The notes under the pieces were generated by a model. It was not told the origin of the DNA. It did not search any database and saw only the letters and a list, made by a program, of their open reading frames with translations. Of a stretch of DNA of 64,000 nucleotides, positions 1 through 64,000 are shown piece after piece (position 1 is the stretch's first letter; each line of letters begins with the position of its first letter). The DNA is taken from positions 1 through 64,000 of the forward strand of contig NZ_JAUSAR010000100.1 of the NCBI RefSeq assembly GCF_030652515.1, written 5' to 3'. A program made the position numbers and the translations under genes. Source of the DNA: Aquabacterium sp. Lineage in GTDB: Bacteria; Pseudomonadota; Gammaproteobacteria; Burkholderiales; Burkholderiaceae_C.

Positions 1-1
1 G

Positions 2-112
2 GCGAAAGCTGCTGGCGTCGAGAAGGTGGCTTTCGACCGTGCGGGCTTCGCCTACCACGGCCGTGTCAAGGCATTGGCTGAAGCGGCTCGCGAAGCCGGT
101 CTTCAGTTCTAA
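2..112 (+). CDS. rplR: 50S ribosomal protein L18, C-terminal fragment
   Basis: This is the last 36 codons of an open frame cut by the window edge. It ends ...[13 protein letters not shown], with the motif [18 protein letters not shown] that is characteristic of the L18 C-terminus. L18 binds 5S rRNA in the large subunit. It lies 29 bases upstream of rpsE, the usual spc-operon order. The start lies outside the window. Confidence 0.93.
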
Positions 113-141
113 GCCGCGTCTGGCAACCGGAAGGAATTCAA

Positions 142-660
142 ATGGCTAAGTTTCAACCCAAGGTCGCTGACGAAGGTCGTGACGACGGTTTAAAAGAAAA
201 GATGATCCAGGTGAACCGCGTGACCAAAGTGGTCAAGGGCGGTCGGATCATGGGTTTCGCCGCGTTGACCGTGGTCGGTGATGGCGACGGCAAAGTCGGC
301 ATGGGCAAAGGCAAGGCGCGTGAAGTGCCCTTGGCCGTGTCCAAGGCGATGGAACAAGCTCGCCGCAACATGGTCAAGGTCAACCTGAAGAATGGTTCGG
401 TCTACCACACGGTGTTCGGCGAACACGGCGCGGCTCGCGTCATGTTGGCTCCCGCACCTGCTGGTACCGGCATCATTGCTGGCGGCCCGATGCGTGCTGT
501 GTTCGAGATGATGGGCGTGACCGACATCGTGGCCAAGAGCTTCGGTTCGAGCAACCCGTACAACATGGTTCGCGCCACGTTCGACGCCTTGAACAAGTCG
601 ACCACCCCGGCCAATGTCGCTGCAAAGCGTGGCCTGTCGGTTGAAGACATCTTCAACTGA
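142..660 (+). CDS. rpsE: 30S ribosomal protein S5
   Basis: The protein has 172 residues, close to the 167 of E. coli. It is a primary component of the small-subunit body and helps decoding accuracy. It has the double-stranded-RNA-binding-like N-terminal part (about residues 17-80, including [18 protein letters not shown]) and the C-terminal S5 domain with [19 protein letters not shown]. The ATG at 142 follows an AAGGAATT Shine-Dalgarno-like stretch. The gene sits in the spc operon between rplR and rpmD, 16 bases before the latter, so it is almost certainly co-transcribed. Confidence 0.98.
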
Positions 661-676
661 TCGCCGGAGAATCGTC

Positions 677-859
677 ATGAGCGAAAAGAAAACACTCACA
701 GTCAAGCTGGTTCGCAGCGTCATCGGTACCCGTCAGGACCACCGTGACACCGTGCGCGGCTTGGGTCTGCGTCGCTTGAACAGCACCGCTGTCCTTGAGG
801 ACACCGCTGCCGTTCGCGGCATGATCAACAAGGTCAGCTATCTGATTCAGGTGATCTAA
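677..859 (+). CDS. rpmD: 50S ribosomal protein L30
   Basis: This is a 60-residue L30 with the family signature [29 protein letters not shown] chose the ATG at 677 rather than an upstream start at 614 inside rpsE because it gives the normal L30 length and follows GCCGGAGA. The stop TAA shares its last A with the ATG of rplO, so the two genes are probably translationally coupled. Confidence 0.96.
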
Positions 860-1293
860 TGGAACTCAATACCATCAAGCCCGCCTCGGGTTCGAAGCAC
901 TCCAAGCGCCGTGTCGGTCGCGGGATCGGTTCGGGTCTGGGCAAGACCGCAGGTCGCGGTCACAAAGGTCAAAAGTCGCGTTCGGGTGGCTACCACAAGG
1001 TTGGTTTCGAAGGCGGTCAAATGCCTTTGCAACGTCGCCTGCCCAAGCGCGGTTTCAAGTCGCATCTGCTGAAGTACAACGCGCAGATCACTTTGACCGA
1101 TCTGGAGCTGCTGAGCGTCGGCGAAGTTGACATCCTCACCCTGAAGCAAGCCGGTCTGGTGCCGCAAATTGCCAAGGTCGTGAAAGTCATCAAGACTGGC
1201 GAACTCACCAAGAAGGTGTCTCTCAAGGGCATCGGCGCGACTGCAGCTGCAAAGGTGGCCATCGAGGCTGCTGGCGGCGCGATCGCTGAGTGA
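859..1293 (+). CDS. rplO: 50S ribosomal protein L15
   Basis: The protein has 144 residues, the same length as in E. coli. It has the glycine- and lysine-rich N-terminal tail typical of L15 ([29 protein letters not shown]) followed by the globular domain. It is a late-assembly large-subunit protein. The start overlaps the rpmD stop by one base, and secY follows after 26 bases, the conserved spc-operon arrangement. Confidence 0.98.
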
Positions 1294-1319
1294 TGTTGGC
1301 TGACTGAACGGATTCAAGC

Positions 1320-2630
1320 GTGGCGACTTCTCCCAATCAACTGGCTCAAAGCGGAAAATTCGGCGACCTTCAACGTCGTCTGGTTTTCCTGCTGCTGGCG
1401 CTGGTCGTTTACCGCATCGGGGCGCACATCCCCGTGCCTGGTATCGATCCTGCCCAGCTGCAACAGTTGTTCAAGGGCCAGCAAGGCGGCATCCTGAGTC
1501 TGTTCAACATGTTTTCGGGCGGCGCGCTGTCGCGCTTCACCGTCTTTGCGCTGGGCATCATGCCCTACATCTCGGCGTCCATCATCATGCAGATGATGGG
1601 CTACGTGGTCCCCACCCTCGAGGCCTTGAAAAAGGAAGGCGAGGCGGGTAAGCGCAAGACGACGCAGTACACACGCTACGCCACCTTGGGTTTGGCCTTG
1701 TTCCAGTCTTTCGGCATTGCCGTGGCGCTGGAGGGAACCGCTGGCTTGGTCATCAGTCCAGGCATGGGTTTCCGTTTCACCACGATGCTGAGCTTGACGG
1801 CTGGCACGATGTTCCTGATGTGGCTGGGTGAGCAGATCACCGAGCGCGGTCTGGGCAACGGTATTTCGATCCTGATTTTTGGCGGTATCGCTGCTGGCTT
1901 GCCCAGTGCCATCGCAGGTTTGTTCGGGTTGGTGGGCAACGGTGCGATGAGCATCCCTGCGGCGATCTTCATCGTGTTGCTGGTTGTCCTGGTGACTTAT
2001 TTCGTGGTCTTCGTTGAGCGTGGTCAACGCAAGATCCTGGTGAATTACGCCAAACGTCAAGTGGGCAATCGCGTTTACGGTGGGCAATCATCCCACCTGC
2101 CGCTGAAGGTCAACATGGCGGGTGTGATTCCTCCGATCTTCGCGTCGTCGATCATCTTGCTGCCCACCACGGCAGTGGGTTGGTTTGCCACCGGTGAGAG
2201 CATGCGTTGGTTGAAGGACCTGGCTGGCATGTTGTCGCCTGGTCAGCCGATCTACGTGATTTTGTATTCTGTCGCCATCGTCTTCTTCTGCTTCTTCTAC
2301 ACGGCCCTGGTGTTCAACAGCCGTGAAACCGCAGACAACTTGAAGAAGAGCGGTGCATTCATTCCCGGTATCCGCCCGGGTGATCAAACGGCGCGTTACA
2401 TCGATAAGATTCTCGCCCGTCTGACCCTGGTGGGTGCTGCTTACATCACAGCCGTGTGCCTGTTGCCCGAGTTCCTCGTGCTCAAGTACAACGTCCCTTT
2501 CTACTTCGGCGGGACCTCGCTCTTGATCATCGTGGTTGTCACGATGGACTTCTGGGCCCAGGTTCAGTCTTATCTGATGTCTCAGCAGTACGAATCGCTG
2601 CTGAAAAAGGCAAATTTTAAATCGAGCTGA
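1320..2630 (+). CDS. secY: Preprotein translocase channel subunit SecY
   Basis: The protein has 436 residues with about ten hydrophobic segments. It is the central pore of the inner-membrane Sec translocon, working with SecE, SecG and SecA. Diagnostic stretches are [13 protein letters not shown] after TM1, the plug/TM2 region [23 protein letters not shown], and the cytosolic loop [16 protein letters not shown]. The GTG at 1320 is the chosen start because it gives the typical [10 protein letters not shown]-type N-terminus. It is encoded after rplO, as in most bacteria. Confidence 0.98.
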
Positions 2631-2665
2631 TCGCGGTGACGCAGGTCAATGCAACTTAGGAAAAC

Positions 2666-2884
2666 ATGTCGAAAGACGACGTCATCCAGATGCAGGGTGA
2701 AATTCTGGAGAATCTCCCGAATGCCACCTTTCGCGTGAAGCTTGAGAACGGGCACGTGGTTCTCGGTCACATTTCCGGCAAAATGCGCATGCACTACATC
2801 CGCATCCTGCCGGGAGACAAAGTGACCGTGGAGCTCACACCCTATGATTTGAGTCGTGCTCGCATCGTATTCCGGGCGAAGTGA
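2666..2884 (+). CDS. infA: Translation initiation factor IF-1
   Basis: The protein has 72 residues and is a single S1-like OB fold (whole protein; [20 protein letters not shown] and [25 protein letters not shown]). IF-1 blocks the ribosomal A site during initiation. Its location between secY and rpmJ is typical of betaproteobacteria, which often carry another infA elsewhere in the genome. Whether this organism does cannot be seen here. Confidence 0.97.
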
Positions 2885-2951
2885 GTTGAGTTTTGTTACC
2901 CCGGAAACGTGGGCGAATTTCCGTTGAGTTTCAACGGTCCAGGAGAAGATC

Positions 2952-3065
2952 ATGAAAGTTTCGGCTTCCGTCAAAGTGATGTGCCGCAATTGCAAAATCA
3001 TCCGTCGCAAGGGTGTGGTTCGTGTGATTTGCACGGATCCCCGCCACAAGCAACGCCAGGGTTGA
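2952..3065 (+). CDS. rpmJ: 50S ribosomal protein L36 (zinc-binding form)
   Basis: This 37-residue protein ([20 protein letters not shown]...) carries the complete zinc ligand set Cys11, Cys14, Cys27 and His32, so it is the zinc-containing (C+) type. An AGGAGA Shine-Dalgarno sits 5 bases before the ATG. It lies between infA and rpsM, the canonical start of the alpha-operon group. Confidence 0.97.
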
Positions 3066-3104
3066 TCCTGGTTTAGCGACGACACACGCCTTCAGAGGAC
3101 AGTT

Positions 3105-3467
3105 ATGGCACGTATTGCTGGCATCAACATTCCGCCGCATAAGCACACCGAAATCGGTTTGACTTCTATTTACGGCATCGGTCGCACCACTGCGCAGAAA
3201 ATCTGCACGGTGAGCGGCATCCCGTTCAACAAGAAGATCAAAGACCTGACGGACGGCGATTTGGAAAAAATCCGGGACGAAGTGGCAAAGATCACCATTG
3301 AAGGTGACCTGCGTCGCGAAATCTCGATCAACATCAAGCGTTTGATGGACTTGGGCTGCTACCGCGGCTTCCGTCACCGTCGTGGCTTGCCCATGCGCGG
3401 TCAACGCACCCGCACCAATGCACGTACCCGCAAGGGCCCGCGCAAGTCGATCGCTGGTAAGAAGTGA
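3105..3467 (+). CDS. rpsM: 30S ribosomal protein S13
   Basis: This 120-residue S13 starts [26 protein letters not shown]. The helix-two-turns-helix nucleotide-binding region and the basic C-terminal tail ([23 protein letters not shown]) contact the A- and P-site tRNAs. It is encoded 39 bases after rpmJ with an AGAGGA ribosome binding site and 42 bases before rpsK. In E. coli this gene begins the S4-regulated alpha operon. I see no obvious S4 pseudoknot in the short gap before it here. Confidence 0.98.
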
Positions 3468-3509
3468 TCGTCTGGGTGTCGCCGTTCATTAAGATGAGAG
3501 AAGATAACC

Positions 3510-3914
3510 ATGGCTAAAGCACCTGCCAACACGGCAGCACGTCGTGTGAGCAAGAAGGTCCGCAAGAACATCGCGGACGGCATCGCTCACGTGCATGCGT
3601 CGTTCAACAACACGATCATCACGATCACCGACCGCCAAGGTAATTCCCTGGCGTGGGCGTCGAGTGGTGGTCAGGGTTTCAAGGGCTCACGCAAGTCCAC
3701 CCCCTTCGCTGCCCAGGTGGCTGCTGAAGTGGCTGGTCGCGCTGCCCAAGAACAAGGCATCAAGAACCTGGACGTCGAGATCAAGGGCCCCGGTCCTGGT
3801 CGCGAATCCTCGGTCCGCGCTTTGGCCGCTCTCGGCATCCGGATCAACATGATCTCTGACGTGACGCCAGTGCCGCACAACGGCTGCCGTCCTCAGAAGC
3901 GTCGTCGTATCTGA
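3510..3914 (+). CDS. rpsK: 30S ribosomal protein S11
   Basis: The protein has 134 residues (129 in E. coli). Its core is [26 protein letters not shown] and its C-terminal platform-binding segment ends [15 protein letters not shown]. It forms the small-subunit platform near the Shine-Dalgarno duplex. Unusually, the next alpha-operon gene, rpsD, does not follow directly but lies 339 bases downstream behind a hairpin and a promoter. Confidence 0.98.
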
Positions 3915-3925
3915 TGTGACATCGG

Positions 3926-3963
3926 GCCTCGTGCGTGTCCTGTTTACAGGGCGCGGGCGAGGC
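3926..3963 (+). terminator. Hairpin after rpsK, possible terminator or attenuator
   Basis: GCCTCG at 3926 pairs with CGAGGC ending at 3963, with inner pairing CCTG/CAGG around a TTTA loop. The stem is GC-rich, but the bases after it (TTCATTGTTT) form only a weak U-tract. It could terminate part of the rpsM-rpsK transcript or simply be a processing stem. Confidence 0.5.
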
Positions 3964-4031
3964 TTCATTGTTTGGGGCGTTCACCCCAGGCGATGTTGCA
4001 GAAAATGCTCAATGAATCTGTTCGCAGCTTC

Positions 4032-4059
4032 TTGAGTATTTTTTTGCAACTGTTATACT
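4032..4059 (+). promoter_or_regulatory. Sigma70-type promoter for rpsD-rpoA-rplQ
   Basis: TTGAGT (4032-4037) and TATACT (4054-4059) are separated by 16 bases. The -10 is preceded by TGT, giving an extended TGn motif. This strongly promoter-like element sits in the rpsK-rpsD gap and would give rpsD-rpoA-rplQ their own transcription start near 4066. Confidence 0.65.
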
Positions 4060-4253
4060 CGCGAGTTCTCTGCACCTGACTGGGTGCGCTTTGTGTTGGC
4101 GGGCCATCAAGGTCCTTGACATGTGGGCGTGCGCAGGCAGGTTATCGAAGCCCACCGTCTGAGCGATTCGAACAATATCCGCCAGACTCGCGTCGGCCAT
4201 TGATGGACTTCCAGTCCCCAATCTGACGTCAGACAGACCCCAAGGAAAAGCAC
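4060..4253 (+). other. Long 5' leader of rpsD, no gene seen
   Basis: About 190 bases lie between the predicted transcription start and the GTG of rpsD. No convincing open frame is present. It contains a small hairpin near 4073 (GCACC...GGTGC) and the palindrome CTGACGTCAG near 4222. The length and position would suit an S4 autoregulatory leader, but I cannot demonstrate the structure by eye. Confidence 0.4.
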
Positions 4254-4877
4254 GTGGCACGTTACCTCGGACCCAAGGCCAAACTGGCTCGCCGTGAAGG
4301 CACCGACCTGTTTTTGAAGAGCGCTCGTCGCCCCATCAGCGACAAGGCTAAATTCGACACCAAACCCGGCCAACACGGCCGCACGTCTGGTTCGCGCACC
4401 TCGGACTTCGGTCTGCAACTGCGCGAAAAGCAAAAAGTCAAGCGCATGTACGGCGTGCTGGAGCGTCAGTTCCGCCGCTACTTCGCCGAAGCCGATCGCC
4501 GCAAGGGCAACACGGGCTCGAACCTGTTGTTCCTGCTGGAATCGCGCCTGGACAACGTCGTTTACCGCATGGGCTTTGCCTCCACCCGCGCTGAAGCACG
4601 TCAATTGACGTCGCACAAGGGTGTGACCGTGAACGGTCAAGTGGTGAACATTCCTTCGTACAACGTCAAGACTGGCGATGTGGTGGGTGTGCGCGAAAAA
4701 GCCAAGAAGCAAGTTCGCGTTCTGGAAGCACTGAAGCTGGCCGAGTCCATTGGCATGCCAGCCTGGGTGCAAGTGGACAACACCAAGCTGGAAGGTGTTT
4801 TCAAGAAGACCCCGGACCGCGATGAATTCGGCGCCGACATCAACGAATCGTTGATCGTCGAACTGTATTCGCGTTGA
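4254..4877 (+). CDS. rpsD: 30S ribosomal protein S4
   Basis: The protein has 207 residues (206 in E. coli) and starts at GTG, giving [27 protein letters not shown]. It has the N-terminal basic domain and a C-terminal S4 RNA-binding domain (about residues 98-160, [21 protein letters not shown]). It nucleates small-subunit assembly and in E. coli represses the alpha operon. Here it is separated from rpsK by an unusually long gap with its own promoter. Confidence 0.98.
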
Positions 4878-5019
4878 TTCACACATCAGCTGCGCTTCAC
4901 GGCCTTGGGTCGTGTCGCGCGGCTTTGTGCGTTTTGTTTTCAAGACCGGAGCATGTTGCTCCGGTTGGTCCAGCAGCCTTATCGGTGTAACGAGCCGAGG
5001 GTATTGACAGGAAGAGCTC

Positions 5020-6006
5020 ATGCAAACCAATTTGCTGAAACCCAAAGCCATTCAGGTGGAGCCCTTGGGCGGCCACCGTGCCAAAGTGACCCTCGAGCCG
5101 TTCGAGCGTGGCTATGGCCATACCCTGGGCAACGCCTTGCGCCGCGTCCTGTTGTCGTCGATGGTGGGTTTTGCTCCGACAGAAGTGACCATCGCGGGCG
5201 TGCTGCACGAGTACTCGACCGTTGACGGCGTTCAAGAAGACGTCGTTCACATCATGTTGAACCTCAAGGGCGTGGTCTTCCGTTTGCACAACCGCGACGA
5301 AGTGACCCTGGTGCTGCGCAAGGACGGCGAAGGCCCTGTCACTGCCGCCGACATCCAGACCCCTCACGACGTCGAGATCGTCAACCCCAACCACGTGATC
5401 GCTCACTTGTCGCACGGCGGCAAGTTGGACATGCAGATCAAGGTGGAAAAGGGCCGTGGCTATGTGCCGGGCAACATCCGCCGCTATGGCGACGAAAGCA
5501 CCAAGGCCATCGGCCGCATCGTGCTGGACGCGTCGTTCTCGCCGGTTCGCCGCGTGAGCTACACGGTTGAAAGCGCCCGTGTGGAGCAACGCACCGACCT
5601 GGACAAGCTGGTCATGGAAATCGAAACCAACGGCGCGATTTCGCCTGAGGAAGCGATCCGTGCTTCGGCCAAGATCCTGGTGGAGCAACTGGCGGTGTTC
5701 GCGCAACTGGAAGGCAGCGAGATCGCCGCCTTCGACGCGCCAGCCAAGTCGGCTCAGAACTTCGATCCGATCTTGCTGCGTCCTGTCGACGAGCTGGAAC
5801 TGACCGTGCGTTCGGCCAACTGCCTGAAGGCCGAAAACATCTATTACATCGGCGACCTGATCCAGCGCACCGAGACCGAGCTGCTCAAGACCCCGAATCT
5901 GGGTCGCAAGTCGCTGAACGAAATCAAGGAAGTCCTGGCTTCGCGTGGTCTGGCCCTGGGTTCGCGCCTGGAAAGCTGGCCTCCCCAAGGTCTCGACAAG
6001 CGTTGA
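5020..6006 (+). CDS. rpoA: RNA polymerase alpha subunit
   Basis: The protein has 328 residues. The N-terminal assembly domain ([23 protein letters not shown], about residues 30-52) dimerises and binds beta and beta'. The C-terminal domain (about 245-315, [42 protein letters not shown]) contacts UP elements and activators. It is encoded 142 bases after rpsD and before rplQ. GGAAGAG precedes the ATG. Confidence 0.99.
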
Positions 6007-6123
6007 TTGTTGATTGATTGAAGAAGAAATGGGTGGTGAGTCTGGCAACAGACCGCTGCCCGGTGCACCCGGCGGTACCTTGAACCGGCCGCCGGTTTTT
6101 ATAAAGTAAGAAAGGAAAGCACC

Positions 6124-6522
6124 ATGCGTCACGGACACGGACTCCGTAAACTGAACCGCACCTCGTCACACCGTCTGGCGATGCTGCGCAACATGGCCAA
6201 CTCGCTGATTCAGCACGAAGCCATCAAGACCACCGTCCCCAAGGCCAAGGAATTGCGCCGCGTGGTCGAGCCTTTGATCACCCTGGCCAAGAACCCCACC
6301 CTGGCGAACAAGCGCCTGGCGTTCGACCGCCTGCGCGACCGCGACAACGTGGTCAAGCTGTTCAATGTGCTGGGCCCCCGCTTCGCGACCCGTCCTGGTG
6401 GTTACACCCGGATCTTGAAGATGGGCTTCCGCGTGGGCGACAACGCCCCCATGGCTTACGTTGAACTGGTTGAGCGCACGGAAGCGACCGAAGCGGTTGC
6501 TGACGATCAAACCAACGCGTAA
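6124..6522 (+). CDS. rplQ: 50S ribosomal protein L17
   Basis: The protein has 132 residues and starts [24 protein letters not shown], the invariant L17 N-terminus. It is the last gene of the alpha operon and is followed by a terminator. The C-terminal tail [13 protein letters not shown] is a poorly conserved extension. A good Shine-Dalgarno, GAAAGG, lies upstream. Confidence 0.98.
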
Positions 6523-6555
6523 ATCAGTCATGCGCTGTTCATTCAGCGTTTGAAC

Positions 6556-6588
6556 GAAGGGTCGGCATTGCTGGCCCTTTTCACTTTT
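6556..6588 (+). terminator. Rho-independent terminator of the alpha operon
   Basis: The hairpin AAGGG...CCCTT (6557-6580) with a short GC stem is followed by TTTTCACTTTT. It stands 34 bases after the rplQ stop and before the tRNA promoter. Confidence 0.75.
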
Positions 6589-6611
6589 GGTGCACGATCT
6601 GCACAAAAAGC

Positions 6612-6639
6612 GTGACAAATATAAAAAGCATGCTATAGT
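6612..6639 (+). promoter_or_regulatory. Promoter of the initiator tRNA gene
   Basis: GTGACA (6612-6617), a 16-base spacer, and an extended -10 TGC-TATAGT (6631-6639) lie 12 bases before the tRNA 5' end. The spacing is right for a short tRNA leader. Confidence 0.8.
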
Positions 6640-6651
6640 CTAATTCTCTGT

Positions 6652-6728
<77 letters not shown>

Positions 6729-6741
6729 AAATTAAAGCAAC

Positions 6742-6764
6742 AGCCGATCCTTGGGTCGGCTTTT
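6742..6764 (+). terminator. Terminator after tRNA-fMet
   Basis: AGCCGA (6742-6747) pairs with TCGGCT (6756-6761) around an 8-base loop and runs into TTTT. It lies 13 bases after the tRNA CCA. Confidence 0.85.
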
Positions 6765-6938
6765 GTCATTGGGGCGTTGGACATACCAACGCCTTGGCTT
6801 GCACGCTCATGCGGGGCATGCCCCAGGCCAAAAATCAAACGCCACACGATTACAATCGAAGGTTTTCCGGCGGCACTGTTGGTGCCATGAAGCCGGGTGC
6901 AAACGAACGATTTAGACAATTCCCCGAAAGGACTTCCC

Positions 6939-7862
6939 ATGTCGATGGACGATCGCGACGGCAAAATCTGGATGGATGGCCAGATGGTGGAATGGCGCGA
7001 TGCCAAGATCCATGTGTTGACCCACACCCTGCACTACGGTTGCGGTGTGTTCGAGGGCGTGCGCGCCTACAACACGACGCAAGGGCCTGCGATCTTCCGC
7101 ATCCAGGAGCACACCGAGCGTTTGTTCAACAGCGCCAAGATCCTGCGCATGAAGATCCCCTTCAGCTTCGACGAGGTGGTCAAGGCTCAACTGGATGTGG
7201 TCCGCGAAAACAAGCTGGAAAGCTGCTATCTGCGTCCGCTGGCTTGGCTGGGCTCCGAGAAGATGGGCGTGAGCCCCAAGGGTGCCAAGGTGCACCTGAT
7301 GGTGGCGGCCTGGCCCTGGGGTGCCTACTTGGGCGAAGACGGCCTCAAGCGCGGCATCCGCGTCAAGACCTCAAGCTACACGCGTCACCATGTCAACATC
7401 ACGATGACGCAGGCCAAGGCGGTGAGCAACTACACCAATTCGATCCTGGCCAATCTGGAAGTCACCGAAGAGGGCTATGACGAGGCCTTGCTGCTGGACT
7501 CCAGCGGTTTCGTCAGCGAAGGCGCGGGCGAGAACATCTTCATCGTCAAGAACGGCAAGCTGTACACGCCCGATCTGTCGGCCGGCGCGCTGAACGGCAT
7601 CACGCGCAACACCATCTTCGCCATCTGCCAGGACCTGGGCCTGGAGATCCGTGAGAAACGCATCACGCGCGATGAGGTCTACATCTGCGACGAGGCTTTC
7701 TTCACCGGCACTGCCGCTGAAGTGACGCCCATCCGCGAGCTGGACCGCATCGAGATCGGGGCAGGCTCACGTGGCCCCATCACCGAGAAGATTCAAAGCG
7801 CGTTCTTTGACATCGTCAACGGCCGCAATCCCAAGTATGCCGAGTGGCTGACCAAAGTCTGA
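6939..7862 (+). CDS. ilvE: Branched-chain amino acid aminotransferase
   Basis: This 307-residue class IV PLP aminotransferase catalyses reversible transamination of leucine, isoleucine and valine. Its N-terminus has the IlvE pattern DGKIWMDGQMVEWRDA...HYGCGVFEG. The PLP lysine is Lys160 in MTQAKAVSNYTNS, the same number as in E. coli. The C-terminal phosphate-binding region is FFTGTAAEVTPIRELD. I chose the ATG at 6939, preceded by GAAAGGA, over a GTG at 6897. It begins a plus-strand run of six closely spaced genes. Confidence 0.95.
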   Translation: MSMDDRDGKIWMDGQMVEWRDAKIHVLTHTLHYGCGVFEGVRAYNTTQGPAIFRIQEHTERLFNSAKILRMKIPFSFDEVVKAQLDVVRENKLESCYLRPLAWLGSEKMGVSPKGAKVHLMVAAWPWGAYLGEDGLKRGIRVKTSSYTRHHVNITMTQAKAVSNYTNSILANLEVTEEGYDEALLLDSSGFVSEGAGENIFIVKNGKLYTPDLSAGALNGITRNTIFAICQDLGLEIREKRITRDEVYICDEAFFTGTAAEVTPIRELDRIEIGAGSRGPITEKIQSAFFDIVNGRNPKYAEWLTKV

Positions 7863-7875
7863 GGAGCACCACGCC

Positions 7876-8094
7876 ATGAGCACGACTGCACCAGCCAAAG
7901 CCGTGGTCGAAGTGACCGCCCAGGAGTTGCAAGGCCCGGGGGTGGTGTTCTGCCCCAATCCCAAAATGCCTTTGTGGAGCAATCATCCGCGCGTCTACAT
8001 TGACGTGGTCACAGCGCCTGAAGGTGGCCAGTGCCCCTACTGTGGCACGGCCTACAAGCTCAAAGCGGGCGAGAAGGTCGGCCACGGCCACTGA
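7876..8094 (+). CDS. Small zinc-finger (CHCC-type) protein
   Basis: This 72-residue protein has the pattern VVFCPNPKMPLWSNHPRVYIDV...GGQCPYCGTAYKL. It supplies one Cys, one His and a CPYC pair, the CHCC zinc set shared with the mitochondrial complex I subunit NDUFS6. The bacterial role is not established. It starts 13 bases after ilvE and commonly follows that gene in Burkholderiales, but no functional link is evident. Confidence 0.85.
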   Translation: MSTTAPAKAVVEVTAQELQGPGVVFCPNPKMPLWSNHPRVYIDVVTAPEGGQCPYCGTAYKLKAGEKVGHGH

Positions 8095-8187
8095 TCGCCG
8101 GGCGGGCTCCTGTCTCGTCCTTGGGCGGGGGCATTCTAGGGGGGCTGCGCCAAGACCTGCGAGCGGCCCCCTACAATCCCGGCCATC

Positions 8188-9072
8188 ATGAATATCAAGC
8201 GCGAATTCGTCCTGACCCTGTCGTGCCGAGACACGAAGGGCATTGTCCATGCCGTGTCGGGACTGCTTTACCAGGCCGGGTGCAACATCATCGACTCGCA
8301 GCAGTTTGGCGATGTGCAAAATGAGGACAGCACCGGCTTGTTCTTCATGCGCGTGCATTTCGAGGCGCCCGAGCACCTGGCGGACGAAGCCACTTTGGCC
8401 AACTTGTTTGGCCATGTGCGTGAGCAATTCGCCATGACGGCCACGATCCGCGTGCAATCGCGCAAGCCGCGCATGCTGATCATGGTCAGCAAGCATGGGC
8501 ACTGCCTGAACGATTTGCTGTTCAGGTGGCAATCAGGCCAGTTGCCGGTGGAGATCCCGGCGATCGTGTCGAACCACCCCGACTATGCCGAACTGGCGGC
8601 CAGCTATGGCATCGCGTTTCACCATTTGCCGCTGCCCACGGGCGCAGGCCCTGAGGTGAAACGTGCCCAGGAGCAACAGGTGGAGGCGCTGGTGGAGCAG
8701 GAGGGCGTTGACCTGGTGGTGTTGGCACGCTACATGCAAATCCTGAGTCCGGAGTTCTGTGCCTTCCTCAAAGGGCGGGCCATCAACATCCACCATAGTT
8801 TTTTGCCCAGCTTCAAGGGGGCCAAGCCCTACTATCAGGCGCATGATCGTGGTGTGAAGCTGATCGGTGCCACGGCACACTATGTGACGGCGGACCTGGA
8901 CGAGGGGCCGATCATCGAGCAGGATGTGGAGCGTGTCGATCACACCTTGAGCCCCGAAGACTTCACCGCTGTCGGACGGGATGTGGAGTGCGTGGTGCTG
9001 GCGCGTGCTGTGAAGTGGCATGTCGAGCACCGCGTGCTGATGAACGGTCACAAGACCGTGGTGTTCCGATGA
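8188..9072 (+). CDS. purU: Formyltetrahydrofolate deformylase
   Basis: The 294-residue protein hydrolyses 10-formyl-THF to formate and THF, balancing one-carbon pools and supplying formate for purine synthesis. An N-terminal ACT domain (about residues 6-85, LSCRDTKGIVHAVSGLLYQAGCNIID) is followed by a formyltransferase fold. The catalytic region NIHHSFLPSFKGAKPYYQAH and the Asp in ADLDEGPIIEQ are intact. It is close to the 280 residues of E. coli PurU. Confidence 0.96.
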   Translation: MNIKREFVLTLSCRDTKGIVHAVSGLLYQAGCNIIDSQQFGDVQNEDSTGLFFMRVHFEAPEHLADEATLANLFGHVREQFAMTATIRVQSRKPRMLIMVSKHGHCLNDLLFRWQSGQLPVEIPAIVSNHPDYAELAASYGIAFHHLPLPTGAGPEVKRAQEQQVEALVEQEGVDLVVLARYMQILSPEFCAFLKGRAINIHHSFLPSFKGAKPYYQAHDRGVKLIGATAHYVTADLDEGPIIEQDVERVDHTLSPEDFTAVGRDVECVVLARAVKWHVEHRVLMNGHKTVVFR

Positions 9073-9115
9073 GCCCTGGATCCTTGTGTTCAACCCTGTT
9101 TGACGCCTGACAACC

Positions 9116-9574
9116 ATGAGTGATCCTCGCGCCCGCAAAGCTTCTCAGGCCGCGCTCATAGCGTCGGCGGATGACACCGAGGCCACCTTTTACGAGGCCC
9201 TGCAGCAAGGGGATCTGGAGCGATTGATGTCGGTCTGGTCCGACGATGAGGAAGTCGCCTGTGTGCACCCTGGCGGGCCTCGGGTGGTGGGTGAGGTGGC
9301 CATCCGTGGCACCTTCGAGGCCATCTTTGCGAATGGTCCGGTGCAGGTGAGCCTGCAGCAGGTGCGGCGCCTTGAAAGCGACCATTGCGAGGTGCACCAT
9401 GTGCTGGAGAAGGTGCAGGCGCTGACGCCCGAAGGCTTGCAGACGGCGTTTGTGCTGGCCACGAACGTGTACCTGCGCACGGCCCTGGGTTGGCGCATGG
9501 TCTTGCACCATGCCAGCCCCGGCCAGGCGCACGAGTTGCAGGAGCTGGCCGAGCCGGCCGCTACTTTGCATTGA
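9116..9574 (+). CDS. NTF2-like (SnoaL/DUF4440-type) protein
   Basis: The 152-residue protein has a cone-shaped NTF2-like fold suggested by the pattern DTEATFYEALQQGDLERLMSVWSDDEEVACVHPGG...GEVAIRGTFEAIF. Family members are small-molecule-binding proteins or enzymes of varied function, so a specific substrate cannot be assigned. It is 15 bases upstream of the YheT-like hydrolase and likely co-transcribed with it. No signal peptide is seen. Confidence 0.8.
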   Translation: MSDPRARKASQAALIASADDTEATFYEALQQGDLERLMSVWSDDEEVACVHPGGPRVVGEVAIRGTFEAIFANGPVQVSLQQVRRLESDHCEVHHVLEKVQALTPEGLQTAFVLATNVYLRTALGWRMVLHHASPGQAHELQELAEPAATLH

Positions 9575-9589
9575 CATTGGGCCAAGACC

Positions 9590-10597
9590 ATGCAGTCGTA
9601 CAGGGCGCCACGTTGGCTGGCAGGGCGGGGCAGTTGGGGTGGCAATGTGCAGACCATCTGGCCCGCGCTGTTTTCTCGGCCGCACACCAGTCCTGCCCTC
9701 ACCCATGTGCCTTACCAGCGTCAGCGCTGGGACACGCCTGATGGGGATTTCATCGACGTGGACCTGTGGCCTGCTGGGCCCAAGGTCGGCGCTGCGCCCA
9801 CGCCTTTGCTGGTGCTGTTCCACGGGTTGGAGGGCTCATCGCGCAGCCACTATGCGCTGGCGTTTGCCCACTGGGCCCGAGCGCAAGGCTGGTCGTATGC
9901 CGTGCCGCATTTCAGGGGCTGTTCCGGTGAGTTGAATCTGGGGCCGCGCTCCTACCATTCGGGCGATTTCGTGGAGATCGACTGGATCCTGCGCCGCCTG
10001 CTGGCCGATCACGGCGGTCCGATGGTGGTGGTGGGCATCTCGATGGGGGGCAATGCTTTGTTGCGCTGGGCCCAGGAGTCGGGCTCGGAGGCCGTCAAGG
10101 TGGCCAAGGCCGTGGCGACGGTGTCTTCCCCATTGGACCTGGCGGCGGCGGGGGCGGCCATCGGTCGCGGCTTCAACCGGCAGGTCTACACCCGCATGTT
10201 CCTCAAGTCGATGAAACCCAAGGCCTTGGCCAAGTTGGCGCAGTATCCAGGATTGTTCGATGAGCAGGCCCTGCGCGCGTCTCGGGATCTGTTTGAGTTC
10301 GACAATGTGTTCACCGCGCCGCTGCATGGGTTCACGGGGACGCCCGACTACTGGGCGCGTTGTTCTGCCCAGCCGCGCTTGAACCTGATCACCGGGGTGC
10401 CCGTCCTGGTGCTCAATGCCCGCAATGATCCTTTCATCCCGGGGGGTAGTTTGCCCAGGCCGGGTGAGGTGGGAAGCTGGGTGACCTTGTGGCAGCCCGA
10501 GGAAGGGGGCCATGTGGGCTTTCCGGCCGGGCCCATGCCGGGCCACGTGAGCACCTTGCCGGAGGCTGTGGGCCCCTGGCTGGCGCAGCATCTTTGA
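9590..10597 (+). CDS. YheT-family alpha/beta hydrolase
   Basis: The 335-residue protein begins with the family signature WLAGRGSWGGNVQTIWPALFSR. It has the oxyanion stretch LFHGLEGSSRSHYA, the nucleophile elbow VVGISMGGNALLRW with catalytic Ser, and the acid/His region NARNDPFIP...EGGHVGF. The family (UPF0017) includes E. coli YheT, whose substrate is unknown. It resembles eukaryotic ABHD1/3 lipid hydrolases. Confidence 0.88.
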   Translation: MQSYRAPRWLAGRGSWGGNVQTIWPALFSRPHTSPALTHVPYQRQRWDTPDGDFIDVDLWPAGPKVGAAPTPLLVLFHGLEGSSRSHYALAFAHWARAQGWSYAVPHFRGCSGELNLGPRSYHSGDFVEIDWILRRLLADHGGPMVVVGISMGGNALLRWAQESGSEAVKVAKAVATVSSPLDLAAAGAAIGRGFNRQVYTRMFLKSMKPKALAKLAQYPGLFDEQALRASRDLFEFDNVFTAPLHGFTGTPDYWARCSAQPRLNLITGVPVLVLNARNDPFIPGGSLPRPGEVGSWVTLWQPEEGGHVGFPAGPMPGHVSTLPEAVGPWLAQHL

Positions 10598-10618
10598 CCG
10601 ACCAACACAAGGGATTCC

Positions 10619-11164
10619 ATGGATGACATCGTCAAGGCCGCGTTGAAGAAGTGGCCCAATGTGCCGAACTGCCACGGTTGGCTCGCCCTGGATGCCCGGG
10701 GTGACTGGTACATGCGGGATGACCGTGTTCAGGCTGCAGGGCCTTTCCCGCAGGTCAAAGGCAGCCGCATCACGCATGGCAAGTTGATCGACTTCATCAA
10801 CCGCAACTACGAGCCGGATGAGCAGGGGGCGTGGTTCTTTCAGAATGGCCCGCAACGGGTTTACCTGGCGCTGGAGGCAGCGCCCTGGGTGCTGGGCGTG
10901 CAGCGCGATGGCGAGTCATTCAAGGTTGACACGCACACTGGTCAGGCAGTGCAGGAGGTGCGGGGGGCCTGGTTGGACGAGTTGGGGCGCTTGTTCCTGG
11001 AGACGGAGCTGGGCTTGGGCGTGGTGCGCTCGATGGACATGGACGCCGCGGCCAGCGCGGTGGAGGCGGGCGTATGGGATCCACAGGACATCCTGTTTGC
11101 GGAGTTGCCCAAGCGGTTCGCGTACTGCCTGGCGCCTCAGCCCGCCCCTGCCATTCAGGCATGA
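10619..11164 (+). CDS. Conserved protein of unknown function
   Basis: The 181-residue soluble protein has the motifs KKWPNVPNCHGWLALDARGDWYMRDD and FINRNYEPDEQGAWFFQNGPQRVYLAL. I recognise this as a conserved Burkholderiales protein often found near yheT (possibly the family labelled DUF2946, which I cannot confirm). There are no membrane segments. The Trp-rich N-terminus might bind a ligand. It is 21 bases after the hydrolase gene and closes the cluster. Confidence 0.75.
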   Translation: MDDIVKAALKKWPNVPNCHGWLALDARGDWYMRDDRVQAAGPFPQVKGSRITHGKLIDFINRNYEPDEQGAWFFQNGPQRVYLALEAAPWVLGVQRDGESFKVDTHTGQAVQEVRGAWLDELGRLFLETELGLGVVRSMDMDAAASAVEAGVWDPQDILFAELPKRFAYCLAPQPAPAIQA

Positions 11165-11190
11165 AAAAGCCGGCTTCTGGAGCCGGCTGC
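11163..11190 (-). terminator. Terminator for the cytochrome c gene
   Basis: AGCCGGC at 11168-11174 pairs with GCCGGCT at 11182-11188. On the minus strand the stem is followed by TTTTTCAT, so it terminates the minus-strand cytochrome gene. It may also halt the converging plus-strand operon. Confidence 0.85.
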
Positions 11191-11216
11191 TGATCTGCGC
11201 AAGGCGACGAGGCCTT

Positions 11217-11765
11217 TTACTTGGCGTCGCTGGCGGGTGCCGAGGCGGCCGCAGCGGGGGCCGCAGGTTCGGTGAACTTGGCGCCACCTGAGTTGGCCAG
11301 GTAGGCCACCGCGCGGCTCACTTCCAGGTCACTGAACTCGCCTCCAGCTTGTGGTGGCATGGCGTTCTTGCCCTTGAGCGCCGATTGAATCAAGGCTTCC
11401 AGGCCGACGCCGATGCGTGAGCCCCAGGCTGCGGCATCACCCAACTTGGGCGCGCCCATGGCACCTGATTCGTGGCAGGCGGCGCACTGGCCCTTGAAGA
11501 CTTCTTCTCCAGCGCGGGGGCCGGCGTTGGCCGAGACCACCTTGACTTCGACCGAGCCGACGGGCTTGATGCGTTGGGCCGTGGCCTGTTCGGACAAGGC
11601 ATCGCTGCCCGAAGAGCCGGTGCCGGTGGATGCCACGAACTCGACCAGCAGGATGATGATGATGATCGGCACAATGAAGGCCAGCCCCACGGCCACGGCC
11701 AGTTGCTTGGGCGTCTTGATCGGGCCTTCGTGATCGTTGTCGTGAGAATTGGGCGCTTGGCTCAT
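11217..11765 (-). CDS. Membrane-anchored c5-type cytochrome c
   Basis: The 182-residue protein has an N-terminal cytoplasmic stretch, one transmembrane helix (about residues 22-46, AVAVGLAFIVPIIIIILLVEFV) and a periplasmic haem domain. The CAACH motif is at 94-98 and a distal Met at about 136 (KNAMPPQAG). The arrangement resembles the CycB/cytochrome c5 family that passes electrons to terminal oxidases. The tail is Ala/Pro-rich. I chose the ATG at 11765 because an upstream extension of the frame runs through a tRNA gene. Confidence 0.9.
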   Translation of the reverse strand: MSQAPNSHDNDHEGPIKTPKQLAVAVGLAFIVPIIIIILLVEFVASTGTGSSGSDALSEQATAQRIKPVGSVEVKVVSANAGPRAGEEVFKGQCAACHESGAMGAPKLGDAAAWGSRIGVGLEALIQSALKGKNAMPPQAGGEFSDLEVSRAVAYLANSGGAKFTEPAAPAAAASAPASDAK

Positions 11766-11875
11766 GGGATCCTCAGGGGCACTGGTTATCGTGGGTGCAG
11801 GCCTTGCGGCTGCTGGGCATGGCAGAAAATCCTGCCACAAAGGCCGGATTATAGGGGGGCTTGTCGTTGGCCCAC

Positions 11876-11884
11876 TGTTAGAAT
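11876..11884 (+). promoter_or_regulatory. Extended -10 element before tRNA-Arg
   Basis: TG-T-TAGAAT is an extended -10 box 13 bases upstream of the tRNA 5' end. No good -35 is seen at 17 bases, as is common for extended -10 promoters. Confidence 0.5.
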
Positions 11885-11897
11885 CTGCCCCTGCGTT

Positions 11898-11973
11898 GCG
11901 CCCGTAGCTCAATGGATAGAGTACTGCCCTCCGAAGGCAGGGGTTGCTGGTTCGATCCCAGCCGGGCGCACCA
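11898..11973 (+). tRNA. tRNA-Arg (anticodon CCG)
   Basis: This is a 76-base cloverleaf: acceptor GCGCCCG/CGGGCGC, D arm GCTCAATGGATAGAGT, anticodon stem CTGCC/GGCAG with loop CTCCGAA, T arm GCTGGTTCGATCCCAGC, and an encoded CCA. Its 3' half is duplicated identically at 17869-17910, marking it as the attachment site of a genomic island. Confidence 0.97.
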
Positions 11974-11979
11974 AGGTTG
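11932..11979 (+). repeat. Left 48-bp direct repeat (att site in tRNA-Arg)
   Basis: From CGAAGGCAGG in the anticodon loop through the CCA end and six bases beyond (AAGGTTG region), 48 bases are identical to 17869-17916. Flanking bases remain similar but diverged further downstream (CTTGACC then ...CCCTGC in both). Crossovers in the 3' half of a tRNA gene are typical of tyrosine-recombinase elements. Confidence 0.88.
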
Positions 11980-12154
11980 ACTTGACCGGTCCAACCATCC
12001 CTGCTGTGAAGTGAGGCATTACATGGCGAGAATGCCACGTAATGCTTTATTGCAAGTTGAGCCACGAATTGCCTTATCGGGCCCTCTGAGGGGCCCACGC
12101 TGGGGACGGAGCGGTCAATCCGTCGTGTTCCGTAGACACAGCCCAGCGAAGGTT

Positions 12155-12475
12155 ATGGCTGCCACGAAGTCCAAGTCCCCCCCTCGTCCTCGCCGCATCA
12201 CAGGCAAAGAGGACGACCTGATGGCGGATGAGGCTAGGCAGATCCTTCGAGCCGAGATGGTTCGCCGGGGGTACAGCTTCAAGATGCTCGCGGAAGCCCT
12301 TGCCGAGCAGCAAGGTGGCGGGCCCATCGAGTTGGTTCAGTCTTTGACGAACAAGGTGAACCGGGGGCGGTTTTCCTTTGCGTTCTTCTTGCGGGCAGCC
12401 CGTGCGATGGGCGTGCCGTCATTGGAGTTGGAGGCGGTCCTTCCACCTTCAACTAGCGTTGAATCGGCGAAATGA
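12155..12475 (+). CDS. DUF6471-like small regulator
   Basis: The 106-residue protein has a basic N-terminus (KSKSPPRPRR) followed by a helical domain (about residues 25-95). The motif is MADEARQILRAEMVRRGYSFKMLAEAL...NKVNRGRFSFAFFLRAARAMGV, which looks like the DUF6471 family of helix-turn-helix-like proteins. I chose the ATG at 12155 after AGCGAAGG; other in-frame starts lie upstream (12011) and downstream (about 12221). It is the first island gene after the tRNA, divergent from everything else there. A regulatory role is inferred only. Confidence 0.65.
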   Translation: MAATKSKSPPRPRRITGKEDDLMADEARQILRAEMVRRGYSFKMLAEALAEQQGGGPIELVQSLTNKVNRGRFSFAFFLRAARAMGVPSLELEAVLPPSTSVESAK

Positions 12476-12632
12476 ACATGGTCCATAGGTGCTCGGCGGC
12501 GCCCTCGTCCGTCAGGCGAGAGTCTCGGTTGCCTTGGAACATGCCCATCGTTGCCTTCAGGCACATCAGGTGCTGAGCTACTTCGCGCTTTTGGGCAGGT
12601 GCAGCGTTGAGGCTGGTCCAAGATGGACTCAC
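12453..12632 (-). CDS. Possible small protein downstream of tag
   Basis: The 59-codon frame starts at GTG 4 bases after the tag stop. It contains a helical, coding-like stretch (PAQKREVAQHLMCLKATMGMF...TDEGAAEHLWTMFI). It overlaps the 3' end of the DUF6471-like gene on the other strand by 23 bases. I do not recognise it, and there is no clear ribosome binding site. It may be coupled to tag, or it may be the remnant of a longer gene. Confidence 0.35.
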   Translation of the reverse strand: MSPSWTSLNAAPAQKREVAQHLMCLKATMGMFQGNRDSRLTDEGAAEHLWTMFISPIQR

Positions 12633-12636
12633 GTTT

Positions 12637-13245
12637 TCAATTTGGCCGCTTGAAAGCCATGCGAGCCTCTTCTGCATGAATCCTGATCGCACAATCGCGT
12701 GCGTGATCGTTGACCATGCCCATGGCTTGCATGAACGCATACACCGTCGTAGGCCCAACGAACTTCCACCCTCGCCGTTTCAACTCTTTTGACAGCGCTA
12801 TGGACTCAGGCGTCGTTGAGACGGTTTGAGGCTCGTGCTGACCTTGGCCCTGAGGTTCAAAACGCCAGTAGAAGGTTGCCAATGAGCCGGCTTCGGCCAC
12901 CAACTCTTGCGCGCGGGCGGCGTTGTGGATCACAGCTTCGATCTTGCCTCGGTGCCTGACGATGCTCTCGTCCTGGAGCAGACGCGCAACATCCGCGTTG
13001 CTAAATCGGGTCAGTTTGTTGAAGTCGAACCCAAGGAATGCGCGCCGGAAGTTGTCGCGCTTGGTCAGTATGGTTCGCCAACTCAAGCCTGATTGAAACC
13101 CTTCCAGGCAGATCTTCTCGAATAGCCTGATGTCGTCTGACACAGGCAAGCCCCATTCGTCGTCGTGATACGCAAGGTACTCAGGGGTGCTGGCGCACCA
13201 CCGGCAACGATGCAGTCCATCGGGCTCAACAAACAGACCGCTCAT
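12637..13245 (-). CDS. tag: DNA-3-methyladenine glycosylase I
   Basis: The 202-residue protein excises 3-methyladenine from alkylated DNA. It has the family pattern CRWCASTPEYLAYHDDEWGLPVSDD near the N-terminus (C14/C17 region, catalytic-pocket Glu in DDEWG). It continues ICLEGFQSGLSWRTILTKRDNFRRAF, and the C-terminal GWKFVGPTTVYAFMQAMGMVNDH supplies the zinc His residue. The start overlaps the yciI-like gene by 4 bases (ATGA). As part of the island operon it suggests a detoxification/repair theme with the OYE reductase. Confidence 0.94.
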   Translation of the reverse strand: MSGLFVEPDGLHRCRWCASTPEYLAYHDDEWGLPVSDDIRLFEKICLEGFQSGLSWRTILTKRDNFRRAFLGFDFNKLTRFSNADVARLLQDESIVRHRGKIEAVIHNAARAQELVAEAGSLATFYWRFEPQGQGQHEPQTVSTTPESIALSKELKRRGWKFVGPTTVYAFMQAMGMVNDHARDCAIRIHAEEARMAFKRPN

Positions 13246-13538
13246 GCGGATGGCTCCATCAGCTCACTCAGTCGGGAATCGGTCTTGGACACGGTGATGT
13301 CAATCACTTCTGCGCGCACGACATCGTTGGCCACAAAAGGGTCTTCACTCAAACGCTGATCCAGGTCGGCTCTGCCCAATCCATGTGCCAACACACATCC
13401 GCCTTGCTGACCTTGCAGGCTGCCGGACGCGATGAAGACGCCTTCATCGAAGCCTTTCTGGAGCCAAGCTTTGTGAGCACTCATCCATTCGCCAGCGAGC
13501 GCCTTGTTGGTTGAGAACTTCAGTTGCACCACGAACAT
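13242..13538 (-). CDS. YciI-like protein
   Basis: The 98-residue protein has a ferredoxin-like YciI/DGPF fold. It starts MFVVQLKFSTNKALAGEWMSAHKAWLQKGFDEGVFIASGSL and carries the YciI pattern around FVANDVVRAEVIDI. Family members are small enzymes or accessory domains with a conserved His-Asp; H22 (SAHKAW) is present. It overlaps tag by 4 bases and lies one base after the TetR gene, so it is translated from the same mRNA. Confidence 0.85.
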   Translation of the reverse strand: MFVVQLKFSTNKALAGEWMSAHKAWLQKGFDEGVFIASGSLQGQQGGCVLAHGLGRADLDQRLSEDPFVANDVVRAEVIDITVSKTDSRLSELMEPSA

Positions 13539-13539
13539 G

Positions 13540-14154
13540 TCAGCATTCTCCGGTCGCAGGGGTTGAAGTGGAGATGTCGTGCAACCACTTCAGCAATTGC
13601 TCGACCTCCTGGTGAATGAAGCCTTCATCGTTGAAGGCGTTGGCCAGCGTGGCAATGCCCTGGCTTCTGGCAAGCAGGTGCATGGCCAGCGCATCTGCGT
13701 TGCGCGGGTATCCCATCTGAACGAATTGGCGCGCAAGCCAATCCCGGAACAGGGTGAACAAAAGACTGGCTTTCGGCTGTGCTGGGTGTTCAAGCTTGGA
13801 CAGTTCTGCGCACAGGGTGCCGACGGGGCAGCCGTGCTGTCGAATCTTTGGCCCATTCATCACCATCATGTGGATGAAGCGGCTCACACGTGCTGCTGGC
13901 GTTGGCGCTTCGGTTTCCCAGCCTTCGAGCATTCCCCGCGTCTTGTGCATTCGTCTTTCAATGACGGCGTCAAGAATGTCGTCTTTGGTCTTGAAGTGAT
14001 AGTAGAAATTGCCCCGAGACAGGTTGACTGCGGAGGCGATGTCCGCGAACGATGTGTGCTCGTACCCGCGCTCATAGAACAACTGATCCGCGATTTCCGT
14101 GATCCGGCTTCGCGTGTTGCCGCTGTCATTCGGTGCCGTGTGTTCTGCGATCAT
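13540..14154 (-). CDS. TetR/AcrR-family regulator
   Basis: The 204-residue protein has an N-terminal HTH (about residues 17-62, ITEIADQLFYERGYEHTSFADIASAVNLSRGNFYYHFKTKDDILDAVI) and a C-terminal ligand domain. It resembles NemR/AcuR-type repressors that sense electrophiles. Its ATG overlaps the stop of the upstream reductase by 4 bases. The repressor is therefore encoded inside the operon it probably controls, and the likely operator lies at 15260-15289. Confidence 0.9.
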   Translation of the reverse strand: MIAEHTAPNDSGNTRSRITEIADQLFYERGYEHTSFADIASAVNLSRGNFYYHFKTKDDILDAVIERRMHKTRGMLEGWETEAPTPAARVSRFIHMMVMNGPKIRQHGCPVGTLCAELSKLEHPAQPKASLLFTLFRDWLARQFVQMGYPRNADALAMHLLARSQGIATLANAFNDEGFIHQEVEQLLKWLHDISTSTPATGEC

Positions 14155-15245
14155 GGTGACACGGGACCTTCATGAGATGGGTAGTCAATGTATCCACGGT
14201 CATTGCCACCATAAAAGCTGGCATGGTCTGGCGTGTTCAATGGCAAGTCTTCACGAAAGCGCCTCACAAGATCTGGGTTGGCCAGGAACGGCGTGCCGAA
14301 GGCGACAAGATCGGCCGCGCCAGAACGAATGGCGGCTTGTGCGCTCTCCTTGCTATAGCCATTGTTGGCCATGTAGATGCCGCCGAACGCGGCACGCATC
14401 TGCTGATAGTCCACCTTGCAGCCCTGCGTCATCATGTCGCCTTCCAGGACATGGAGGTAGGCCAAATTCAATGGGCTAAGCCATTGCGCGAACTGGCCAA
14501 AGTGTTTTTGAGGATCGGAGTCATGCATGTCATTGAAGCTGTTCTCGGGACTCAGCCGTACACCCACCCTGTGGGTCGGCCACACAGCGGTCACGGCATT
14601 CAGCACCTCAGCCAGAAATCGAAACCTGGCTTCCGGTGAGCCTCCGTAGGTGTCGCTTCGCTGATTGCTGCCATCTCGCAAGAACTGGTCTATCAAGTAG
14701 CCATTCGCGCTGTGCACCTCGACACCATCAAACCCTGCGGCCACAGCGAACTGGGCTGCGAGCTTGAACTGCGCGACCGTGGCGTTGATCTCCTCAACGT
14801 CAAGCTCAACAGGCGTCACAAAGTCCTGCGGCCCTGTGTACGTCATGGCCTGCCCTGATGGCTTGAGCGCTGACGGCGCCACAGGGCTTAGCCCATCAGG
14901 CAGCAGTGTGGGGTGAGACACCCGACCGCAATGCTGCAACTGGGCAAAGATCAAACCATGCCGCGCGTGAACAGCATCAGTGACTGCTCGCCAACCCAGT
15001 ACCTGCGCTTCAGTGAAAAGGCCTGGCGTGAAGGGATAGCCAATGCCCAGACTTGAAACTGGCACCGACTCAGAGATGATCAACCCGGCCTCAGCACGCT
15101 GTGCGTAGTAGGTCGCCATCAACGGTGACGGCACGCCGAGTTGGTCAGCGCGATTGCGCGTCATTGGGGCCATCACCATTCTGTTGGCCAGGTCAAGCGA
15201 TCCGACCTTGAGTGGCGAGAAGAGATTTATTGGCATGTCGTTCAC
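14151..15245 (-). CDS. Old Yellow Enzyme-type NADH:flavin oxidoreductase
   Basis: The 364-residue FMN enzyme probably reduces activated alkenes or nitro-compounds (NemA-like). TIM-barrel motifs: MAPMTRNRA (26-34), substrate residues His178 and Asn181 in EVHSANGYLIDQFL with Tyr183 as proton donor, and FMN-phosphate residues near NNGY and GTPFLANPDL. Around 102-108 the usual QLWHVGR reads QLQHCGR, an unusual Trp-to-Gln change. It is the first gene of a four- or five-gene operon with overlapping junctions. Confidence 0.93.
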   Translation of the reverse strand: MNDMPINLFSPLKVGSLDLANRMVMAPMTRNRADQLGVPSPLMATYYAQRAEAGLIISESVPVSSLGIGYPFTPGLFTEAQVLGWRAVTDAVHARHGLIFAQLQHCGRVSHPTLLPDGLSPVAPSALKPSGQAMTYTGPQDFVTPVELDVEEINATVAQFKLAAQFAVAAGFDGVEVHSANGYLIDQFLRDGSNQRSDTYGGSPEARFRFLAEVLNAVTAVWPTHRVGVRLSPENSFNDMHDSDPQKHFGQFAQWLSPLNLAYLHVLEGDMMTQGCKVDYQQMRAAFGGIYMANNGYSKESAQAAIRSGAADLVAFGTPFLANPDLVRRFREDLPLNTPDHASFYGGNDRGYIDYPSHEGPVSP

Positions 15246-15259
15246 TTGTAGGTCATTTG

Positions 15260-15299
15260 TCCTAAAGTCATTTTAGGATGATTGTCCTATATGAGTCAA
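15260..15299 (-). promoter_or_regulatory. Promoter and TetR-type operator of the reductase operon
   Basis: Minus-strand promoter: TTGACT (15294-15299), an 18-base spacer, and TAAAAT (15270-15275). The inverted repeat TCCTAAA-N5-TTTAGGA (15260-15278) covers the -10, and a third TCCTA half-site lies at 15285-15289 in the spacer. Repressor binding would block polymerase. The TetR gene within the operon is the obvious candidate. Confidence 0.7.
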
Positions 15300-15365
15300 G
15301 TAGAGATCTACGCTTCACATCAGGTGATGAATTGATCGCTCATCAGGTAGAAGAGGCGAAATGAG

Positions 15366-15782
15366 TTGTTGCTCTGTGGGCCCGAGGACATCAGCGCAAC
15401 TTCATTCGAGCAACAATCTGGCGTCGTACTTCTTCGCTTAGCAACAGCTTGGAGCCTCCTCAAAACCCGGGGCGATTCAGAGTTGTCGTTTGCCATGAGG
15501 TTTGACGCGCGCGATAACTCAAGCCCGGCCATTGCAGGCGCCCCAATCTTTATGGGCCTCACGGTCGCGCCGGATGGCATCTCTTTCAAGGGCGAGACGG
15601 TGAACGTCAGAAACTCGGGGGACGACATGGTGATGTCCATCCTGGACACGCCAGCGTTCAAGAGTGGTCTGACGCTGCTGAACACTGCTCAGCCAGCCTT
15701 GAAGCCGCTGACAAGCTTGGCTATGGCCGCAGCATGCCGTTTGCGAGAAGCCGGTGTACTCGATGGGAGCGGCGATAGCTAG
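15366..15782 (+). CDS. Uncharacterised coding-like frame
   Basis: A 138-codon plus-strand frame starts at TTG, with no clear ribosome binding site. The second half looks protein-like (APDGISFKGETVNVRNSGDDMVMSILDTPAF...SLAMAAACRLREAGVL) but I do not recognise a family. It may be the 3' part of a gene whose 5' end was lost. It fills part of the 666-base gap between the reductase promoter and hipA. Confidence 0.3.
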   Translation: MLLCGPEDISATSFEQQSGVVLLRLATAWSLLKTRGDSELSFAMRFDARDNSSPAIAGAPIFMGLTVAPDGISFKGETVNVRNSGDDMVMSILDTPAFKSGLTLLNTAQPALKPLTSLAMAAACRLREAGVLDGSGDS

Positions 15783-15897
15783 TGAAGAGGCGATTTCAAG
15801 CCTGCTGCAGCAACCTCTAGACGTGGAGCCGACCCAGCGTCGGACTGGTAGGCTCACAAAGCGTGAGGAAATCGAGCGCCGAAACGGACGAAGCTGA
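15763..15897 (+). CDS. Short uncharacterised frame, possible gene remnant
   Basis: The 44-codon frame (MGAAIASEEAISSLLQQPLD...RLTKREEIERRNGRS) overlaps the end of the preceding frame in another register. The coding-like reading continues upstream of the ATG for about 20 codons, suggesting the C-terminus of a degraded protein. No family is recognised. Confidence 0.25.
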   Translation: MGAAIASEEAISSLLQQPLDVEPTQRRTGRLTKREEIERRNGRS

Positions 15898-15911
15898 CCT
15901 TCGTTTGCGGT

Positions 15912-17180
15912 CTATGACGCTTGACGGAATCTGGCCTGTGCCTTTTTGGTGATCGACTTCACCTCGTGTGTCAGGTGTTCCGCAAATGTTTGGCTGCTGC
16001 GGGCCAGCAGAGGCGAGATCTCATTCGCGGCTTGATCGATGGCAGCAGGCACCTTCACGGCCACATTCTCTGCAACTGTCTGCAGATACCGTGGTTTCAT
16101 GCCCAGTTGCTGGGCCATGCCTTGCAGTTGGGCGTGGCCCATCTGCCCTGGCAACACTTCGCCGCCCACGTTGAAGGCGAACTCTTTGGATAGTCCTGGG
16201 TAGATGCGCGTGCACATCAGGTCGTAGAAGGGCGTGAGACGCACGCCTTGGCCTGGCAATGCGTGCAACGACAGGTTCTTGGCATGGCTGTCGTTGTTGC
16301 CCACGCAGATGTTGAAGAACACCCATTGCACCAGCGCTTGCAAGTCAAGGGCTGCGCGTGAGCTGTGTTCGCGGATCAGTCGGGCGCAGGCTTCGAGCCC
16401 GGGCCCGCCTTCCTTCTCGTATTTTTTCTCGGACACGGTACCGGCCAACTGGCACAGGTCGTACTGGATGACGCGGCTCAAGCCGCCATCGTCTCTGCGA
16501 AGGCGGTCAAAGCGCTCGACCACACATGCCTTGGTCAGCGGCTCGTAGAAGACCTCCGCCGTTTTGAGGCCGCAGTGCTTGGCGGTGCGCATGATGATGG
16601 CCTCGTTGACGGCACTGTCCCGCACCTTGGCCAGCCTGCGGATGTCTGGCTTGAGGATGTGGGTAGACGGTGCATGGCCCTTGGGCAGCATGGGTTGCCC
16701 GTCGAAGATGGCGATGGTCGCTTTGTCCTGAGCACCAGCCAGTGAGATGCGCGCATCATCACCTTGGACCTGGATGGCTGCGGCTGATTTGGACTTCAGG
16801 ATGTCAGCAATCGCCTGCCAGCTGGTGGGCTCGTATTGAGGTGGCTGCGGGCGCTGGCCTTGGGGCAGCATCACGTAGGCGCCAGCCGTGTCGCCTGCCA
16901 CCTCTTGCAGCAGCGCGAACAGGGTGGATGCCTTGCGCTGAGCCGAGAGGTAGGCACGCACCTCGCCCTCGGGCAGCAGGTTCTCGAAGAAGGCCTGCAC
17001 CTGAGCTGCGACCAGGCGCCCTGGCTGGAGCGCGATGCTGGACAAGGGGAAGGGGGCGGCCGGCTGTTGTCTGCCCAGCCAGGTCTGCGCGTATTCGAAG
17101 CTCAAGGGCTCGGTGTCGAAGACGGTGCCGATCAACTCATCGCCATGGAAGACGTCCAGCGCAGTGACGCGTTCCATCAC
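15912..17180 (-). CDS. hipA: HipA-type serine/threonine kinase toxin
   Basis: The 422-residue HipA-like kinase would inhibit growth by phosphorylating a translation factor (GltX in E. coli) when not held by HipB. Kinase features are complete: the activation-loop-like ISLAGAQDK with autophosphorylation Ser146, ATP lysine in HILKPDI (Lys177), catalytic NNDSHAKN (Asp297, Asn302), and metal-binding YDL (Asp320). The N-terminal subdomain-1 is fused, unlike split HipST systems. The start overlaps the hipB stop by 4 bases. Confidence 0.93.
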   Translation of the reverse strand: MMERVTALDVFHGDELIGTVFDTEPLSFEYAQTWLGRQQPAAPFPLSSIALQPGRLVAAQVQAFFENLLPEGEVRAYLSAQRKASTLFALLQEVAGDTAGAYVMLPQGQRPQPPQYEPTSWQAIADILKSKSAAAIQVQGDDARISLAGAQDKATIAIFDGQPMLPKGHAPSTHILKPDIRRLAKVRDSAVNEAIIMRTAKHCGLKTAEVFYEPLTKACVVERFDRLRRDDGGLSRVIQYDLCQLAGTVSEKKYEKEGGPGLEACARLIREHSSRAALDLQALVQWVFFNICVGNNDSHAKNLSLHALPGQGVRLTPFYDLMCTRIYPGLSKEFAFNVGGEVLPGQMGHAQLQGMAQQLGMKPRYLQTVAENVAVKVPAAIDQAANEISPLLARSSQTFAEHLTHEVKSITKKAQARFRQAS

Positions 17181-17443
17181 AGCGTCCTGGATGTCTTGGG
17201 CTGGACCACGACTTCCAGGCCGAGGATGTCGAGCAGGTCGAGCACCTTCTGAAGTTGCACCGTGGGCTTGCCGCTTTCCACATCGACGATCAAGCGGTTG
17301 CCGGTGTTGGCCAGGCCTGCGACATCGAGCTGGCGCAGGTTCATGCCGTTGCGCTGCCGTTTGACCATCTGACCGATGTCCAGCGCGGTGCGAACCACAT
17401 GTGGTGTCTGGTCGTGCAGGGGGCTGTCAGCTTTGGCGTCCAT
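17177..17443 (-). CDS. hipB: HipB-type antitoxin and autorepressor
   Basis: The 88-residue protein has an XRE-type helix-turn-helix (about residues 22-75, IGQMVKRQRNGMNLRQLDVAGLANTGNRLIVDVESGKPTVQLQKVLDLLDILGL). It would bind and inactivate HipA and repress the operon as a dimer. It is translated first, and its ATG at 17443 lies 14 bases downstream of operator 1. Three matching palindromes upstream support autoregulation. Confidence 0.92.
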   Translation of the reverse strand: MDAKADSPLHDQTPHVVRTALDIGQMVKRQRNGMNLRQLDVAGLANTGNRLIVDVESGKPTVQLQKVLDLLDILGLEVVVQPKTSRTL

Positions 17444-17456
17444 GGACTGGCTTTCA

Positions 17457-17572
17457 AATTACCGTTGGGTAATTCTATGCGGATGGCACGTGCACCACAA
17501 GTGAATGGTTACCGATCGGTAATTTTTCCGGGTAATCGGGGGTGCGGCGGAGTGTAATTACCGAACGGTAAT
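17457..17572 (-). promoter_or_regulatory. hipBA promoter with three phased operators
   Basis: Three perfect inverted repeats share TTACC-N4-GGTAA: AATTACCGTTGGGTAATT (17457-17474), TTACCGATCGGTAA (17509-17522) and ATTACCGAACGGTAAT (17557-17572). The centres are 50 and 49 bp apart. A minus-strand promoter, TTGTGG (17495-17500) and TAGAAT (17472-17477) with a 17-base spacer, is overlapped by the first operator at its -10, and the second lies just upstream of the -35. A half-site, GGGTAATCGG, is near 17530. Confidence 0.82.
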
Positions 17573-17868
17573 CCATGGCTGCTTGACTATCAATTCAAGG
17601 TCGCAACTTAGGAGTCAGTTGCGACTTGCCTTGTCTGCCTGCTTGTTCGCATTGCTCAATTCGTCCAGGGCCTCCGTCGACCAACTCAAAGCCACCGGGG
17701 GGCGTGTCCTGGCTGAGGTGGTGAAGGTGTTAGAGAACCTCTGAGCTCCGACACTTTTCCGACAGTTACCCCAGGAAACGCCGGTATACTGAGGTCTACC
17801 CTGCTTTACTAAGTGGTTGATTTTGCGAGGTTTTCAGTGTCCCTCGCAGTCGGAAATGGCGCTCCGAA
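17573..17868. other. Island right end, no recognised gene
   Basis: About 300 bases lie between the hipB operators and the right repeat. A short frame ending ...DQLKATGGRVLAEVVKVLENL and stopping near 17744 looks weakly protein-like and could be the tail of a lost gene. An inverted repeat CTGCGAGG...-type element is visible around 17826-17848 (GCGAGG / CCTCGC). I find no integrase motif. Confidence 0.4.
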
Positions 17869-17916
17869 CGAAGGCAGGGGTTGCTGGTTCGATCCCAGCC
17901 GGGCGCACCAAGGTTG
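17869..17916 (+). repeat. Right 48-bp direct repeat (tRNA-Arg 3' half)
   Basis: These 48 bases are identical to 11932-11979 and contain the T arm, acceptor 3' strand and CCA of tRNA-Arg. There is no 5' half, so it is not a functional tRNA. Because the core gene dinB starts 54 bases later, this copy is probably the ancestral tRNA end, displaced when the island supplied a new one. Confidence 0.88.
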
Positions 17917-17970
17917 GCTTGACCAGGCCACCCACCCCTGCAGACAATGAAGCTCGACAGGAGAGGCTTC

Positions 17971-18474
17971 ATGAACTTGCAGGATTACGCCACCACGATG
18001 GCGCACTACAACCGGTGGATGAACGAGAAGGTCTACGCGGCCGCCGCCGGTTTGACCGATGGGCAGCGCAAGCAGGATCAGGGCGCCTTCTTTGGCTCCA
18101 TCCACCGCACCTTGAATCACATCTTGCTGGGCGATCAGGCCTGGATGCAGCGTCTGCATGGTGAAAAGGTCTTGATGACCTCGCCTGGGCAGGAGCTGTT
18201 CAGTGACTTTGAGGCTTTGCGCGCCGCCCGTGCCGAAACCGATGCGCGCCTGCTGGCCTGGGCGCAGTCGCTGGGCCCCACCAGCGACACTGCCACCCTG
18301 ACGTTTTTCAGCGTCACTTACCAAAAGCAGCGCACCCTGAGTCATTCGGTGGTCGCCATGCAATTGTTCAACCACCAGACCCATCACCGCGGGCAGGTGA
18401 GCACATTGCTGAGCCAATTGGGCGTTGACGTGGGGGTCACCGACCTGCCGTGGATGCCCTACCTCGACACCTGA
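17971..18474 (+). CDS. DinB-family putative metal-dependent enzyme
   Basis: The 167-residue four-helix-bundle protein starts MNLQDYATTMAHYNRWMNEKVY. The three DinB metal-ligand histidines are present: His50 (RTLNHILLGD) and His135/His139 (FNHQTHHRGQ). Relatives are thiol-dependent S-transferases, and the substrate is unknown. I chose the ATG at 17971 after AGGAGAGG. It stands just outside the tRNA-Arg island. Confidence 0.9.
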   Translation: MNLQDYATTMAHYNRWMNEKVYAAAAGLTDGQRKQDQGAFFGSIHRTLNHILLGDQAWMQRLHGEKVLMTSPGQELFSDFEALRAARAETDARLLAWAQSLGPTSDTATLTFFSVTYQKQRTLSHSVVAMQLFNHQTHHRGQVSTLLSQLGVDVGVTDLPWMPYLDT

Positions 18475-18534
18475 GCCTCGATATTTCCCGGATTCATCCG
18501 ATATCACTGGCATGTGGATGAAGGTGCAGTGGTG

Positions 18535-19524
18535 ATGTCGACAGAAACCGAACGTTTGGCGGCGGTGCGTGCCCATGAAATTCTGGACACGGCGCCCGAG
18601 GCCGAGTTTGAAGCTTTGGCCAGTTTGGCCGCGCAAGTGGCCGGTGTGCCCTTGGCCTGGGTGGCCTTCATGGGTGAAGACCGGCTGTGGTGCAAATCAA
18701 GCGTGGGCCTGGGCGACAGCGAATGGCATCAAGGCCTGAGCTTGGAGACTGCGGGTGACGCGCACGAGGCCTTGGTGTGCGAAGACCTGAAGGGCGACGC
18801 GCGTTTTGAACACCACCCCTGGGTGGCGGGCGAACCCGGCTTGCGGTTTTACGCGGGCGCACCCATCCGAGATGCGCAGGGGCACGCCCTGGGCACGGTC
18901 GCGGTGGGCGACGTCCTACCCCAGGCGTTCACCGACGGGCAAAAGGCGGCCCTGCAAGACCTGGCCACACTGGCCCTGGCCGTGCTGGACGGCCGCCAAC
19001 GCGCGCGCCAGCTCAGCCACTTGGCCAAGACGGACCACCTCACGGGCGTGGCCAACCGCGCTCAGTTCGACCTGGCGCTGGACGTGGAAATGCGCCATTC
19101 CATGCGCGCTGGCGAGCCCTTCACCGTGCTGTGCATGGACCTGGACGGCTTCAAGGAGATCGTCGATGGCTTTGGCCATGCGGCGGGCGATGCGGTGCTG
19201 TGCGAGGTGTCGCGCCGCCTGAACCAGCAGGTTCGCCTGGGCGATGTGCTGGCCCGCCTGGGCAGCGACGAGTTCGGCGTGGTGATGCGCCATGGCGCCA
19301 AGGATTCGGCCGAGGTGCTGGCCAAGCGCATCGTGCGCTCGGTGTGCCAGCCCATCACCCTGCCCACCGGCGACACGGTGGGCGTGGGCATCTCGGTGGG
19401 CATCGCAGCCTACAACGACTCGGTGGAGTCGGTGAGGTCGTTGCTGGCCCAGGCCGATCAGGCCCTGTACGACGCCAAGAAGCAGAACGAACGGCGCTGG
19501 AAGATGTTCGTGGGCGGACGCTGA
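18535..19524 (+). CDS. GAF-GGDEF protein with degenerate GSDEF site
   Basis: The 329-residue cytoplasmic signalling protein has an N-terminal GAF domain (about residues 20-155) and a C-terminal GGDEF domain (about 160-325, starting KTDHLTGVANRAQFD). The active-site loop reads RLGSDEFG (243-247) in place of GGDEF. GSDEF enzymes can be weak or inactive in making c-di-GMP. Two PilZ proteins nearby would be receptors for that messenger. No membrane segment is present. Confidence 0.92.
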   Translation: MSTETERLAAVRAHEILDTAPEAEFEALASLAAQVAGVPLAWVAFMGEDRLWCKSSVGLGDSEWHQGLSLETAGDAHEALVCEDLKGDARFEHHPWVAGEPGLRFYAGAPIRDAQGHALGTVAVGDVLPQAFTDGQKAALQDLATLALAVLDGRQRARQLSHLAKTDHLTGVANRAQFDLALDVEMRHSMRAGEPFTVLCMDLDGFKEIVDGFGHAAGDAVLCEVSRRLNQQVRLGDVLARLGSDEFGVVMRHGAKDSAEVLAKRIVRSVCQPITLPTGDTVGVGISVGIAAYNDSVESVRSLLAQADQALYDAKKQNERRWKMFVGGR

Positions 19525-19536
19525 GCGCCCACTCCA

Positions 19537-20415
19537 TCAGCGCTCAACCCGGATCGAGGCGTTGCCCGCGGCGATCGGATCGCCTGTGCGGTTGAAGGTC
19601 TCTAGCCACACGTCGTAGCCTAGCATCTGGCCGGTTTGCCAGGGGTGGAAGCCGGGTTTGAAGTAAGCCAGGAAGTGACCCAGGATGGGCATGTACAAAC
19701 CGCCTGGCTTGTACAGCCACCACAGGCCCTTGGCCATCAGTCCCGTCCGTTTGAAGATGCCAAAGCCGTCGGCCTTGAGCATGCGGTTGATGACCAGGAA
19801 TGTGCCGATCGGAAAGCCGATGGTGGCCAGGATCAGGGCAAAAACGCGGCGCACGTAGCCCACCTTGGCGACCTTCTGCATCACGTCAAAGGCCACGGCC
19901 TTGTGCTCGACCTCTTCGATGGCATGCCAGGTGTACATGGCGCGGATGCGCGGGTCGGCCTTGTCCATGACCTTGGCGGCCTCGAAGCCATGGGCCATCA
20001 GCGCGGTCATGTGCTCGAAGGCGGCGGTCAGGGCCAGCGTGGCCTTCTTGGGCATGACGCGGCGCAGCACCTTGAACAGCACGAACACGGTCAGCTTCTC
20101 AATCAGGTCCACGTCCACCCCCTGCGCCTTGACGCGGTCGTTGAACTGGCGGTGCACGATGCCGTGCTGGCCTTCCTGTCGCGTGAAATCTCTGACCTCG
20201 GCCAGCAGCTTGGGGTCGGTGATCTGGTCGCGGAAATCGCGCACGCACGAGATGAAGAAACGCTCGCCTTCGGGGAAGAAGGTGGACATGGCGTCGAAGA
20301 AGCGCGACTTGAACGGGTCGTTGTCGAGCCAGAAGCGGGGGATGTCGCCGTCCAGCCCGAAGTCGAGCTTTTCGCGCGGGACGATGGGGTGTTCGGTGGT
20401 GGTGTTCATCATCAC
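19537..20415 (-). CDS. Predicted metal-dependent hydrolase (PF10118-type)
   Basis: The 292-residue protein matches the family by PRFWLDNDPFKSRFFDAMSTFFPEGERFFI. Metal-binding-like residues lie in FTRQEGQHGIVHRQFN and WHAIEEVEHKAVAFDV, resembling a di-iron ferritin-like helical core. The C-terminal half has a hydrophobic region (ALILATIGFPIGTFLVI). It is the last gene of the acyl-CoA operon and overlaps the preceding gene by 4 bases. The substrate is unknown; a lipid is plausible. Confidence 0.82.
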   Translation of the reverse strand: MMMNTTTEHPIVPREKLDFGLDGDIPRFWLDNDPFKSRFFDAMSTFFPEGERFFISCVRDFRDQITDPKLLAEVRDFTRQEGQHGIVHRQFNDRVKAQGVDVDLIEKLTVFVLFKVLRRVMPKKATLALTAAFEHMTALMAHGFEAAKVMDKADPRIRAMYTWHAIEEVEHKAVAFDVMQKVAKVGYVRRVFALILATIGFPIGTFLVINRMLKADGFGIFKRTGLMAKGLWWLYKPGGLYMPILGHFLAYFKPGFHPWQTGQMLGYDVWLETFNRTGDPIAAGNASIRVER

Positions 20416-21569
20416 AGGCCCAGTTGCTTGGCAATGATCTCGTTCATGATTTCGTGCGTGCCGCCGCCGATTGAGAGGATGCGGTTGTCGCGGAACAGGC
20501 GTTCGACCAGCGATTCGCGCATGTAGCCCATGCCGCCGAAGATCTGCACGGCTTCGTAGGTCACGTAATCCGCCACGTCGGTGGCGAAGTTCTTGGCCAT
20601 GGACACTTCGGTGACGGCGGGCTTGCCGGCCTGCATTTGGGCAGCGCAGCGGTACGAGTATTCACGGGCGATGTTCACCCGCGTGGCCATCTCGGCCAGC
20701 TTGTGGCGGATGACCTGGTGTTTGGCCAGTGGTTTGCCAAAAGTCTCGCGGGTCTTGACGTAAGTCAGGCATTCTTCCAGCGCCAGTTGCGCGGTCATGT
20801 AGGCCATCACGGCCAGGGCCAGTCGCTCGGCCTGGAAGTTCATCATGATGGTGAGGAAGCCCGAGTTCTCGGGGCCGAGCAGGTTGCCCACCGGCACGCG
20901 GCAATCGCTGAAGAACAGCTCGGCGGTGTCAGAGGCCCACCAACCCATCTTCTTGAGTGGCTGGCCCACGGAGAAGCCGGGCGTGTCGCGGTCGATCAGC
21001 AGCAGGGACACGCCCGCGTAGCCTGCCTCGCCAGTGCGAACGGCCACGGTGTAGTGGTCGGCGCGCGTGCCCGAGGTGATGAAGGTCTTGGCGCCGTTGA
21101 CGATGTAGTGGTCGCCATCACGGACTGCGCGGGTGCGCAGGTTGGCCACGTCGGAACCGCCGCTGGGCTCGGTGATGGCCAGGGCGGCGATTTTGTGGCC
21201 GCTGAGCACGCCGGGGACCACGCGTTGTTGCAGCTCTTTGGAGCCCACGCGCCACACGGGCGGCAGGCCGATGTCCAGGGAGCCGAGGCTGGCGACCAGG
21301 CCGCCGGAGCCGCTGCGCATCAGCTCTTCGCTGACAGCGAGTTTGAGGAAGACATCGTGTTCACCGGTGCCGCCCCAGGCTTCGGGGTGGCCGATGCCCA
21401 GCATGCCCAGTTCAGCGAGCTGCTGGTACAGCTGGCGAGGGAAGGTGCCTGCTTCTTCCCAGTCATTGATGTGCGGCTTGATGGCCTGGTCAACGAAGCG
21501 CTTGGTGGCTTCGCGGGCCTGGCGGTGTGTGTCGTTGAAGTAGTCGACGAACAGGGATGAGTCGGTCAT
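20412..21569 (-). CDS. Acyl-CoA dehydrogenase
   Basis: The 385-residue FAD enzyme introduces the trans-2 double bond into acyl-CoA. It has the signature blocks ALAITEPSGGSDVANLRTRA, FITSGTRADHYTVAVRTG and the C-terminal QIFGGMGYMRESLVERLFRDNRILSIGGGTHEIM. The start and stop each overlap the neighbours by 4 bases (with the CaiB-like and hydrolase genes), implying a single transcript. Chain-length specificity cannot be read from the sequence. Confidence 0.94.
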   Translation of the reverse strand: MTDSSLFVDYFNDTHRQAREATKRFVDQAIKPHINDWEEAGTFPRQLYQQLAELGMLGIGHPEAWGGTGEHDVFLKLAVSEELMRSGSGGLVASLGSLDIGLPPVWRVGSKELQQRVVPGVLSGHKIAALAITEPSGGSDVANLRTRAVRDGDHYIVNGAKTFITSGTRADHYTVAVRTGEAGYAGVSLLLIDRDTPGFSVGQPLKKMGWWASDTAELFFSDCRVPVGNLLGPENSGFLTIMMNFQAERLALAVMAYMTAQLALEECLTYVKTRETFGKPLAKHQVIRHKLAEMATRVNIAREYSYRCAAQMQAGKPAVTEVSMAKNFATDVADYVTYEAVQIFGGMGYMRESLVERLFRDNRILSIGGGTHEIMNEIIAKQLGL

Positions 21570-22594
21570 GGTGTGATGGTCCAGGGCTGGCGGGTCTGCT
21601 CGCCAGTGAACAAGGGGTGCTGTTGCGCTTCGGCCAGCGTCAGCACGGGGGTGACGCAGGCATCCACCTCGGCGAAACGCTCGGCCCAGTGCGACAAGGG
21701 CTGCGTGGCGACCAGGGCGGCGACTTGTTCTCGCAATGCGTTGGATTCAGGTGAGTTGGGCATGAGGCCGCGTTGCCAGTGCTGCTGGGCCCAGTCGGGG
21801 CGTTGTAGGACTTCACAGGTGGCCTTCCAGAACTTGTGCTCCAGCGAGCCGATGGCCAGTGAGCGGCCATCTTGCGTGGTGTAAAGGTTGTAGCAGGGCA
21901 GGGCGCCGTTGAGCAGGTCCTGGCGTGCGCCGGGAAGCCTGCCCAGCATCGGGGCGAGCATGGCGCCGGTGGCTTGCGGCATGACCTGGTGGGCCCACAG
22001 GCCGTGGGTCATGCTGACATCGACATGGCAGCCCGTGCCGCTTTGTTGTGCCTTGAACACCGCCGCCAGCGTGGCGATGCAGGCCATGGCGCTGCCGCCC
22101 GCCAGGTCACCCCATTGGATGTTGGACAAGGTGGCCTCGCCCTGTGCGCTGCGCATTTGATCAAGCGCGCCGGACATGGCCATGTAGTTCAGGTCATGGC
22201 CTGCTCTGTGGGACCACAGGCCTTGTTGGCCATAGCCCGTGATCGAGCACATGACCAGGCGGGGATTGACCACTTTCAGGCGCTCGAAGTCCAGCCCCAT
22301 GCTGGCCATGATGCCGGGCCGGAAACCTTCGAGTAGCACGTCGGCGCTGGCCAGCCAATCGCGCAGTTGTGCGCGGTCGGCTTCCAGCTTGAAGTCCAGC
22401 GTGCGGCATTCCTTGCCATCGTTCAGCGACTTGAACAAAGGCCCCAGCGCGCGGGCCGGATCGCCTTCGGGCGGCTCGACCTTGATCACCTCGGCCCCCA
22501 GGTCCGCCAGCATGCGCGTGGCGAAGGGGCCGGGCAGGTTGCGCGTGATGTCGATCACGCGCAAGCCTGACAGCAGGGCACTGCTGCCGATCAT
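21566..22594 (-). CDS. CaiB/BaiF-family (class III) CoA transferase
   Basis: The 342-residue protein begins LSGLRVIDITRNLPGPFATRMLADLGAEVIKVEPPEGDPAR, the class III CoA-transferase signature. The catalytic-Asp region is WGDLAGGSAMACIATLAAVF. It resembles alpha-methylacyl-CoA racemases of this superfamily, so it may be either a CoA transferase or a racemase for branched acyl-CoA. It is within the overlapping fad-like operon. Confidence 0.88.
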   Translation of the reverse strand: MIGSSALLSGLRVIDITRNLPGPFATRMLADLGAEVIKVEPPEGDPARALGPLFKSLNDGKECRTLDFKLEADRAQLRDWLASADVLLEGFRPGIMASMGLDFERLKVVNPRLVMCSITGYGQQGLWSHRAGHDLNYMAMSGALDQMRSAQGEATLSNIQWGDLAGGSAMACIATLAAVFKAQQSGTGCHVDVSMTHGLWAHQVMPQATGAMLAPMLGRLPGARQDLLNGALPCYNLYTTQDGRSLAIGSLEHKFWKATCEVLQRPDWAQQHWQRGLMPNSPESNALREQVAALVATQPLSHWAERFAEVDACVTPVLTLAEAQQHPLFTGEQTRQPWTITP

Positions 22595-24747
22595 GCGCTG
22601 GCGTCTTCGAAACGACCGCCTTCTTGTGCCTGCTTGACGACGATGGCCGCAGGCTCGAAGCGCGGACCATACCGCTTGGCCAGCTCACGCGCACGCTCGA
22701 CGAAGTGCTTGGCACCCACAGCGTTGATGAACTGCAAGGCCCCGCCCTGGTTGGGCGCGAAGCCCCAGCCGAAGATCGAGCCGATGTTGGTGTCGGCCAC
22801 CGAACGCACCACCTTCTCTTCATAGCAGCGGGCGGCTTCGTTGGCTTGCGCGTACAGCATGCGGTCCACCAGTTCTTGCTGCGAAGGCTGATCGGCCACG
22901 GGCGGGTAGACCTCCAGCAGGCCAGGCCACAGCGACTTCTCTTTGCCGTTGTAATCGTAGAAGCCTTTGCTGGCCTTTTTGCCGATGCGCTCGTGCTCGC
23001 CGCCGATCTTCTGCACCACGGCAAAGCCGGGGTGAATCGCGGGCAGCGGTCCCCCTTCGGCGATCAAGTCTTTCTTGGTGGTCTCTGCGATGTACAGCGA
23101 CAGGCTCAGCGAGACTTCATCTTGCAGAGCCAGCGGCGGCATGGGCATGCCCGCCTTCATGCCGGCCACTTCGATGGAGCGCGGGTGGATGCCTTCGGCC
23201 AGCATCGCCATGCCTTCCATGATGTAGGTCGTGAACACGCGCGAGGTGTAGAAGCCGCGCTTGTCGTTGACCACGATGGGCGTCTTGCCGATCTGCAGCA
23301 CGTAGTCGAAACCGCGCGCCAGGGTCTCGTCGCTCGTTTCCTGGCCGACGATGATCTCGACCAGGGGCATCTTGTCCACGGGCGAGAAGAAGTGCAGGCC
23401 GATGAAGTTCTGCGGACGTGCGCTGGCCTGGGCCAGGCCGGTGATGGGCAGTGTGGACGTGTTCGACGCGTACACGGCGGTGGCCGGGATCACCGCCTCG
23501 GCCTTCTGCGTGCAGACGGCCTTGATGGCGCGGTCTTCGAACACGGCCTCGATCACCAGGTCGCAACCGGCCAGGTCGTCATACGAGGTGGTGGTCTTGA
23601 TGCGGGCCAGCAGCGCGTCGCGTTTGTCCGGCGTGCTGCGGCCGCGGGCCACGGCCTTGTCCAGCAGGCCTTGCGAATAGGCCTTGCCCTTGTCGGCGTT
23701 GTCTTGCGTGGTGTCCAGCAGCACGACATCGATGCCGACCTTGGCCGACACATAAGCGATGCCCGCGCCCATCATGCCGGCGCCCAGGATGCCGACCTTC
23801 TTGACCTTGGTCTCCGCCACGCCCTTGGGGCGCGACTGGCCCTTCTTGATGGCGTTGAGCTGGTGCCACAAGGTGCCGATCATGTTCTTCGAGGTCTGCG
23901 ACACCACGCAGGCCGCGAAGTAGCGCGACTCAACCTGCGAGCCAGCATCGAAGTCCAGCAAGCAGCCTTCGAACAGGCAGCTCATGATGTGCGTGATGGC
24001 TGGGTAGTTGCCATGCGCCTTGGCATTGGCCATGGACGGCGCGATGGCCAGAACCTGCACCACGGCCGGGCTCTTGCTGTCTCCACCGGGGATGCGGAAG
24101 CCCTTGTTGTCCCACGGCTGCGAGGCTTTGGGGTTGGCAGCGCACCAGGCGCGCGCCTTGGCCAGCAGTTCGTCGCGCGATGAGGCCAGCTCGGTCACCA
24201 GGCCCATTTCCTTGGCCTTGGCCGCGGTCAACTCCTTGCCTTGCGTGATCAGCTCGAAGCTCTTCTGGATGCCGATCATGCGGGGCAGGCGCTGCGTACC
24301 GCCGCCGCCGGGCAGCAGGCCCAGCTTGACTTCGGGCAGGCCCAGCTTGAGCTTGGGGTCATCCAAAGCGATGCGGGCGTGGCAGGCCAGCGCGATCTCC
24401 AGGCCGCCACCCAGGGCCGTGCCGTTGAGCGCTGCCACCACGGGCTTGCCGCACTTTTCCATGCGGCGCAGCATGCCCTTCAAGTCTTCGCAAAGCTTGA
24501 AGGCTTCTTCGGCGTTGGTGATCTGCGTGAGCTGATCAATGTCGGCGCCGACGATGAAGGTGGGCTTGCCCGAGGTGATGACCAGGCCCTTGAGCGCCGC
24601 GTCGGTTTCCAGTTGCTGAACCAGCAGGGCGAAGGGCTCGACCAGCGTGGGGTTGAGCACGTTCATCGCACGGCCGGGCATGTCGATGGTGACCAGGCCG
24701 ATGCCGTTGGCATCGATGTCAAAAGTGAAGGCTTGTGATTGAGTCAT
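22591..24747 (-). CDS. Bifunctional enoyl-CoA hydratase / 3-hydroxyacyl-CoA dehydrogenase
   Basis: The 718-residue FadB/FadJ-type fusion has an N-terminal crotonase domain (about 1-200, [50 protein letters not shown]). The C-terminal NAD-binding dehydrogenase (about 310-700) has [17 protein letters not shown] and [20 protein letters not shown]. It carries out the two middle steps of beta-oxidation. The partner thiolase is 18 bases upstream in the same operon. Confidence 0.95.
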
Positions 24748-24765
24748 GGTGTGTGCCTCCGGCGA

Positions 24766-25971
24766 TCAGACGCGTTCGATGATGGTGGCGATGCCCATGC
24801 CGGCACCGATGCACAAAGTGGCCAGTGCGGTGGACTTGCCGGTGCGCTCCAGCTCGTCCAGGGCCGTGCCCAGGATGATGGCGCCGGTGGCGCCCAGCGG
24901 GTGCCCCAAGGCAATGGAGCCGCCGTTGACGTTCACGCGGTCCATGGGCACGCCCAGGTCGCGAGCCGTTTTCATGGGCACGGTGGCGAAGGCCTCGTTG
25001 ATCTCCCACAGGTCGATGTCGCCTGCGGTCATGCCCAGCTTGTTCAAGGCCTTGACGCAGGCCGGTGTCGGGCCGGTCAGCATGATGGTGGGCTCGGAGC
25101 CGATGACCGAGCACATGCGCACCCGGGCCCGTGGCTTGAGGCCGGCCTTGATGCCGGCTTCCTTGCTGCCCAGCAGCACCAGGGCGGCGCCATCGACGAT
25201 GCCCGAAGAGTTGCCCGCGTGGTGGCTGTGGATCACCTTCTCGATGGTGGTGTACTTGTCCAGCGCGGTGGCGTCAAAGCCCATGGTGCCCATCATCTCG
25301 AAGGAGGGCATCAGCTTGGCCAGCGACTCGACCGAGGTGCCGGGGCGCACGGTTTCATCGCGGCCCAGCATCAGCAGGCCGTTCAGGTCTTTGACGGGCA
25401 CGATGGATTTGTCGAAGCGGCCTTCGGCCTGGGCCAGGGCGGCGCGGCGATGCGATTCGGACGCATAGGCATCGAGGTCGTGGCGCGAGAAGCCCTCCAG
25501 CGTGGCGATCAGGTCGGCGCTGATGCCTTGCGGCACAAAGGCGGTGCCACTGTTGATGCGCGGGTCCATGACCCAGGCGCCACCGTCGCTGCCCATGGGC
25601 CAACGGCTCATGGATTCGACGCCCCCGGCCACGATCATGTCTTCCATGCCCGAGCCGATGCGCTGGGCTGCCTGGTTCACGGCTTCGAGGCCGGAAGCGC
25701 AGAAGCGCGACAGTGTCACGCCCGAGACGGACTGGGACCAGCCCGCGTCCAGCACAGCGGTACGCGCGATGTCGGCGCCTTGCTCGCCCACGGGCGTCAC
25801 GCAACCCAGCACCAGGTCATCGACCAGCGAGGTGTCCAACTGGTTGCGGCTTTGCAGCGCCTGCAGCAGCGTGCGCAGCAACCACACGGGCGTGGCCTGG
25901 TGCAGGCTGCCGTCTTTCTTACCCTTGCCGCGCGGGGTACGCACGGTGTCGAAAATGTAGGCTTCGGTCAT
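24766..25971 (-). CDS. Acetyl-CoA C-acyltransferase (thiolase)
   Basis: The 401-residue thiolase performs the last beta-oxidation cleavage. The nucleophile Cys is in [18 protein letters not shown]. The His and second Cys are in [15 protein letters not shown] and [12 protein letters not shown]. The N-terminus [21 protein letters not shown] is common in long-chain 3-ketoacyl-CoA thiolases. It lies between the acyl-CoA dehydrogenase gene (30-base gap) and the fadB-like gene. Confidence 0.95.
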
Positions 25972-26001
25972 GGAGAAGCTCCTTGGAAATGTGAGGTGGA
26001 A

Positions 26002-27162
26002 TCAGAGGAAGCGCGAAGCCAGCTCTTTCATGATTTCATTGGTGCCGCCGTAGATGCGTTGCACGCGCGAATCGGCCCACAGGCGGGCGATCGGGTACTC
26101 CTTCATGTAGCCATAGCCACCGAAGAGCTGCAGGCATTCGTCGATCAGCTTGCACTGGTTGTCGGTGATCCAGTACTTGATCAGCGCGGCGCGGTCCACG
26201 CCCAGCTTGCCTTGCAGGTGCTCGACCATGGCGGCATCGACCAGGGCGCGTGAGGCCAGCAGCAAAGCCTGGCATTCGGCCAGCTTGAAGCGCGTGTTCT
26301 GGAAGCTGAAGATGGGCTTGCCGAAGGCCTTGCGCTCTTTGGTGTACTCCAGCGTGACCTTCATGGCCAGCTCCATGGCGGCGATGCCGGCCAGGGCCAC
26401 CAGCATGCGCTCTTGCGGCAGCTGTTCCATCAGCTGGAAAAAGCCCATGCCCTCGACGCCACCGATCAGGTTGGAGGCGGGCACGATCACATCGTCGAAG
26501 AACAGCTCGGAGGTGTCCTGCGCGTCCATGCCGATCTTGTCGAGGTTGCGGCCACGGCGGAAGCCCGGCGCCTCATCGGTCTCGACCACGAACAGCGAGA
26601 TGCCTTGCGCGCCCTTGTCCTTGTCGGTTTTGCACACCACGATGACCAAGTTGGCCAACTGGCCGTTGGTGATGAAGGTCTTGCTGCCGTTGATCTTGTA
26701 GGTCTGGCCGTCTTCGGACTTCAAGGCCAGGGTGCGCACGCCTTGCAGGTCGGAGCCTGTGCCGGGTTCGGTCATGGCGATGGCGCTGATCAGCTCACCC
26801 GTGGCCAGGCGGGGCAGCCAGCGCTTTTTCTGTTCTTCGCTGCCGTAGTGAAAGATGTACGGCGCGACGATGCCCGAGTGCAAGGAGCCGCCAAAGCCGC
26901 CGATGGCGGCTTCGCCTTGCGCCAGCACCAGGGCCGCTTCGTGGCCGAAGTCACCGCCGCCGCCGCCATATTGCTCAGGGGTGGAGGCGCACAGGAAACC
27001 GTTGGCGCCAGCATCGCGCCAAGCCTGGCGGTCCATCACACCAGCATGGCGCCAGGCTTCGTCCTTGGGGCCCCACTGTTCGGTCATGAAACGTTTGGCC
27101 GATTCGAACACCATCTTGTGCTCGTCGGTCATCCAGGTCGCGGGGAAGTTTTGAATCGCCAT
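26002..27162 (-). CDS. Acyl-CoA dehydrogenase, first gene of the fad-like operon
   Basis: The 386-residue flavoenzyme has the motifs ISAIAMTEPGTGSDLQGVRT, FITNGQLANLVIVVCKT and LFGGYGYMKEYPIARLWADSRVQRIYGGTNEIMKELASR. It shows the long-chain-type N-terminus RFMTEQWGPKDEAWRHAGVMDRQAWRDAG. It is preceded by a 16-bp palindromic operator 25 bases upstream of the ATG and a divergent TetR gene. It starts the six-gene minus-strand transcript. Confidence 0.94.
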   Translation of the reverse strand: MAIQNFPATWMTDEHKMVFESAKRFMTEQWGPKDEAWRHAGVMDRQAWRDAGANGFLCASTPEQYGGGGGDFGHEAALVLAQGEAAIGGFGGSLHSGIVAPYIFHYGSEEQKKRWLPRLATGELISAIAMTEPGTGSDLQGVRTLALKSEDGQTYKINGSKTFITNGQLANLVIVVCKTDKDKGAQGISLFVVETDEAPGFRRGRNLDKIGMDAQDTSELFFDDVIVPASNLIGGVEGMGFFQLMEQLPQERMLVALAGIAAMELAMKVTLEYTKERKAFGKPIFSFQNTRFKLAECQALLLASRALVDAAMVEHLQGKLGVDRAALIKYWITDNQCKLIDECLQLFGGYGYMKEYPIARLWADSRVQRIYGGTNEIMKELASRFL

Positions 27163-27186
27163 GTGATGTGTCCTCGGTATCTGATT

Positions 27187-27202
27187 GGTAATTTAAATTA
27201 CC
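27187..27202. promoter_or_regulatory. Palindromic operator in the fad-like/TetR divergent region
   Basis: GGTAATTTAAATTACC is a perfect 16-bp inverted repeat between the divergent dehydrogenase and TetR genes. A related imperfect copy, GGTAATATTGATTTCC, lies at 27298-27313 directly before the TetR ATG. A minus-strand -10-like TACAAT is at 27216-27221. Both genes could be repressed by the TetR protein until an acyl-CoA ligand binds. Confidence 0.75.
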
Positions 27203-27313
27203 GTTCTGTTCAGGCATTGTAAAGTCCGCAGATGTTGGCGCCAGCCTCTTGCATTGGCAAGGGGAAATCACCAGGTTTCCCGCCGCCTGACTCATTTGGT
27301 AATATTGATTTCC

Positions 27314-27955
27314 ATGCCGGAAACCAAATCAACCATGAATTCAGCATCCGTCGATGCCCGTCAGGCCATGCTGGCCACCATGCGCCCCGACACGCTCAAA
27401 CGCATCGAAAAAGCCGTGTTGGATCTGTTCTCGCACCAGGACTTCCACGATGTGAGCCTGCTGGACGTGGCCAAGGCCGCCAATGTGTCCTTGCAGACCA
27501 TCTACAAATACTTCGGCAGCAAGGAAACCCTGGTCTACGCCATGCTTGACGTGATGCTGGGCCGCCTGGCCGAGCGCATGATCGACCACCTGCAGGGCAT
27601 CGACGACGCGCGCGAGCGCCTGCGCAAAACCTGCTGGGTCACGCTGGATTACATGGACAAGCACCCGGCCGTGATGCTGCTGCTGTTCACGGCGGTGCCT
27701 GTGTCGCGGCACAAAAACATCCGCATCTACGAAAGCCCCGAGCTGATGGGGGCCTTCCTGGGGGTGTTCAAAGATGGCCAGCAGCGTGGGGTGCTCAACG
27801 ACCAGGTGTCCAGCAAGATCCTGCTGGACGTGTTCATGGGCATCATCGGCCGCGTGGTGTTGATGCACATCGTTCGGCGCGAAGACCGCTCGCTGATCGA
27901 CCAGTTCGACGAGCTTTTCAACATCCTGTGGCGGGCGATGTCCTTGCCGGAGTAG
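27314..27955 (+). CDS. TetR-family regulator of the acyl-CoA operon
   Basis: The 213-residue protein has an HTH at about residues 22-70 (RIEKAVLDLFSHQDFHDVSLLDVAKAANVSLQTIYKYFGSKETLVYAML) and a C-terminal ligand-binding domain. Divergent placement beside beta-oxidation genes suggests an acyl-CoA-responsive repressor. The start is uncertain: ATG 27314 (used) or ATG 27332. Neither has a strong ribosome binding site. Confidence 0.88.
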   Translation: MPETKSTMNSASVDARQAMLATMRPDTLKRIEKAVLDLFSHQDFHDVSLLDVAKAANVSLQTIYKYFGSKETLVYAMLDVMLGRLAERMIDHLQGIDDARERLRKTCWVTLDYMDKHPAVMLLLFTAVPVSRHKNIRIYESPELMGAFLGVFKDGQQRGVLNDQVSSKILLDVFMGIIGRVVLMHIVRREDRSLIDQFDELFNILWRAMSLPE

Positions 27956-28058
27956 GCAAACGCGTCGTTTTTCCCGCAGATGCGGGCAGATACTCGTCAA
28001 GCGGCGCGTTTCATGAATAAAATGTAAGCGCTTGCCTTCGCTTTACAAGGGTCATCCC

Positions 28059-28472
28059 ATGAGCCGCTTGCCCCCTCTGGCCAACGACCAGCCCGATGCC
28101 GCCGACGCGGCGGGCACAGCGTCCAGCCGACGGATTCATGCTCGGCTGGCCATCAGGCGGCCCATTGGCCTGATCATGGCCGATGGCAGTGTCCGCTCGG
28201 CCACCACGGTCGATGTCAGCCAGGTTGGTTTGTCCATGACCACCGACAAGCCGATTGCCCCAGGCAGCAAATGCCAGGTGCGCCTGGAATGGCATTCGGG
28301 CGGCACCTTGCAGTCAGTGGAGCTGGCGGCCAAGTCGGTCTATTCCTCCTACACCTCACCCAAGAACTTTCGGATCGGCTTGCTCTTCCTGGAGGCGCGA
28401 GGGGTGGACACGTTCCTGCAGGAGTTGACCGGTTCATCGGTCAGCCCTGCGTTCAAGAACACGCTCGACTAG
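28059..28472 (+). CDS. PilZ-domain protein
   Basis: The 137-residue protein has a single PilZ domain. The c-di-GMP motifs are recognisable: a basic RRIHARLAIRRP stretch (RxxxR-like) at about residues 26-37 and DVSQVGLSM matching D/NxSxxG. It would be a cytoplasmic c-di-GMP receptor. I chose the ATG at 28059. A second PilZ protein is 1.5 kb away at 30030. Confidence 0.88.
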   Translation: MSRLPPLANDQPDAADAAGTASSRRIHARLAIRRPIGLIMADGSVRSATTVDVSQVGLSMTTDKPIAPGSKCQVRLEWHSGGTLQSVELAAKSVYSSYTSPKNFRIGLLFLEARGVDTFLQELTGSSVSPAFKNTLD

Positions 28473-28482
28473 CGCTGGTTGG

Positions 28483-29955
28483 TCAAGCCCGCCCGGTGGC
28501 CGGGTTGGAGAACTCCATCGCGCCATCGTTGATCGACCCCAGTCGCAGGCTCACAATGTCCAACGCGTAGTTCTGGTGCAGCTTCCACGGCGCCTTGTTG
28601 CCCTGCTGCGGAAACTTCTGCAGTGACCGCTGCACATACCCGGAGGTGAAGTCGATCCACGGTTCGGTCTTGAGCGTCGGGTCGTTGTTGCGGGGCGTGC
28701 ATTGGCGCAGGCCTTTCTGGTCCATGTGCTGGAGCAGGCGGCAAACGTACTCGCAGGTCAGGTCGCACTTGAGCGTCCACGAGGCGTTGGTGTAGCCGAA
28801 GGCCGAGGCCAGGTTGGGCACGCCGCTGTACATCATGCCTTTGTAGTTCAAGGTTTTGGACAGGTCCACGGCCTGGCCATCAACCACGATCTCCATGCCG
28901 CCCAGCACCAGCAGGTTCAGGCCGGTGGCGGTCACGACCAGATCGGCCTCGATCTCGGCGCCCGACTTGAGCTTGATGCCCTTGTCGGTGAAGGTGTCGA
29001 TGTGGTCGGTGACAACGGACGCACGGCCTGTCTTGATCGCCTTGAACAGGTCGCCATCGGGGACCAGGCACACGCGCTGGTCCCAGGGCTTGTAGCTGGG
29101 CGTGAAATGCTTGGCCACGTCGAAATCGGGCCCGAGGGCGTGACGCACCCCTTTCAGGATCAGGGCCTTGACGCGGTCGGGCCTGCGCTTGGACAGCCTG
29201 AAGAACAGCATGCCCAGCAGCACATTCTTCCAGCGGGTGATGCCGTAGGCCAACTTGCCTGGCAGGTGGCGGCGAAGGGCATTGGCCAGCTTGTCCTGCG
29301 CCGGTCGTGAAATGACGTAGGTGGGCGAGCGTTGCAGCATGGTGACGTGGGCCGCCTTGGGGGCCATGCTGGGCACCAGGGTGACCGCCGTGGCACCGCT
29401 GCCGATCACCACCACGCGTTGGCCGGTGTAGTCCAGGTCCGATGGCCAATCCTGGGGATGGACCACGCGGCCCTTGAAATGCTCGATGCCGGGGAAGCTG
29501 GGCGTGTAGCCCTGTTCGTAACTGTAGTAGCCACTGCACATGAACAGGAAGCCGCAAGTGAGGGTGACGGGCTCTTTCGCCTGGCCGAGTTCGACCTCGA
29601 CGGTCCAGCGTGCATCGGTGGTTGACCATGCTGCGCGCTTGACGCGGTGCCCGTATCGGATGTGCTGGTCGATGCCGAACTGCCGAGCCGTGTCGCGCAC
29701 GTACTTGAGGATGGCCGGGCCATCGGCAATGGCCTTGGCTTCGGTCCAGGGCTGGAAGGAGTAGCCCAGGGTGTACATGTCGGAGTCGGAGCGGATGCCT
29801 GGGTAGCGGAACAGGTCCCAGGTGCCCCCGCTGCTGTCACGGCCTTCCAGGATGGCATAGCGTTTGCCGGGGCAGTGGGCTTGCAGGTGGTAGCCCGCAC
29901 CAATGCCCGACAGGCCTGCGCCCACGATCAGCACGTCAAACTGTTCAGCCGACAT
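28483..29955 (-). CDS. Baeyer-Villiger-type flavin monooxygenase
   Basis: The 490-residue FAD/NADPH enzyme has the first Rossmann motif GAGLSG (12-17), then GGTWDLFRYPGIRSDSDMYTLGYSF. The type I BVMO fingerprint FKGRVVHPQDWP is at 160-171, and the second dinucleotide motif GSGATA is near 185. The intact fingerprint suggests oxygen insertion next to a ketone carbonyl, although the substrate is unknown. I chose the ATG at 29955 so that the FAD motif is N-terminal. Confidence 0.92.
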   Translation of the reverse strand: MSAEQFDVLIVGAGLSGIGAGYHLQAHCPGKRYAILEGRDSSGGTWDLFRYPGIRSDSDMYTLGYSFQPWTEAKAIADGPAILKYVRDTARQFGIDQHIRYGHRVKRAAWSTTDARWTVEVELGQAKEPVTLTCGFLFMCSGYYSYEQGYTPSFPGIEHFKGRVVHPQDWPSDLDYTGQRVVVIGSGATAVTLVPSMAPKAAHVTMLQRSPTYVISRPAQDKLANALRRHLPGKLAYGITRWKNVLLGMLFFRLSKRRPDRVKALILKGVRHALGPDFDVAKHFTPSYKPWDQRVCLVPDGDLFKAIKTGRASVVTDHIDTFTDKGIKLKSGAEIEADLVVTATGLNLLVLGGMEIVVDGQAVDLSKTLNYKGMMYSGVPNLASAFGYTNASWTLKCDLTCEYVCRLLQHMDQKGLRQCTPRNNDPTLKTEPWIDFTSGYVQRSLQKFPQQGNKAPWKLHQNYALDIVSLRLGSINDGAMEFSNPATGRA

Positions 29956-30029
29956 ACAACACATTCCATCGGTTAAAAGAAACAGAATAAGCGGAAAACC
30001 AAATCGCTTCACTCCATCTGAGAGGCCTT

Positions 30030-30701
30030 ATGCCAAACGACACCAACCATGCCCCGGTCACTGAAGTGGCATTGCGATCGCTCAAGCTGCGCCCTGGCTT
30101 GGCCTTGCAGACGCAGGGCGTCACGCCGGGTTCGCCCAAGCTGGAGGCGCAGTTCCTGGCTGCCATTGAAGGCAAGGGCGTGATGGTGGGGCCCCATGCG
30201 GCGTCCAGCGGCAAGTCGCCCCTGAAGGCGGGCGACGAGTACACCGTGCAGGGCTTCACGGGGCAGCATGATTTCTCGTTCAAGGCCCAAGTCATCCAGA
30301 TTTTCGAGGTGCCCTTTGTGTATGCGCTGCTGGTCTATCCCAAGGTGGTTCAGGCCCGTGTGGTTCGCCGCTCCATGCGCATGAAAACATCATTGCCCGC
30401 CAAGCTGACCTTGCCGGGCGGCAGTGGGGCCATCAGCGCCACGTTGATCGACGTGAGCCCGTTTGGGGCGATGGTGCACGCGCCCAGTGCCGTCGGCGTG
30501 ATCGGCGACCTGGTCAACCTGGCGGTGGGTGTCGACTTCGAGGGCGAGTTGGTTGGCCTGGAGATCCCCGCCAAGCTGTGCCACAGCCACAAGGCCGATG
30601 CGGGTGACGGGATCCACGTGGGCATGTCTTTCAAGACCGTGTCGCAGCGCGACAAGCTGATCCTGCATTACCTGGCCCAGTCATCGACCGAGCCAGTGTG
30701 A
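30030..30701 (+). CDS. YcgR-like PilZ protein (flagellar brake type)
   Basis: The 223-residue protein has an N-terminal PilZN/YcgR-like domain (about 10-105) and a PilZ domain (about 110-215). The motifs are RRSMRMK (RxxxR) and DVSPFGAMV (DxSxxG). In other bacteria such proteins bind c-di-GMP and slow flagellar motors or affect biofilm genes. It is divergent from the monooxygenase (74-base gap) and convergent with the YceI gene. Confidence 0.85.
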   Translation: MPNDTNHAPVTEVALRSLKLRPGLALQTQGVTPGSPKLEAQFLAAIEGKGVMVGPHAASSGKSPLKAGDEYTVQGFTGQHDFSFKAQVIQIFEVPFVYALLVYPKVVQARVVRRSMRMKTSLPAKLTLPGGSGAISATLIDVSPFGAMVHAPSAVGVIGDLVNLAVGVDFEGELVGLEIPAKLCHSHKADAGDGIHVGMSFKTVSQRDKLILHYLAQSSTEPV

Positions 30702-30707
30702 GGCTCA

Positions 30708-31280
30708 TCAAGGGGTTTGAACCGCCTCGACCTGGATGCGCAAGGGCACGTCCATCTTGAAGCCATAGGCCTTGCCGGCATCGATGCCGAAGTCATCGCG
30801 GTTGATGGACGCTGACGCATCGGCGCCGCACAGCTCACGCTTGAGCATGGGGTGCGGGATGCACTTGAAGCTGTTGACCTTGAGTACCACGGGCTTGGTC
30901 ACGCCATGCAAGGTCAGCTCGCCCACCACCTGCGTGGGCGCGCCATTGACGAAGCCGTCCAGCTTGCCTTTGTAGCGGGCCTGGGGGTACTTGGCGGTGT
31001 CGAACAACTCGGCACTGCGTGCCTTGTCGTTCATGATCTCCAGGCCAAAGTCCACGCTGTTGGCATCGATGGTCACATCGATCGTGCCGGTGCCCGCGGC
31101 CTTGTCCAGCGTGACCTGGCCACTGGTCTTGTTGAACTTGCCACGCCACACCGAGATGCCCATGTGGTCGGCCTCGAAGCTGGGGAAGGTGTGGGTGGGG
31201 TCGATGGTGTAGTTGACCGGGGCGGCCGAAGCGGCGCCGATCGCCAGGGTGCTCAGCAGCACGCCAAGAAGCTTGTTCAT
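30708..31280 (-). CDS. YceI-like periplasmic lipocalin-type protein
   Basis: The 190-residue protein has a signal peptide ([20 protein letters not shown]). It then has a YceI barrel: [36 protein letters not shown]...[16 protein letters not shown]. Family members bind isoprenoids or other lipids in the periplasm and are often induced by stress or high pH. It ends facing the PilZ gene. Confidence 0.94.
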
Positions 31281-31582
31281 GCGAGTCCTCTTTGTGGGTG
31301 ACGAGCCCCCAGTTTAAGCATGAAGAGCCGCCCTATCCCTCTGAGGTGTGTAGGGGGGGGCAAACCCCCTACACCTTGGGATCGCCCCCGTGGGCCACAT
31401 CGACTTCAATGCCGCCTGTTGTCGAAACAATTGCAACACAAGCGCGTGCTGGATGAAGCACTGCTGAAACGCGGCCCGCACAAACTTCTTTTCATCGGAA
31501 CACAAACCGCTCCGATGTCCCCCGGGACTTCAGCGCATTCGCTGTCATCCGCTCAAATTTTTCACCATCAATTGGACATCTC
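31281..31582. other. Intergenic region with a strong inverted repeat
   Basis: About 300 bases lie between yceI and the serine hydrolase gene. It carries the inverted repeat at 31344-31376 (listed separately). No gene is convincing; an 88-codon frame on the plus strand lacks protein-like composition. Confidence 0.5.
31344..31376. repeat. G-rich/C-rich inverted repeat, possible operator
   Basis: TAGGGGG...CCCCCTA (7-bp arms, 7-base gap) sits inside longer AGGTG/CACCT arms with a small bulge. It lies about 210 bases before the serine hydrolase ATG. No U-tract follows, so it looks more like a regulator-binding palindrome than a terminator. Confidence 0.5.
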
Positions 31583-33631
31583 ATGAAACTGACATCACAC
31601 GCCCTGTTCGGTGCAGGCGCTTTCCTCATCAGCGGCTTGACCGCCGCCTTCATGCCCGCCACTGCCATTGCTGCGGCCACACTGCAAATCGTGGAGGGCA
31701 GCGGCGAGTTCCAGTTTCTGCAAAGCGCGATCACCGTGGTCAAGCCCCAGATCGTGACCCTGCAGTGGACCACCGACCAGGCCGCCACCGGTGGCACCTG
31801 GCAGGTCACCAACGCGGCCAACCAGGTGGTGGCCAGCGGCGAGTCCGTGGCGCCCACGGCCGGGCATTTTCAACGCTTCAGCCTGCCCGCCAATGCCTTC
31901 CTGATCTCGCCCACCGTGGCGGCGCCCACGAAGTTCAACATCAAGATCACCCCGCACAACGCGGTCAATGCGCCTTTGGGTGCGGCCTCTCCGACGGTTG
32001 TGGTCACCGAGGTGCCTGATGTGAGCCAGCCGCCCATCGTGTTTGGCGATGCGGCCAAGTTCCCCAAGGTGGAGATCATCAACTACGACGAGAAGATTGG
32101 CGTGGTGCCGTTCACGCAGATCCACTACGCAGGTGCCGACGTGACCTTGCGGGTGAGCAACAAGACCAGAGTGGCCACCGACCCGATGTGGTTGTCCCTG
32201 AAGGACTTCAATGTGCTGATGCGCCAGACCACGTCTCAGATTGCCATCCCGGCGCTGGCCGCGGGCGCTTCGCAAACCGTGACGGTGCACCTGGATGCAG
32301 TGTTGCCACCGGCTCAATCGCAATTGCCGCAAGCCCAGCAGTACTCGCTGTGGAGTCAGCAATACCGCGCTGCCTGCGGCATTCAACTGCGCAGCGTGCT
32401 GGATTGGCGTGGCCCGCAAGCCAACACGCCGATGGGCGATCACCAGGAATCGTTGCTGGTCAAGGAAGGTTGGAGCGACTATGCCAAGGTGCCGCCCAGC
32501 GTGCCGGTCTGTGATGGCAAGGTGTGCGTCTCGGTCTGCCAGATCGAGAAGAACTTGCGCGCCCAGCTGGATGGCAAGGTGACGGGCTACTCTTTCTTTG
32601 TGGGCAACTACCCCAAGTTCGGCAGCGGTGGCCAGGCGCGTGTCAATGCGGATGGTGCATTACCTTTCACCTCAAGCACCAAGATCACGGTGGCCAGTGT
32701 CAGCAAGTTCGTGACGGCCGTGGCCGCGGTGCGCATCCTGGACAAAGCGGGTGTCAGTCTGGACGCGCCGATCGGGCCATACCTGCCTGCTGACTGGTCT
32801 TCAGCCAGCACGTACGTCAAGGGCATCACCTTCTCGCAACTCTTGGGCCAACGCAGCGGCATCAAGGACTACGGCAATGTCTCGCAAGACTATGCGCAGT
32901 TGAAGAAGTTCTTCACGGCCAGCGTCAACGCCAAGGGCACGACCGCGTGCCAAGGCGCAGCCGTGGTCAACCCCGCGAACCCGATCAACCCCAACGACAT
33001 GGGCTGGTGCTACAGCAACTACAACTTCGCCATCATGCGGGTGTTGCTGCCCAAGGTGGCGGGTTACGCGGAAGACATCAACCAGGTGTCGCGTCCTGTG
33101 ACTCTGGCCAACCAATACGTCAAGCTGGTGCAGCAAAATGTGTTTGACCGCGTGGGCCAAACAGGCGTGACCTGCAAGCCACCCGCCTCGAACAACCATG
33201 CCTATGCTTACAAGAACGCAGGCCTCAATGTGGCGGGCACCGACTTTGGTGATGTGTCGCTGATCTGCGGTGCGGCGGGTTGGTACCTCTCGGCTGAAGA
33301 CCTGGCCAAGGTGATGTTGAGCTTGAACACCAAGGACGGCAAGATCTTGGCAGCCACGGCGGCCAAAGACCTCTTCGACACGATGCGAAAACGCGGTCTG
33401 GGCTGGGATGTGGTGTTGAACACCGAACTGGAGAAGAACGGTGGCTGGAGTGCCAATTGCAATGGCAGCGGTGTGTGCGACAACATCAGCACCTCGGTGG
33501 CCTTGTTTGGTCCGGTGGTGGGCCCCCGTTTGCCGGGTGTGTTGTTCCTGAACTCGAACATCACGGGTGGCGGCGGCGCGAAGGGTGTGCTTGAGAAAGC
33601 GTACAACGACGCGATCTACACGATGCCCTGA
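31583..33631 (+). CDS. Large secreted serine hydrolase (beta-lactamase/penicillin-binding fold)
   Basis: The 682-residue protein has a signal peptide of about 30 residues. An Ig-like/beta-rich N-terminal region (about 32-300, TLQIVEGSGEFQFLQSAITVV) has no family I can name. It is followed by a class C beta-lactamase-like domain with catalytic SVSK (Ser372, Lys375), YSN (Tyr477) and a likely third motif near NGGW. Such domains are esterases or peptidases rather than antibiotic hydrolases. Several Cys pairs (C310, C315, C319) may form disulphides. Confidence 0.82.
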   Translation: MKLTSHALFGAGAFLISGLTAAFMPATAIAAATLQIVEGSGEFQFLQSAITVVKPQIVTLQWTTDQAATGGTWQVTNAANQVVASGESVAPTAGHFQRFSLPANAFLISPTVAAPTKFNIKITPHNAVNAPLGAASPTVVVTEVPDVSQPPIVFGDAAKFPKVEIINYDEKIGVVPFTQIHYAGADVTLRVSNKTRVATDPMWLSLKDFNVLMRQTTSQIAIPALAAGASQTVTVHLDAVLPPAQSQLPQAQQYSLWSQQYRAACGIQLRSVLDWRGPQANTPMGDHQESLLVKEGWSDYAKVPPSVPVCDGKVCVSVCQIEKNLRAQLDGKVTGYSFFVGNYPKFGSGGQARVNADGALPFTSSTKITVASVSKFVTAVAAVRILDKAGVSLDAPIGPYLPADWSSASTYVKGITFSQLLGQRSGIKDYGNVSQDYAQLKKFFTASVNAKGTTACQGAAVVNPANPINPNDMGWCYSNYNFAIMRVLLPKVAGYAEDINQVSRPVTLANQYVKLVQQNVFDRVGQTGVTCKPPASNNHAYAYKNAGLNVAGTDFGDVSLICGAAGWYLSAEDLAKVMLSLNTKDGKILAATAAKDLFDTMRKRGLGWDVVLNTELEKNGGWSANCNGSGVCDNISTSVALFGPVVGPRLPGVLFLNSNITGGGGAKGVLEKAYNDAIYTMP

Positions 33632-33657
33632 TTCCCCAGTTATCGTGGCTTTTCTGT

Positions 33658-33691
33658 GGCCTGGGCCGATGCAAGTCGGCCCAGGCCTTTT
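33658..33691 (+). terminator. Rho-independent terminator of the serine hydrolase gene
   Basis: GGCCTGGGCCGA (33658-33669) pairs perfectly with TCGGCCCAGGCC (33676-33687) around a 6-base loop and runs into TTTTGGTTT. It is among the strongest terminators in the window. Confidence 0.95.
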
Positions 33692-33764
33692 GGTTTGGCC
33701 GCAGGGGGCTTTACGGGCACGTTGATTGCACTTTCAAGGCATCGCAGCAATCATGGGGTTGATC

Positions 33765-34091
33765 ATGTTGAAAAAATGGATAACGGCCAGTGCATTGGTC
33801 ATGGGCGCCATGGGGGCCATGGCGCAAAGCAATGAGTCGCTGCAGATCAGGTCGCTGGAGGTGATCGCCGGTGCGCCCACCAGCTCCTTCACGGGCGAAG
33901 CTCGCAACACGGCGGGTCGTGTCATCAAGGAAGCGGTGATCCAGTTCAACCTGTACGACGCCCAAGGCAATTTGGTGGGCAATGCGGAAACGCGCGCGAG
34001 CAACATCGAGCCAGACGGTGTCTGGAAATTCCAGTCCTCGCCCAAGGTGCCTTTCACCACAGTGAAAGCCTTTGATGTGAAAGCTTATTGA
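33765..34091 (+). CDS. Secreted FxLYD-domain protein
   Basis: The 108-residue protein has a signal peptide (MLKKWITASALVMGAMGAMA). It then has a small beta-sandwich matching FxLYD domains (FTGEARNTAGRVIKEAVIQFNLYDAQGNLVGNAETRASNIEPDGVWKF). The domain's role is mostly unknown; it is often found in exported or membrane proteins. I chose the ATG at 33765 to place the signal peptide at the N-terminus. Confidence 0.82.
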   Translation: MLKKWITASALVMGAMGAMAQSNESLQIRSLEVIAGAPTSSFTGEARNTAGRVIKEAVIQFNLYDAQGNLVGNAETRASNIEPDGVWKFQSSPKVPFTTVKAFDVKAY

Positions 34092-34216
34092 CGCTGTTTT
34101 AACCTGCACCTTTTACACACGGGTTGACGGGTGGGGAAAACGGGGCTTGATCCTGGCCTTTCCGTCCCGATATGCTGGTGGTGCCTTCGCACGTTGTCGA
34201 ACAGGAGTTGTCCGTC

Positions 34217-34549
34217 ATGACTCAGCCATCCCCCCAGGCCGGTTCCGCCCAGTTGTCGATCATCGAAACATTGGCCTATGCGCTGGAGCGCGTCGAACGC
34301 GGCTTCACGTCGGTCAGCCCGCAGCAATACCAGCAACTGACATTGCGCCTGGGCGAGGCCTTGCGCACCGCCGGGCCGGGCGTGTCGCTGCAAGCTTTGC
34401 TGGACGCGTTTCCGGCCACGGCCGAACTGTACGAGAACGTGAATTACGAACGTGCCGGCCTGTGCCGCTCGCCCTTGCAGGCCAGTTCGGATGCCGAGGT
34501 GATGGCGCGCACCATCCTGGCCCGGGCGCGTTGCGCCGAAGGCTGCTGA
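34217..34549 (+). CDS. Hypothetical protein
   Basis: The 110-residue soluble, helical protein (LSIIETLAYALERVERGFTSVSPQQYQQLTLRLGEALRTAGPG...) has a good AGGAG ribosome binding site before the ATG at 34217. The sequence is coding-like and complete, but I do not recognise a family. It is convergent with the MerR gene, separated by only 9 bases. Confidence 0.7.
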   Translation: MTQPSPQAGSAQLSIIETLAYALERVERGFTSVSPQQYQQLTLRLGEALRTAGPGVSLQALLDAFPATAELYENVNYERAGLCRSPLQASSDAEVMARTILARARCAEGC

Positions 34550-34558
34550 TCGGGGCGA

Positions 34559-34987
34559 TCAGCGTGGCTTGGCTTTTGACGCGCGCTTGCTGTCCAGCAT
34601 CTGGCGGCTGCGCTCGTTGATCAGCCGCAATTCGGCCAGCGAGGTGTCGATCTCGGCGCGCTTGGCTTCCAGATCGCGGATGGCCGCATCCGTGGTTTCG
34701 ATCACGTAGGTGAGCTGCTGCACGCGGCCCTCACCTTGGTCGCCGTACATGTCCAGGTAGGTTTTCACTTCTGACAGCGGCATGCCCAGTGATTTGGCGC
34801 GCAGGATGCGCGACAAGCGGGCTCGATCGACTTTGGAATAAACCCGCGTGCCATTGAGGCGGCGCGGCGCCAGCAAACCCTTGGTTTCGTAAAAGCGCAG
34901 GGTTCGGGGCGAGACCTCGAAGGCCGCGCACATCTCGGCGATGCCCATCAGGGCCTCGCTGTCGCCAAGGGTCTTGTCTTCCGTCAT
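34559..34987 (-). CDS. MerR-family regulator, LiuR/AtuR-like
   Basis: The 142-residue protein has an N-terminal MerR HTH (about 14-55, MGIAEMCAAFEVSPRTLRFYETKGLLAPRRLNGTRVYSKVDRARL), a connecting helix and a coiled-coil dimerisation helix (about 90-130). LiuR-type MerR proteins control branched-chain amino acid and terpenoid acyl-CoA catabolism in proteobacteria. It is divergent from the carboxylase operon with the palindrome TTGACGTTAACGTCAA between them. I chose the ATG at 34987. Confidence 0.85.
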   Translation of the reverse strand: MTEDKTLGDSEALMGIAEMCAAFEVSPRTLRFYETKGLLAPRRLNGTRVYSKVDRARLSRILRAKSLGMPLSEVKTYLDMYGDQGEGRVQQLTYVIETTDAAIRDLEAKRAEIDTSLAELRLINERSRQMLDSKRASKAKPR

Positions 34988-35048
34988 CCCCGCATTATGG
35001 ACGATGCCTTCCCCATGGGTTCGAGGGATTACCCAATGGTGTAGTTGA

Positions 35049-35077
35049 TTGACGTTAACGTCAACATGGCCTACAGT
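35049..35077 (+). promoter_or_regulatory. MerR-type operator and promoter of the atu/liu-like operon
   Basis: TTGACGTTAACGTCAA (35049-35064) is a perfect 16-bp palindrome. Its first half doubles as a -35 (TTGACG), with TACAGT (35072-35077) 17 bases further on. It lies between the divergent MerR gene and the SDR gene and resembles the ACGT-centred LiuR sites described for proteobacteria. Confidence 0.75.
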
Positions 35078-35108
35078 TTGTGCTGATCCCTCAACACCAG
35101 CCCAGGTC

Positions 35109-36053
35109 ATGACGCACTCTGCCGACGCCCATTCCCCGAAGCCTCATCGCTACGACAGCGTTCTCAAGCCCGGCTTGTTCCAGGGCGAGGTGCACGTCAT
35201 CACGGGTGGGGGCAGTGGCATTGGGCGCTGCGTGGCGCACGAGCTGGCAGCCTTGGGCGCCACCGTGGTCATCACGGGCCGCAGTGTTGAAAAGCTGGAC
35301 AAGGTCAAGGCCGAGATCCTGGAAGATGGCGGCAAGGTCGATGCCATCGCCTTCGACATCCGCGACGACGAAGCGGTCAAGAACGCGGTGAAGGAGATCG
35401 TGGCCAAGCACGGCCGCATCCATGGCCTGGTCAACAACGCGGGCGGGCAGTTTCCTTCGCCGATGGAGGCCATCTCCAAGCGCGGTTTCGAAGCCGTGGT
35501 GGCCAACAACCTGACCGGCGGTTTCCTGATGGCGCGCGAGGTGTACCTGCAGTCCATGCAGAAGCACGGCGGCGCCATCGTCAACATGACGGCCGACATG
35601 TGGAACGGCATGCCGGGCATGGCGCATTCAGGCGCGGCGCGCGCGGGCATGGTCAACCTGACCAAGACGGCGGCCTTTGAATGGGCAGGCGCGCGGGTGC
35701 GCGTGAACGCGGTGGCGCCGGGCTGGATTGCCTCCAGCGGTATGGACGCGTATGGTCCGGCCATGGCGCCAGTCATCCGCGGCCTGAAAGACAACCTGCC
35801 GATGCGGCGCATGGGCCTAGAGGCTGAAGTCAGTGCCGCCATCTGCTTCTTGCTGAGCCCGGGCTCGACCTTCATCACCGGTATCACCTTGCCGATCGAT
35901 GGTGGCGCGCCTTTGCACAGCGCTACCTGGCCCTCGATGGGCGGTCAGCCAGCGCCAGCCTTCGATGGCTTCCACCGGTCCAGCGTGCCCAAGGTGCTGC
36001 AGGACATCGCCGCGCAAGACGCCCAAGATCCATCCAAGAACGGGAAAGCCTGA
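35109..36053 (+). CDS. SDR-family reductase, PECR/2,4-dienoyl-CoA reductase-like
   Basis: The 314-residue short-chain dehydrogenase has the nucleotide motif ITGGGSGIG (31-39) and NNAG (109-112). The usual catalytic YxxxK is replaced by HSGAAR (173-178), as in peroxisomal trans-2-enoyl-CoA reductase, so it is probably an enoyl- or dienoyl-CoA reductase rather than an alcohol dehydrogenase. It leads the operon, in the position of Pseudomonas atuB. I chose the ATG at 35109; the carboxylase gene starts one base after its stop. Confidence 0.85.
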   Translation: MTHSADAHSPKPHRYDSVLKPGLFQGEVHVITGGGSGIGRCVAHELAALGATVVITGRSVEKLDKVKAEILEDGGKVDAIAFDIRDDEAVKNAVKEIVAKHGRIHGLVNNAGGQFPSPMEAISKRGFEAVVANNLTGGFLMAREVYLQSMQKHGGAIVNMTADMWNGMPGMAHSGAARAGMVNLTKTAAFEWAGARVRVNAVAPGWIASSGMDAYGPAMAPVIRGLKDNLPMRRMGLEAEVSAAICFLLSPGSTFITGITLPIDGGAPLHSATWPSMGGQPAPAFDGFHRSSVPKVLQDIAAQDAQDPSKNGKA

Positions 36054-36054
36054 C

Positions 36055-37665
36055 ATGCCAGCTCTGCGTTCCGCCTTGAACCCCAAGGCCGAGGCCTTTC
36101 AGAACAATGTGAAGCGGATGAGCGAGCGCCTGGCCGAGGTGCAGGCGCTGGAAGCGCAGGTGCGCCGCGAATCGGCCGCCAAGCGCGACAAGTTCGACAA
36201 GCGGGGGCAGTTGCTGCCGCGTGAGCGCGTGGCCCGTTTGCTCGATCGCGATTCGCCCTTCCTTGAATTGAGCACGCTCGCCGGCCTGCGCATGCACGAC
36301 GACGACGGCAAGAAGAACGTGCTGGGCGGCGGCACCATCATCGGCATCGGCCTGGTGGGCGGCAAGCGCTGCCTGGTCACCGCCAGCGACAGTGCGCTCA
36401 AGGGCGGCACGGTCTCGCCCATGGGCTTGAAGAAGGCGTTGCGCGCGCAAGAGATCGCGCGAGAAAACAAGCTGCCCATCATCTGCCTGGTGGAGAGCGG
36501 CGGCGCCAACCTGATGTACCAGAGCGAGATCTTTGTGGAAGGTGGGCGAAGCTTTGCCAACCAGGCAAGGTTGTCGGCCATGGGCATCCCGCAAATTGCG
36601 GTGGTGCATGGTTCGTCCACGGCGGGTGGGGCTTACTTGCCGGGCTTGTCGGACTACGTGATCCTGGTGCGCGATCGCTCCAGCATCTACCTGGCAGGGC
36701 CGCCATTGGTGAAGGCCGCGATTGGCGAAGACACGACCGACGAGGCCCTGGGTGGCGCGCAGATGCACGCCGAAGTGACCGGCCTGGGCGAGTACCTGAG
36801 CGAAGATGACGCGCACGCGCTGGCCCTGTGCCGCGAGTTGGTCGACAAACTGCAATGGGACAGCGTGCCTGCCGCCGTGGCGGTGCCCGCGCCCTTGTTC
36901 GATGAAGAAGAACTGCTGGGCTGCATCCCCGCCGATGACCGCGAGCCCTTCGACACGCGTGAGGTCATCGCCCGCATCGTCGATGGCTCCGACTTCCTCG
37001 AATTCAAAGCCAACCTGGCGCCCGAAACCTTGTGCGGCCATGCCCGCATCAATGGGCACCTGATCGGCATCCTGGGCAACAACGGCCCCATCCAGCCCAA
37101 TGGCTCGACCAAGGCGGCGCAGTTCATCCAACTGTGCGACCAGAGCGGCACGCCTTTGCTGTTCTTGCAGAACACCACGGGCTACATGGTGGGCTCGGCG
37201 GCCGAGCGCGCCGGCGCCATCAAGCATGGCGCCAAGATGATCCAGGCCGTGGCCAATGCCCGCGTGGCCAAGCTGACCATCGTGCTGGGTGGCTCGTTTG
37301 GCGCGGGCAACTACGGCATGTGCGGTCGGGGCTTCGATCCACGCTTCATCTTCTCGTGGCCCTCGGCGCGCACGGCGGTGATGGGCGGCGCGCAAGCGGC
37401 CAAGGTGATGGACATCCTGACCCGCAGCAAGCTGGAGCGTGCCGGCCACCCGGTCAACGAAGACATGCTCAAGGGCATGTCCGATGTCTTGCGCGACCGG
37501 CTGGATGAGGAGTCGGCCGCCCTGTTTGGCACGGCCCGCCTGTGGGACGACGGGATCATCGATCCACGCGACACACGCCGCGTGCTGTCGATGTGCCTGG
37601 ACCTGGTCAAGGAAGCCGCGCAACGCAGCTTGAACTCGAACACCTTTGGCGTGGCACGCCTGTAA
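36055..37665 (+). CDS. Acyl-CoA carboxylase beta (carboxyltransferase) subunit
   Basis: The 536-residue carboxyltransferase belongs to the methylcrotonyl-/geranyl-CoA carboxylase group. It has RGQLLPRERVARLLDRDSPFLELSTLAGL and GGGTIIGIGLVGGKRCLVTASDSALKGGTVSPMGLKKALRAQEIA in the N-terminal half. The C-terminal half has the oxyanion glycines in GSFGAGNYGMCGRGFDPRF. It partners with the alpha subunit at 39691. Details such as SDSALKGG read more like geranyl-CoA-type than classic MCC beta, but substrate is inference. Confidence 0.92.
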   Translation: MPALRSALNPKAEAFQNNVKRMSERLAEVQALEAQVRRESAAKRDKFDKRGQLLPRERVARLLDRDSPFLELSTLAGLRMHDDDGKKNVLGGGTIIGIGLVGGKRCLVTASDSALKGGTVSPMGLKKALRAQEIARENKLPIICLVESGGANLMYQSEIFVEGGRSFANQARLSAMGIPQIAVVHGSSTAGGAYLPGLSDYVILVRDRSSIYLAGPPLVKAAIGEDTTDEALGGAQMHAEVTGLGEYLSEDDAHALALCRELVDKLQWDSVPAAVAVPAPLFDEEELLGCIPADDREPFDTREVIARIVDGSDFLEFKANLAPETLCGHARINGHLIGILGNNGPIQPNGSTKAAQFIQLCDQSGTPLLFLQNTTGYMVGSAAERAGAIKHGAKMIQAVANARVAKLTIVLGGSFGAGNYGMCGRGFDPRFIFSWPSARTAVMGGAQAAKVMDILTRSKLERAGHPVNEDMLKGMSDVLRDRLDEESAALFGTARLWDDGIIDPRDTRRVLSMCLDLVKEAAQRSLNSNTFGVARL

Positions 37666-37691
37666 GCCTTCATCCGAGGAGACACAAGATC

Positions 37692-38846
37692 ATGAAATTC
37701 ACCCCCGAACACATCCAGCTGGCCGACACCGTCAAACGCTTCTGCGAGCAAGAGATCAACCCGCACGTCAAGGAGTGGGAAGCCGCCGAAATCTTCCCCG
37801 CGCATGAGGTTTTCAAGAAGATGGGTAACTTGGGCTTATTGGGCGTGAAGTACGACCCGGCCTACGGCGGCATGGGCCTGGACTTCTCGTATTCGATGGT
37901 GGTGGCCGAGACCCTGGGCGCGATCCCTTGTGGCGGCGTGCCCATGGCCATTGGCGTGCAGACCGACATGTGCACCCCGGCCCTGGCCCGCTTTGGCTCT
38001 GACGAGTTGAAGAAGGAATACCTGGCGCCTGCGATCGCGGGCGACATGGTCGGCTGCATCGGGGTGAGCGAAGCCGGTGGCGGCTCTGATGTGGCCGCGC
38101 TGAAGACCACGGCCCGCACCGACGGCGACGACTACGTCATCAATGGCTCGAAGATGTGGATCACCAATGCCATGCAGGCCGACTGGTGCTGCTTGCTGGC
38201 CAACACGTCGGAGGGCAAGGTCCACGCCAACAAGTCGCTGATCATCGTGCCGATGGATGCCAAGGGCATCGAGAAGCAGAAGATCAAGAAGATTGGGATG
38301 AACTCGTCCGACACCGCTCAGATCTTTTTTGACAACGTGCGCGTGCCCAGGCGCAACCTGATCGGTGTGGAAGGCACTGGCTTCATGATGCAGATGCTGC
38401 AGTTCCAGGAAGAGCGTCTGTACGGTGCTGCCAACTCGTTGAAGATGCTGGACAACCTGATCGATAAGACGATTGAATACTGCAAGGAACGCAACACCTT
38501 TGGCAAGCCCCTGATCGACAACCAGGTCATCCACTTCCGCCTGGCCGAGTTGCGCACCGAAGTCGAGTGCCTGCGCTCGCTGACCTACCGCGCGGTTGAT
38601 GAATACATTGGTGGCGCCGACGTGACCCGCCTGGCCTCGATGGCCAAGCTCAAGTGCGGCCGGCTGATCCGCGAAGTGGCCGACAGCTGCCTGCAGTACT
38701 GGGGCGGCATGGGCTTTACCTGGGACAACCCGGTGTCTCAGGCTTACCGTGATGGCCGACTGGTGTCCATCGGTGGTGGCGCCGACGAGATCATGCTGGG
38801 CATCATCGCCAAGCTTGAAGGCACTTTGCCCAAGAAGGCCAAGTAA
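37692..38846 (+). CDS. Acyl-CoA dehydrogenase, citronellyl-CoA dehydrogenase-like
   Basis: The 384-residue FAD enzyme has the motifs GGVPMAIGVQTDMCTPALARFGSDELKKEYLAPAIAGDMVGCIGVSEAGGGSDVAALKT and GGMGFTWDNPVSQAYRDGRLVSIGGGADEIM. The pattern fits AtuD-like dehydrogenases better than isovaleryl-CoA dehydrogenase. It is encoded between the carboxylase beta and enoyl-CoA hydratase genes, as in atuC-D-E. I chose the ATG at 37692 with GGAGACA upstream. Confidence 0.88.
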   Translation: MKFTPEHIQLADTVKRFCEQEINPHVKEWEAAEIFPAHEVFKKMGNLGLLGVKYDPAYGGMGLDFSYSMVVAETLGAIPCGGVPMAIGVQTDMCTPALARFGSDELKKEYLAPAIAGDMVGCIGVSEAGGGSDVAALKTTARTDGDDYVINGSKMWITNAMQADWCCLLANTSEGKVHANKSLIIVPMDAKGIEKQKIKKIGMNSSDTAQIFFDNVRVPRRNLIGVEGTGFMMQMLQFQEERLYGAANSLKMLDNLIDKTIEYCKERNTFGKPLIDNQVIHFRLAELRTEVECLRSLTYRAVDEYIGGADVTRLASMAKLKCGRLIREVADSCLQYWGGMGFTWDNPVSQAYRDGRLVSIGGGADEIMLGIIAKLEGTLPKKAK

Positions 38847-38849
38847 GCC

Positions 38850-39668
38850 ATGACGACCGCTTCCACGATGAGCACGCTGCTGTTGCAGCAATCGGGCGGC
38901 GTGTTGAGCATCACGCTCAACCGCCCTGAAGTGCGCAACGCCATGTCCCTGGCCATGGTCAATGAACTGATCCAGGCCCTGGCCCAGGCCGAGCAGGACA
39001 CCGGTGTGCGCGTGGTGGTGCTGCGCGGTGCGGGCGGCCATTTCTGCGCCGGTGGTGATTTGCAGGACATGGCCAAAGCCCGCATGGCCTTGCCCGAGCC
39101 GGGTGTGGACGCTGCGGCCGAGGTCAATGCGCAGTTCGGTCGTTTGTGCCTGGCCTATGCCCGCTCCAGCCTGCCCATCATCACCGTGCTGGAAGGCACG
39201 GTGATGGGCGGTGGCTTCGGCCTGGCCTGCGTGTCCGACGTGACCTTGGCTTTGGGCAATGCGGTGTTCCGCTTGCCCGAAACCTCGCTGGGCGTGATCC
39301 CGGCGCAGATCGCACCCTTCCTGGTCGAGCGCATCGGTTATGCCGAGGCCAAGCGCCTGTCGGTGACGGGTGGCAAGGTCTCGGCCGACGAAGCCCTGGT
39401 GATTCGCCTGGTGCACGAAGTGCATGCCGATGCCGCCTCGCTGGACGCCGCCTTGCGCCAGGTCATCGACCGCATCATGGGCTGCGCGCCGGGTGCCATT
39501 GCCGCCACCAAGACCCTGCTGGCACGCACGCGTTTCGAGCCGCCGCAGGAGCTGATCCAGGACGCGGCCGCGATGTTCTCGCGCGCCGTGCAAAGCCCCG
39601 AAGGCGTGGAGGGCACGACGGCCTTCATCCAGAAACGCAAACCCAACTGGGTTCTGCAAGCAAGCTGA
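38850..39668 (+). CDS. Enoyl-CoA hydratase (AtuE/LiuC-like)
   Basis: The 272-residue crotonase has the oxyanion-hole segments GHFCAGGDLQDMA and GTVMGGGFGLACVSDVTLALGNAVFRLPETSLGVIPAQIAP, including the second catalytic Glu in LPETSLG. It would hydrate a methylglutaconyl- or isohexenylglutaconyl-CoA made by the carboxylase. It starts 3 bases after the dehydrogenase stop. An alternative ATG is 6 codons in. Confidence 0.9.
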   Translation: MTTASTMSTLLLQQSGGVLSITLNRPEVRNAMSLAMVNELIQALAQAEQDTGVRVVVLRGAGGHFCAGGDLQDMAKARMALPEPGVDAAAEVNAQFGRLCLAYARSSLPIITVLEGTVMGGGFGLACVSDVTLALGNAVFRLPETSLGVIPAQIAPFLVERIGYAEAKRLSVTGGKVSADEALVIRLVHEVHADAASLDAALRQVIDRIMGCAPGAIAATKTLLARTRFEPPQELIQDAAAMFSRAVQSPEGVEGTTAFIQKRKPNWVLQAS

Positions 39669-39690
39669 ACAGGTCATTGATCGAGACACC

Positions 39691-41676
39691 ATGCTTAACA
39701 AAATCCTGATCGCCAACCGGGGCGAGATCGCCTGCCGCGTGATTCGTACTGCGCGCAAGCTGGGCTACCGCACCGTGGCCGTCTACAGCGATGCCGATGC
39801 GCAAGCGCCCCATGTGGACCTGGCCGACGAGGCCGTGCACATCGGTGGGTCGGCCGCCAGCGAGTCCTACCTGCGCATTGATGCGATCCTCGATGCCGCG
39901 AAGAAGACCGGCGCTGACGCCATCCACCCCGGCTACGGTTTCCTGTCCGAGAACGAAGCCTTCGCGCAAGCCTGCCTTGACGCGAACGTGATCTTCATCG
40001 GACCGCCGCCACAAGCCATCCATGCCATGGGCGACAAGGCCAGAGCCAAGAAGCTGATGATCGAGGCCAAGGTGCCGACCGCGCCCGGCTACCTGGGTGA
40101 GAACCAGGATGACCAGCACCTGATCAACGAGGCTGAAAAGCTGGGTTACCCCCTGTTGGTCAAGGCCGTGAGTGGCGGCGGTGGCCGGGGCATGCGTCTG
40201 GTCCACGCCAAAGATGAATTGGCACAGGCCATCGTCAGCGCCCGCCGCGAAGCGCTAAGCGCCTTTGGCGACGGCACCCTGATGCTGGAGCGCCTGATCG
40301 AGAACGGCCGCCACATCGAGATCCAGGTGTTTGCCGATGCGCACGGCCACGCCGTCTACATCGGCGAGCGCGATTGCAGCGCACAGCGCCGCCGCCAGAA
40401 AGTGATCGAAGAGGCGCCATCGCCCATCGTCAGCCCCGAGATGCGCGCCAGCATGGGCCGCGATGCCGTGGCCGCGGCATTGGCCATCGGCTACCGGGGC
40501 GCGGGCACCATCGAGTTCATCGTCGATGCCGAGCTGAACTACTACTTCCTGGAGATGAACACGCGCCTGCAGGTTGAGCACCCCGTCACCGAAATGATCT
40601 CGGGCCTGGACCTGGTGGAGTGGCAGTTGCGCGTGGCTGCGGGCCAACCCTTGCCGCTCACGCAGGATCAGATCACCTTGACGGGCCACGCCATCGAAGC
40701 GCGCTTGTACACCGAGGACCCCTACGCCGATTTCGCGCCGCAGACGGGCCCGATCCGCTGGTGGCGCCCCGAGCGCGCACTGCACGAGGGCGTGCGCATC
40801 GACGGTGGTATCCGCGAGGGCGGCGAAGTCACGCCCTTTTACGATCCCATGGTGGCCAAGCTCATCGTGCATGGTCGTGACCGCGACGACGCCATCCGCC
40901 GCCTGATTGCCACGTTGGACGATGCGCCCCTGCTGGGTCTGCGCAACAACAGCCGTTTCCTGCGCGACCTGATCGATAGCCAGGCTTTCCGCGATGGCGC
41001 CATGACCACGGCCCTGATTGACCAGTGGGGCCTGGACCAACAGCCCATCCTGGACCGCCCGGTGGCCAGCAACGAGGCCTGGCTGATCGCCGCCGCCGCA
41101 CACGCCCTCAAAGGCCGTGAAGATGCCACCGCCAAGACCCTGCGGTCGGCCAGCGTCACCGATTACGAACTGCAACTCGCTTGCGATGGCGTGCAACACC
41201 GCCTGCACATCCGCCCGGGTCCGCAAGGCGCCATCACACTGAGCATCGACAAAGACCCGACTGCGCACAGCCTGCGCCTCATCGGCCACGACGATGGCAC
41301 CCTGCGCTACGAGATCGACGGCGTGCGCAAGCGCCTGCTGGCCGTCTGGGTGGACAAGGCCCTGCACCTGGTCATCCAGGCCGCGACCTTTGTCTTCACC
41401 GAAGTCTCGCCCTGGCCCAGCAAGGACGTGGCCAACGACCCCAGCCGCGCGGTCTCACCCGTGGCCGGCGTCGTGGCGCAGGTGCTGGTCAAGCCGGGTG
41501 ACACCGTCACCGAAGGCCAGCCGCTGCTCAGCGTCGAGGCCATGAAGATGGAAATGTGGCTCAGCGCGAAGGCGCCGGGCGTGGTCAAGGCCGTTCACGT
41601 TGCCGTGGGCGAGCAAGTGCAATCCCAGGCCCTGCTCCTTGAGCTGGACCTGACCGACACCTCAAAGGAATCATGA
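39691..41676 (+). CDS. Acyl-CoA carboxylase alpha (biotin carboxylase/BCCP) subunit
   Basis: The 661-residue protein has biotin carboxylase (about 1-445, KILIANRGEIACRVIRTARKLGYRTVAVYSDAD, ATP-grasp GGGGRGMRLV, EMNTRLQVEHPVTE), a BT-type linker, and a C-terminal biotinyl domain with Lys619 in EAMKMEMW. It makes carboxybiotin for the carboxyltransferase at 36055. The layout and length match MccA/LiuD/AtuF. Its stop overlaps the BKACE start by 4 bases. Confidence 0.94.
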   Translation: MLNKILIANRGEIACRVIRTARKLGYRTVAVYSDADAQAPHVDLADEAVHIGGSAASESYLRIDAILDAAKKTGADAIHPGYGFLSENEAFAQACLDANVIFIGPPPQAIHAMGDKARAKKLMIEAKVPTAPGYLGENQDDQHLINEAEKLGYPLLVKAVSGGGGRGMRLVHAKDELAQAIVSARREALSAFGDGTLMLERLIENGRHIEIQVFADAHGHAVYIGERDCSAQRRRQKVIEEAPSPIVSPEMRASMGRDAVAAALAIGYRGAGTIEFIVDAELNYYFLEMNTRLQVEHPVTEMISGLDLVEWQLRVAAGQPLPLTQDQITLTGHAIEARLYTEDPYADFAPQTGPIRWWRPERALHEGVRIDGGIREGGEVTPFYDPMVAKLIVHGRDRDDAIRRLIATLDDAPLLGLRNNSRFLRDLIDSQAFRDGAMTTALIDQWGLDQQPILDRPVASNEAWLIAAAAHALKGREDATAKTLRSASVTDYELQLACDGVQHRLHIRPGPQGAITLSIDKDPTAHSLRLIGHDDGTLRYEIDGVRKRLLAVWVDKALHLVIQAATFVFTEVSPWPSKDVANDPSRAVSPVAGVVAQVLVKPGDTVTEGQPLLSVEAMKMEMWLSAKAPGVVKAVHVAVGEQVQSQALLLELDLTDTSKES

Positions 41677-42578
41677 TGGACAAAGCCATCCTCACTTGCG
41701 CGCTCACCGGCGTGTTGACCGACCCCACGCAGCACCCCGTGCCAGTCACGGCCGCTGAAATGGCCGCTGCCGCGCGCGAGGCCTACGACGCCGGCGCCTC
41801 GATCATGCACGTGCACCTTCGCCAGCAAACGCCCGGCATGGGCCGCTTCCCATCGTGGGATCCCGAGGTTGCCGCTGAGATCGACACCGCCATCCGCGAA
41901 GCCTGCCCCGGCGTCATCATCAACTTGACCACGGGCGTGGTGGGCCAGGACATCTCAGGCCCCGTCGCCTGCATCCGCCGTGTGCGCCCCGAGATCGCCG
42001 CCTGCAACGCGGGCAGCCTGAACTACCTGAAGATCAAGGAGAACGGGCAGTGGGCCTGGCCACCCATGCTGTTCGACAACACGGTGGACAAGGTCAAAGG
42101 CATGCTGGATGTGATGCACGAGACGCACACCCGCCCCGAGTTCGAATGCTTCGACGTGGGCATCGTCCGGTCGGTGGGCATGTTCCGCAAGGCGGGCATG
42201 ACGGAGCACTTGGAGTACAACTTCGTGATGGGCGTGGCCTCGGGGATGCCGGTGGACGCCGATTTGCTCAAACTGCTGGTCAAGTACCGCGAGCCCGGCA
42301 CCGTGTGGCAAACCACCCTGATTGGCCGCGAAGAGATCTGGCCGGTGCACCAGGCCACGGCCGACCTGGGCGGCATGCTGCGCACCGGCGTGGAGGACAC
42401 CTTCTACCTGCCCGGCGGCGCCCGCACCACCGGCAATGGCCAGTTGATCGAAGCGCTGGCGGCCTGCGCCCGCAACGCCGGCCGCGAGGTCGCCTCGCCC
42501 CAGGAAGCCCGCGCACTGCTAGGCTTGCGCGCCCAGGCGCTGCACGGCGCGCACCTGACCGACGCCACACCGGCGTGA
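41673..42578 (+). CDS. BKACE-family beta-keto acid cleavage enzyme (DUF849)
   Basis: The 301-residue TIM-barrel enzyme has zinc-ligand His46 and His48 in SIMHVHLRQQ and the motif NAGSLNYLK. Characterised relatives (Kce) use acetyl-CoA to split a beta-keto acid into an acyl-CoA and acetoacetate. The 4-base overlap with the carboxylase alpha gene puts it firmly in this operon. It occupies the place where liu operons have HMG-CoA lyase. Its actual beta-keto substrate is unknown. Confidence 0.88.
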   Translation: MMDKAILTCALTGVLTDPTQHPVPVTAAEMAAAAREAYDAGASIMHVHLRQQTPGMGRFPSWDPEVAAEIDTAIREACPGVIINLTTGVVGQDISGPVACIRRVRPEIAACNAGSLNYLKIKENGQWAWPPMLFDNTVDKVKGMLDVMHETHTRPEFECFDVGIVRSVGMFRKAGMTEHLEYNFVMGVASGMPVDADLLKLLVKYREPGTVWQTTLIGREEIWPVHQATADLGGMLRTGVEDTFYLPGGARTTGNGQLIEALAACARNAGREVASPQEARALLGLRAQALHGAHLTDATPA

Positions 42579-42733
42579 GGGTTCCGCCTCGCTGCACTTG
42601 ACGGCGGGGCGGGGCTCAGGTCAAGTCCCGGGTAGGCTCGAAATAAGCCCCCGGCTGTCCGATATTTCCAGGTTTAGGCTTGGTCGCGCTGGGGTCCAAT
42701 GAGGCAAATCCTCTTGAAGATTGCGCGCACCCC

Positions 42734-44362
42734 ATGTCGGCCACCCCGTCTGCCCCTGAAGTCTCTGGTGAAAACCCCGCCGTCACCCTGGACTACCTGC
42801 TGCGGCGCATGCGCCACAAAAGCGATTTCCCGACTTTGTCGGCCTCGGTCTCGCGCATCCAGTCCCTGTCTGAATCCGAAAACGAAAGCCTGGGCGGCCT
42901 GTGCGACGAGATCCTCAAAGACGTTGCGCTGACCCAGAAACTGCTGCGCCTGATCAACACGCCACACTACCGCCGCGGTGGGGGCGACGCCATCAGCACC
43001 GTTTCGCGGGCCGTGTCCCTGATCGGCCTGGCCGGTGTGCGCAACCTGGCCCTGTCCCTGATGCTCGTCGAGCACATGGAGGACAAGAAGCACGCCCAGC
43101 AGCTCAAGGAAGAGTTCTTGCGCACCGTGATGGCCGGCACCTTGGCCAGCGAGCTGTGCACCAATTCGCGCGATGCAGAAGACGCCTTCATTGGCTCGCT
43201 GTTCCGCAACCTGGGCCGCCTGCTGGCCGAGTTCTACCTGCCTGATGAAGCCGTGGAGGTGCGCGAGTTGTCCCGCCCCGCGCCTGACGGCACCCCGGCC
43301 GGCATGACCGAGGCGGCCGCTTCAGCCCAGGTGCTGGGGATGCCTTTTGAGGACCTGGGCCAGGCCGTGGGCCAGACCTGGACCTTGCCCGACCGCCTGC
43401 TGAACACCATGAAGGCGCCCACCGGCACCGTGCCCAACCGCTCCATGCTGGGCAAGCCCGAGCACCAGTCGTGGCTGGCCACGCTGGCCAACGCGGCCGC
43501 CGACGCCATGCTGTTCTCGCCACCCGAAGAGCTGGGCAAGCGCCTGACCATCCTCAACCAGAAGTACACAGCTTCGCTTGAGCTCAAGCCCGACGCCGTG
43601 CAGGAAGCCGCAGCCCGCGCGCGTAAACGCCTGACCGAGCTGACCAAGGCACTCAAGCTGGAGTTGCCCAAGAATGCCCAGGCCGAACGCTTGCTGGACC
43701 ATTTTTACGTGGACGCGCCCAACGCGGGCCAGACCGAAGGCCCCGCCCCCGAGGCCCTGGGCCTGGCCCACACGGACTCCGAAGGCGAGCTGGACCGCGA
43801 CCAGGTGGTCATGGCTAAAAACTCGGCCGATGTGCTCACCAGCGGCATCCAGGACATCACCAACACCATGGTCGATTCCTTCAAGCTCAACGACATCCTG
43901 CGCATGATCCTCGAGACGATCTACCGCGCACTCGATTGCCGCCGCGTGATCTTCTGCATGCGCGATGCCAAGACCATGCAACTGATCGGCCGCATCGGCC
44001 TGGGCCATGGGGCCGAGGGCATGAAATCGGCTTTCCAGATCCCCTTGAAGCTGGCCCCCGGCGCGCAGGCCGATCTGTTCACGGCGGTCAGCCTGAAGGG
44101 CGCCGACACGCTCATTTCCGACGCCAGCGCCGAGGCCATCCTGAACCGCCTGCCCGTGTGGTTCCGCGACCGCGTTCAGGCGCCCACCTTTTTGCTCCTG
44201 CCCATGTCCATGAAGCACCAGGGCAAGGACATGGTGCTGGGCCTGATCTACGCCGACAAGGCCCAGGCCGGCAGCCTGCAGATCAGCGAGAAAGACCTGT
44301 CGTTGCTGCGCACCCTGCGCAACCAGGCCGTGATGGCCTTCAAGCAAACGACCGGGGGATAG
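42734..44362 (+). CDS. HDOD-GAF signalling protein
   Basis: The 542-residue protein has an N-terminal HDOD domain (about 17-240, LRRMRHKSDFPTLSASVSRIQSLS, AVSLIGLAGVRNLALSLMLVEHM). A linker follows, then a C-terminal GAF domain (about 365-535, LNDILRMILETIYRALDCRRVIFCMRD). HDOD domains are inactive HD relatives used in c-di-GMP or stress signalling. I chose the ATG at 42734. It stands on its own before trmL. Confidence 0.85.
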   Translation: MSATPSAPEVSGENPAVTLDYLLRRMRHKSDFPTLSASVSRIQSLSESENESLGGLCDEILKDVALTQKLLRLINTPHYRRGGGDAISTVSRAVSLIGLAGVRNLALSLMLVEHMEDKKHAQQLKEEFLRTVMAGTLASELCTNSRDAEDAFIGSLFRNLGRLLAEFYLPDEAVEVRELSRPAPDGTPAGMTEAAASAQVLGMPFEDLGQAVGQTWTLPDRLLNTMKAPTGTVPNRSMLGKPEHQSWLATLANAAADAMLFSPPEELGKRLTILNQKYTASLELKPDAVQEAAARARKRLTELTKALKLELPKNAQAERLLDHFYVDAPNAGQTEGPAPEALGLAHTDSEGELDRDQVVMAKNSADVLTSGIQDITNTMVDSFKLNDILRMILETIYRALDCRRVIFCMRDAKTMQLIGRIGLGHGAEGMKSAFQIPLKLAPGAQADLFTAVSLKGADTLISDASAEAILNRLPVWFRDRVQAPTFLLLPMSMKHQGKDMVLGLIYADKAQAGSLQISEKDLSLLRTLRNQAVMAFKQTTGG

Positions 44363-44386
44363 GCTCGTGTGGATAATCGCGGACAT

Positions 44387-44857
44387 ATGTTCCGCATCGT
44401 CCTCGTCGAACCTGAAATCCCGCCCAACACCGGCAATGTGATCCGCCTGGCGGCCAACACCGGCTGCGAGTTGCACCTCATCGAGCCCCTGGGGTTTTCG
44501 ATGGACGACAAGCTGCTGCGCCGCGCCGGCCTGGATTACCACGAGCACGCCCCCGTGCGCCGCCACGCCCACTGGCAGGCCTTCATCGACGCCGTGCAGC
44601 CCGACCGCTCTCGCATGTTTGCCTTCACGACGCGGGGCAGCCGCCTGCTGGGTGACTTCCAATGGCAAGCGGGCGATTGGCTGGTGTTTGGCTGCGAGAC
44701 GCGTGGCCTGGACCCGGCCCTGCGCGAGCAGTTTCCCGAAAGCCAACGCGTGCGGCTGCCGATGCTGCCCGAGCAGCGCAGCCTGAACCTCAGCAATGCC
44801 GTGGCCGTGGCCGTGTTCGAGGCCTGGCGCCAGAACGGTTATTCGAACGGGGTTTGA
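44387..44857 (+). CDS. trmL: tRNA (cytidine/uridine-34 2'-O)-methyltransferase
   Basis: The 156-residue SPOUT enzyme methylates the wobble ribose of leucine tRNAs. Typical blocks are [35 protein letters not shown] and the C-terminal knot [15 protein letters not shown]...[15 protein letters not shown]. It is one residue shorter than the 157 of E. coli. Its 3' end overlaps gpsA on the opposite strand by 19 bases. Confidence 0.95.
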
Positions 44858-45867
44858 ACGCGCACGCCCGCGGTTTCGGCCTTGGCCTCGCGGCTCATCA
44901 GCGCTCCCACGGCTTTGGCGGGCGTGATGCGGCCTTCCAGCACGGCCACCACGGCCTCGGTGATGGGCATGGCCACGTCCAGGGCCTTGGCGCGCTGCAG
45001 CACCGTGGCGGCGCTGTAAACGCCTTCAGCCACGTGGCCCAGGTCGGACAGGATCTGCGCCAGGGGCAGGCCTTCGGCCAGCTTGAGGCCCACCGTGCGG
45101 TTGCGAGACAGGTTGCCCGTGGCGGTCAGCACCAGGTCGCCCAGCCCTGACAGGCCCATGAAGGTGTCGGTTTGCGCGCCCAGGGCCACGCCCAGGCGGG
45201 TCATCTCGGCCAGGCCCCGCGTGATCAGCGCTGCGCGGGCGTTCAGGCCCAATTGCATGCCGTCCACGATGCCCGTGGCAATCGCCAGCACGTTCTTGAC
45301 CGCGCCACCCACTTCGACGCCGATCGGATCGTTGGAGGTGTAGACGCGCAGGCTGTCGCTGTGGAAGGCGGCCACCGCCTGGTCGCCCAGGGTGGTGTCG
45401 AAACTGGCGGCCACCAGCGCGGTGGGCTGATTGGCCGCGACCTCGTTGGCGAAGCTGGGCCCGGACAAGACGCCGCAGCGCGCATGCGGCCGCAGCGCCA
45501 TCGCAATCTCGTGGCCCAGGCGCCCGGTGCCTTTTTCAAAGCCCTTGCACAGCCACAGCGCGGCCACATCCGCAGGCAGGGATTGCAGCATGCCATCCAG
45601 CGCCGCCATGGGCGTGCCGATGATCACCAGGCCGCCATGCTGGCCCCGTGCGCGCGAATGCACCACGGCCTCGTTCAGGTCGTGCGTCACGCGCAGGGCG
45701 TCGGGGAAGGGCGAATTCGGCAGGTAGCGGGCATTGCGCCGCGCAGCCTGCATGTCGCGCGCCTGGGCCTGGTCGCGAGCCCAGAGCAGCACATGGGGGT
45801 TGTGGCGGGCGGCGCTGATGGCCAGCGCCGTGCCCCAGGCCCCCGCTCCCAGAACCGTGAGGTTCAT
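44839..45867 (-). CDS. gpsA: NAD(P)-dependent glycerol-3-phosphate dehydrogenase
   Basis: The 342-residue enzyme makes sn-glycerol 3-phosphate for phospholipid synthesis. It has [10 protein letters not shown] at the N-terminus and GPSFANEVA. The catalytic Lys is in [20 protein letters not shown], and the substrate region is [19 protein letters not shown]. It lies 13 bases downstream of secB, a common gammaproteobacterial and betaproteobacterial pair. Confidence 0.97.
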
Positions 45868-45880
45868 CCCGGCAAAAGGA

Positions 45881-46348
45881 TCAGGAGTTCAGGGCTTGAG
45901 GCGCACCGGCAGCGGCTTGCTGCAACTGGGCTTCGTACATGGCCTGGAAGTTGACTTCGGTCAGGTGCACGGGCGGGAAGCCGGTGCGGTTGATGATGTC
46001 GGCCACGGTGGCGCGCAGGTAGGGGTACACGATCTGTGGGCAGGCGATGGCCACGATGGGCTGCATCTGCTCTTGCGGCACGTTGCGGATCTCGAAAAGA
46101 CCGGCTTGCTTGGCTTCCACCAGGAACAGCACCTTGTCGTTGACCTTGGTGGTCACCGTGGCGGTGACGGTGATCTCGAACAGGCCGTCCTTGACTTCTT
46201 CGGCGTTCAGGTTGAGCTGCACGTCAACCTGGGGTTGGCCTTGCTCCAGCAGGATGGCGGGCGCGTTGGGCTGTTCCAGCGACAGATCCTTCAGGTAGAT
46301 GCGTTGGATGTTGAAGGAGGGTTGGCCGTTGTTGGCTTGGTCGGTCAT
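45881..46348 (-). CDS. secB: Protein-export chaperone SecB
   Basis: The 155-residue tetrameric chaperone keeps preproteins unfolded and hands them to SecA. Its pattern is [25 protein letters not shown]...[58 protein letters not shown], characteristic of proteobacterial SecB. It is upstream of and co-directional with gpsA. Confidence 0.97.
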
Positions 46349-46367
46349 GGTGAATCCTTGGAATGAA

Positions 46368-46391
46368 GCGCAGCTGTCAATTGAGCTGCGC
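46368..46391. repeat. Perfect 8-bp-arm hairpin upstream of secB
   Basis: GCGCAGCT (46368-46375) and AGCTGCGC (46384-46391) flank 8 bases, 20 bases before the secB ATG. No U-tract follows on the minus strand. It may be a weak terminator of the upstream glycogen operon or a secB leader stem. Confidence 0.5.
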
Positions 46392-46501
46392 CAGACAGAA
46401 GAGGTGATCGGGCTGGATTATGGCCCAGCCGTATGAACGTCTTTGTCATAAGGTATGTCATGGTGGCTGCTGCGGCGCAGCATGTGGAGGAGGGGCTGCC
46501 G

Positions 46502-47686
46502 TCAGGGGTGCTGGCCCAAAGCCTTCTGCGCCATCAAATAAGCCGCCGCATTCCAGCTCTGCCCCGCCATGCCCATGGGTTTCAGCGTTTGCCCATGGAA
46601 CCATTCGGTGAAGCGCCAGTCGTCCAGGCTGTTGACGTGGGCCAGCTTGGCCAATTCCTGCTCGGCCAGTGCACGCTTGCCCATCTCAGCCAGGGCCAGG
46701 GCCCAGAAGCCGCCGATGAAGGGCCAGATGCCGCCGTTGTGATACTGGTGCGGGTGGTTCTGCTGGTGGCGGCCCATGTAGGCGCGCCACAGTTCGTGGT
46801 CGGTATCGATGGGGGTGGTCACCGCACGAGCTGGGTAGGGATTGGTCACCTCCGCCGTCTGCAAGGTCTTCATGACTTCTTGCGCCATCGAATCGCCCGC
46901 CAGGCCATAGAGCACGGCCAAAATGTTGCCAAACACATCGCCTTCGTCGCCCACGAAGGACAGGTTGACGAAGCTGAGGTACAGGCCTGGGTTGCGCTGG
47001 CCGCGCCGCGCGTAGTGGCTCAGCAGGCGGCCACGGCGGTACTCGGGCAGGTCGCGCTTGAAGGGGTGGAACAGGTGGTTGAAGTGGTAGTGCGTCTCTT
47101 CAAGGCGGGGCAGCTCGAACAGCAGCTTGACGCGGTACCACAGGGCGTTGGTGTACAGCACGAAGCCGGAGCGCGGCATGATGTCGGCCCAGTCGCTGGC
47201 CTCGTTCTGCTGCAGCAAAAAGAACTTCTGGTGCTCTTGGGCCATCAGCCAGTTGATGGCCAGGGCCACCTGGGGTTGCCAGCGTTCGGCCATGCCCGGC
47301 AACTGGCCGTGGCGGCGCACGTGGTCCACCGCGATCAGCCACCAAAGCGTGGCGTCGATGCAGCCCAGGTACCAGAAGTCGGCGTCCTGCCCTTCGGGGT
47401 CCACGTACTTGGGGATCTGGCCGTTGCGGGCTTGCAACTCGGCCAGCGAATCGAGGCTGGCCACGGCGCCTTGCTCCAGCGCAGCATCGCCGCTGCCCGC
47501 CATGGCCAGCACGCAAATGGCGGCATCGCGGCCAAACACGCGGGTGTAGCTGCGCGCTTCGGCGGCCTCGGTGCGGCTGGCCGCCAGGATGCCGCGTGGG
47601 GTGAGGTTGCGTCGCAGCAAATCCAGTGATTCGCGGGTGCAGCGGTTCACCAAGGTTTCTTGATCCAGGCAATGGCTTTCGTTCAT
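46502..47686 (-). CDS. Six-hairpin glycosidase (amylo-alpha-1,6-glucosidase/GH100-like)
   Basis: The 394-residue (alpha/alpha)6-barrel protein has SYTRVFGRDAAICVLAMAGSG (catalytic Asp region), KYVDPEGQDADFWYLGCIDATLWWLIA and NHPHQYHNGGIWPFIGGFWALALAEM. These are shared by glycogen debranching C-terminal domains and neutral invertases (GH100). The cluster context of glgB-glgE-treS favours an alpha-glucan or trehalose/sucrose-related role. I chose the ATG at 47686. Confidence 0.8.
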   Translation of the reverse strand: MNESHCLDQETLVNRCTRESLDLLRRNLTPRGILAASRTEAAEARSYTRVFGRDAAICVLAMAGSGDAALEQGAVASLDSLAELQARNGQIPKYVDPEGQDADFWYLGCIDATLWWLIAVDHVRRHGQLPGMAERWQPQVALAINWLMAQEHQKFFLLQQNEASDWADIMPRSGFVLYTNALWYRVKLLFELPRLEETHYHFNHLFHPFKRDLPEYRRGRLLSHYARRGQRNPGLYLSFVNLSFVGDEGDVFGNILAVLYGLAGDSMAQEVMKTLQTAEVTNPYPARAVTTPIDTDHELWRAYMGRHQQNHPHQYHNGGIWPFIGGFWALALAEMGKRALAEQELAKLAHVNSLDDWRFTEWFHGQTLKPMGMAGQSWNAAAYLMAQKALGQHP

Positions 47687-47760
47687 GGTGGTCTCCAACG
47701 CTGCAACATCAGCATGTTGAGGCCAAGCGCACCAGATCGACCCTGAGAAAAGCCAGCGAA

Positions 47761-48444
47761 TCAGGGAATCTTGTCGCGCTTGCTGGTGGGCCACCACTCT
47801 TCCAGGCGGGCCGCAGCCCATTCTCGCCCACCCAGCCCGAAAGCCAAAGCGATGGCCAGGACGATGCCGCCCAGCACGATGAGGAAGGCATCGCGGATGA
47901 TGGTGCCGCCCACTTCCATCTGGTCCAGCGCGATCATCACCACAAAGGCCATGATGGCGTACCGGGCCAGCCGGGACAGCGAGTCGCCATCGCGGATGTC
48001 GGCGTTCTCGCAGTAGGTGTAGACGGCGTTGGCCACGAAGCGCGCAAAGTAGGCGCCAAAGGCCAGGATCAACAGCGCCACGATGACCTTGGGCACGAAC
48101 CACATCACACGGCCCAGCAATTCGGTCACGTGGGTCAGGCCCAAGCCATTGAAGGCCACCACCAGCGCGATCAGGATGACCAGCCAGTAAGCCAGCAGGC
48201 CGAACAGTTCCACCGTGTCGATCAGGGTGCCGCCTTTTTTGAGGAAGCTGTCCATGCCCGAGCGTTTGGTCAGAATGTGGAAGTTGATGGCGCGCAGGCC
48301 GCGCTGGATGGCAAAGCGCGCGGCCTTGGCCAGCAGGATGCCCAGCAGCATGACCACGATGGCCACGCCCAGGCGGGGCAGGAAGGCGCCCAGCTCAAAC
48401 AGGAAGGCCCTGACAGGTTCCAGGTACACGTCGACTCTTTCCAT
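47761..48444 (-). CDS. MscS-like multi-helix membrane protein
   Basis: The 227-residue protein has about five hydrophobic segments (near 21-42, 76-100, 110-132, 160-178, 182-205), including repeated conserved TM-helix motifs (VIVALLILAFGAYFARFVANAV, LARYAIMAFVVMIALDQM). It lacks the cytosolic beta domain of full MscS, so channel function is uncertain. It lies 12 bases after treS. Sitting in an osmolyte/trehalose operon, a role in osmotic response is a reasonable guess. Confidence 0.78.
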   Translation of the reverse strand: MERVDVYLEPVRAFLFELGAFLPRLGVAIVVMLLGILLAKAARFAIQRGLRAINFHILTKRSGMDSFLKKGGTLIDTVELFGLLAYWLVILIALVVAFNGLGLTHVTELLGRVMWFVPKVIVALLILAFGAYFARFVANAVYTYCENADIRDGDSLSRLARYAIMAFVVMIALDQMEVGGTIIRDAFLIVLGGIVLAIALAFGLGGREWAAARLEEWWPTSKRDKIP

Positions 48445-48456
48445 GGATTGGTTCTC

Positions 48457-51801
<3,345 letters not shown>

Positions 51802-51811
51802 CTAAGCGCTC

Positions 51812-53872
51812 TCAGGCGAAGTTGTCGAAGTGGCGTTCATCTTGGACCCGCTTTCGCAAACGGAAGACATGGGCGGGCGTTTGCTTCGGGTCCAGTATGA
51901 CGAAGTTGCGCCAACCTTGCCAGGTGAAGCGTTGGTCGCTCAGCAGGTCGTGCACCTCGTACTGGGAGGTCGGTTCGAGCTTCAAGGTGTCAGCGTCCAG
52001 GGTGACCCAGCCAGATTGGGGGTTGTGTGGATCCAGGTTGACGATGACCAGGATGGTGTTCTGGCCATCCGCCGTTTGCTGGGCCGTCTGCTTCGAATAA
52101 GCGATGAGCTGGTCGTTGTCGGTGTGAAAGAAGCGGAGGCTGTGGTTGGACTGCAGCGCTGGGTTGTCGCGGCGGATGCCGTTGACCTTGGCGATGAGCG
52201 GGGCCAGGCTGTCGGGCCGGGCCACGTCCCAGTCGCCCCAATGGCGCAGCTGGTACTTCTCGGAGTTGAGGTACTCCTCGCTGCCGGGGCCGCGAGGAGC
52301 GCTGTCCAGCAGTTCGTAGGCGGGGCCATAGATGCCATAGCTGGCTGACAAGGTGGCGGCCAGCACCAGGCGCAGCGCGAAGACTGCTCGGCCGCCAGCG
52401 TGCAGGTGCTCGCTCAGGATATCGGGCGTGTTGGGCCAGACATTGGGGCGGAAGTAATCCTTGCCTGGGCCTTGCGACAGCTCGGTGAAGTACTCGGTCA
52501 ACTCTTGCTTGGTGTTGCGCCAGGTGAAGTAAGTGTAAGACTGCGAATAGCCCAGCTTGGCCAGGCGGTGCATGACCTTGGGCCGCGTGAAGGCCTCGGC
52601 CAGGAACAGCACCTCGGGATGGTCGCGTTTGATGGTGGTAATGGCCCATTCCCAGAAGGGGAAGGCCTTGGTGTGGGGGTTGTCCACACGGAAAATGGTC
52701 ACGCCTTCGCTGATCCAATGATCGAACACGCTTTTCAGTTCAAGCCACAGGGCGCGCCAGTCCTCGGTCTCGAAGTTGAAGGGGTAGATGTCCTGGTACT
52801 TCTTGGGCGGGTTTTCGGCGTATTGCACGGTGCCATCGGGCCGCCAGCGGAACCACTCGGGGTGGGTCTTGACATAAGGGTGGTCTGGCGCGCACTGGAA
52901 CGCGATGTCCATGGCGATCTCCTGGCCCAGTTCGTGCGCTTTGCTGACCAGGGATCGGAAGTCTTCCCAAGTGCCCAGCTCGGGCAGCAGGTCTTTGTGG
53001 CCGCCTTCCAGTGAGCCAATGGCCCAGGGGCTGCCAACATCACCAGGCTCGGTGCTCAAGGCATTGTTGCGGCCTTTGCGCTTCTCGCGGCCAATGGGGT
53101 GGATGGGCGGGAAGTACAGCACATCGAAGCCCATCTCGGCCACGTAGGGCAGGCGGGCTTCGACGTCCTTGAAGGTGCCATGCTGGCCAGGCTGTGATGA
53201 GGCCGAGCGGGGGAAGAGTTCGTACCAACTGCTGTAGCGGGCGCGTTCACGGTCCGCGACCAGCGGCAGTTCAATGGGGAAGTGAACGGCCTGTTGGCGG
53301 TCGGGATGGCGCCGTGCCACGGCGGCCTGGTTTTCGTCCAATGCCAGCGCCTTGAGGGTCTGGGTGTCACTGTGGGGTTTGCGCAGCTGTTTGGCCCAGG
53401 ACTTGAGCTCGGCCTTGTCCGTGGACTTGGCGCGCTTGGCGGCGTCTTCGATCAACTCGGCCCCCACTAGCGCGGCGATGCGGATGTCTTCTTCATCGAC
53501 CCGTCGTGTCAACTCGTGGCGCCAGGATTCAAAGTGATCGACCCAGGCGACCGCGCTGTAGAAATAGCGGCCGGGTGCCTCGGGCGTGAAACTGGCAAGC
53601 CACTCGTCATTGCTGTCCAGCTTCATCTCCACTTCTTGCGAAGTAGCGTCTGCTTCAGCCCGCCAGCACAGCATCACGCGCAACACATCGTGCCCATCCG
53701 TGAAACAGTTGGCCTGGACGTGAACGGGCTCACCCGCGATGGCCTTGACGGCAAAGCGGCCTGCGTCCACCACCGGCAGCACCGCGTCGATCACGGCGCG
53801 TTGCCGGCCGGCCTCTTCAGGGATCAGGCCCCTGGTGCCGGTGCGCTGGCTAGAGGGTGTCCGTGTGGCCAT
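51812..53872 (-). CDS. glgE: Maltose-1-phosphate maltosyltransferase GlgE
   Basis: The 686-residue GH13_3 enzyme adds maltosyl units from maltose-1-phosphate to alpha-1,4-glucans. GlgE-specific motifs are [18 protein letters not shown], the nucleophile Asp in [19 protein letters not shown], and the acid Glu in [33 protein letters not shown] chose the ATG at 53872; it overlaps the end of glgB by 23 bases, in a different frame. The next gene is treS. Confidence 0.93.
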
Positions 53873-55742
53873 GCGCTTCCAGTTTGAGGATGATGGTGGA
53901 CAGGGGGGGCAGGACCAATTGCAAGGAATGCGGCCTGCCGTGCGATTCCTCGGGCCTGGTGTCGGCCCCGCCCAGGTTGCCCCAACCCGAGCCGCCAAAT
54001 TCCTTGGCATCGCTGTTGAAGATCTCGCGCCAGTGGCCTGCGCTGGGCACCCCCACCTGGTAGTGCTCGCGGGGCAAGGGGGTCAGGTTCACCGCCACCA
54101 GCAAGGGCGCGGTGCCTGCTTGGCCCTTGCGCAGAAACACCACCACGGTGGCGCTCACGTCATTGCCTTCGATCCACTCAAACCCGGTGTCGGAGAAGTC
54201 GATCTGGTGCAGGGCCGGTTCGCTGCGGTAAACGCGGTTGAGCTCGCTGACCATGCGTTGAATGCCCTGGTGCGCCGGGTCTTGTGTCAAGCCCCAGTCC
54301 AATTGGCCTTCGTGCGTCCACTCGCGCTCTTGCGCGAACTCACCGCCCATGAACATCAGCTTCTTGCCCGGGTGCGTCCACATCAGGCCGTACATGGCGC
54401 GCAGGTTGGCAAAGCGTTGCCACGGGTCGCCGGGCATCTTGCCCAACAGCGAGCCTTTGCCATAGACCACCTCGTCGTGCGACAAGGGCAGCACGAAGTT
54501 CTCGTTGAAGGCGTAGACCAGCGAGAAGGTCAGTTTGCCCAGGTGGTATTTGCGGTGAATGGGGTCTTCGTGCATGAAGGCCAGGGTGTCGTGCATCCAG
54601 CCCATGTTCCACTTCATGCCGAAGCCCAGGCCGCCCATCGAAGTGGGCCGCGAGACCTGGGGCCAGGCGGTCGACTCTTCTGCGATGGTGACCACATCGG
54701 GGTGCTCGCGGTACACGGCTTCATTCAGCTTGCGCAAGAAATCGACAGCCTCGAGGTTCTCCTTGCCACCGTGCTGATTGGGGATCCATTCTCCCTCCTT
54801 GCGGGCGTAGTCCAGGTAGAGCATGGAGGCGACCGCGTCCACGCGCAGGCCATCGATGTGGTACTTCTCCAGCCAGAACAGGGCCGATGAGATCAAGAAG
54901 CTGCGCACCTCGCCGCGCCCGTAGTTGAAGATGCTGGAACTCCACTCGGGGTGAAAGCCCTGGCGGGGGTCGGCATGTTCGAACAGGTGGGTGCCATCGA
55001 AGTACTGCAGACCGTGCTCGTCGGTGGGGAAGTGCGAGGGCACCCAGTCCAGGATCACACCAATGCCGCGCTGGTGCAGGTGGTCCACGAAGTACATGAA
55101 GTCCTGCGGGGTGCCGTAGCGCGAGGTGGGGGCGAAGTAGCCTGTGGTCTGGTAACCCCACGATCCGTAGAAGGGGTGTTCGGTGATGGGCATCAACTCC
55201 ACGTGCGTGAAGCCCATCTGCACCACGTACTCGGCCAGCGAGTGGGCCAGGTCGCGGTAGTTCACGGGGTCTTGGCTGCGCCGCCACGAGCCCGCGTGGA
55301 ACTCGTAAATCGACATGGGCGCGTCCAGGCTGTTGCGCTGCTGCCGCTCGCTCATCCAGGCCTCGTCGCCCCAGGCGTATTGCAGAGACCAGACACGCGA
55401 TCCCTGGGCGGGCGAGACTTCTGCATACACCGCGAATGGGTCGGCCTTGTCCGCGACATGGCGTCCACCCAGGCCATGGACTCGGTACTTGTAAGCCTGA
55501 CCATGGCGAGCGTTTGCGGCCGCACCCTCCCACACCCCACTGCGGTCGGGGCGCGCCGTCAAGGGGTCGGCCTGCTCGTCCCAGTGGTTCCAGTCACCGA
55601 TGACCGAAACACGGGCGGCATTGGGTGCCCAGACGCGAAACTTCGCGCCTTCCTGCTCATGCCGCAAGTGGCAACCCATCTTGTCATGCAGCCTGGCATG
55701 AGTGCCTTCGCCAAACAGGTACAGGTCTTGGTCGGTCAACAC
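53850..55742 (-). CDS. glgB: 1,4-alpha-glucan branching enzyme
   Basis: The 630-residue GH13_9 enzyme makes alpha-1,6 branches in glycogen. It has a CBM48 domain (about 15-110) and then a barrel with [24 protein letters not shown]. The nucleophile Asp is in [15 protein letters not shown], the acid in [10 protein letters not shown], and [20 protein letters not shown] is also present. Start choice: GTG at 55742 gives the usual [24 protein letters not shown]-terminus; an in-frame TTG at 55856 would add 38 unlikely residues. It is the first gene of the operon. Confidence 0.9.
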
Positions 55743-55906
55743 GTTGTGGTGTGCTCCATGGTTCTCTTGCTCTGATGACTTGCTGAGTCTGAGCAATTGG
55801 CGTTCCCGGTGCTGAGGCAATGCGCTCCCCTCGGATCGGGATTTTTTTCCGAACAATGTGCCGACGCACCAACATCACTTGGGAACGCCAGTTGCTATGA
55901 CGGGGA

Positions 55907-56536
55907 ATGAACATCAAAACCAATGCCGTGGCGTTTGGCCTGGCCTGTGCAGCGTTGATGACCCCGGCCGCCTGGGCGGTTGGTAAGCCGACGGTGTCTG
56001 TTCAAGACCTGGCCGATTCGGTGGTGAAAACGCATGACAGCCATGGGCAACCTTTTGCCGTCATTGACAAGGTTCAAGCCAGGTTGTTCGTGTTCCAGCC
56101 TGATGGGCGAATCCACGGCTCTTCGCCCATCTTGCTGGGCAGCGCGCGGGGGGATGATTCGGTGCCGGGCATCGGCCTGCGCAAGATGGAAGACATCCGC
56201 CCTGCCGAACGCACCACGCCCGCCGGTCGTTTCTTGATCGAGCCAGGCCGTAATGCCCAGGGGGAAGACATCTTCTGGATTGACTACGACGCGGCGGTCT
56301 CCATGCACCGGGTGCGGGCCACCAATCCCAAAGAGCGTCGGCTCGCGCGCCTGGCCACGGCCACGCCAGCCGACAACCGCATCTCCTATGGCTGCATCAA
56401 CGTGCCGGTGGCTTTCTTCAACACGGTGGTGAAGCCGGTGTTCCAAGGGCGACAGGGCGTGATGTACGTGCTGCCTGAAACCCGCCCAGCGCAGACGGTA
56501 TTTTCTGCCCTGAAAGCGAACAAGCCGGGCTCGTGA
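55907..56536 (+). CDS. Secreted YkuD (L,D-transpeptidase-like) protein
   Basis: The 209-residue protein has a signal peptide (MNIKTNAVAFGLACAALMTPAAWA). It has a YkuD-type catalytic domain with His134 (AVSMHRVRA) and Cys163 in SYGCINVP; the common motif is SHGCIR, so His-to-Tyr at 161 is a variant. It probably cross-links or modifies peptidoglycan or attaches lipoproteins. The stop codon lies in the loop of its own terminator hairpin. Confidence 0.85.
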   Translation: MNIKTNAVAFGLACAALMTPAAWAVGKPTVSVQDLADSVVKTHDSHGQPFAVIDKVQARLFVFQPDGRIHGSSPILLGSARGDDSVPGIGLRKMEDIRPAERTTPAGRFLIEPGRNAQGEDIFWIDYDAAVSMHRVRATNPKERRLARLATATPADNRISYGCINVPVAFFNTVVKPVFQGRQGVMYVLPETRPAQTVFSALKANKPGS

Positions 56537-56547
56537 CCCGGCTTGTT
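56519..56547 (+). terminator. Hairpin at the end of the YkuD gene
   Basis: AACAAGCCGGG (56519-56529) and CCCGGCTTGTT (56537-56547) form a perfect 11-bp stem with the TGA stop in the loop. Only a short T-run follows (the arm end TT then GCTT). Its symmetry means it could also end minus-strand transcription of the exported small-protein gene. Confidence 0.75.
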
Positions 56548-56576
56548 GCTTCAGCTGATGCCGAGTGTCAGTTCAC

Positions 56577-56936
56577 TCAGTTGCGGTCAGCGCGCGGTGG
56601 GCGATCAGGGCTGATCACCGTGGCAGGTGCAGCGGTTTCATTGGTGCCGGCGGCGGTGGCTGGCATGTTGTTCAGGCCGTCATTGGCGGTGGCCCCGGTG
56701 TTTTGCTCAAGGTTGGTGCTGCTGTTGTTCTGGTTGTTCACCGAGTTCGCACGGTTGTCCATGGTGGGGCTCATGCCCGAGTTCGTTGGCGTGTTGATCG
56801 TGCCATTGGTGGTGCTGCTGGGGTTGGTCGCAGAACCTTGGCCCGTGGTCGACGATTGCGCGTAAGCGAAGCCAATGCTGCCAGCCAAAGCGGCGGTCAC
56901 GGCGGTGATGGTCAAGCCTTTGTTCAGTTTGCTCAT
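56577..56936 (-). CDS. Exported Asn/Thr/Ser-rich small protein
   Basis: The 119-residue protein has a clear signal peptide (MSKLNKGLTITAVTAALAGSIGFAYA, cleavage before QSS). The mature part is low-complexity, almost without aromatic residues and rich in Asn, Thr, Ser, Ala and Gly (NPSSTTNGTINTPTNSG, NNQNNSSTNLEQN). It is probably disordered and periplasmic or surface-exposed. No family is recognised. It is divergent from metE. Confidence 0.7.
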   Translation of the reverse strand: MSKLNKGLTITAVTAALAGSIGFAYAQSSTTGQGSATNPSSTTNGTINTPTNSGMSPTMDNRANSVNNQNNSSTNLEQNTGATANDGLNNMPATAAGTNETAAPATVISPDRPPRADRN

Positions 56937-57140
56937 GGTGTTTCCTCAGATAGTTGATGGACCCTTCTGCAGTGGCAATGCGCGTACCCACCACGCCTTC
57001 ACGCCATGAATTTTCCTCATCGCAGATCAGCATTTTTGGTATGAATGAAATTCAACTCATCGTGAAAATATGTCGCTTGATTCAAATTGACCGTTTGCGC
57101 AGACTGCGAAGCATCCCAACTCATTCCTCAGAGAGCTTCC
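56937..57140. promoter_or_regulatory. Divergent control region with MetR-like boxes for metE
   Basis: TGAATGAAATTCA at 57042-57054 matches the MetR consensus TGAA-N5-TTCA exactly. TGAATTTTCCTCA at 57007-57019 matches 7 of 8 positions. Both are upstream of metE. No cobalamin-riboswitch-like structure is apparent, and metR itself is not in the window. Confidence 0.65.
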
Positions 57141-59525
57141 ATGGCCCGCACCCACATCCTTGGTTTTCCGCGCGTTGGCGCCCACCGCGAACTCAAGTTC
57201 GCGCAAGAGTCTTTCTGGCGCGGCGAATCTGACGAGTCCGCCTTGCGCCAGGTGGGAGCGCAACTGCGCCAGCGCCATTGGCAGGCACAGAAAGACGCGG
57301 GCCTGAGCACCGTGGCCGTGGGTGATTTCGCCTGGTACGACCAGATGCTGTCGACCTCCGCCTTGTTGGGAGCATTGCCCAGGCGCTTTGGCTTCGACGC
57401 CCGGCAACTGAGCCTGGGCCAGTACTTCGAGCTGGCGCGCGGCAACCAGGCCCAGCCTGCCATGGAGATGACCAAATGGTTCGACACCAACTACCATTAC
57501 CTGGTCCCCGAGCTGGACGCGCAAACCACCTTTGACGGTGGCGTGGACTGGTTGTTCGACGAGATCGGCGAAGCCCTGGCGCAAGGCCTGGCCATCAAGC
57601 CCGTGCTGATCGGCCCGATCACCTACCTGTGCTTGTCGAAGTCGCACGTGGCGGGCTTTGACCGCTTGAGCTTGTTGCCCAAGATCGTGGCGGCCTACCA
57701 GCGCATCCTCACCCGCCTGGCCGACTTGGGCATTGGCTGGGTGCAGATCGACGAGCCCGCCTTGTGCCTGGACCTGGACGCCAACTGGCGCGCGGCCTTT
57801 GCCCCGGCGTATGCCGACCTGGCCGGGACGGGCGTCAAGCTGCTGCTGGCCACTTACTTCGACACGGCCGCAGACCACGCCGTGCTGGCCGCGCAGTTGC
57901 CGGTGCAAGGCTTTCACATCGACCTGGTGCGGGCGCCGCAGCAGCTTGATGCCTGGCGCCAGGTGCTGCCCAAGGAGGCGGTGCTGTCGGTGGGCGTGGT
58001 CGATGGCCGCAACATCTGGCGCACCGACTTGCGCCGCGTGCTCACCCTGTTGCAGCCGCTGCAAGCCGAGCTGGGCGATCGCCTCTGGGTGGCACCATCG
58101 TGCTCCCTGTTGCACACGCCGGTGTCATTGGCCAGTGAGCCCAAGCTGGATGTCGAGATCAAATCCTGGCTGGCCTTTGCCACCGAGAAACTGGGCGAGT
58201 TGCAGGTACTGGGGCAAGCCCTGAACCAGGGTGAAGCCGCCGTGGCCACCGAGCTGGCCGCCTCCGATGCCGCGCAGGTTTCACGTCGCCAATCCAGGCG
58301 CGTGGTCAACGAGGTGGTGCAAAAGCGCCTGGCAGCCGTGACCACCAGCATGGCCCACCGCGCCAGCCCCTTTGCCCAACGCATTGACAAGCAGCGCCAA
58401 GCCTTGCAACTGCCGCCGCTGCCCACCACCACCATCGGTTCCTTCCCGCAGACAGCCGCCATTCGCCAGACCCGTGCCGCCCACAAGCGCGGTGAGCTGA
58501 ACGCGCTGGACTATCTGCAACGCATCCGCAGCGAGATCGAGCTGGCCGTGCGCAAGCAGGAAGAGCTGGGTCTGGACGTGCTGGTGCACGGCGAGGCCGA
58601 ACGCAACGACATGGTCGAGTACTTCGGCGAGCAACTGTGGGGCTACGCCTTCACCGAGAACGGCTGGGTGCAAAGCTATGGCTCACGCTGCGTCAAGCCG
58701 CCCATCATCTACGGCGACGTGTTCCGCCCCGAGCCGATGACGGTGGAAACCACCCGCTATGCCCAGTCGCTGACCGACCGCCTGATGAAGGGCATGCTCA
58801 CCGGCCCGGTGACGATGCTGCAATGGTCGTTCGTGCGCGACGACCAGCCCCGCGAGACCACCGCTTTGCAACTGGCCCTGGCCATCCGCGAAGAAGTGTC
58901 CGACCTGGAGAAGGCCGGCATCAAGGTGATCCAGATCGACGAGCCCGCCATTCGCGAAGGCCTGCCTTTGCGGCAGCGTGATTGGGCGGCTTACCTGGAG
59001 TGGGCCGTGCGCGCCTTCAAGATCTCGGCCGCCAGCGTGAAGGATGAAACCCAGATCCACACCCACATGTGTTACGCCGAGTTCAACGACATCCTGCCGT
59101 CCATCGCGGCCATGGACGCCGATGTGATCACCATCGAGACCTCGCGCTCGGCCATGGAGCTGCTGGACGGCTTTGGGGCTTTTGACTACCCCAATGAGAT
59201 CGGGCCCGGCGTGTACGACATCCACTCGCCGCGCGTGCCGGGTGTGGACGCCATGCTCAAGCTGCTGGAGCGCGCTTGTGAGGTGATTCCGCCGCAACGC
59301 CTGTGGGTCAACCCTGACTGTGGTTTGAAGACGCGTGGCTGGATCGAGACCGAGGCGGCCTTGTCCAACATGGTGAAGGCGGCCAAGGCCTTGCGCCTGA
59401 AGCTGGGTGAGCCAGGCGATGAGGCCTGGTTGCGCGTGGCGCCGCGCACAGGGGGCACCACCAAGCCGGCCCTTTCAAGCCATGCTCATGGTGCGGGCTG
59501 CAACGATTGCGGTCAGACCGCGTGA
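57141..59525 (+). CDS. metE: Cobalamin-independent methionine synthase
   Basis: The 794-residue enzyme transfers methyl from 5-methyl-THF-polyglutamate to homocysteine. The N-terminal barrel begins [20 protein letters not shown]. The C-terminal barrel has the zinc ligands in [11 protein letters not shown] and [11 protein letters not shown] plus the acidic ligand in [14 protein letters not shown]. It ends with a Cys/His-containing tail ([14 protein letters not shown]). I chose the ATG at 57141. MetR-like boxes lie upstream. Confidence 0.97.
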
Positions 59526-59547
59526 CGCACCAGCCAGCGCTGGTCGC

Positions 59548-60960
59548 TCAAAGTTGGCGGAGAAAGGACACCAGGTCCCTTTTCTCCAGTGGCGTCAACT
59601 TGGTTCCCAGCACCAGGTTGAAGAACTCCACCGTGTCGTCCAGCGTCAGCAGGCGGCCATCGTGCAGATAGGGTGGTGAATCCTTGATGCCCCGCAATGG
59701 GAAAGTCTTGATGGGGCCGTCCATGTTGGCCAGGCGCCCGTTGACCAGGCGCGGTGCGAAGAAGCGCTCGGTCTTGAGGTTGTGCATCGAGTTGTCCGTG
59801 TAGTAGGGCGGCGCATGGCAGCTCGCACAGTTGGCCTTGCCAAAAAACAAGGCCTGGCCCCGCAGTTCGGCCGGGGTGGCCTTGGCCGGGTCCAGCTTGC
59901 CGTCGATGCCCAGCTTGGGGGCGGGCGGGAAATCCAGCAGGGCCTGAAGCTCGCCCATGAAGTGAACCTGGCTGCCCCGCTCCAGCACGTTCACGCCTTT
60001 CTTGGTGGCGATGATGGGATCGCCGTCAAAGTAGGCCGCGCGCTGCTCGAACTCAGTGAAATCCTCGACCGACTTGAGCGCACGCTGCGAGCCGAACAGG
60101 CGCTGGATGTTGACCCCGCGCAGCGACGGGGTGTCGATGCGGTGCCGGAACTCCTGCGGCCGCACGTCGCCCGCCAGGTGGGTCGAGGCATTGGTGTGGC
60201 CATTGGCATGGCAATCCAGGCAGGCCACGCCGCGGCTGGGCTTGACGGAACGGCGATCGTCAGTGACGTTGAATTGCTGCTGAGGGAAAGGCGTGAGCAG
60301 CAGCCGCATGCCTTCAAGCTGTTTGGGATTGAGCACGCCGTTGAAGAGCTTGAAGAAGTTGTTCAAGGTCACCAACTCGCCCTTGGACACGTCACCGAGG
60401 TCAGGCCGGGTCGTGAGGAAGATCGGGGCGGGGAACTCGGGCAGGAAGTGGTCGGCCAGGTCGAAGTCAAGGTCGAAACGGGTCAGGTCGCGGTCACCTT
60501 CCTGGCGTTTGATCTCATCAATGTGGAACCGAGGGAAGAGCATGCCGCCTTCCGGGTGGTTGGGGTGAGGCAGCGGCAGAAAGCCCTTGGGGAAGAGGTT
60601 GCGCGCCTTGATCTCGTCGCTGCTCATCCCGGCCAGTTGTTCCCAGGTCGTGCCGGCGGGCAGCTTGACGCGAACCCCGTCCTGGACCGGCTTGCCCTTG
60701 GTCATGGTGATGCCCGGTGCAGGACGGTTGGCCAGGTCATAACGCTCGGCCAGCAGATCGGCCTGGCGTTTCATGATGCCCGGCTTGGCGGCGCTCATGC
60801 GCGAGACCGTGGTATTGAAATCTTCCGTGATCACCACGGGCGCGTAACTGGAGGCCTTGCTGGCGGGTTCGCTGAAGACTGCCTGGGGCAGAAGGGTGCC
60901 CAGGCTGAGGGTGAGCAGGGCCGCTCTGCTCCGCAGATGGCTTGAAAAGTGAGATCCCAT
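59548..60960 (-). CDS. Di-haem cytochrome c peroxidase-like protein
   Basis: The 470-residue periplasmic protein has a signal peptide (residues about 1-30, ending AVFS). Two haem-c motifs, CLDCH (247-251) and CASCH (378-382), show the two-domain arrangement of bacterial cytochrome c peroxidases and MauG/MbnH-like enzymes. The C-terminal KTFPLRGIKDSPPYLHDGRLLTLDDTVEFFNLVLG is family-typical. No MbnP-like partner is adjacent. I chose the ATG at 60960, 9 bases after a GGAG; ATG 60975 is an alternative. Confidence 0.87.
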   Translation of the reverse strand: MGSHFSSHLRSRAALLTLSLGTLLPQAVFSEPASKASSYAPVVITEDFNTTVSRMSAAKPGIMKRQADLLAERYDLANRPAPGITMTKGKPVQDGVRVKLPAGTTWEQLAGMSSDEIKARNLFPKGFLPLPHPNHPEGGMLFPRFHIDEIKRQEGDRDLTRFDLDFDLADHFLPEFPAPIFLTTRPDLGDVSKGELVTLNNFFKLFNGVLNPKQLEGMRLLLTPFPQQQFNVTDDRRSVKPSRGVACLDCHANGHTNASTHLAGDVRPQEFRHRIDTPSLRGVNIQRLFGSQRALKSVEDFTEFEQRAAYFDGDPIIATKKGVNVLERGSQVHFMGELQALLDFPPAPKLGIDGKLDPAKATPAELRGQALFFGKANCASCHAPPYYTDNSMHNLKTERFFAPRLVNGRLANMDGPIKTFPLRGIKDSPPYLHDGRLLTLDDTVEFFNLVLGTKLTPLEKRDLVSFLRQL

Positions 60961-61063
60961 GCTTTTGTTCTCCATGCTTTGTTGAAAAGCCGGTGCTGGC
61001 GGGATGCTACTGCGCATGTCAGCCCATGGTGGCAAGCCCATGATGAACATGGGGCTTGACGGG

Positions 61064-61720
61064 TCAGCGCAGCACGCTGCGGTAGAACAGCGCCATGCGC
61101 TGGCGCCGGGCCTCGGCGCATTGCTCGGGCGTGCCTTCTTGCTGACCTCGCAGCACGCGTGAGAGCTGGTCGCCCAGCACGCAGTTGATCAGGTGCACGG
61201 GCAACTGGTCTTCGGGCAGGTCGTCCAGCAACTGAGCGCGCACATCAGGGCGTTGCAGGAAGCGCGCGATGGCTTCGCGCGTGACGTTCGGCCCCAAGGC
61301 GAAGAAGGTCTCGACCATTTGCGGATTGCCGCGTGCTTCGGCCGCCAGCATGCGCTGCAGCGCCACCGCTTCGGGTGAGGTCAACAGGCTGTAGAGCCGG
61401 GTCGCGAAATCGTCGAGCACCTCGCGGATGGGGCGCTGGTCTTTGTCCAGGTCCATGTCGGAGAAGAACTGGGCGCGCTTGTCCTGGAGCAGGGCGCTCA
61501 GCAGGCCCTGTTTGCCGCCGAACTTGATGTAGATGGTGCGCACGGCCACGCGGGCTTCGCGGGCAATCATCTCCAGGCTCACATTGCCGTAGCCCTTTTC
61601 CAGGAACAGGCGGCCTGCGGTGCGCTTGAGGTCTTCCAGCCGCGTTTCGACCTCGGCGGCTCGCGGGCGGCCCGCGCCCTTGGCGGGCGTTTTCTTGGCG
61701 GCAACGATCGTTCTGCTCAT
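61064..61720 (-). CDS. TetR-family repressor of the EmrAB-type pump
   Basis: The 218-residue protein has a basic tail (AAKKTPAKGAGRPRAAEV) and an HTH (about 28-75, RTAGRLFLEKGYGNVSLEMIAREARVAVRTIYIKFGGKQGLLSALL). It has a TetR C-terminal ligand domain. It is divergent from emrA with a perfect inverted repeat in the 115-base gap, so it most likely represses itself and the pump until a drug binds. Confidence 0.92.
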   Translation of the reverse strand: MSRTIVAAKKTPAKGAGRPRAAEVETRLEDLKRTAGRLFLEKGYGNVSLEMIAREARVAVRTIYIKFGGKQGLLSALLQDKRAQFFSDMDLDKDQRPIREVLDDFATRLYSLLTSPEAVALQRMLAAEARGNPQMVETFFALGPNVTREAIARFLQRPDVRAQLLDDLPEDQLPVHLINCVLGDQLSRVLRGQQEGTPEQCAEARRQRMALFYRSVLR

Positions 61721-61748
61721 GGAATCGGACTTTACCCAATTATTTAAT

Positions 61749-61820
61749 GAAATGAAAGCGTTTCATTTCTTGACACTGGCAGACCGGAGGCAAATAATGC
61801 GCTGACTCCATTTCATTTCC
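61749..61820 (+). promoter_or_regulatory. Operator and promoter of the emrAB-type operon
   Basis: The inverted repeat GAAATGAAA-GCG-TTTCATTTC (61749-61769, 9-bp arms) lies directly before TTGACA (61770-61775). After exactly 17 bases comes AATAAT (61793-61798). A second TTTCATTTC half-site follows at 61811-61819, before the emrA ATG. This is a near-consensus promoter flanked by repressor sites. Confidence 0.85.
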
Positions 61821-61835
61821 TAAAGAGTTCGAGCC

Positions 61836-62963
61836 ATGCAAACTCAGGCCAAGACCGAACCCGTCACCCTCGTTGTCGCGCCCCCGGCTGCAGCACAGCC
61901 AGCGGACAAGCCGCCTTCCAAGGTGCGCGTTTTCGGCGTGCTGGGCGTGCTGATCCTGGCGGGCCTGGGCTTTGGCGGCCGCATGTACTGGCGCAGCCAG
62001 AATTTCGTCGAGACCGAGAATGCTTACGTGGCGGGCCATGTGCACCCCATCTCGGCCCGCATCGCTGGCGTGGTCACCAAGGTGCTGGTCGATGACAACC
62101 AGTTCGTGAAAGAAGGCCAGGTGATCGCCGAGCTCGACCCGGCCGACCAGGGCGTGAAGCTCGAGCAGATCCGCGCGCAAATCGCCTCGGTGGAGCAGCA
62201 GGTGCTGCAGGCCGATGCACAGACCGCGCAGGCGCGTGCGTCGGCCAGTGCCGCGCAGGCCCAGGTGGCGCAAGCGCAAGCCCAATCGCTGCGCGCCCAA
62301 CAGGATGCCGAGCGCTATGGCCAGCTCTACAACACGCAGATGAAGGCCGTGGCCAAGTCCGAGCTGGACGCCGCCAACGCGGCCCGCACCGGCGCGCTGG
62401 CCGACGTGGCCGCCCGCAAAGACGCGGCCTTGGCCGCGCAGGCGCAGGTGGGCGCGGCCCAGGCAGCGCGCGAGGTGCTCAAGGCGCAGATCAAGGTGCT
62501 GCAGGCACAGGCCAAGGACGCCCAGCTGCAAGTGAGCTACAACCGAATCGTGGCGCCGGTCAGCGGCCGCCTGGGCAAACGCAATGTTGAGGTCGGCGCG
62601 CGCGTGCAGCCGGGCCAGCAACTGGCCGCCATCGTGGAAGACAAGGTCTGGGTCACCGCCAATTTCAAGGAAACCCAACTGGCGGGCCTCAAGACCGGCC
62701 AGGACGTGGACGTGGTGATCGATGCCTTGCCGGGCGAACATTTGAAGGCCAGGCTCGACAGCTTCTCGCCCGCCTCGGGCAACCAGTTCGCCTTGCTGCC
62801 CGCCGACAACGCCACGGGCAACTTCACCAAGATCGTGCAGCGCGTGCCCGTCAAGCTGACCTTCGCCGCTGCGGATCTGCAGCGCCTGGCTGGCCGCCTG
62901 GCGCCGGGCATGTCGGCCATGGCCGAAGTGGACCTGCGCCAGTCGGCTCAAGAACAACGCTGA
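61836..62963 (+). CDS. emrA: EmrA/HlyD-type membrane fusion protein
   Basis: The 375-residue periplasmic adaptor of a drug-efflux pump has one N-terminal transmembrane helix (about 28-48, FGVLGVLILAGLGFGGRMYW). It then has a lipoyl/barrel-sandwich half (YVAGHVHPISARIAGVVTKVLVDDNQFVKEGQVIAELDP) and a long Ala/Gln-rich coiled coil (about 105-235). The second half-motif is IVAPVSGRLGKRNVEVGARVQPGQQLAAIV. The gene ends 10 bases before the transporter gene. Confidence 0.93.
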   Translation: MQTQAKTEPVTLVVAPPAAAQPADKPPSKVRVFGVLGVLILAGLGFGGRMYWRSQNFVETENAYVAGHVHPISARIAGVVTKVLVDDNQFVKEGQVIAELDPADQGVKLEQIRAQIASVEQQVLQADAQTAQARASASAAQAQVAQAQAQSLRAQQDAERYGQLYNTQMKAVAKSELDAANAARTGALADVAARKDAALAAQAQVGAAQAAREVLKAQIKVLQAQAKDAQLQVSYNRIVAPVSGRLGKRNVEVGARVQPGQQLAAIVEDKVWVTANFKETQLAGLKTGQDVDVVIDALPGEHLKARLDSFSPASGNQFALLPADNATGNFTKIVQRVPVKLTFAAADLQRLAGRLAPGMSAMAEVDLRQSAQEQR

Positions 62964-62973
62964 GCGGCGCACC

Positions 62974-64000
62974 ATGTCGAGCGCCGCCTCACCTCCTGCC
63001 CCCTTCGTGCCCGCGATGGCCGCGCCTGGCGAGCGCGTTGACCTGCGCACCTGGTTCGCCGTGGCGGCGGGCCTGTTGGGCGCCTTCATGGCGGTGCTGG
63101 ACATCCAGATCACCAACTCCTCGCTGAAGGACATCCTCGGCTCGCTGTCGGCCACGCAGGAGGAAGGCTCGTGGATCTCGACCGCCTACCTGTGCGCCGA
63201 GATCGTCGTCATCCCCCTGACCGGGCTGATGGCGCGTGTGCTGGGTTTGCGCACCTACATGGTCGGCACCACGGCCTTGTTCCTGATCTGCTCGACCCTG
63301 TGCGGCGCAGCCTGGAACCTGCCCAGCATGATCGTGTTCCGCATGATGCAGGGCTTCACCGGTGGCGCCTTGATCCCCATGGCCCTGACCCTGGTGATGA
63401 CCAAGCTGCCGCCATCGAAGCGGGCCGTGGGCATGGCCATGTTCGGCCTGACCGCCACGCTCGCGCCCACCCTGGGCCCCACGCTGGGTGGCTACTTGTC
63501 CGAGCTGTACGGCTGGCCCTCGATCTTCTACATCAACTGGGTGCCCGGCATTTTGTTGATCTTCGGCATCTTGTGGGGCCTGGACAAGGAAGGCCGCAAC
63601 TGGTCGCTGTTGGCCACGGCAGACTGGGTGGGCATCGCCTTCATGGCCGTGGGCCTGGGCAGCCTGACCATCTTTCTGGAAGAGGGCAACTCCAAGGATT
63701 GGTTCGATTCGGACTTCATCCGCATCTTCGCCACCCTGGCGGCCGTGGGCTTGGTGGGCTGGGTGGCCACCAGCCTGCTGCGCGACGAGCCCTTTGTGAA
63801 CCTGCGCCTGTACCTGCGCCGCAACTTCTTCGTGTCGGCCTTGCTGGCCGCGGTCACGGGCATGGCCTTGTACGGCTCGTCGTTCTTGCTGCCCTTGTAC
63901 CTGGGCCAGATCGCGGGCTACACGCCCATGCAGATCGGCGAAGTGATCATGTGGGCGGGCTTGCCGCAGCTGTTCATCATGCCCGTGGCCGCCATCATGT
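62974..64000 (+). CDS. emrB: EmrB-type MFS drug transporter (DHA2 family), truncated by the window
   Basis: The open frame runs from ATG 62974 to the window end (342 complete codons). It begins VDLRTWFAVAAGLLGAFMAVLDIQITNSSLKDILGSLSATQEEGSWISTAYLCAEIVVIPLTG and contains the MFS motif GATLAPTLGPTLGG-like GLTATLAPTLGPTLGGYL. About nine of the 14 expected helices are present. With emrA it would form a proton-driven efflux pump. Confidence 0.93.
   Translation, partial: MSSAASPPAPFVPAMAAPGERVDLRTWFAVAAGLLGAFMAVLDIQITNSSLKDILGSLSATQEEGSWISTAYLCAEIVVIPLTGLMARVLGLRTYMVGTTALFLICSTLCGAAWNLPSMIVFRMMQGFTGGALIPMALTLVMTKLPPSKRAVGMAMFGLTATLAPTLGPTLGGYLSELYGWPSIFYINWVPGILLIFGILWGLDKEGRNWSLLATADWVGIAFMAVGLGSLTIFLEEGNSKDWFDSDFIRIFATLAAVGLVGWVATSLLRDEPFVNLRLYLRRNFFVSALLAAVTGMALYGSSFLLPLYLGQIAGYTPMQIGEVIMWAGLPQLFIMPVAAIM

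What the first reader, a model, noticed from the sequence alone, without database searches (positions are those of the whole stretch)
11898..17916. Compact tRNA-Arg genomic island without an integrase
An identical 48-bp repeat of the tRNA-Arg(CCG) 3' half frames 5,937 bp (copy to copy). The cargo is a DUF6471-like protein, an OYE/TetR/YciI/tag operon and hipBA. No integrase or other mobility gene is visible. The right copy adjoins dinB and should be the ancestral tRNA end, so the left tRNA 3' half came with the island. A stripped or satellite-like integrative element moved in trans would explain this. Downstream of the 48 bp the two flanks are still similar but diverged, which suggests an incoming att site from a related genome.
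Basis: partly seen in the sequence, partly recalled or inferred. Interest (0 to 1): 0.75.

Follow-up and report, generated by a model that had tools for sequence, protein, structure and literature searches.

The report
Decayed tRNA-Arg island kept beside hipBA
A 5.9-kb stretch of foreign DNA sits after an arginine tRNA gene in an Aquabacterium-related genome; it looks like a broken-down mobile island patched together from pieces that sit at the same tRNA in sister species, with a toxin-antitoxin pair at its far end, and is largely ordinary.

Summary
In detail: an intact tRNA-Arg(CCG) gene (11898-11973) and a second copy of its 3' half (48 bp identical, 5,937 bp apart) frame low-GC cargo with no integrase. 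Kin are Aquabacterium. In sister species the same tRNA carries elements with a tyrosine integrase beside the tRNA, a paired TCCGACA motif in both end arms, and toxin-antitoxin genes at the right end. The window island keeps such a right end (hipBA, motif pair, arm hairpin) but lacks the integrase and the left motif pair, and its right core has a 4-bp CGAA duplication (17865-17872). Its left part is a DUF6471 gene plus a short 3' stub of a Thoeris-type thsB gene that is full length in G016, joined to tag-YciI-TetR-OYE. It is best read as a deletion chimera resembling a cis-mobilizable element (CIME), not a satellite that moves in trans now. Two close relatives have no island (G015, G456); dinB is in none of the three near relatives whose locus could be read. 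The oddest by-product is a hairpin with covarying stem in the right arm, seen also in an integrase-less mini-island at tRNA-Val in G034.

The parts
11898..11973 (+). intact tRNA-Arg(CCG); its 3' half (from 11932) is taken to be the element-borne copy
11932..11979 (+). left copy of the 48-bp repeat (attL core)
11974..12004 (+). flank of the left copy, similar to the flank of the right copy; no TCCGACA pair within 300 bp
12005..12475 (+). DUF6471 gene segment (ORF 12011-12475), 89.6% nt to the segment after tRNA-Arg in G016
12453..12576 (-). 3' stub (about 40 codons) of a thsB (Thoeris TIR) gene that is full length in G016; overlaps the end of the DUF6471 ORF; deletion junction between 12577 and about 12640
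   Evidence: translations; nt; profile of the G016 protein
12637..13245 (-). tag, DNA-3-methyladenine glycosylase I family
13242..13538 (-).
13540..14154 (-). TetR-family regulator
14151..15245 (-). old-yellow-enzyme family reductase (Oxidored_FMN)
15912..17180 (-). hipA, toxin kinase family
17177..17443 (-). hipB, HTH antitoxin family
17457..17572 (.). three palindromic ATTACCG-like sites upstream of hipB; HipB operators by inference
17747..17764 (+). paired motif TCCGACA-CTTT-TCCGACA, right-arm signature of this element family
17785..17790 (+). TATACT, a -10-like box (TATACT or TATAAT in 6 of 7 tRNA-Arg right arms, by eye; broken in G026); not flagged by the promoter scan
17824..17848 (+). 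hairpin, 7-bp stem that covaries, 11-nt loop TTTT(C/T)AGTGTC
17865..17872 (+). CGAACGAA, a 4-bp duplication in the right core; absent from the other copies printed
17869..17916 (+). right copy of the 48-bp repeat (attR core; displaced 3' half of the tRNA)
17947..18474 (+). dinB-family gene outside the island; origin unclear, absent here in G015, G034 and G456

Best explanation
A decayed, chimeric tRNA-Arg(CCG) integrative element, CIME-like. Shown by comparison: an integrase-encoding family of elements uses this tRNA in the genus (integrase beside the tRNA, TCCGACA pairs in both arms, toxin-type genes at the right end), and the window keeps that family's right end. Shown: the left part is a DUF6471-thsB segment that G016 has at the same tRNA, cut within thsB and fused to tag-YciI-TetR-OYE. 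Inferred: one or more elements from congeners integrated at the tRNA, supplied a new 3' half and displaced the old one to the right; later deletions removed the integrase and left arm; hipBA at the right end resisted loss because cells that lose it are poisoned by leftover HipA, so this end persisted. Inferred: the island can no longer excise by its own family's integrase, because it lacks the enzyme, one arm and an exact core.
For: Integrase next to the tRNA in G004 and G029, its start at contig ends in G010 and G014, fragments in the 2.46-kb hipBA island of G026. TCCGACANTTNTCCGACA: 13 hits in 42 whole genomes, 12 in arms at tRNA-Arg and 1 in an arm at tRNA-Val; left pairs in G004, G010, G014, G026 and G029, the five with this integrase's sequence beside the tRNA; G000 has a right pair only. 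Module against core identities. ThsB of G016 matches its profile at 1-317 of 319, E 7.4e-111. 4-bp duplication in the right core. No match to the family integrase in the own genome beyond the tRNA stretch. Precedent: HipAB stabilises a tRNA-borne composite island in Shewanella (PMC8978831, passages read).
Against: The 48 bp are still identical and the right arm is whole, so decay is recent or some function remains. No genome seen holds the whole cargo, so the order of events is open. tag-YciI-TetR is only 71-75% identical to G001/G028, so it may be older. On the right, own-lineage identity is shown only from 18475 on (G034) or 18830 on (G015, G456), not from the right copy. HipBA activity and addiction were not tested. 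That TCCGACA pairs bind the integrase is inferred from position; they could be regulator sites. No test was made of whether toxin-type genes are more common here than elsewhere.
Confidence: 0.75

Rival explanations
1. A satellite or stripped element mobilised in trans by the integrase of a related element.
For: Whole right arm and 48-bp repeat; elements in sister species carry an integrase with the same right arm; integrase-less stretches between two tRNA copies also occur in G003 and G018.
Against: No left motif pair, 4-bp duplication in the right core, no such integrase in the own genome. The integrase-less islands differ in content, and G026 still holds integrase fragments, which points to decay.
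Confidence: 0.12
2. The segment arrived by homologous recombination with a congener around the tRNA, without site-specific recombination; the repeat came along as an older scar.
For: Flanks after both copies are similar; DUF6471, tag-YciI-TetR and hipBA are each found downstream of tRNA-Arg in congeners; the origin of dinB, just right of the island, is not shown.
Against: Upstream DNA up to the tRNA is of the own lineage (84-87% to G015, G034, G456) and the congener-like blocks lie between the two tRNA copies.
Confidence: 0.1
3. An assembly chimera at the repeat in a draft genome with 8.99% estimated contamination.
For: Contigs of G005, G010, G013 and G018 end at or close to this tRNA.
Against: The copies differ right after the 48 bp and by the CGAA duplication; both outer flanks match the same close relatives; the order hipA-hipB-arm-copy is also seen in G026 and, with one more gene, in G029.
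Confidence: 0.05

Closest known systems
CIME (cis-mobilizable element; definition from passages of PMC5704250)
   Same: Integration genes lost, flanked by copies of a tRNA 3' end; in G004 an integrase-bearing island lies next to broken hipBA pieces, as in accretion.
   Different: Left motif pair missing and right core altered, so the att sites are not both whole; descent from a conjugative element not shown.
HipAB-stabilised composite island CGI48 of Shewanella putrefaciens (PMC8978831, passages)
   Same: tRNA-borne island with a HipAB module.
   Different: CGI48 is 48 kb, excises when its integrase is overproduced, and carries hipAB on an inserted 21-kb island; here no integrase is left and hipBA sits at the right end.
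State-dependent int promoter at the 3' end of ICEKp1 and ICEclc (PMC13023037, passages)
   Same: Right end next to the core with a -10-like box and a hairpin that in a circle would precede int.
   Different: Promoter activity untested, no recognised -35, and no int remains in the window; the stem-loops studied in ICEKp1 lie on the int side.
Tycheposons (passages of PMC10872708 and PMC11389934)
   Same: Cargo islands at tRNA genes linked to tyrosine recombinases.
   Different: Described as 4-200 kb elements; no sequence link was tested.

Membership tests
tRNA-targeted genomic island | Intact tRNA at one end and a 3'-half copy at the other | tested here: met
tRNA-targeted genomic island | Absent from close relatives at the same locus | tested here: met
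   G015 and G456: tRNA to GGDEF in about 1.3 kb, no second copy; G034: about 12.5 kb of other DNA, no second copy
tRNA-targeted genomic island | Own integrase gene | tested here: not met
CIME | Integration and transfer genes lost | tested here: met
   no integrase; no integrase or transfer family among the 8 island proteins scanned
CIME | attL and attR retained | tested here: inconclusive
   48 of 48 bp identical, but left motif pair absent and 4-bp duplication in the right core
CIME | Derived from an ICE or IME | tested here: inconclusive
   integrase-bearing kin exist (G004, G029); no relaxase or conjugation search was made
CIME | Moved in cis by accretion with an active element | not testable with these tools
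   needs excision assays
HipBA type II toxin-antitoxin | HipA_C and Couple_hipA domains with an adjacent HTH HipB | tested here: met
   HipB to TIGR03070 65.7 bits, under the 71.65 cut-off
HipBA type II toxin-antitoxin | Toxicity of HipA neutralised by HipB | not testable with these tools
   needs an expression assay

The most novel reading that the evidence does not exclude
A family of tRNA elements, so far seen only in this genus, has a structured right end: a hairpin with covarying stem and near-constant loop TTTT(C/T)AGTGTC between a TCCGACA pair and the core, which acts in the circular form (as leader of int or as a folded site). Its toxin-type modules leave integrase-less 'addiction scars' at tRNA genes: hipBA in the window, PIN/HTH genes in G018, a Fic gene at tRNA-Val in G034, and hipBA with integrase fragments in G026. 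The window is one such scar.
Probability: 0.3. Interest if true: 0.5.

Novelty: new member of a known kind. Interest (0 to 1): 0.32.

Why it matters
One tRNA in one genus shows a possible decay series: integrase-bearing islands (G004, G029), an island with integrase fragments (G026), and integrase-less ones (G000, G003, G018), with toxin-type genes at the right end. That makes the idea that addiction modules decide which part of a decaying island survives testable. The covarying hairpin gives a handle on how the right arm works.

Tried and rejected
Rejected: a second real tRNA-Arg gene at the right copy. Rejected: an integrase elsewhere on the window's contig. Rejected: dinB as the conserved neighbour; a trace of its 3' end in G034 is about 40 bp and weak. 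A first right-arm pattern, up to 3 mismatches, in 399 family genomes (only 6 of them of this genus) found the window and one 3-mismatch hit in G104 that I did not follow; that pattern would miss the tRNA-Val arm of G034, so it says little about other genera. The hairpin pattern in viral contigs gave 13 matches in coding-like or AT-rich DNA, none with the full stem and none on a stretch with a tRNA gene, so taken as chance. The DUF6471 protein has no plasmid match; its DNA segment is in 2 of 42 genus genomes (G000, G016), a third match in G458 being 46 bp. hipA relatives in Rhodoferax, Hydrogenophaga and Polaromonas (61-67%) have no tRNA gene on the fetched stretches. The first family-wide search hit mostly tRNA genes because its query held the tRNA half. 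G014's two right-end ORFs had no confident Pfam match. The integrase comparison translated minus-strand matches in the wrong direction; it was redone. Searches for a published account: (206, 31, 3,119, 110 and 716 papers matched, 10-15 listed each); none of the listed titles and abstract openings names this element or an Aquabacterium tRNA-Arg island. Seen of papers: passages of PMC5704250, PMC8978831, PMC10872708, PMC11389934, PMC13023037; abstract and outline of PMC2654960; otherwise listings only. Labels recalled or by eye, from no call: GGDEF, MDH (metal-dependent hydrolase) and ACAD for the flanking genes, 'PEP-CTERM-type' for the gene after tRNA-Arg in G015, the -10-like box, and HipB operators.
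Full report
Where it is. The window is contig C28, 1-64000, of a draft genome of 5.42 Mb in 229 contigs, completeness 99.98%, contamination 8.99%. The genus set holds 42 genomes, the own one included.

One tRNA-Arg(CCG) gene lies at 11898-11973. Its 3' half recurs at 17869 with 48 identical bases, 73 at 93%, spacing 5,937; a search of the whole window lists no other direct repeat of 45 bp or more. The right copy reads CTCCGAACGAAGG where the tRNA and the other copies printed read CTCCGAAGG, a 4-bp duplication.

The locus in relatives. tabulates the locus in 35 of the 42 genomes (38 entries, three genomes split over two contigs); G008, G009, G013, G020, G030, G031 and G458 are not in it. The stretches are 3 to 64 kb long. 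Of the 36 congeners searched (which scores only the best candidates per genome), nine show an extra copy that lacks the 5' half (G003, G004, G010, G014, G018, G025, G026, G029, G036); ARAGORN calls the one of G025 a short tRNA-Arg. G005 shows two intact copies, both near contig ends. G015 and G456, upstream core 84-85% identical, have the GGDEF gene about 1.3 kb after the tRNA and no second copy; G034 (87%) has about 12.5 kb there. dinB is at this place in none of the three. The gene between tRNA and GGDEF in G015 looks PEP-CTERM-like by my reading. So the island is an insertion relative to G015 and G456. Own-lineage identity resumes at 18475 (G034) or 18830 (G015, G456), so dinB, between the right copy and that point, is of unproven origin.

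The element family. G004 and G029 carry a tyrosine integrase directly after the tRNA, in islands of 11.5 and 36.7 kb. G010 and G014 have its start at contig ends; G026 has a 2.46-kb island of hipBA with integrase fragments. G025 and G036 have other tyrosine recombinases near the distal copy, that of G036 weak at 27 bits. In G003 (1.79 kb, hipBA) and G018 (2.2 kb, PIN_3, HTH_17 and a 143-aa ORF without Pfam match) the ORFs between the copies leave no room for an integrase; the listing is cut and does not settle this alone. In G018 the contig begins at the first copy, so what lies left of it is unknown. The own genome has other tyrosine recombinases, 24-32% identical to that of G004 over parts, but no match to the G029 integrase beyond 21 residues that are the tRNA itself in translation.

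Arms. TCCGACANTTNTCCGACA occurs 13 times in the 42 whole genomes, and the reversed control pattern never. Twelve hits are arms at tRNA-Arg: right arms in G000, G004, G010, G014, G018, G026 and G029, left arms in G004, G010, G014, G026 and G029. These last five are the genomes with sequence of this integrase beside the tRNA. The thirteenth is a right arm at tRNA-Val in G034. In 526,795 bp of the 38 entries CCGACA-N5-CCGACA occurs 11 times, each within 215 bp of a core copy. The motif was first noticed in some of these arms, so one search is not independent; one search covers whole genomes. In the window one match is found with up to 2 mismatches, 0.03 expected. The window, G018 and the hipBA island of G003 have no left pair; G003 has no right pair either.

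Chimera. Window 12005-12576 matches G016 at 90% (515 of 573), and in both genomes the block starts 31-32 bp after the tRNA. In G016 it runs into a 333-aa TIR protein that matches the ThsB profile from 1 to 317 of 319. The window keeps only the last 124 bp or so of that gene (12453-12576), after which tag follows. tag-YciI-TetR is 71-75% identical to G001 and G028, where it also lies downstream of tRNA-Arg; in G029 tag lies just outside the right copy. hipBA is 90.5-93% identical to G001, G002 (474 bp, contig end), G026 and G029, against 69-73% for the upstream core of these genomes. The own genome has another tag at C117. OYE and the 138-aa ORF were not found downstream of tRNA-Arg in the stretches read; an OYE homolog of 49% lies about 10 kb on the other side in G457, and short OYE-like matches lie about 10 kb off in a few others.

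Toxin-type genes at the right end. Of the 8 right arms with the pair, 7 have a gene of a toxin-type family close by: hipA in G000, G026 and G029 (in G029 hipB is 1.2 kb from the copy, with an HTH_17 gene between), PIN_3 in G004, G010 and G018, Fic in G034. G014 is unassigned. PIN and Fic proteins are not always toxins. I made no count at random loci, so this association has no control.

Hairpin. TTGATT-N7-GTTTT-N-AGTGTC, up to one mismatch, has 7 hits in the 42 genomes, all exact, all right arms (G000, G004, G010, G014, G018, G029, G034), and none of the reversed control. G026 lost it in a deletion. On the 7 arms, which hold five distinct stems, the 7-bp stem forms in 93.9% of cells; 3 pairs change on both sides (4 of 500 shuffles reach that); no shuffle reaches the paired percentage or the covariation score of 0.395; 'further pair types' is not exceptional (215 of 500). 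Of the slid controls, +3 also gives 3 pairs with both sides changed, but 51% of cells paired and a score of 0.102. The tool warns that related sequences can exceed all shuffles. As single-stranded DNA the window arm folds with z -2.74, 1 of 200 shuffles as good. In a circle the hairpin would lie between a -10-like box and int, compatible with the 3'-end promoter arrangement of ICEKp1 (PMC13023037, passages); the promoter scan did not flag that box, so the promoter is a guess.

Verdict. A decayed chimeric tRNA island of a known general kind, its right end probably held by hipBA. Movement in trans is possible for the past and not supported for the present form.

Noticed in passing
window 17824-17848; L220-L226: Right-arm hairpin with covarying stem and near-constant 11-nt loop in 7 element ends of the genus.
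   Followed up: partly
L219 (G034:C14:122001-138000): Integrase-less mini-island at tRNA-Val(CAC): a Fic-domain gene, the same arm signature and a tRNA-Val 3'-half copy, then a 26-residue integrase N-terminal match beyond it.
   Followed up: partly
L054:13462-14128: Broken hipA/hipB pieces just outside the right copy of G004's integrase-bearing island, as if it had inserted beside an older hipBA island.
   Followed up: no
L050 (G029 island): Two DrmD-like helicases and a type IIG restriction-methylation protein among the cargo of the 36.7-kb island.
   Followed up: no
L096:7061-8062: Full-length ThsB-type TIR protein beside DUF6471 at tRNA-Arg in G016; whether thsA is present was not tested.
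   Followed up: no
L182, L190, L194 (G218, G024, G027), within about 0.45 kb after tRNA-Arg: Distant HipA homologs (30-33% identity) lie just after the same tRNA in three further genomes.
   Followed up: no
L004, L005, L009 (G000:C120) and L006, L007, L012 (G000:C92): Two rows of three tyrosine recombinase genes each on short contigs of the own genome.
   Followed up: no
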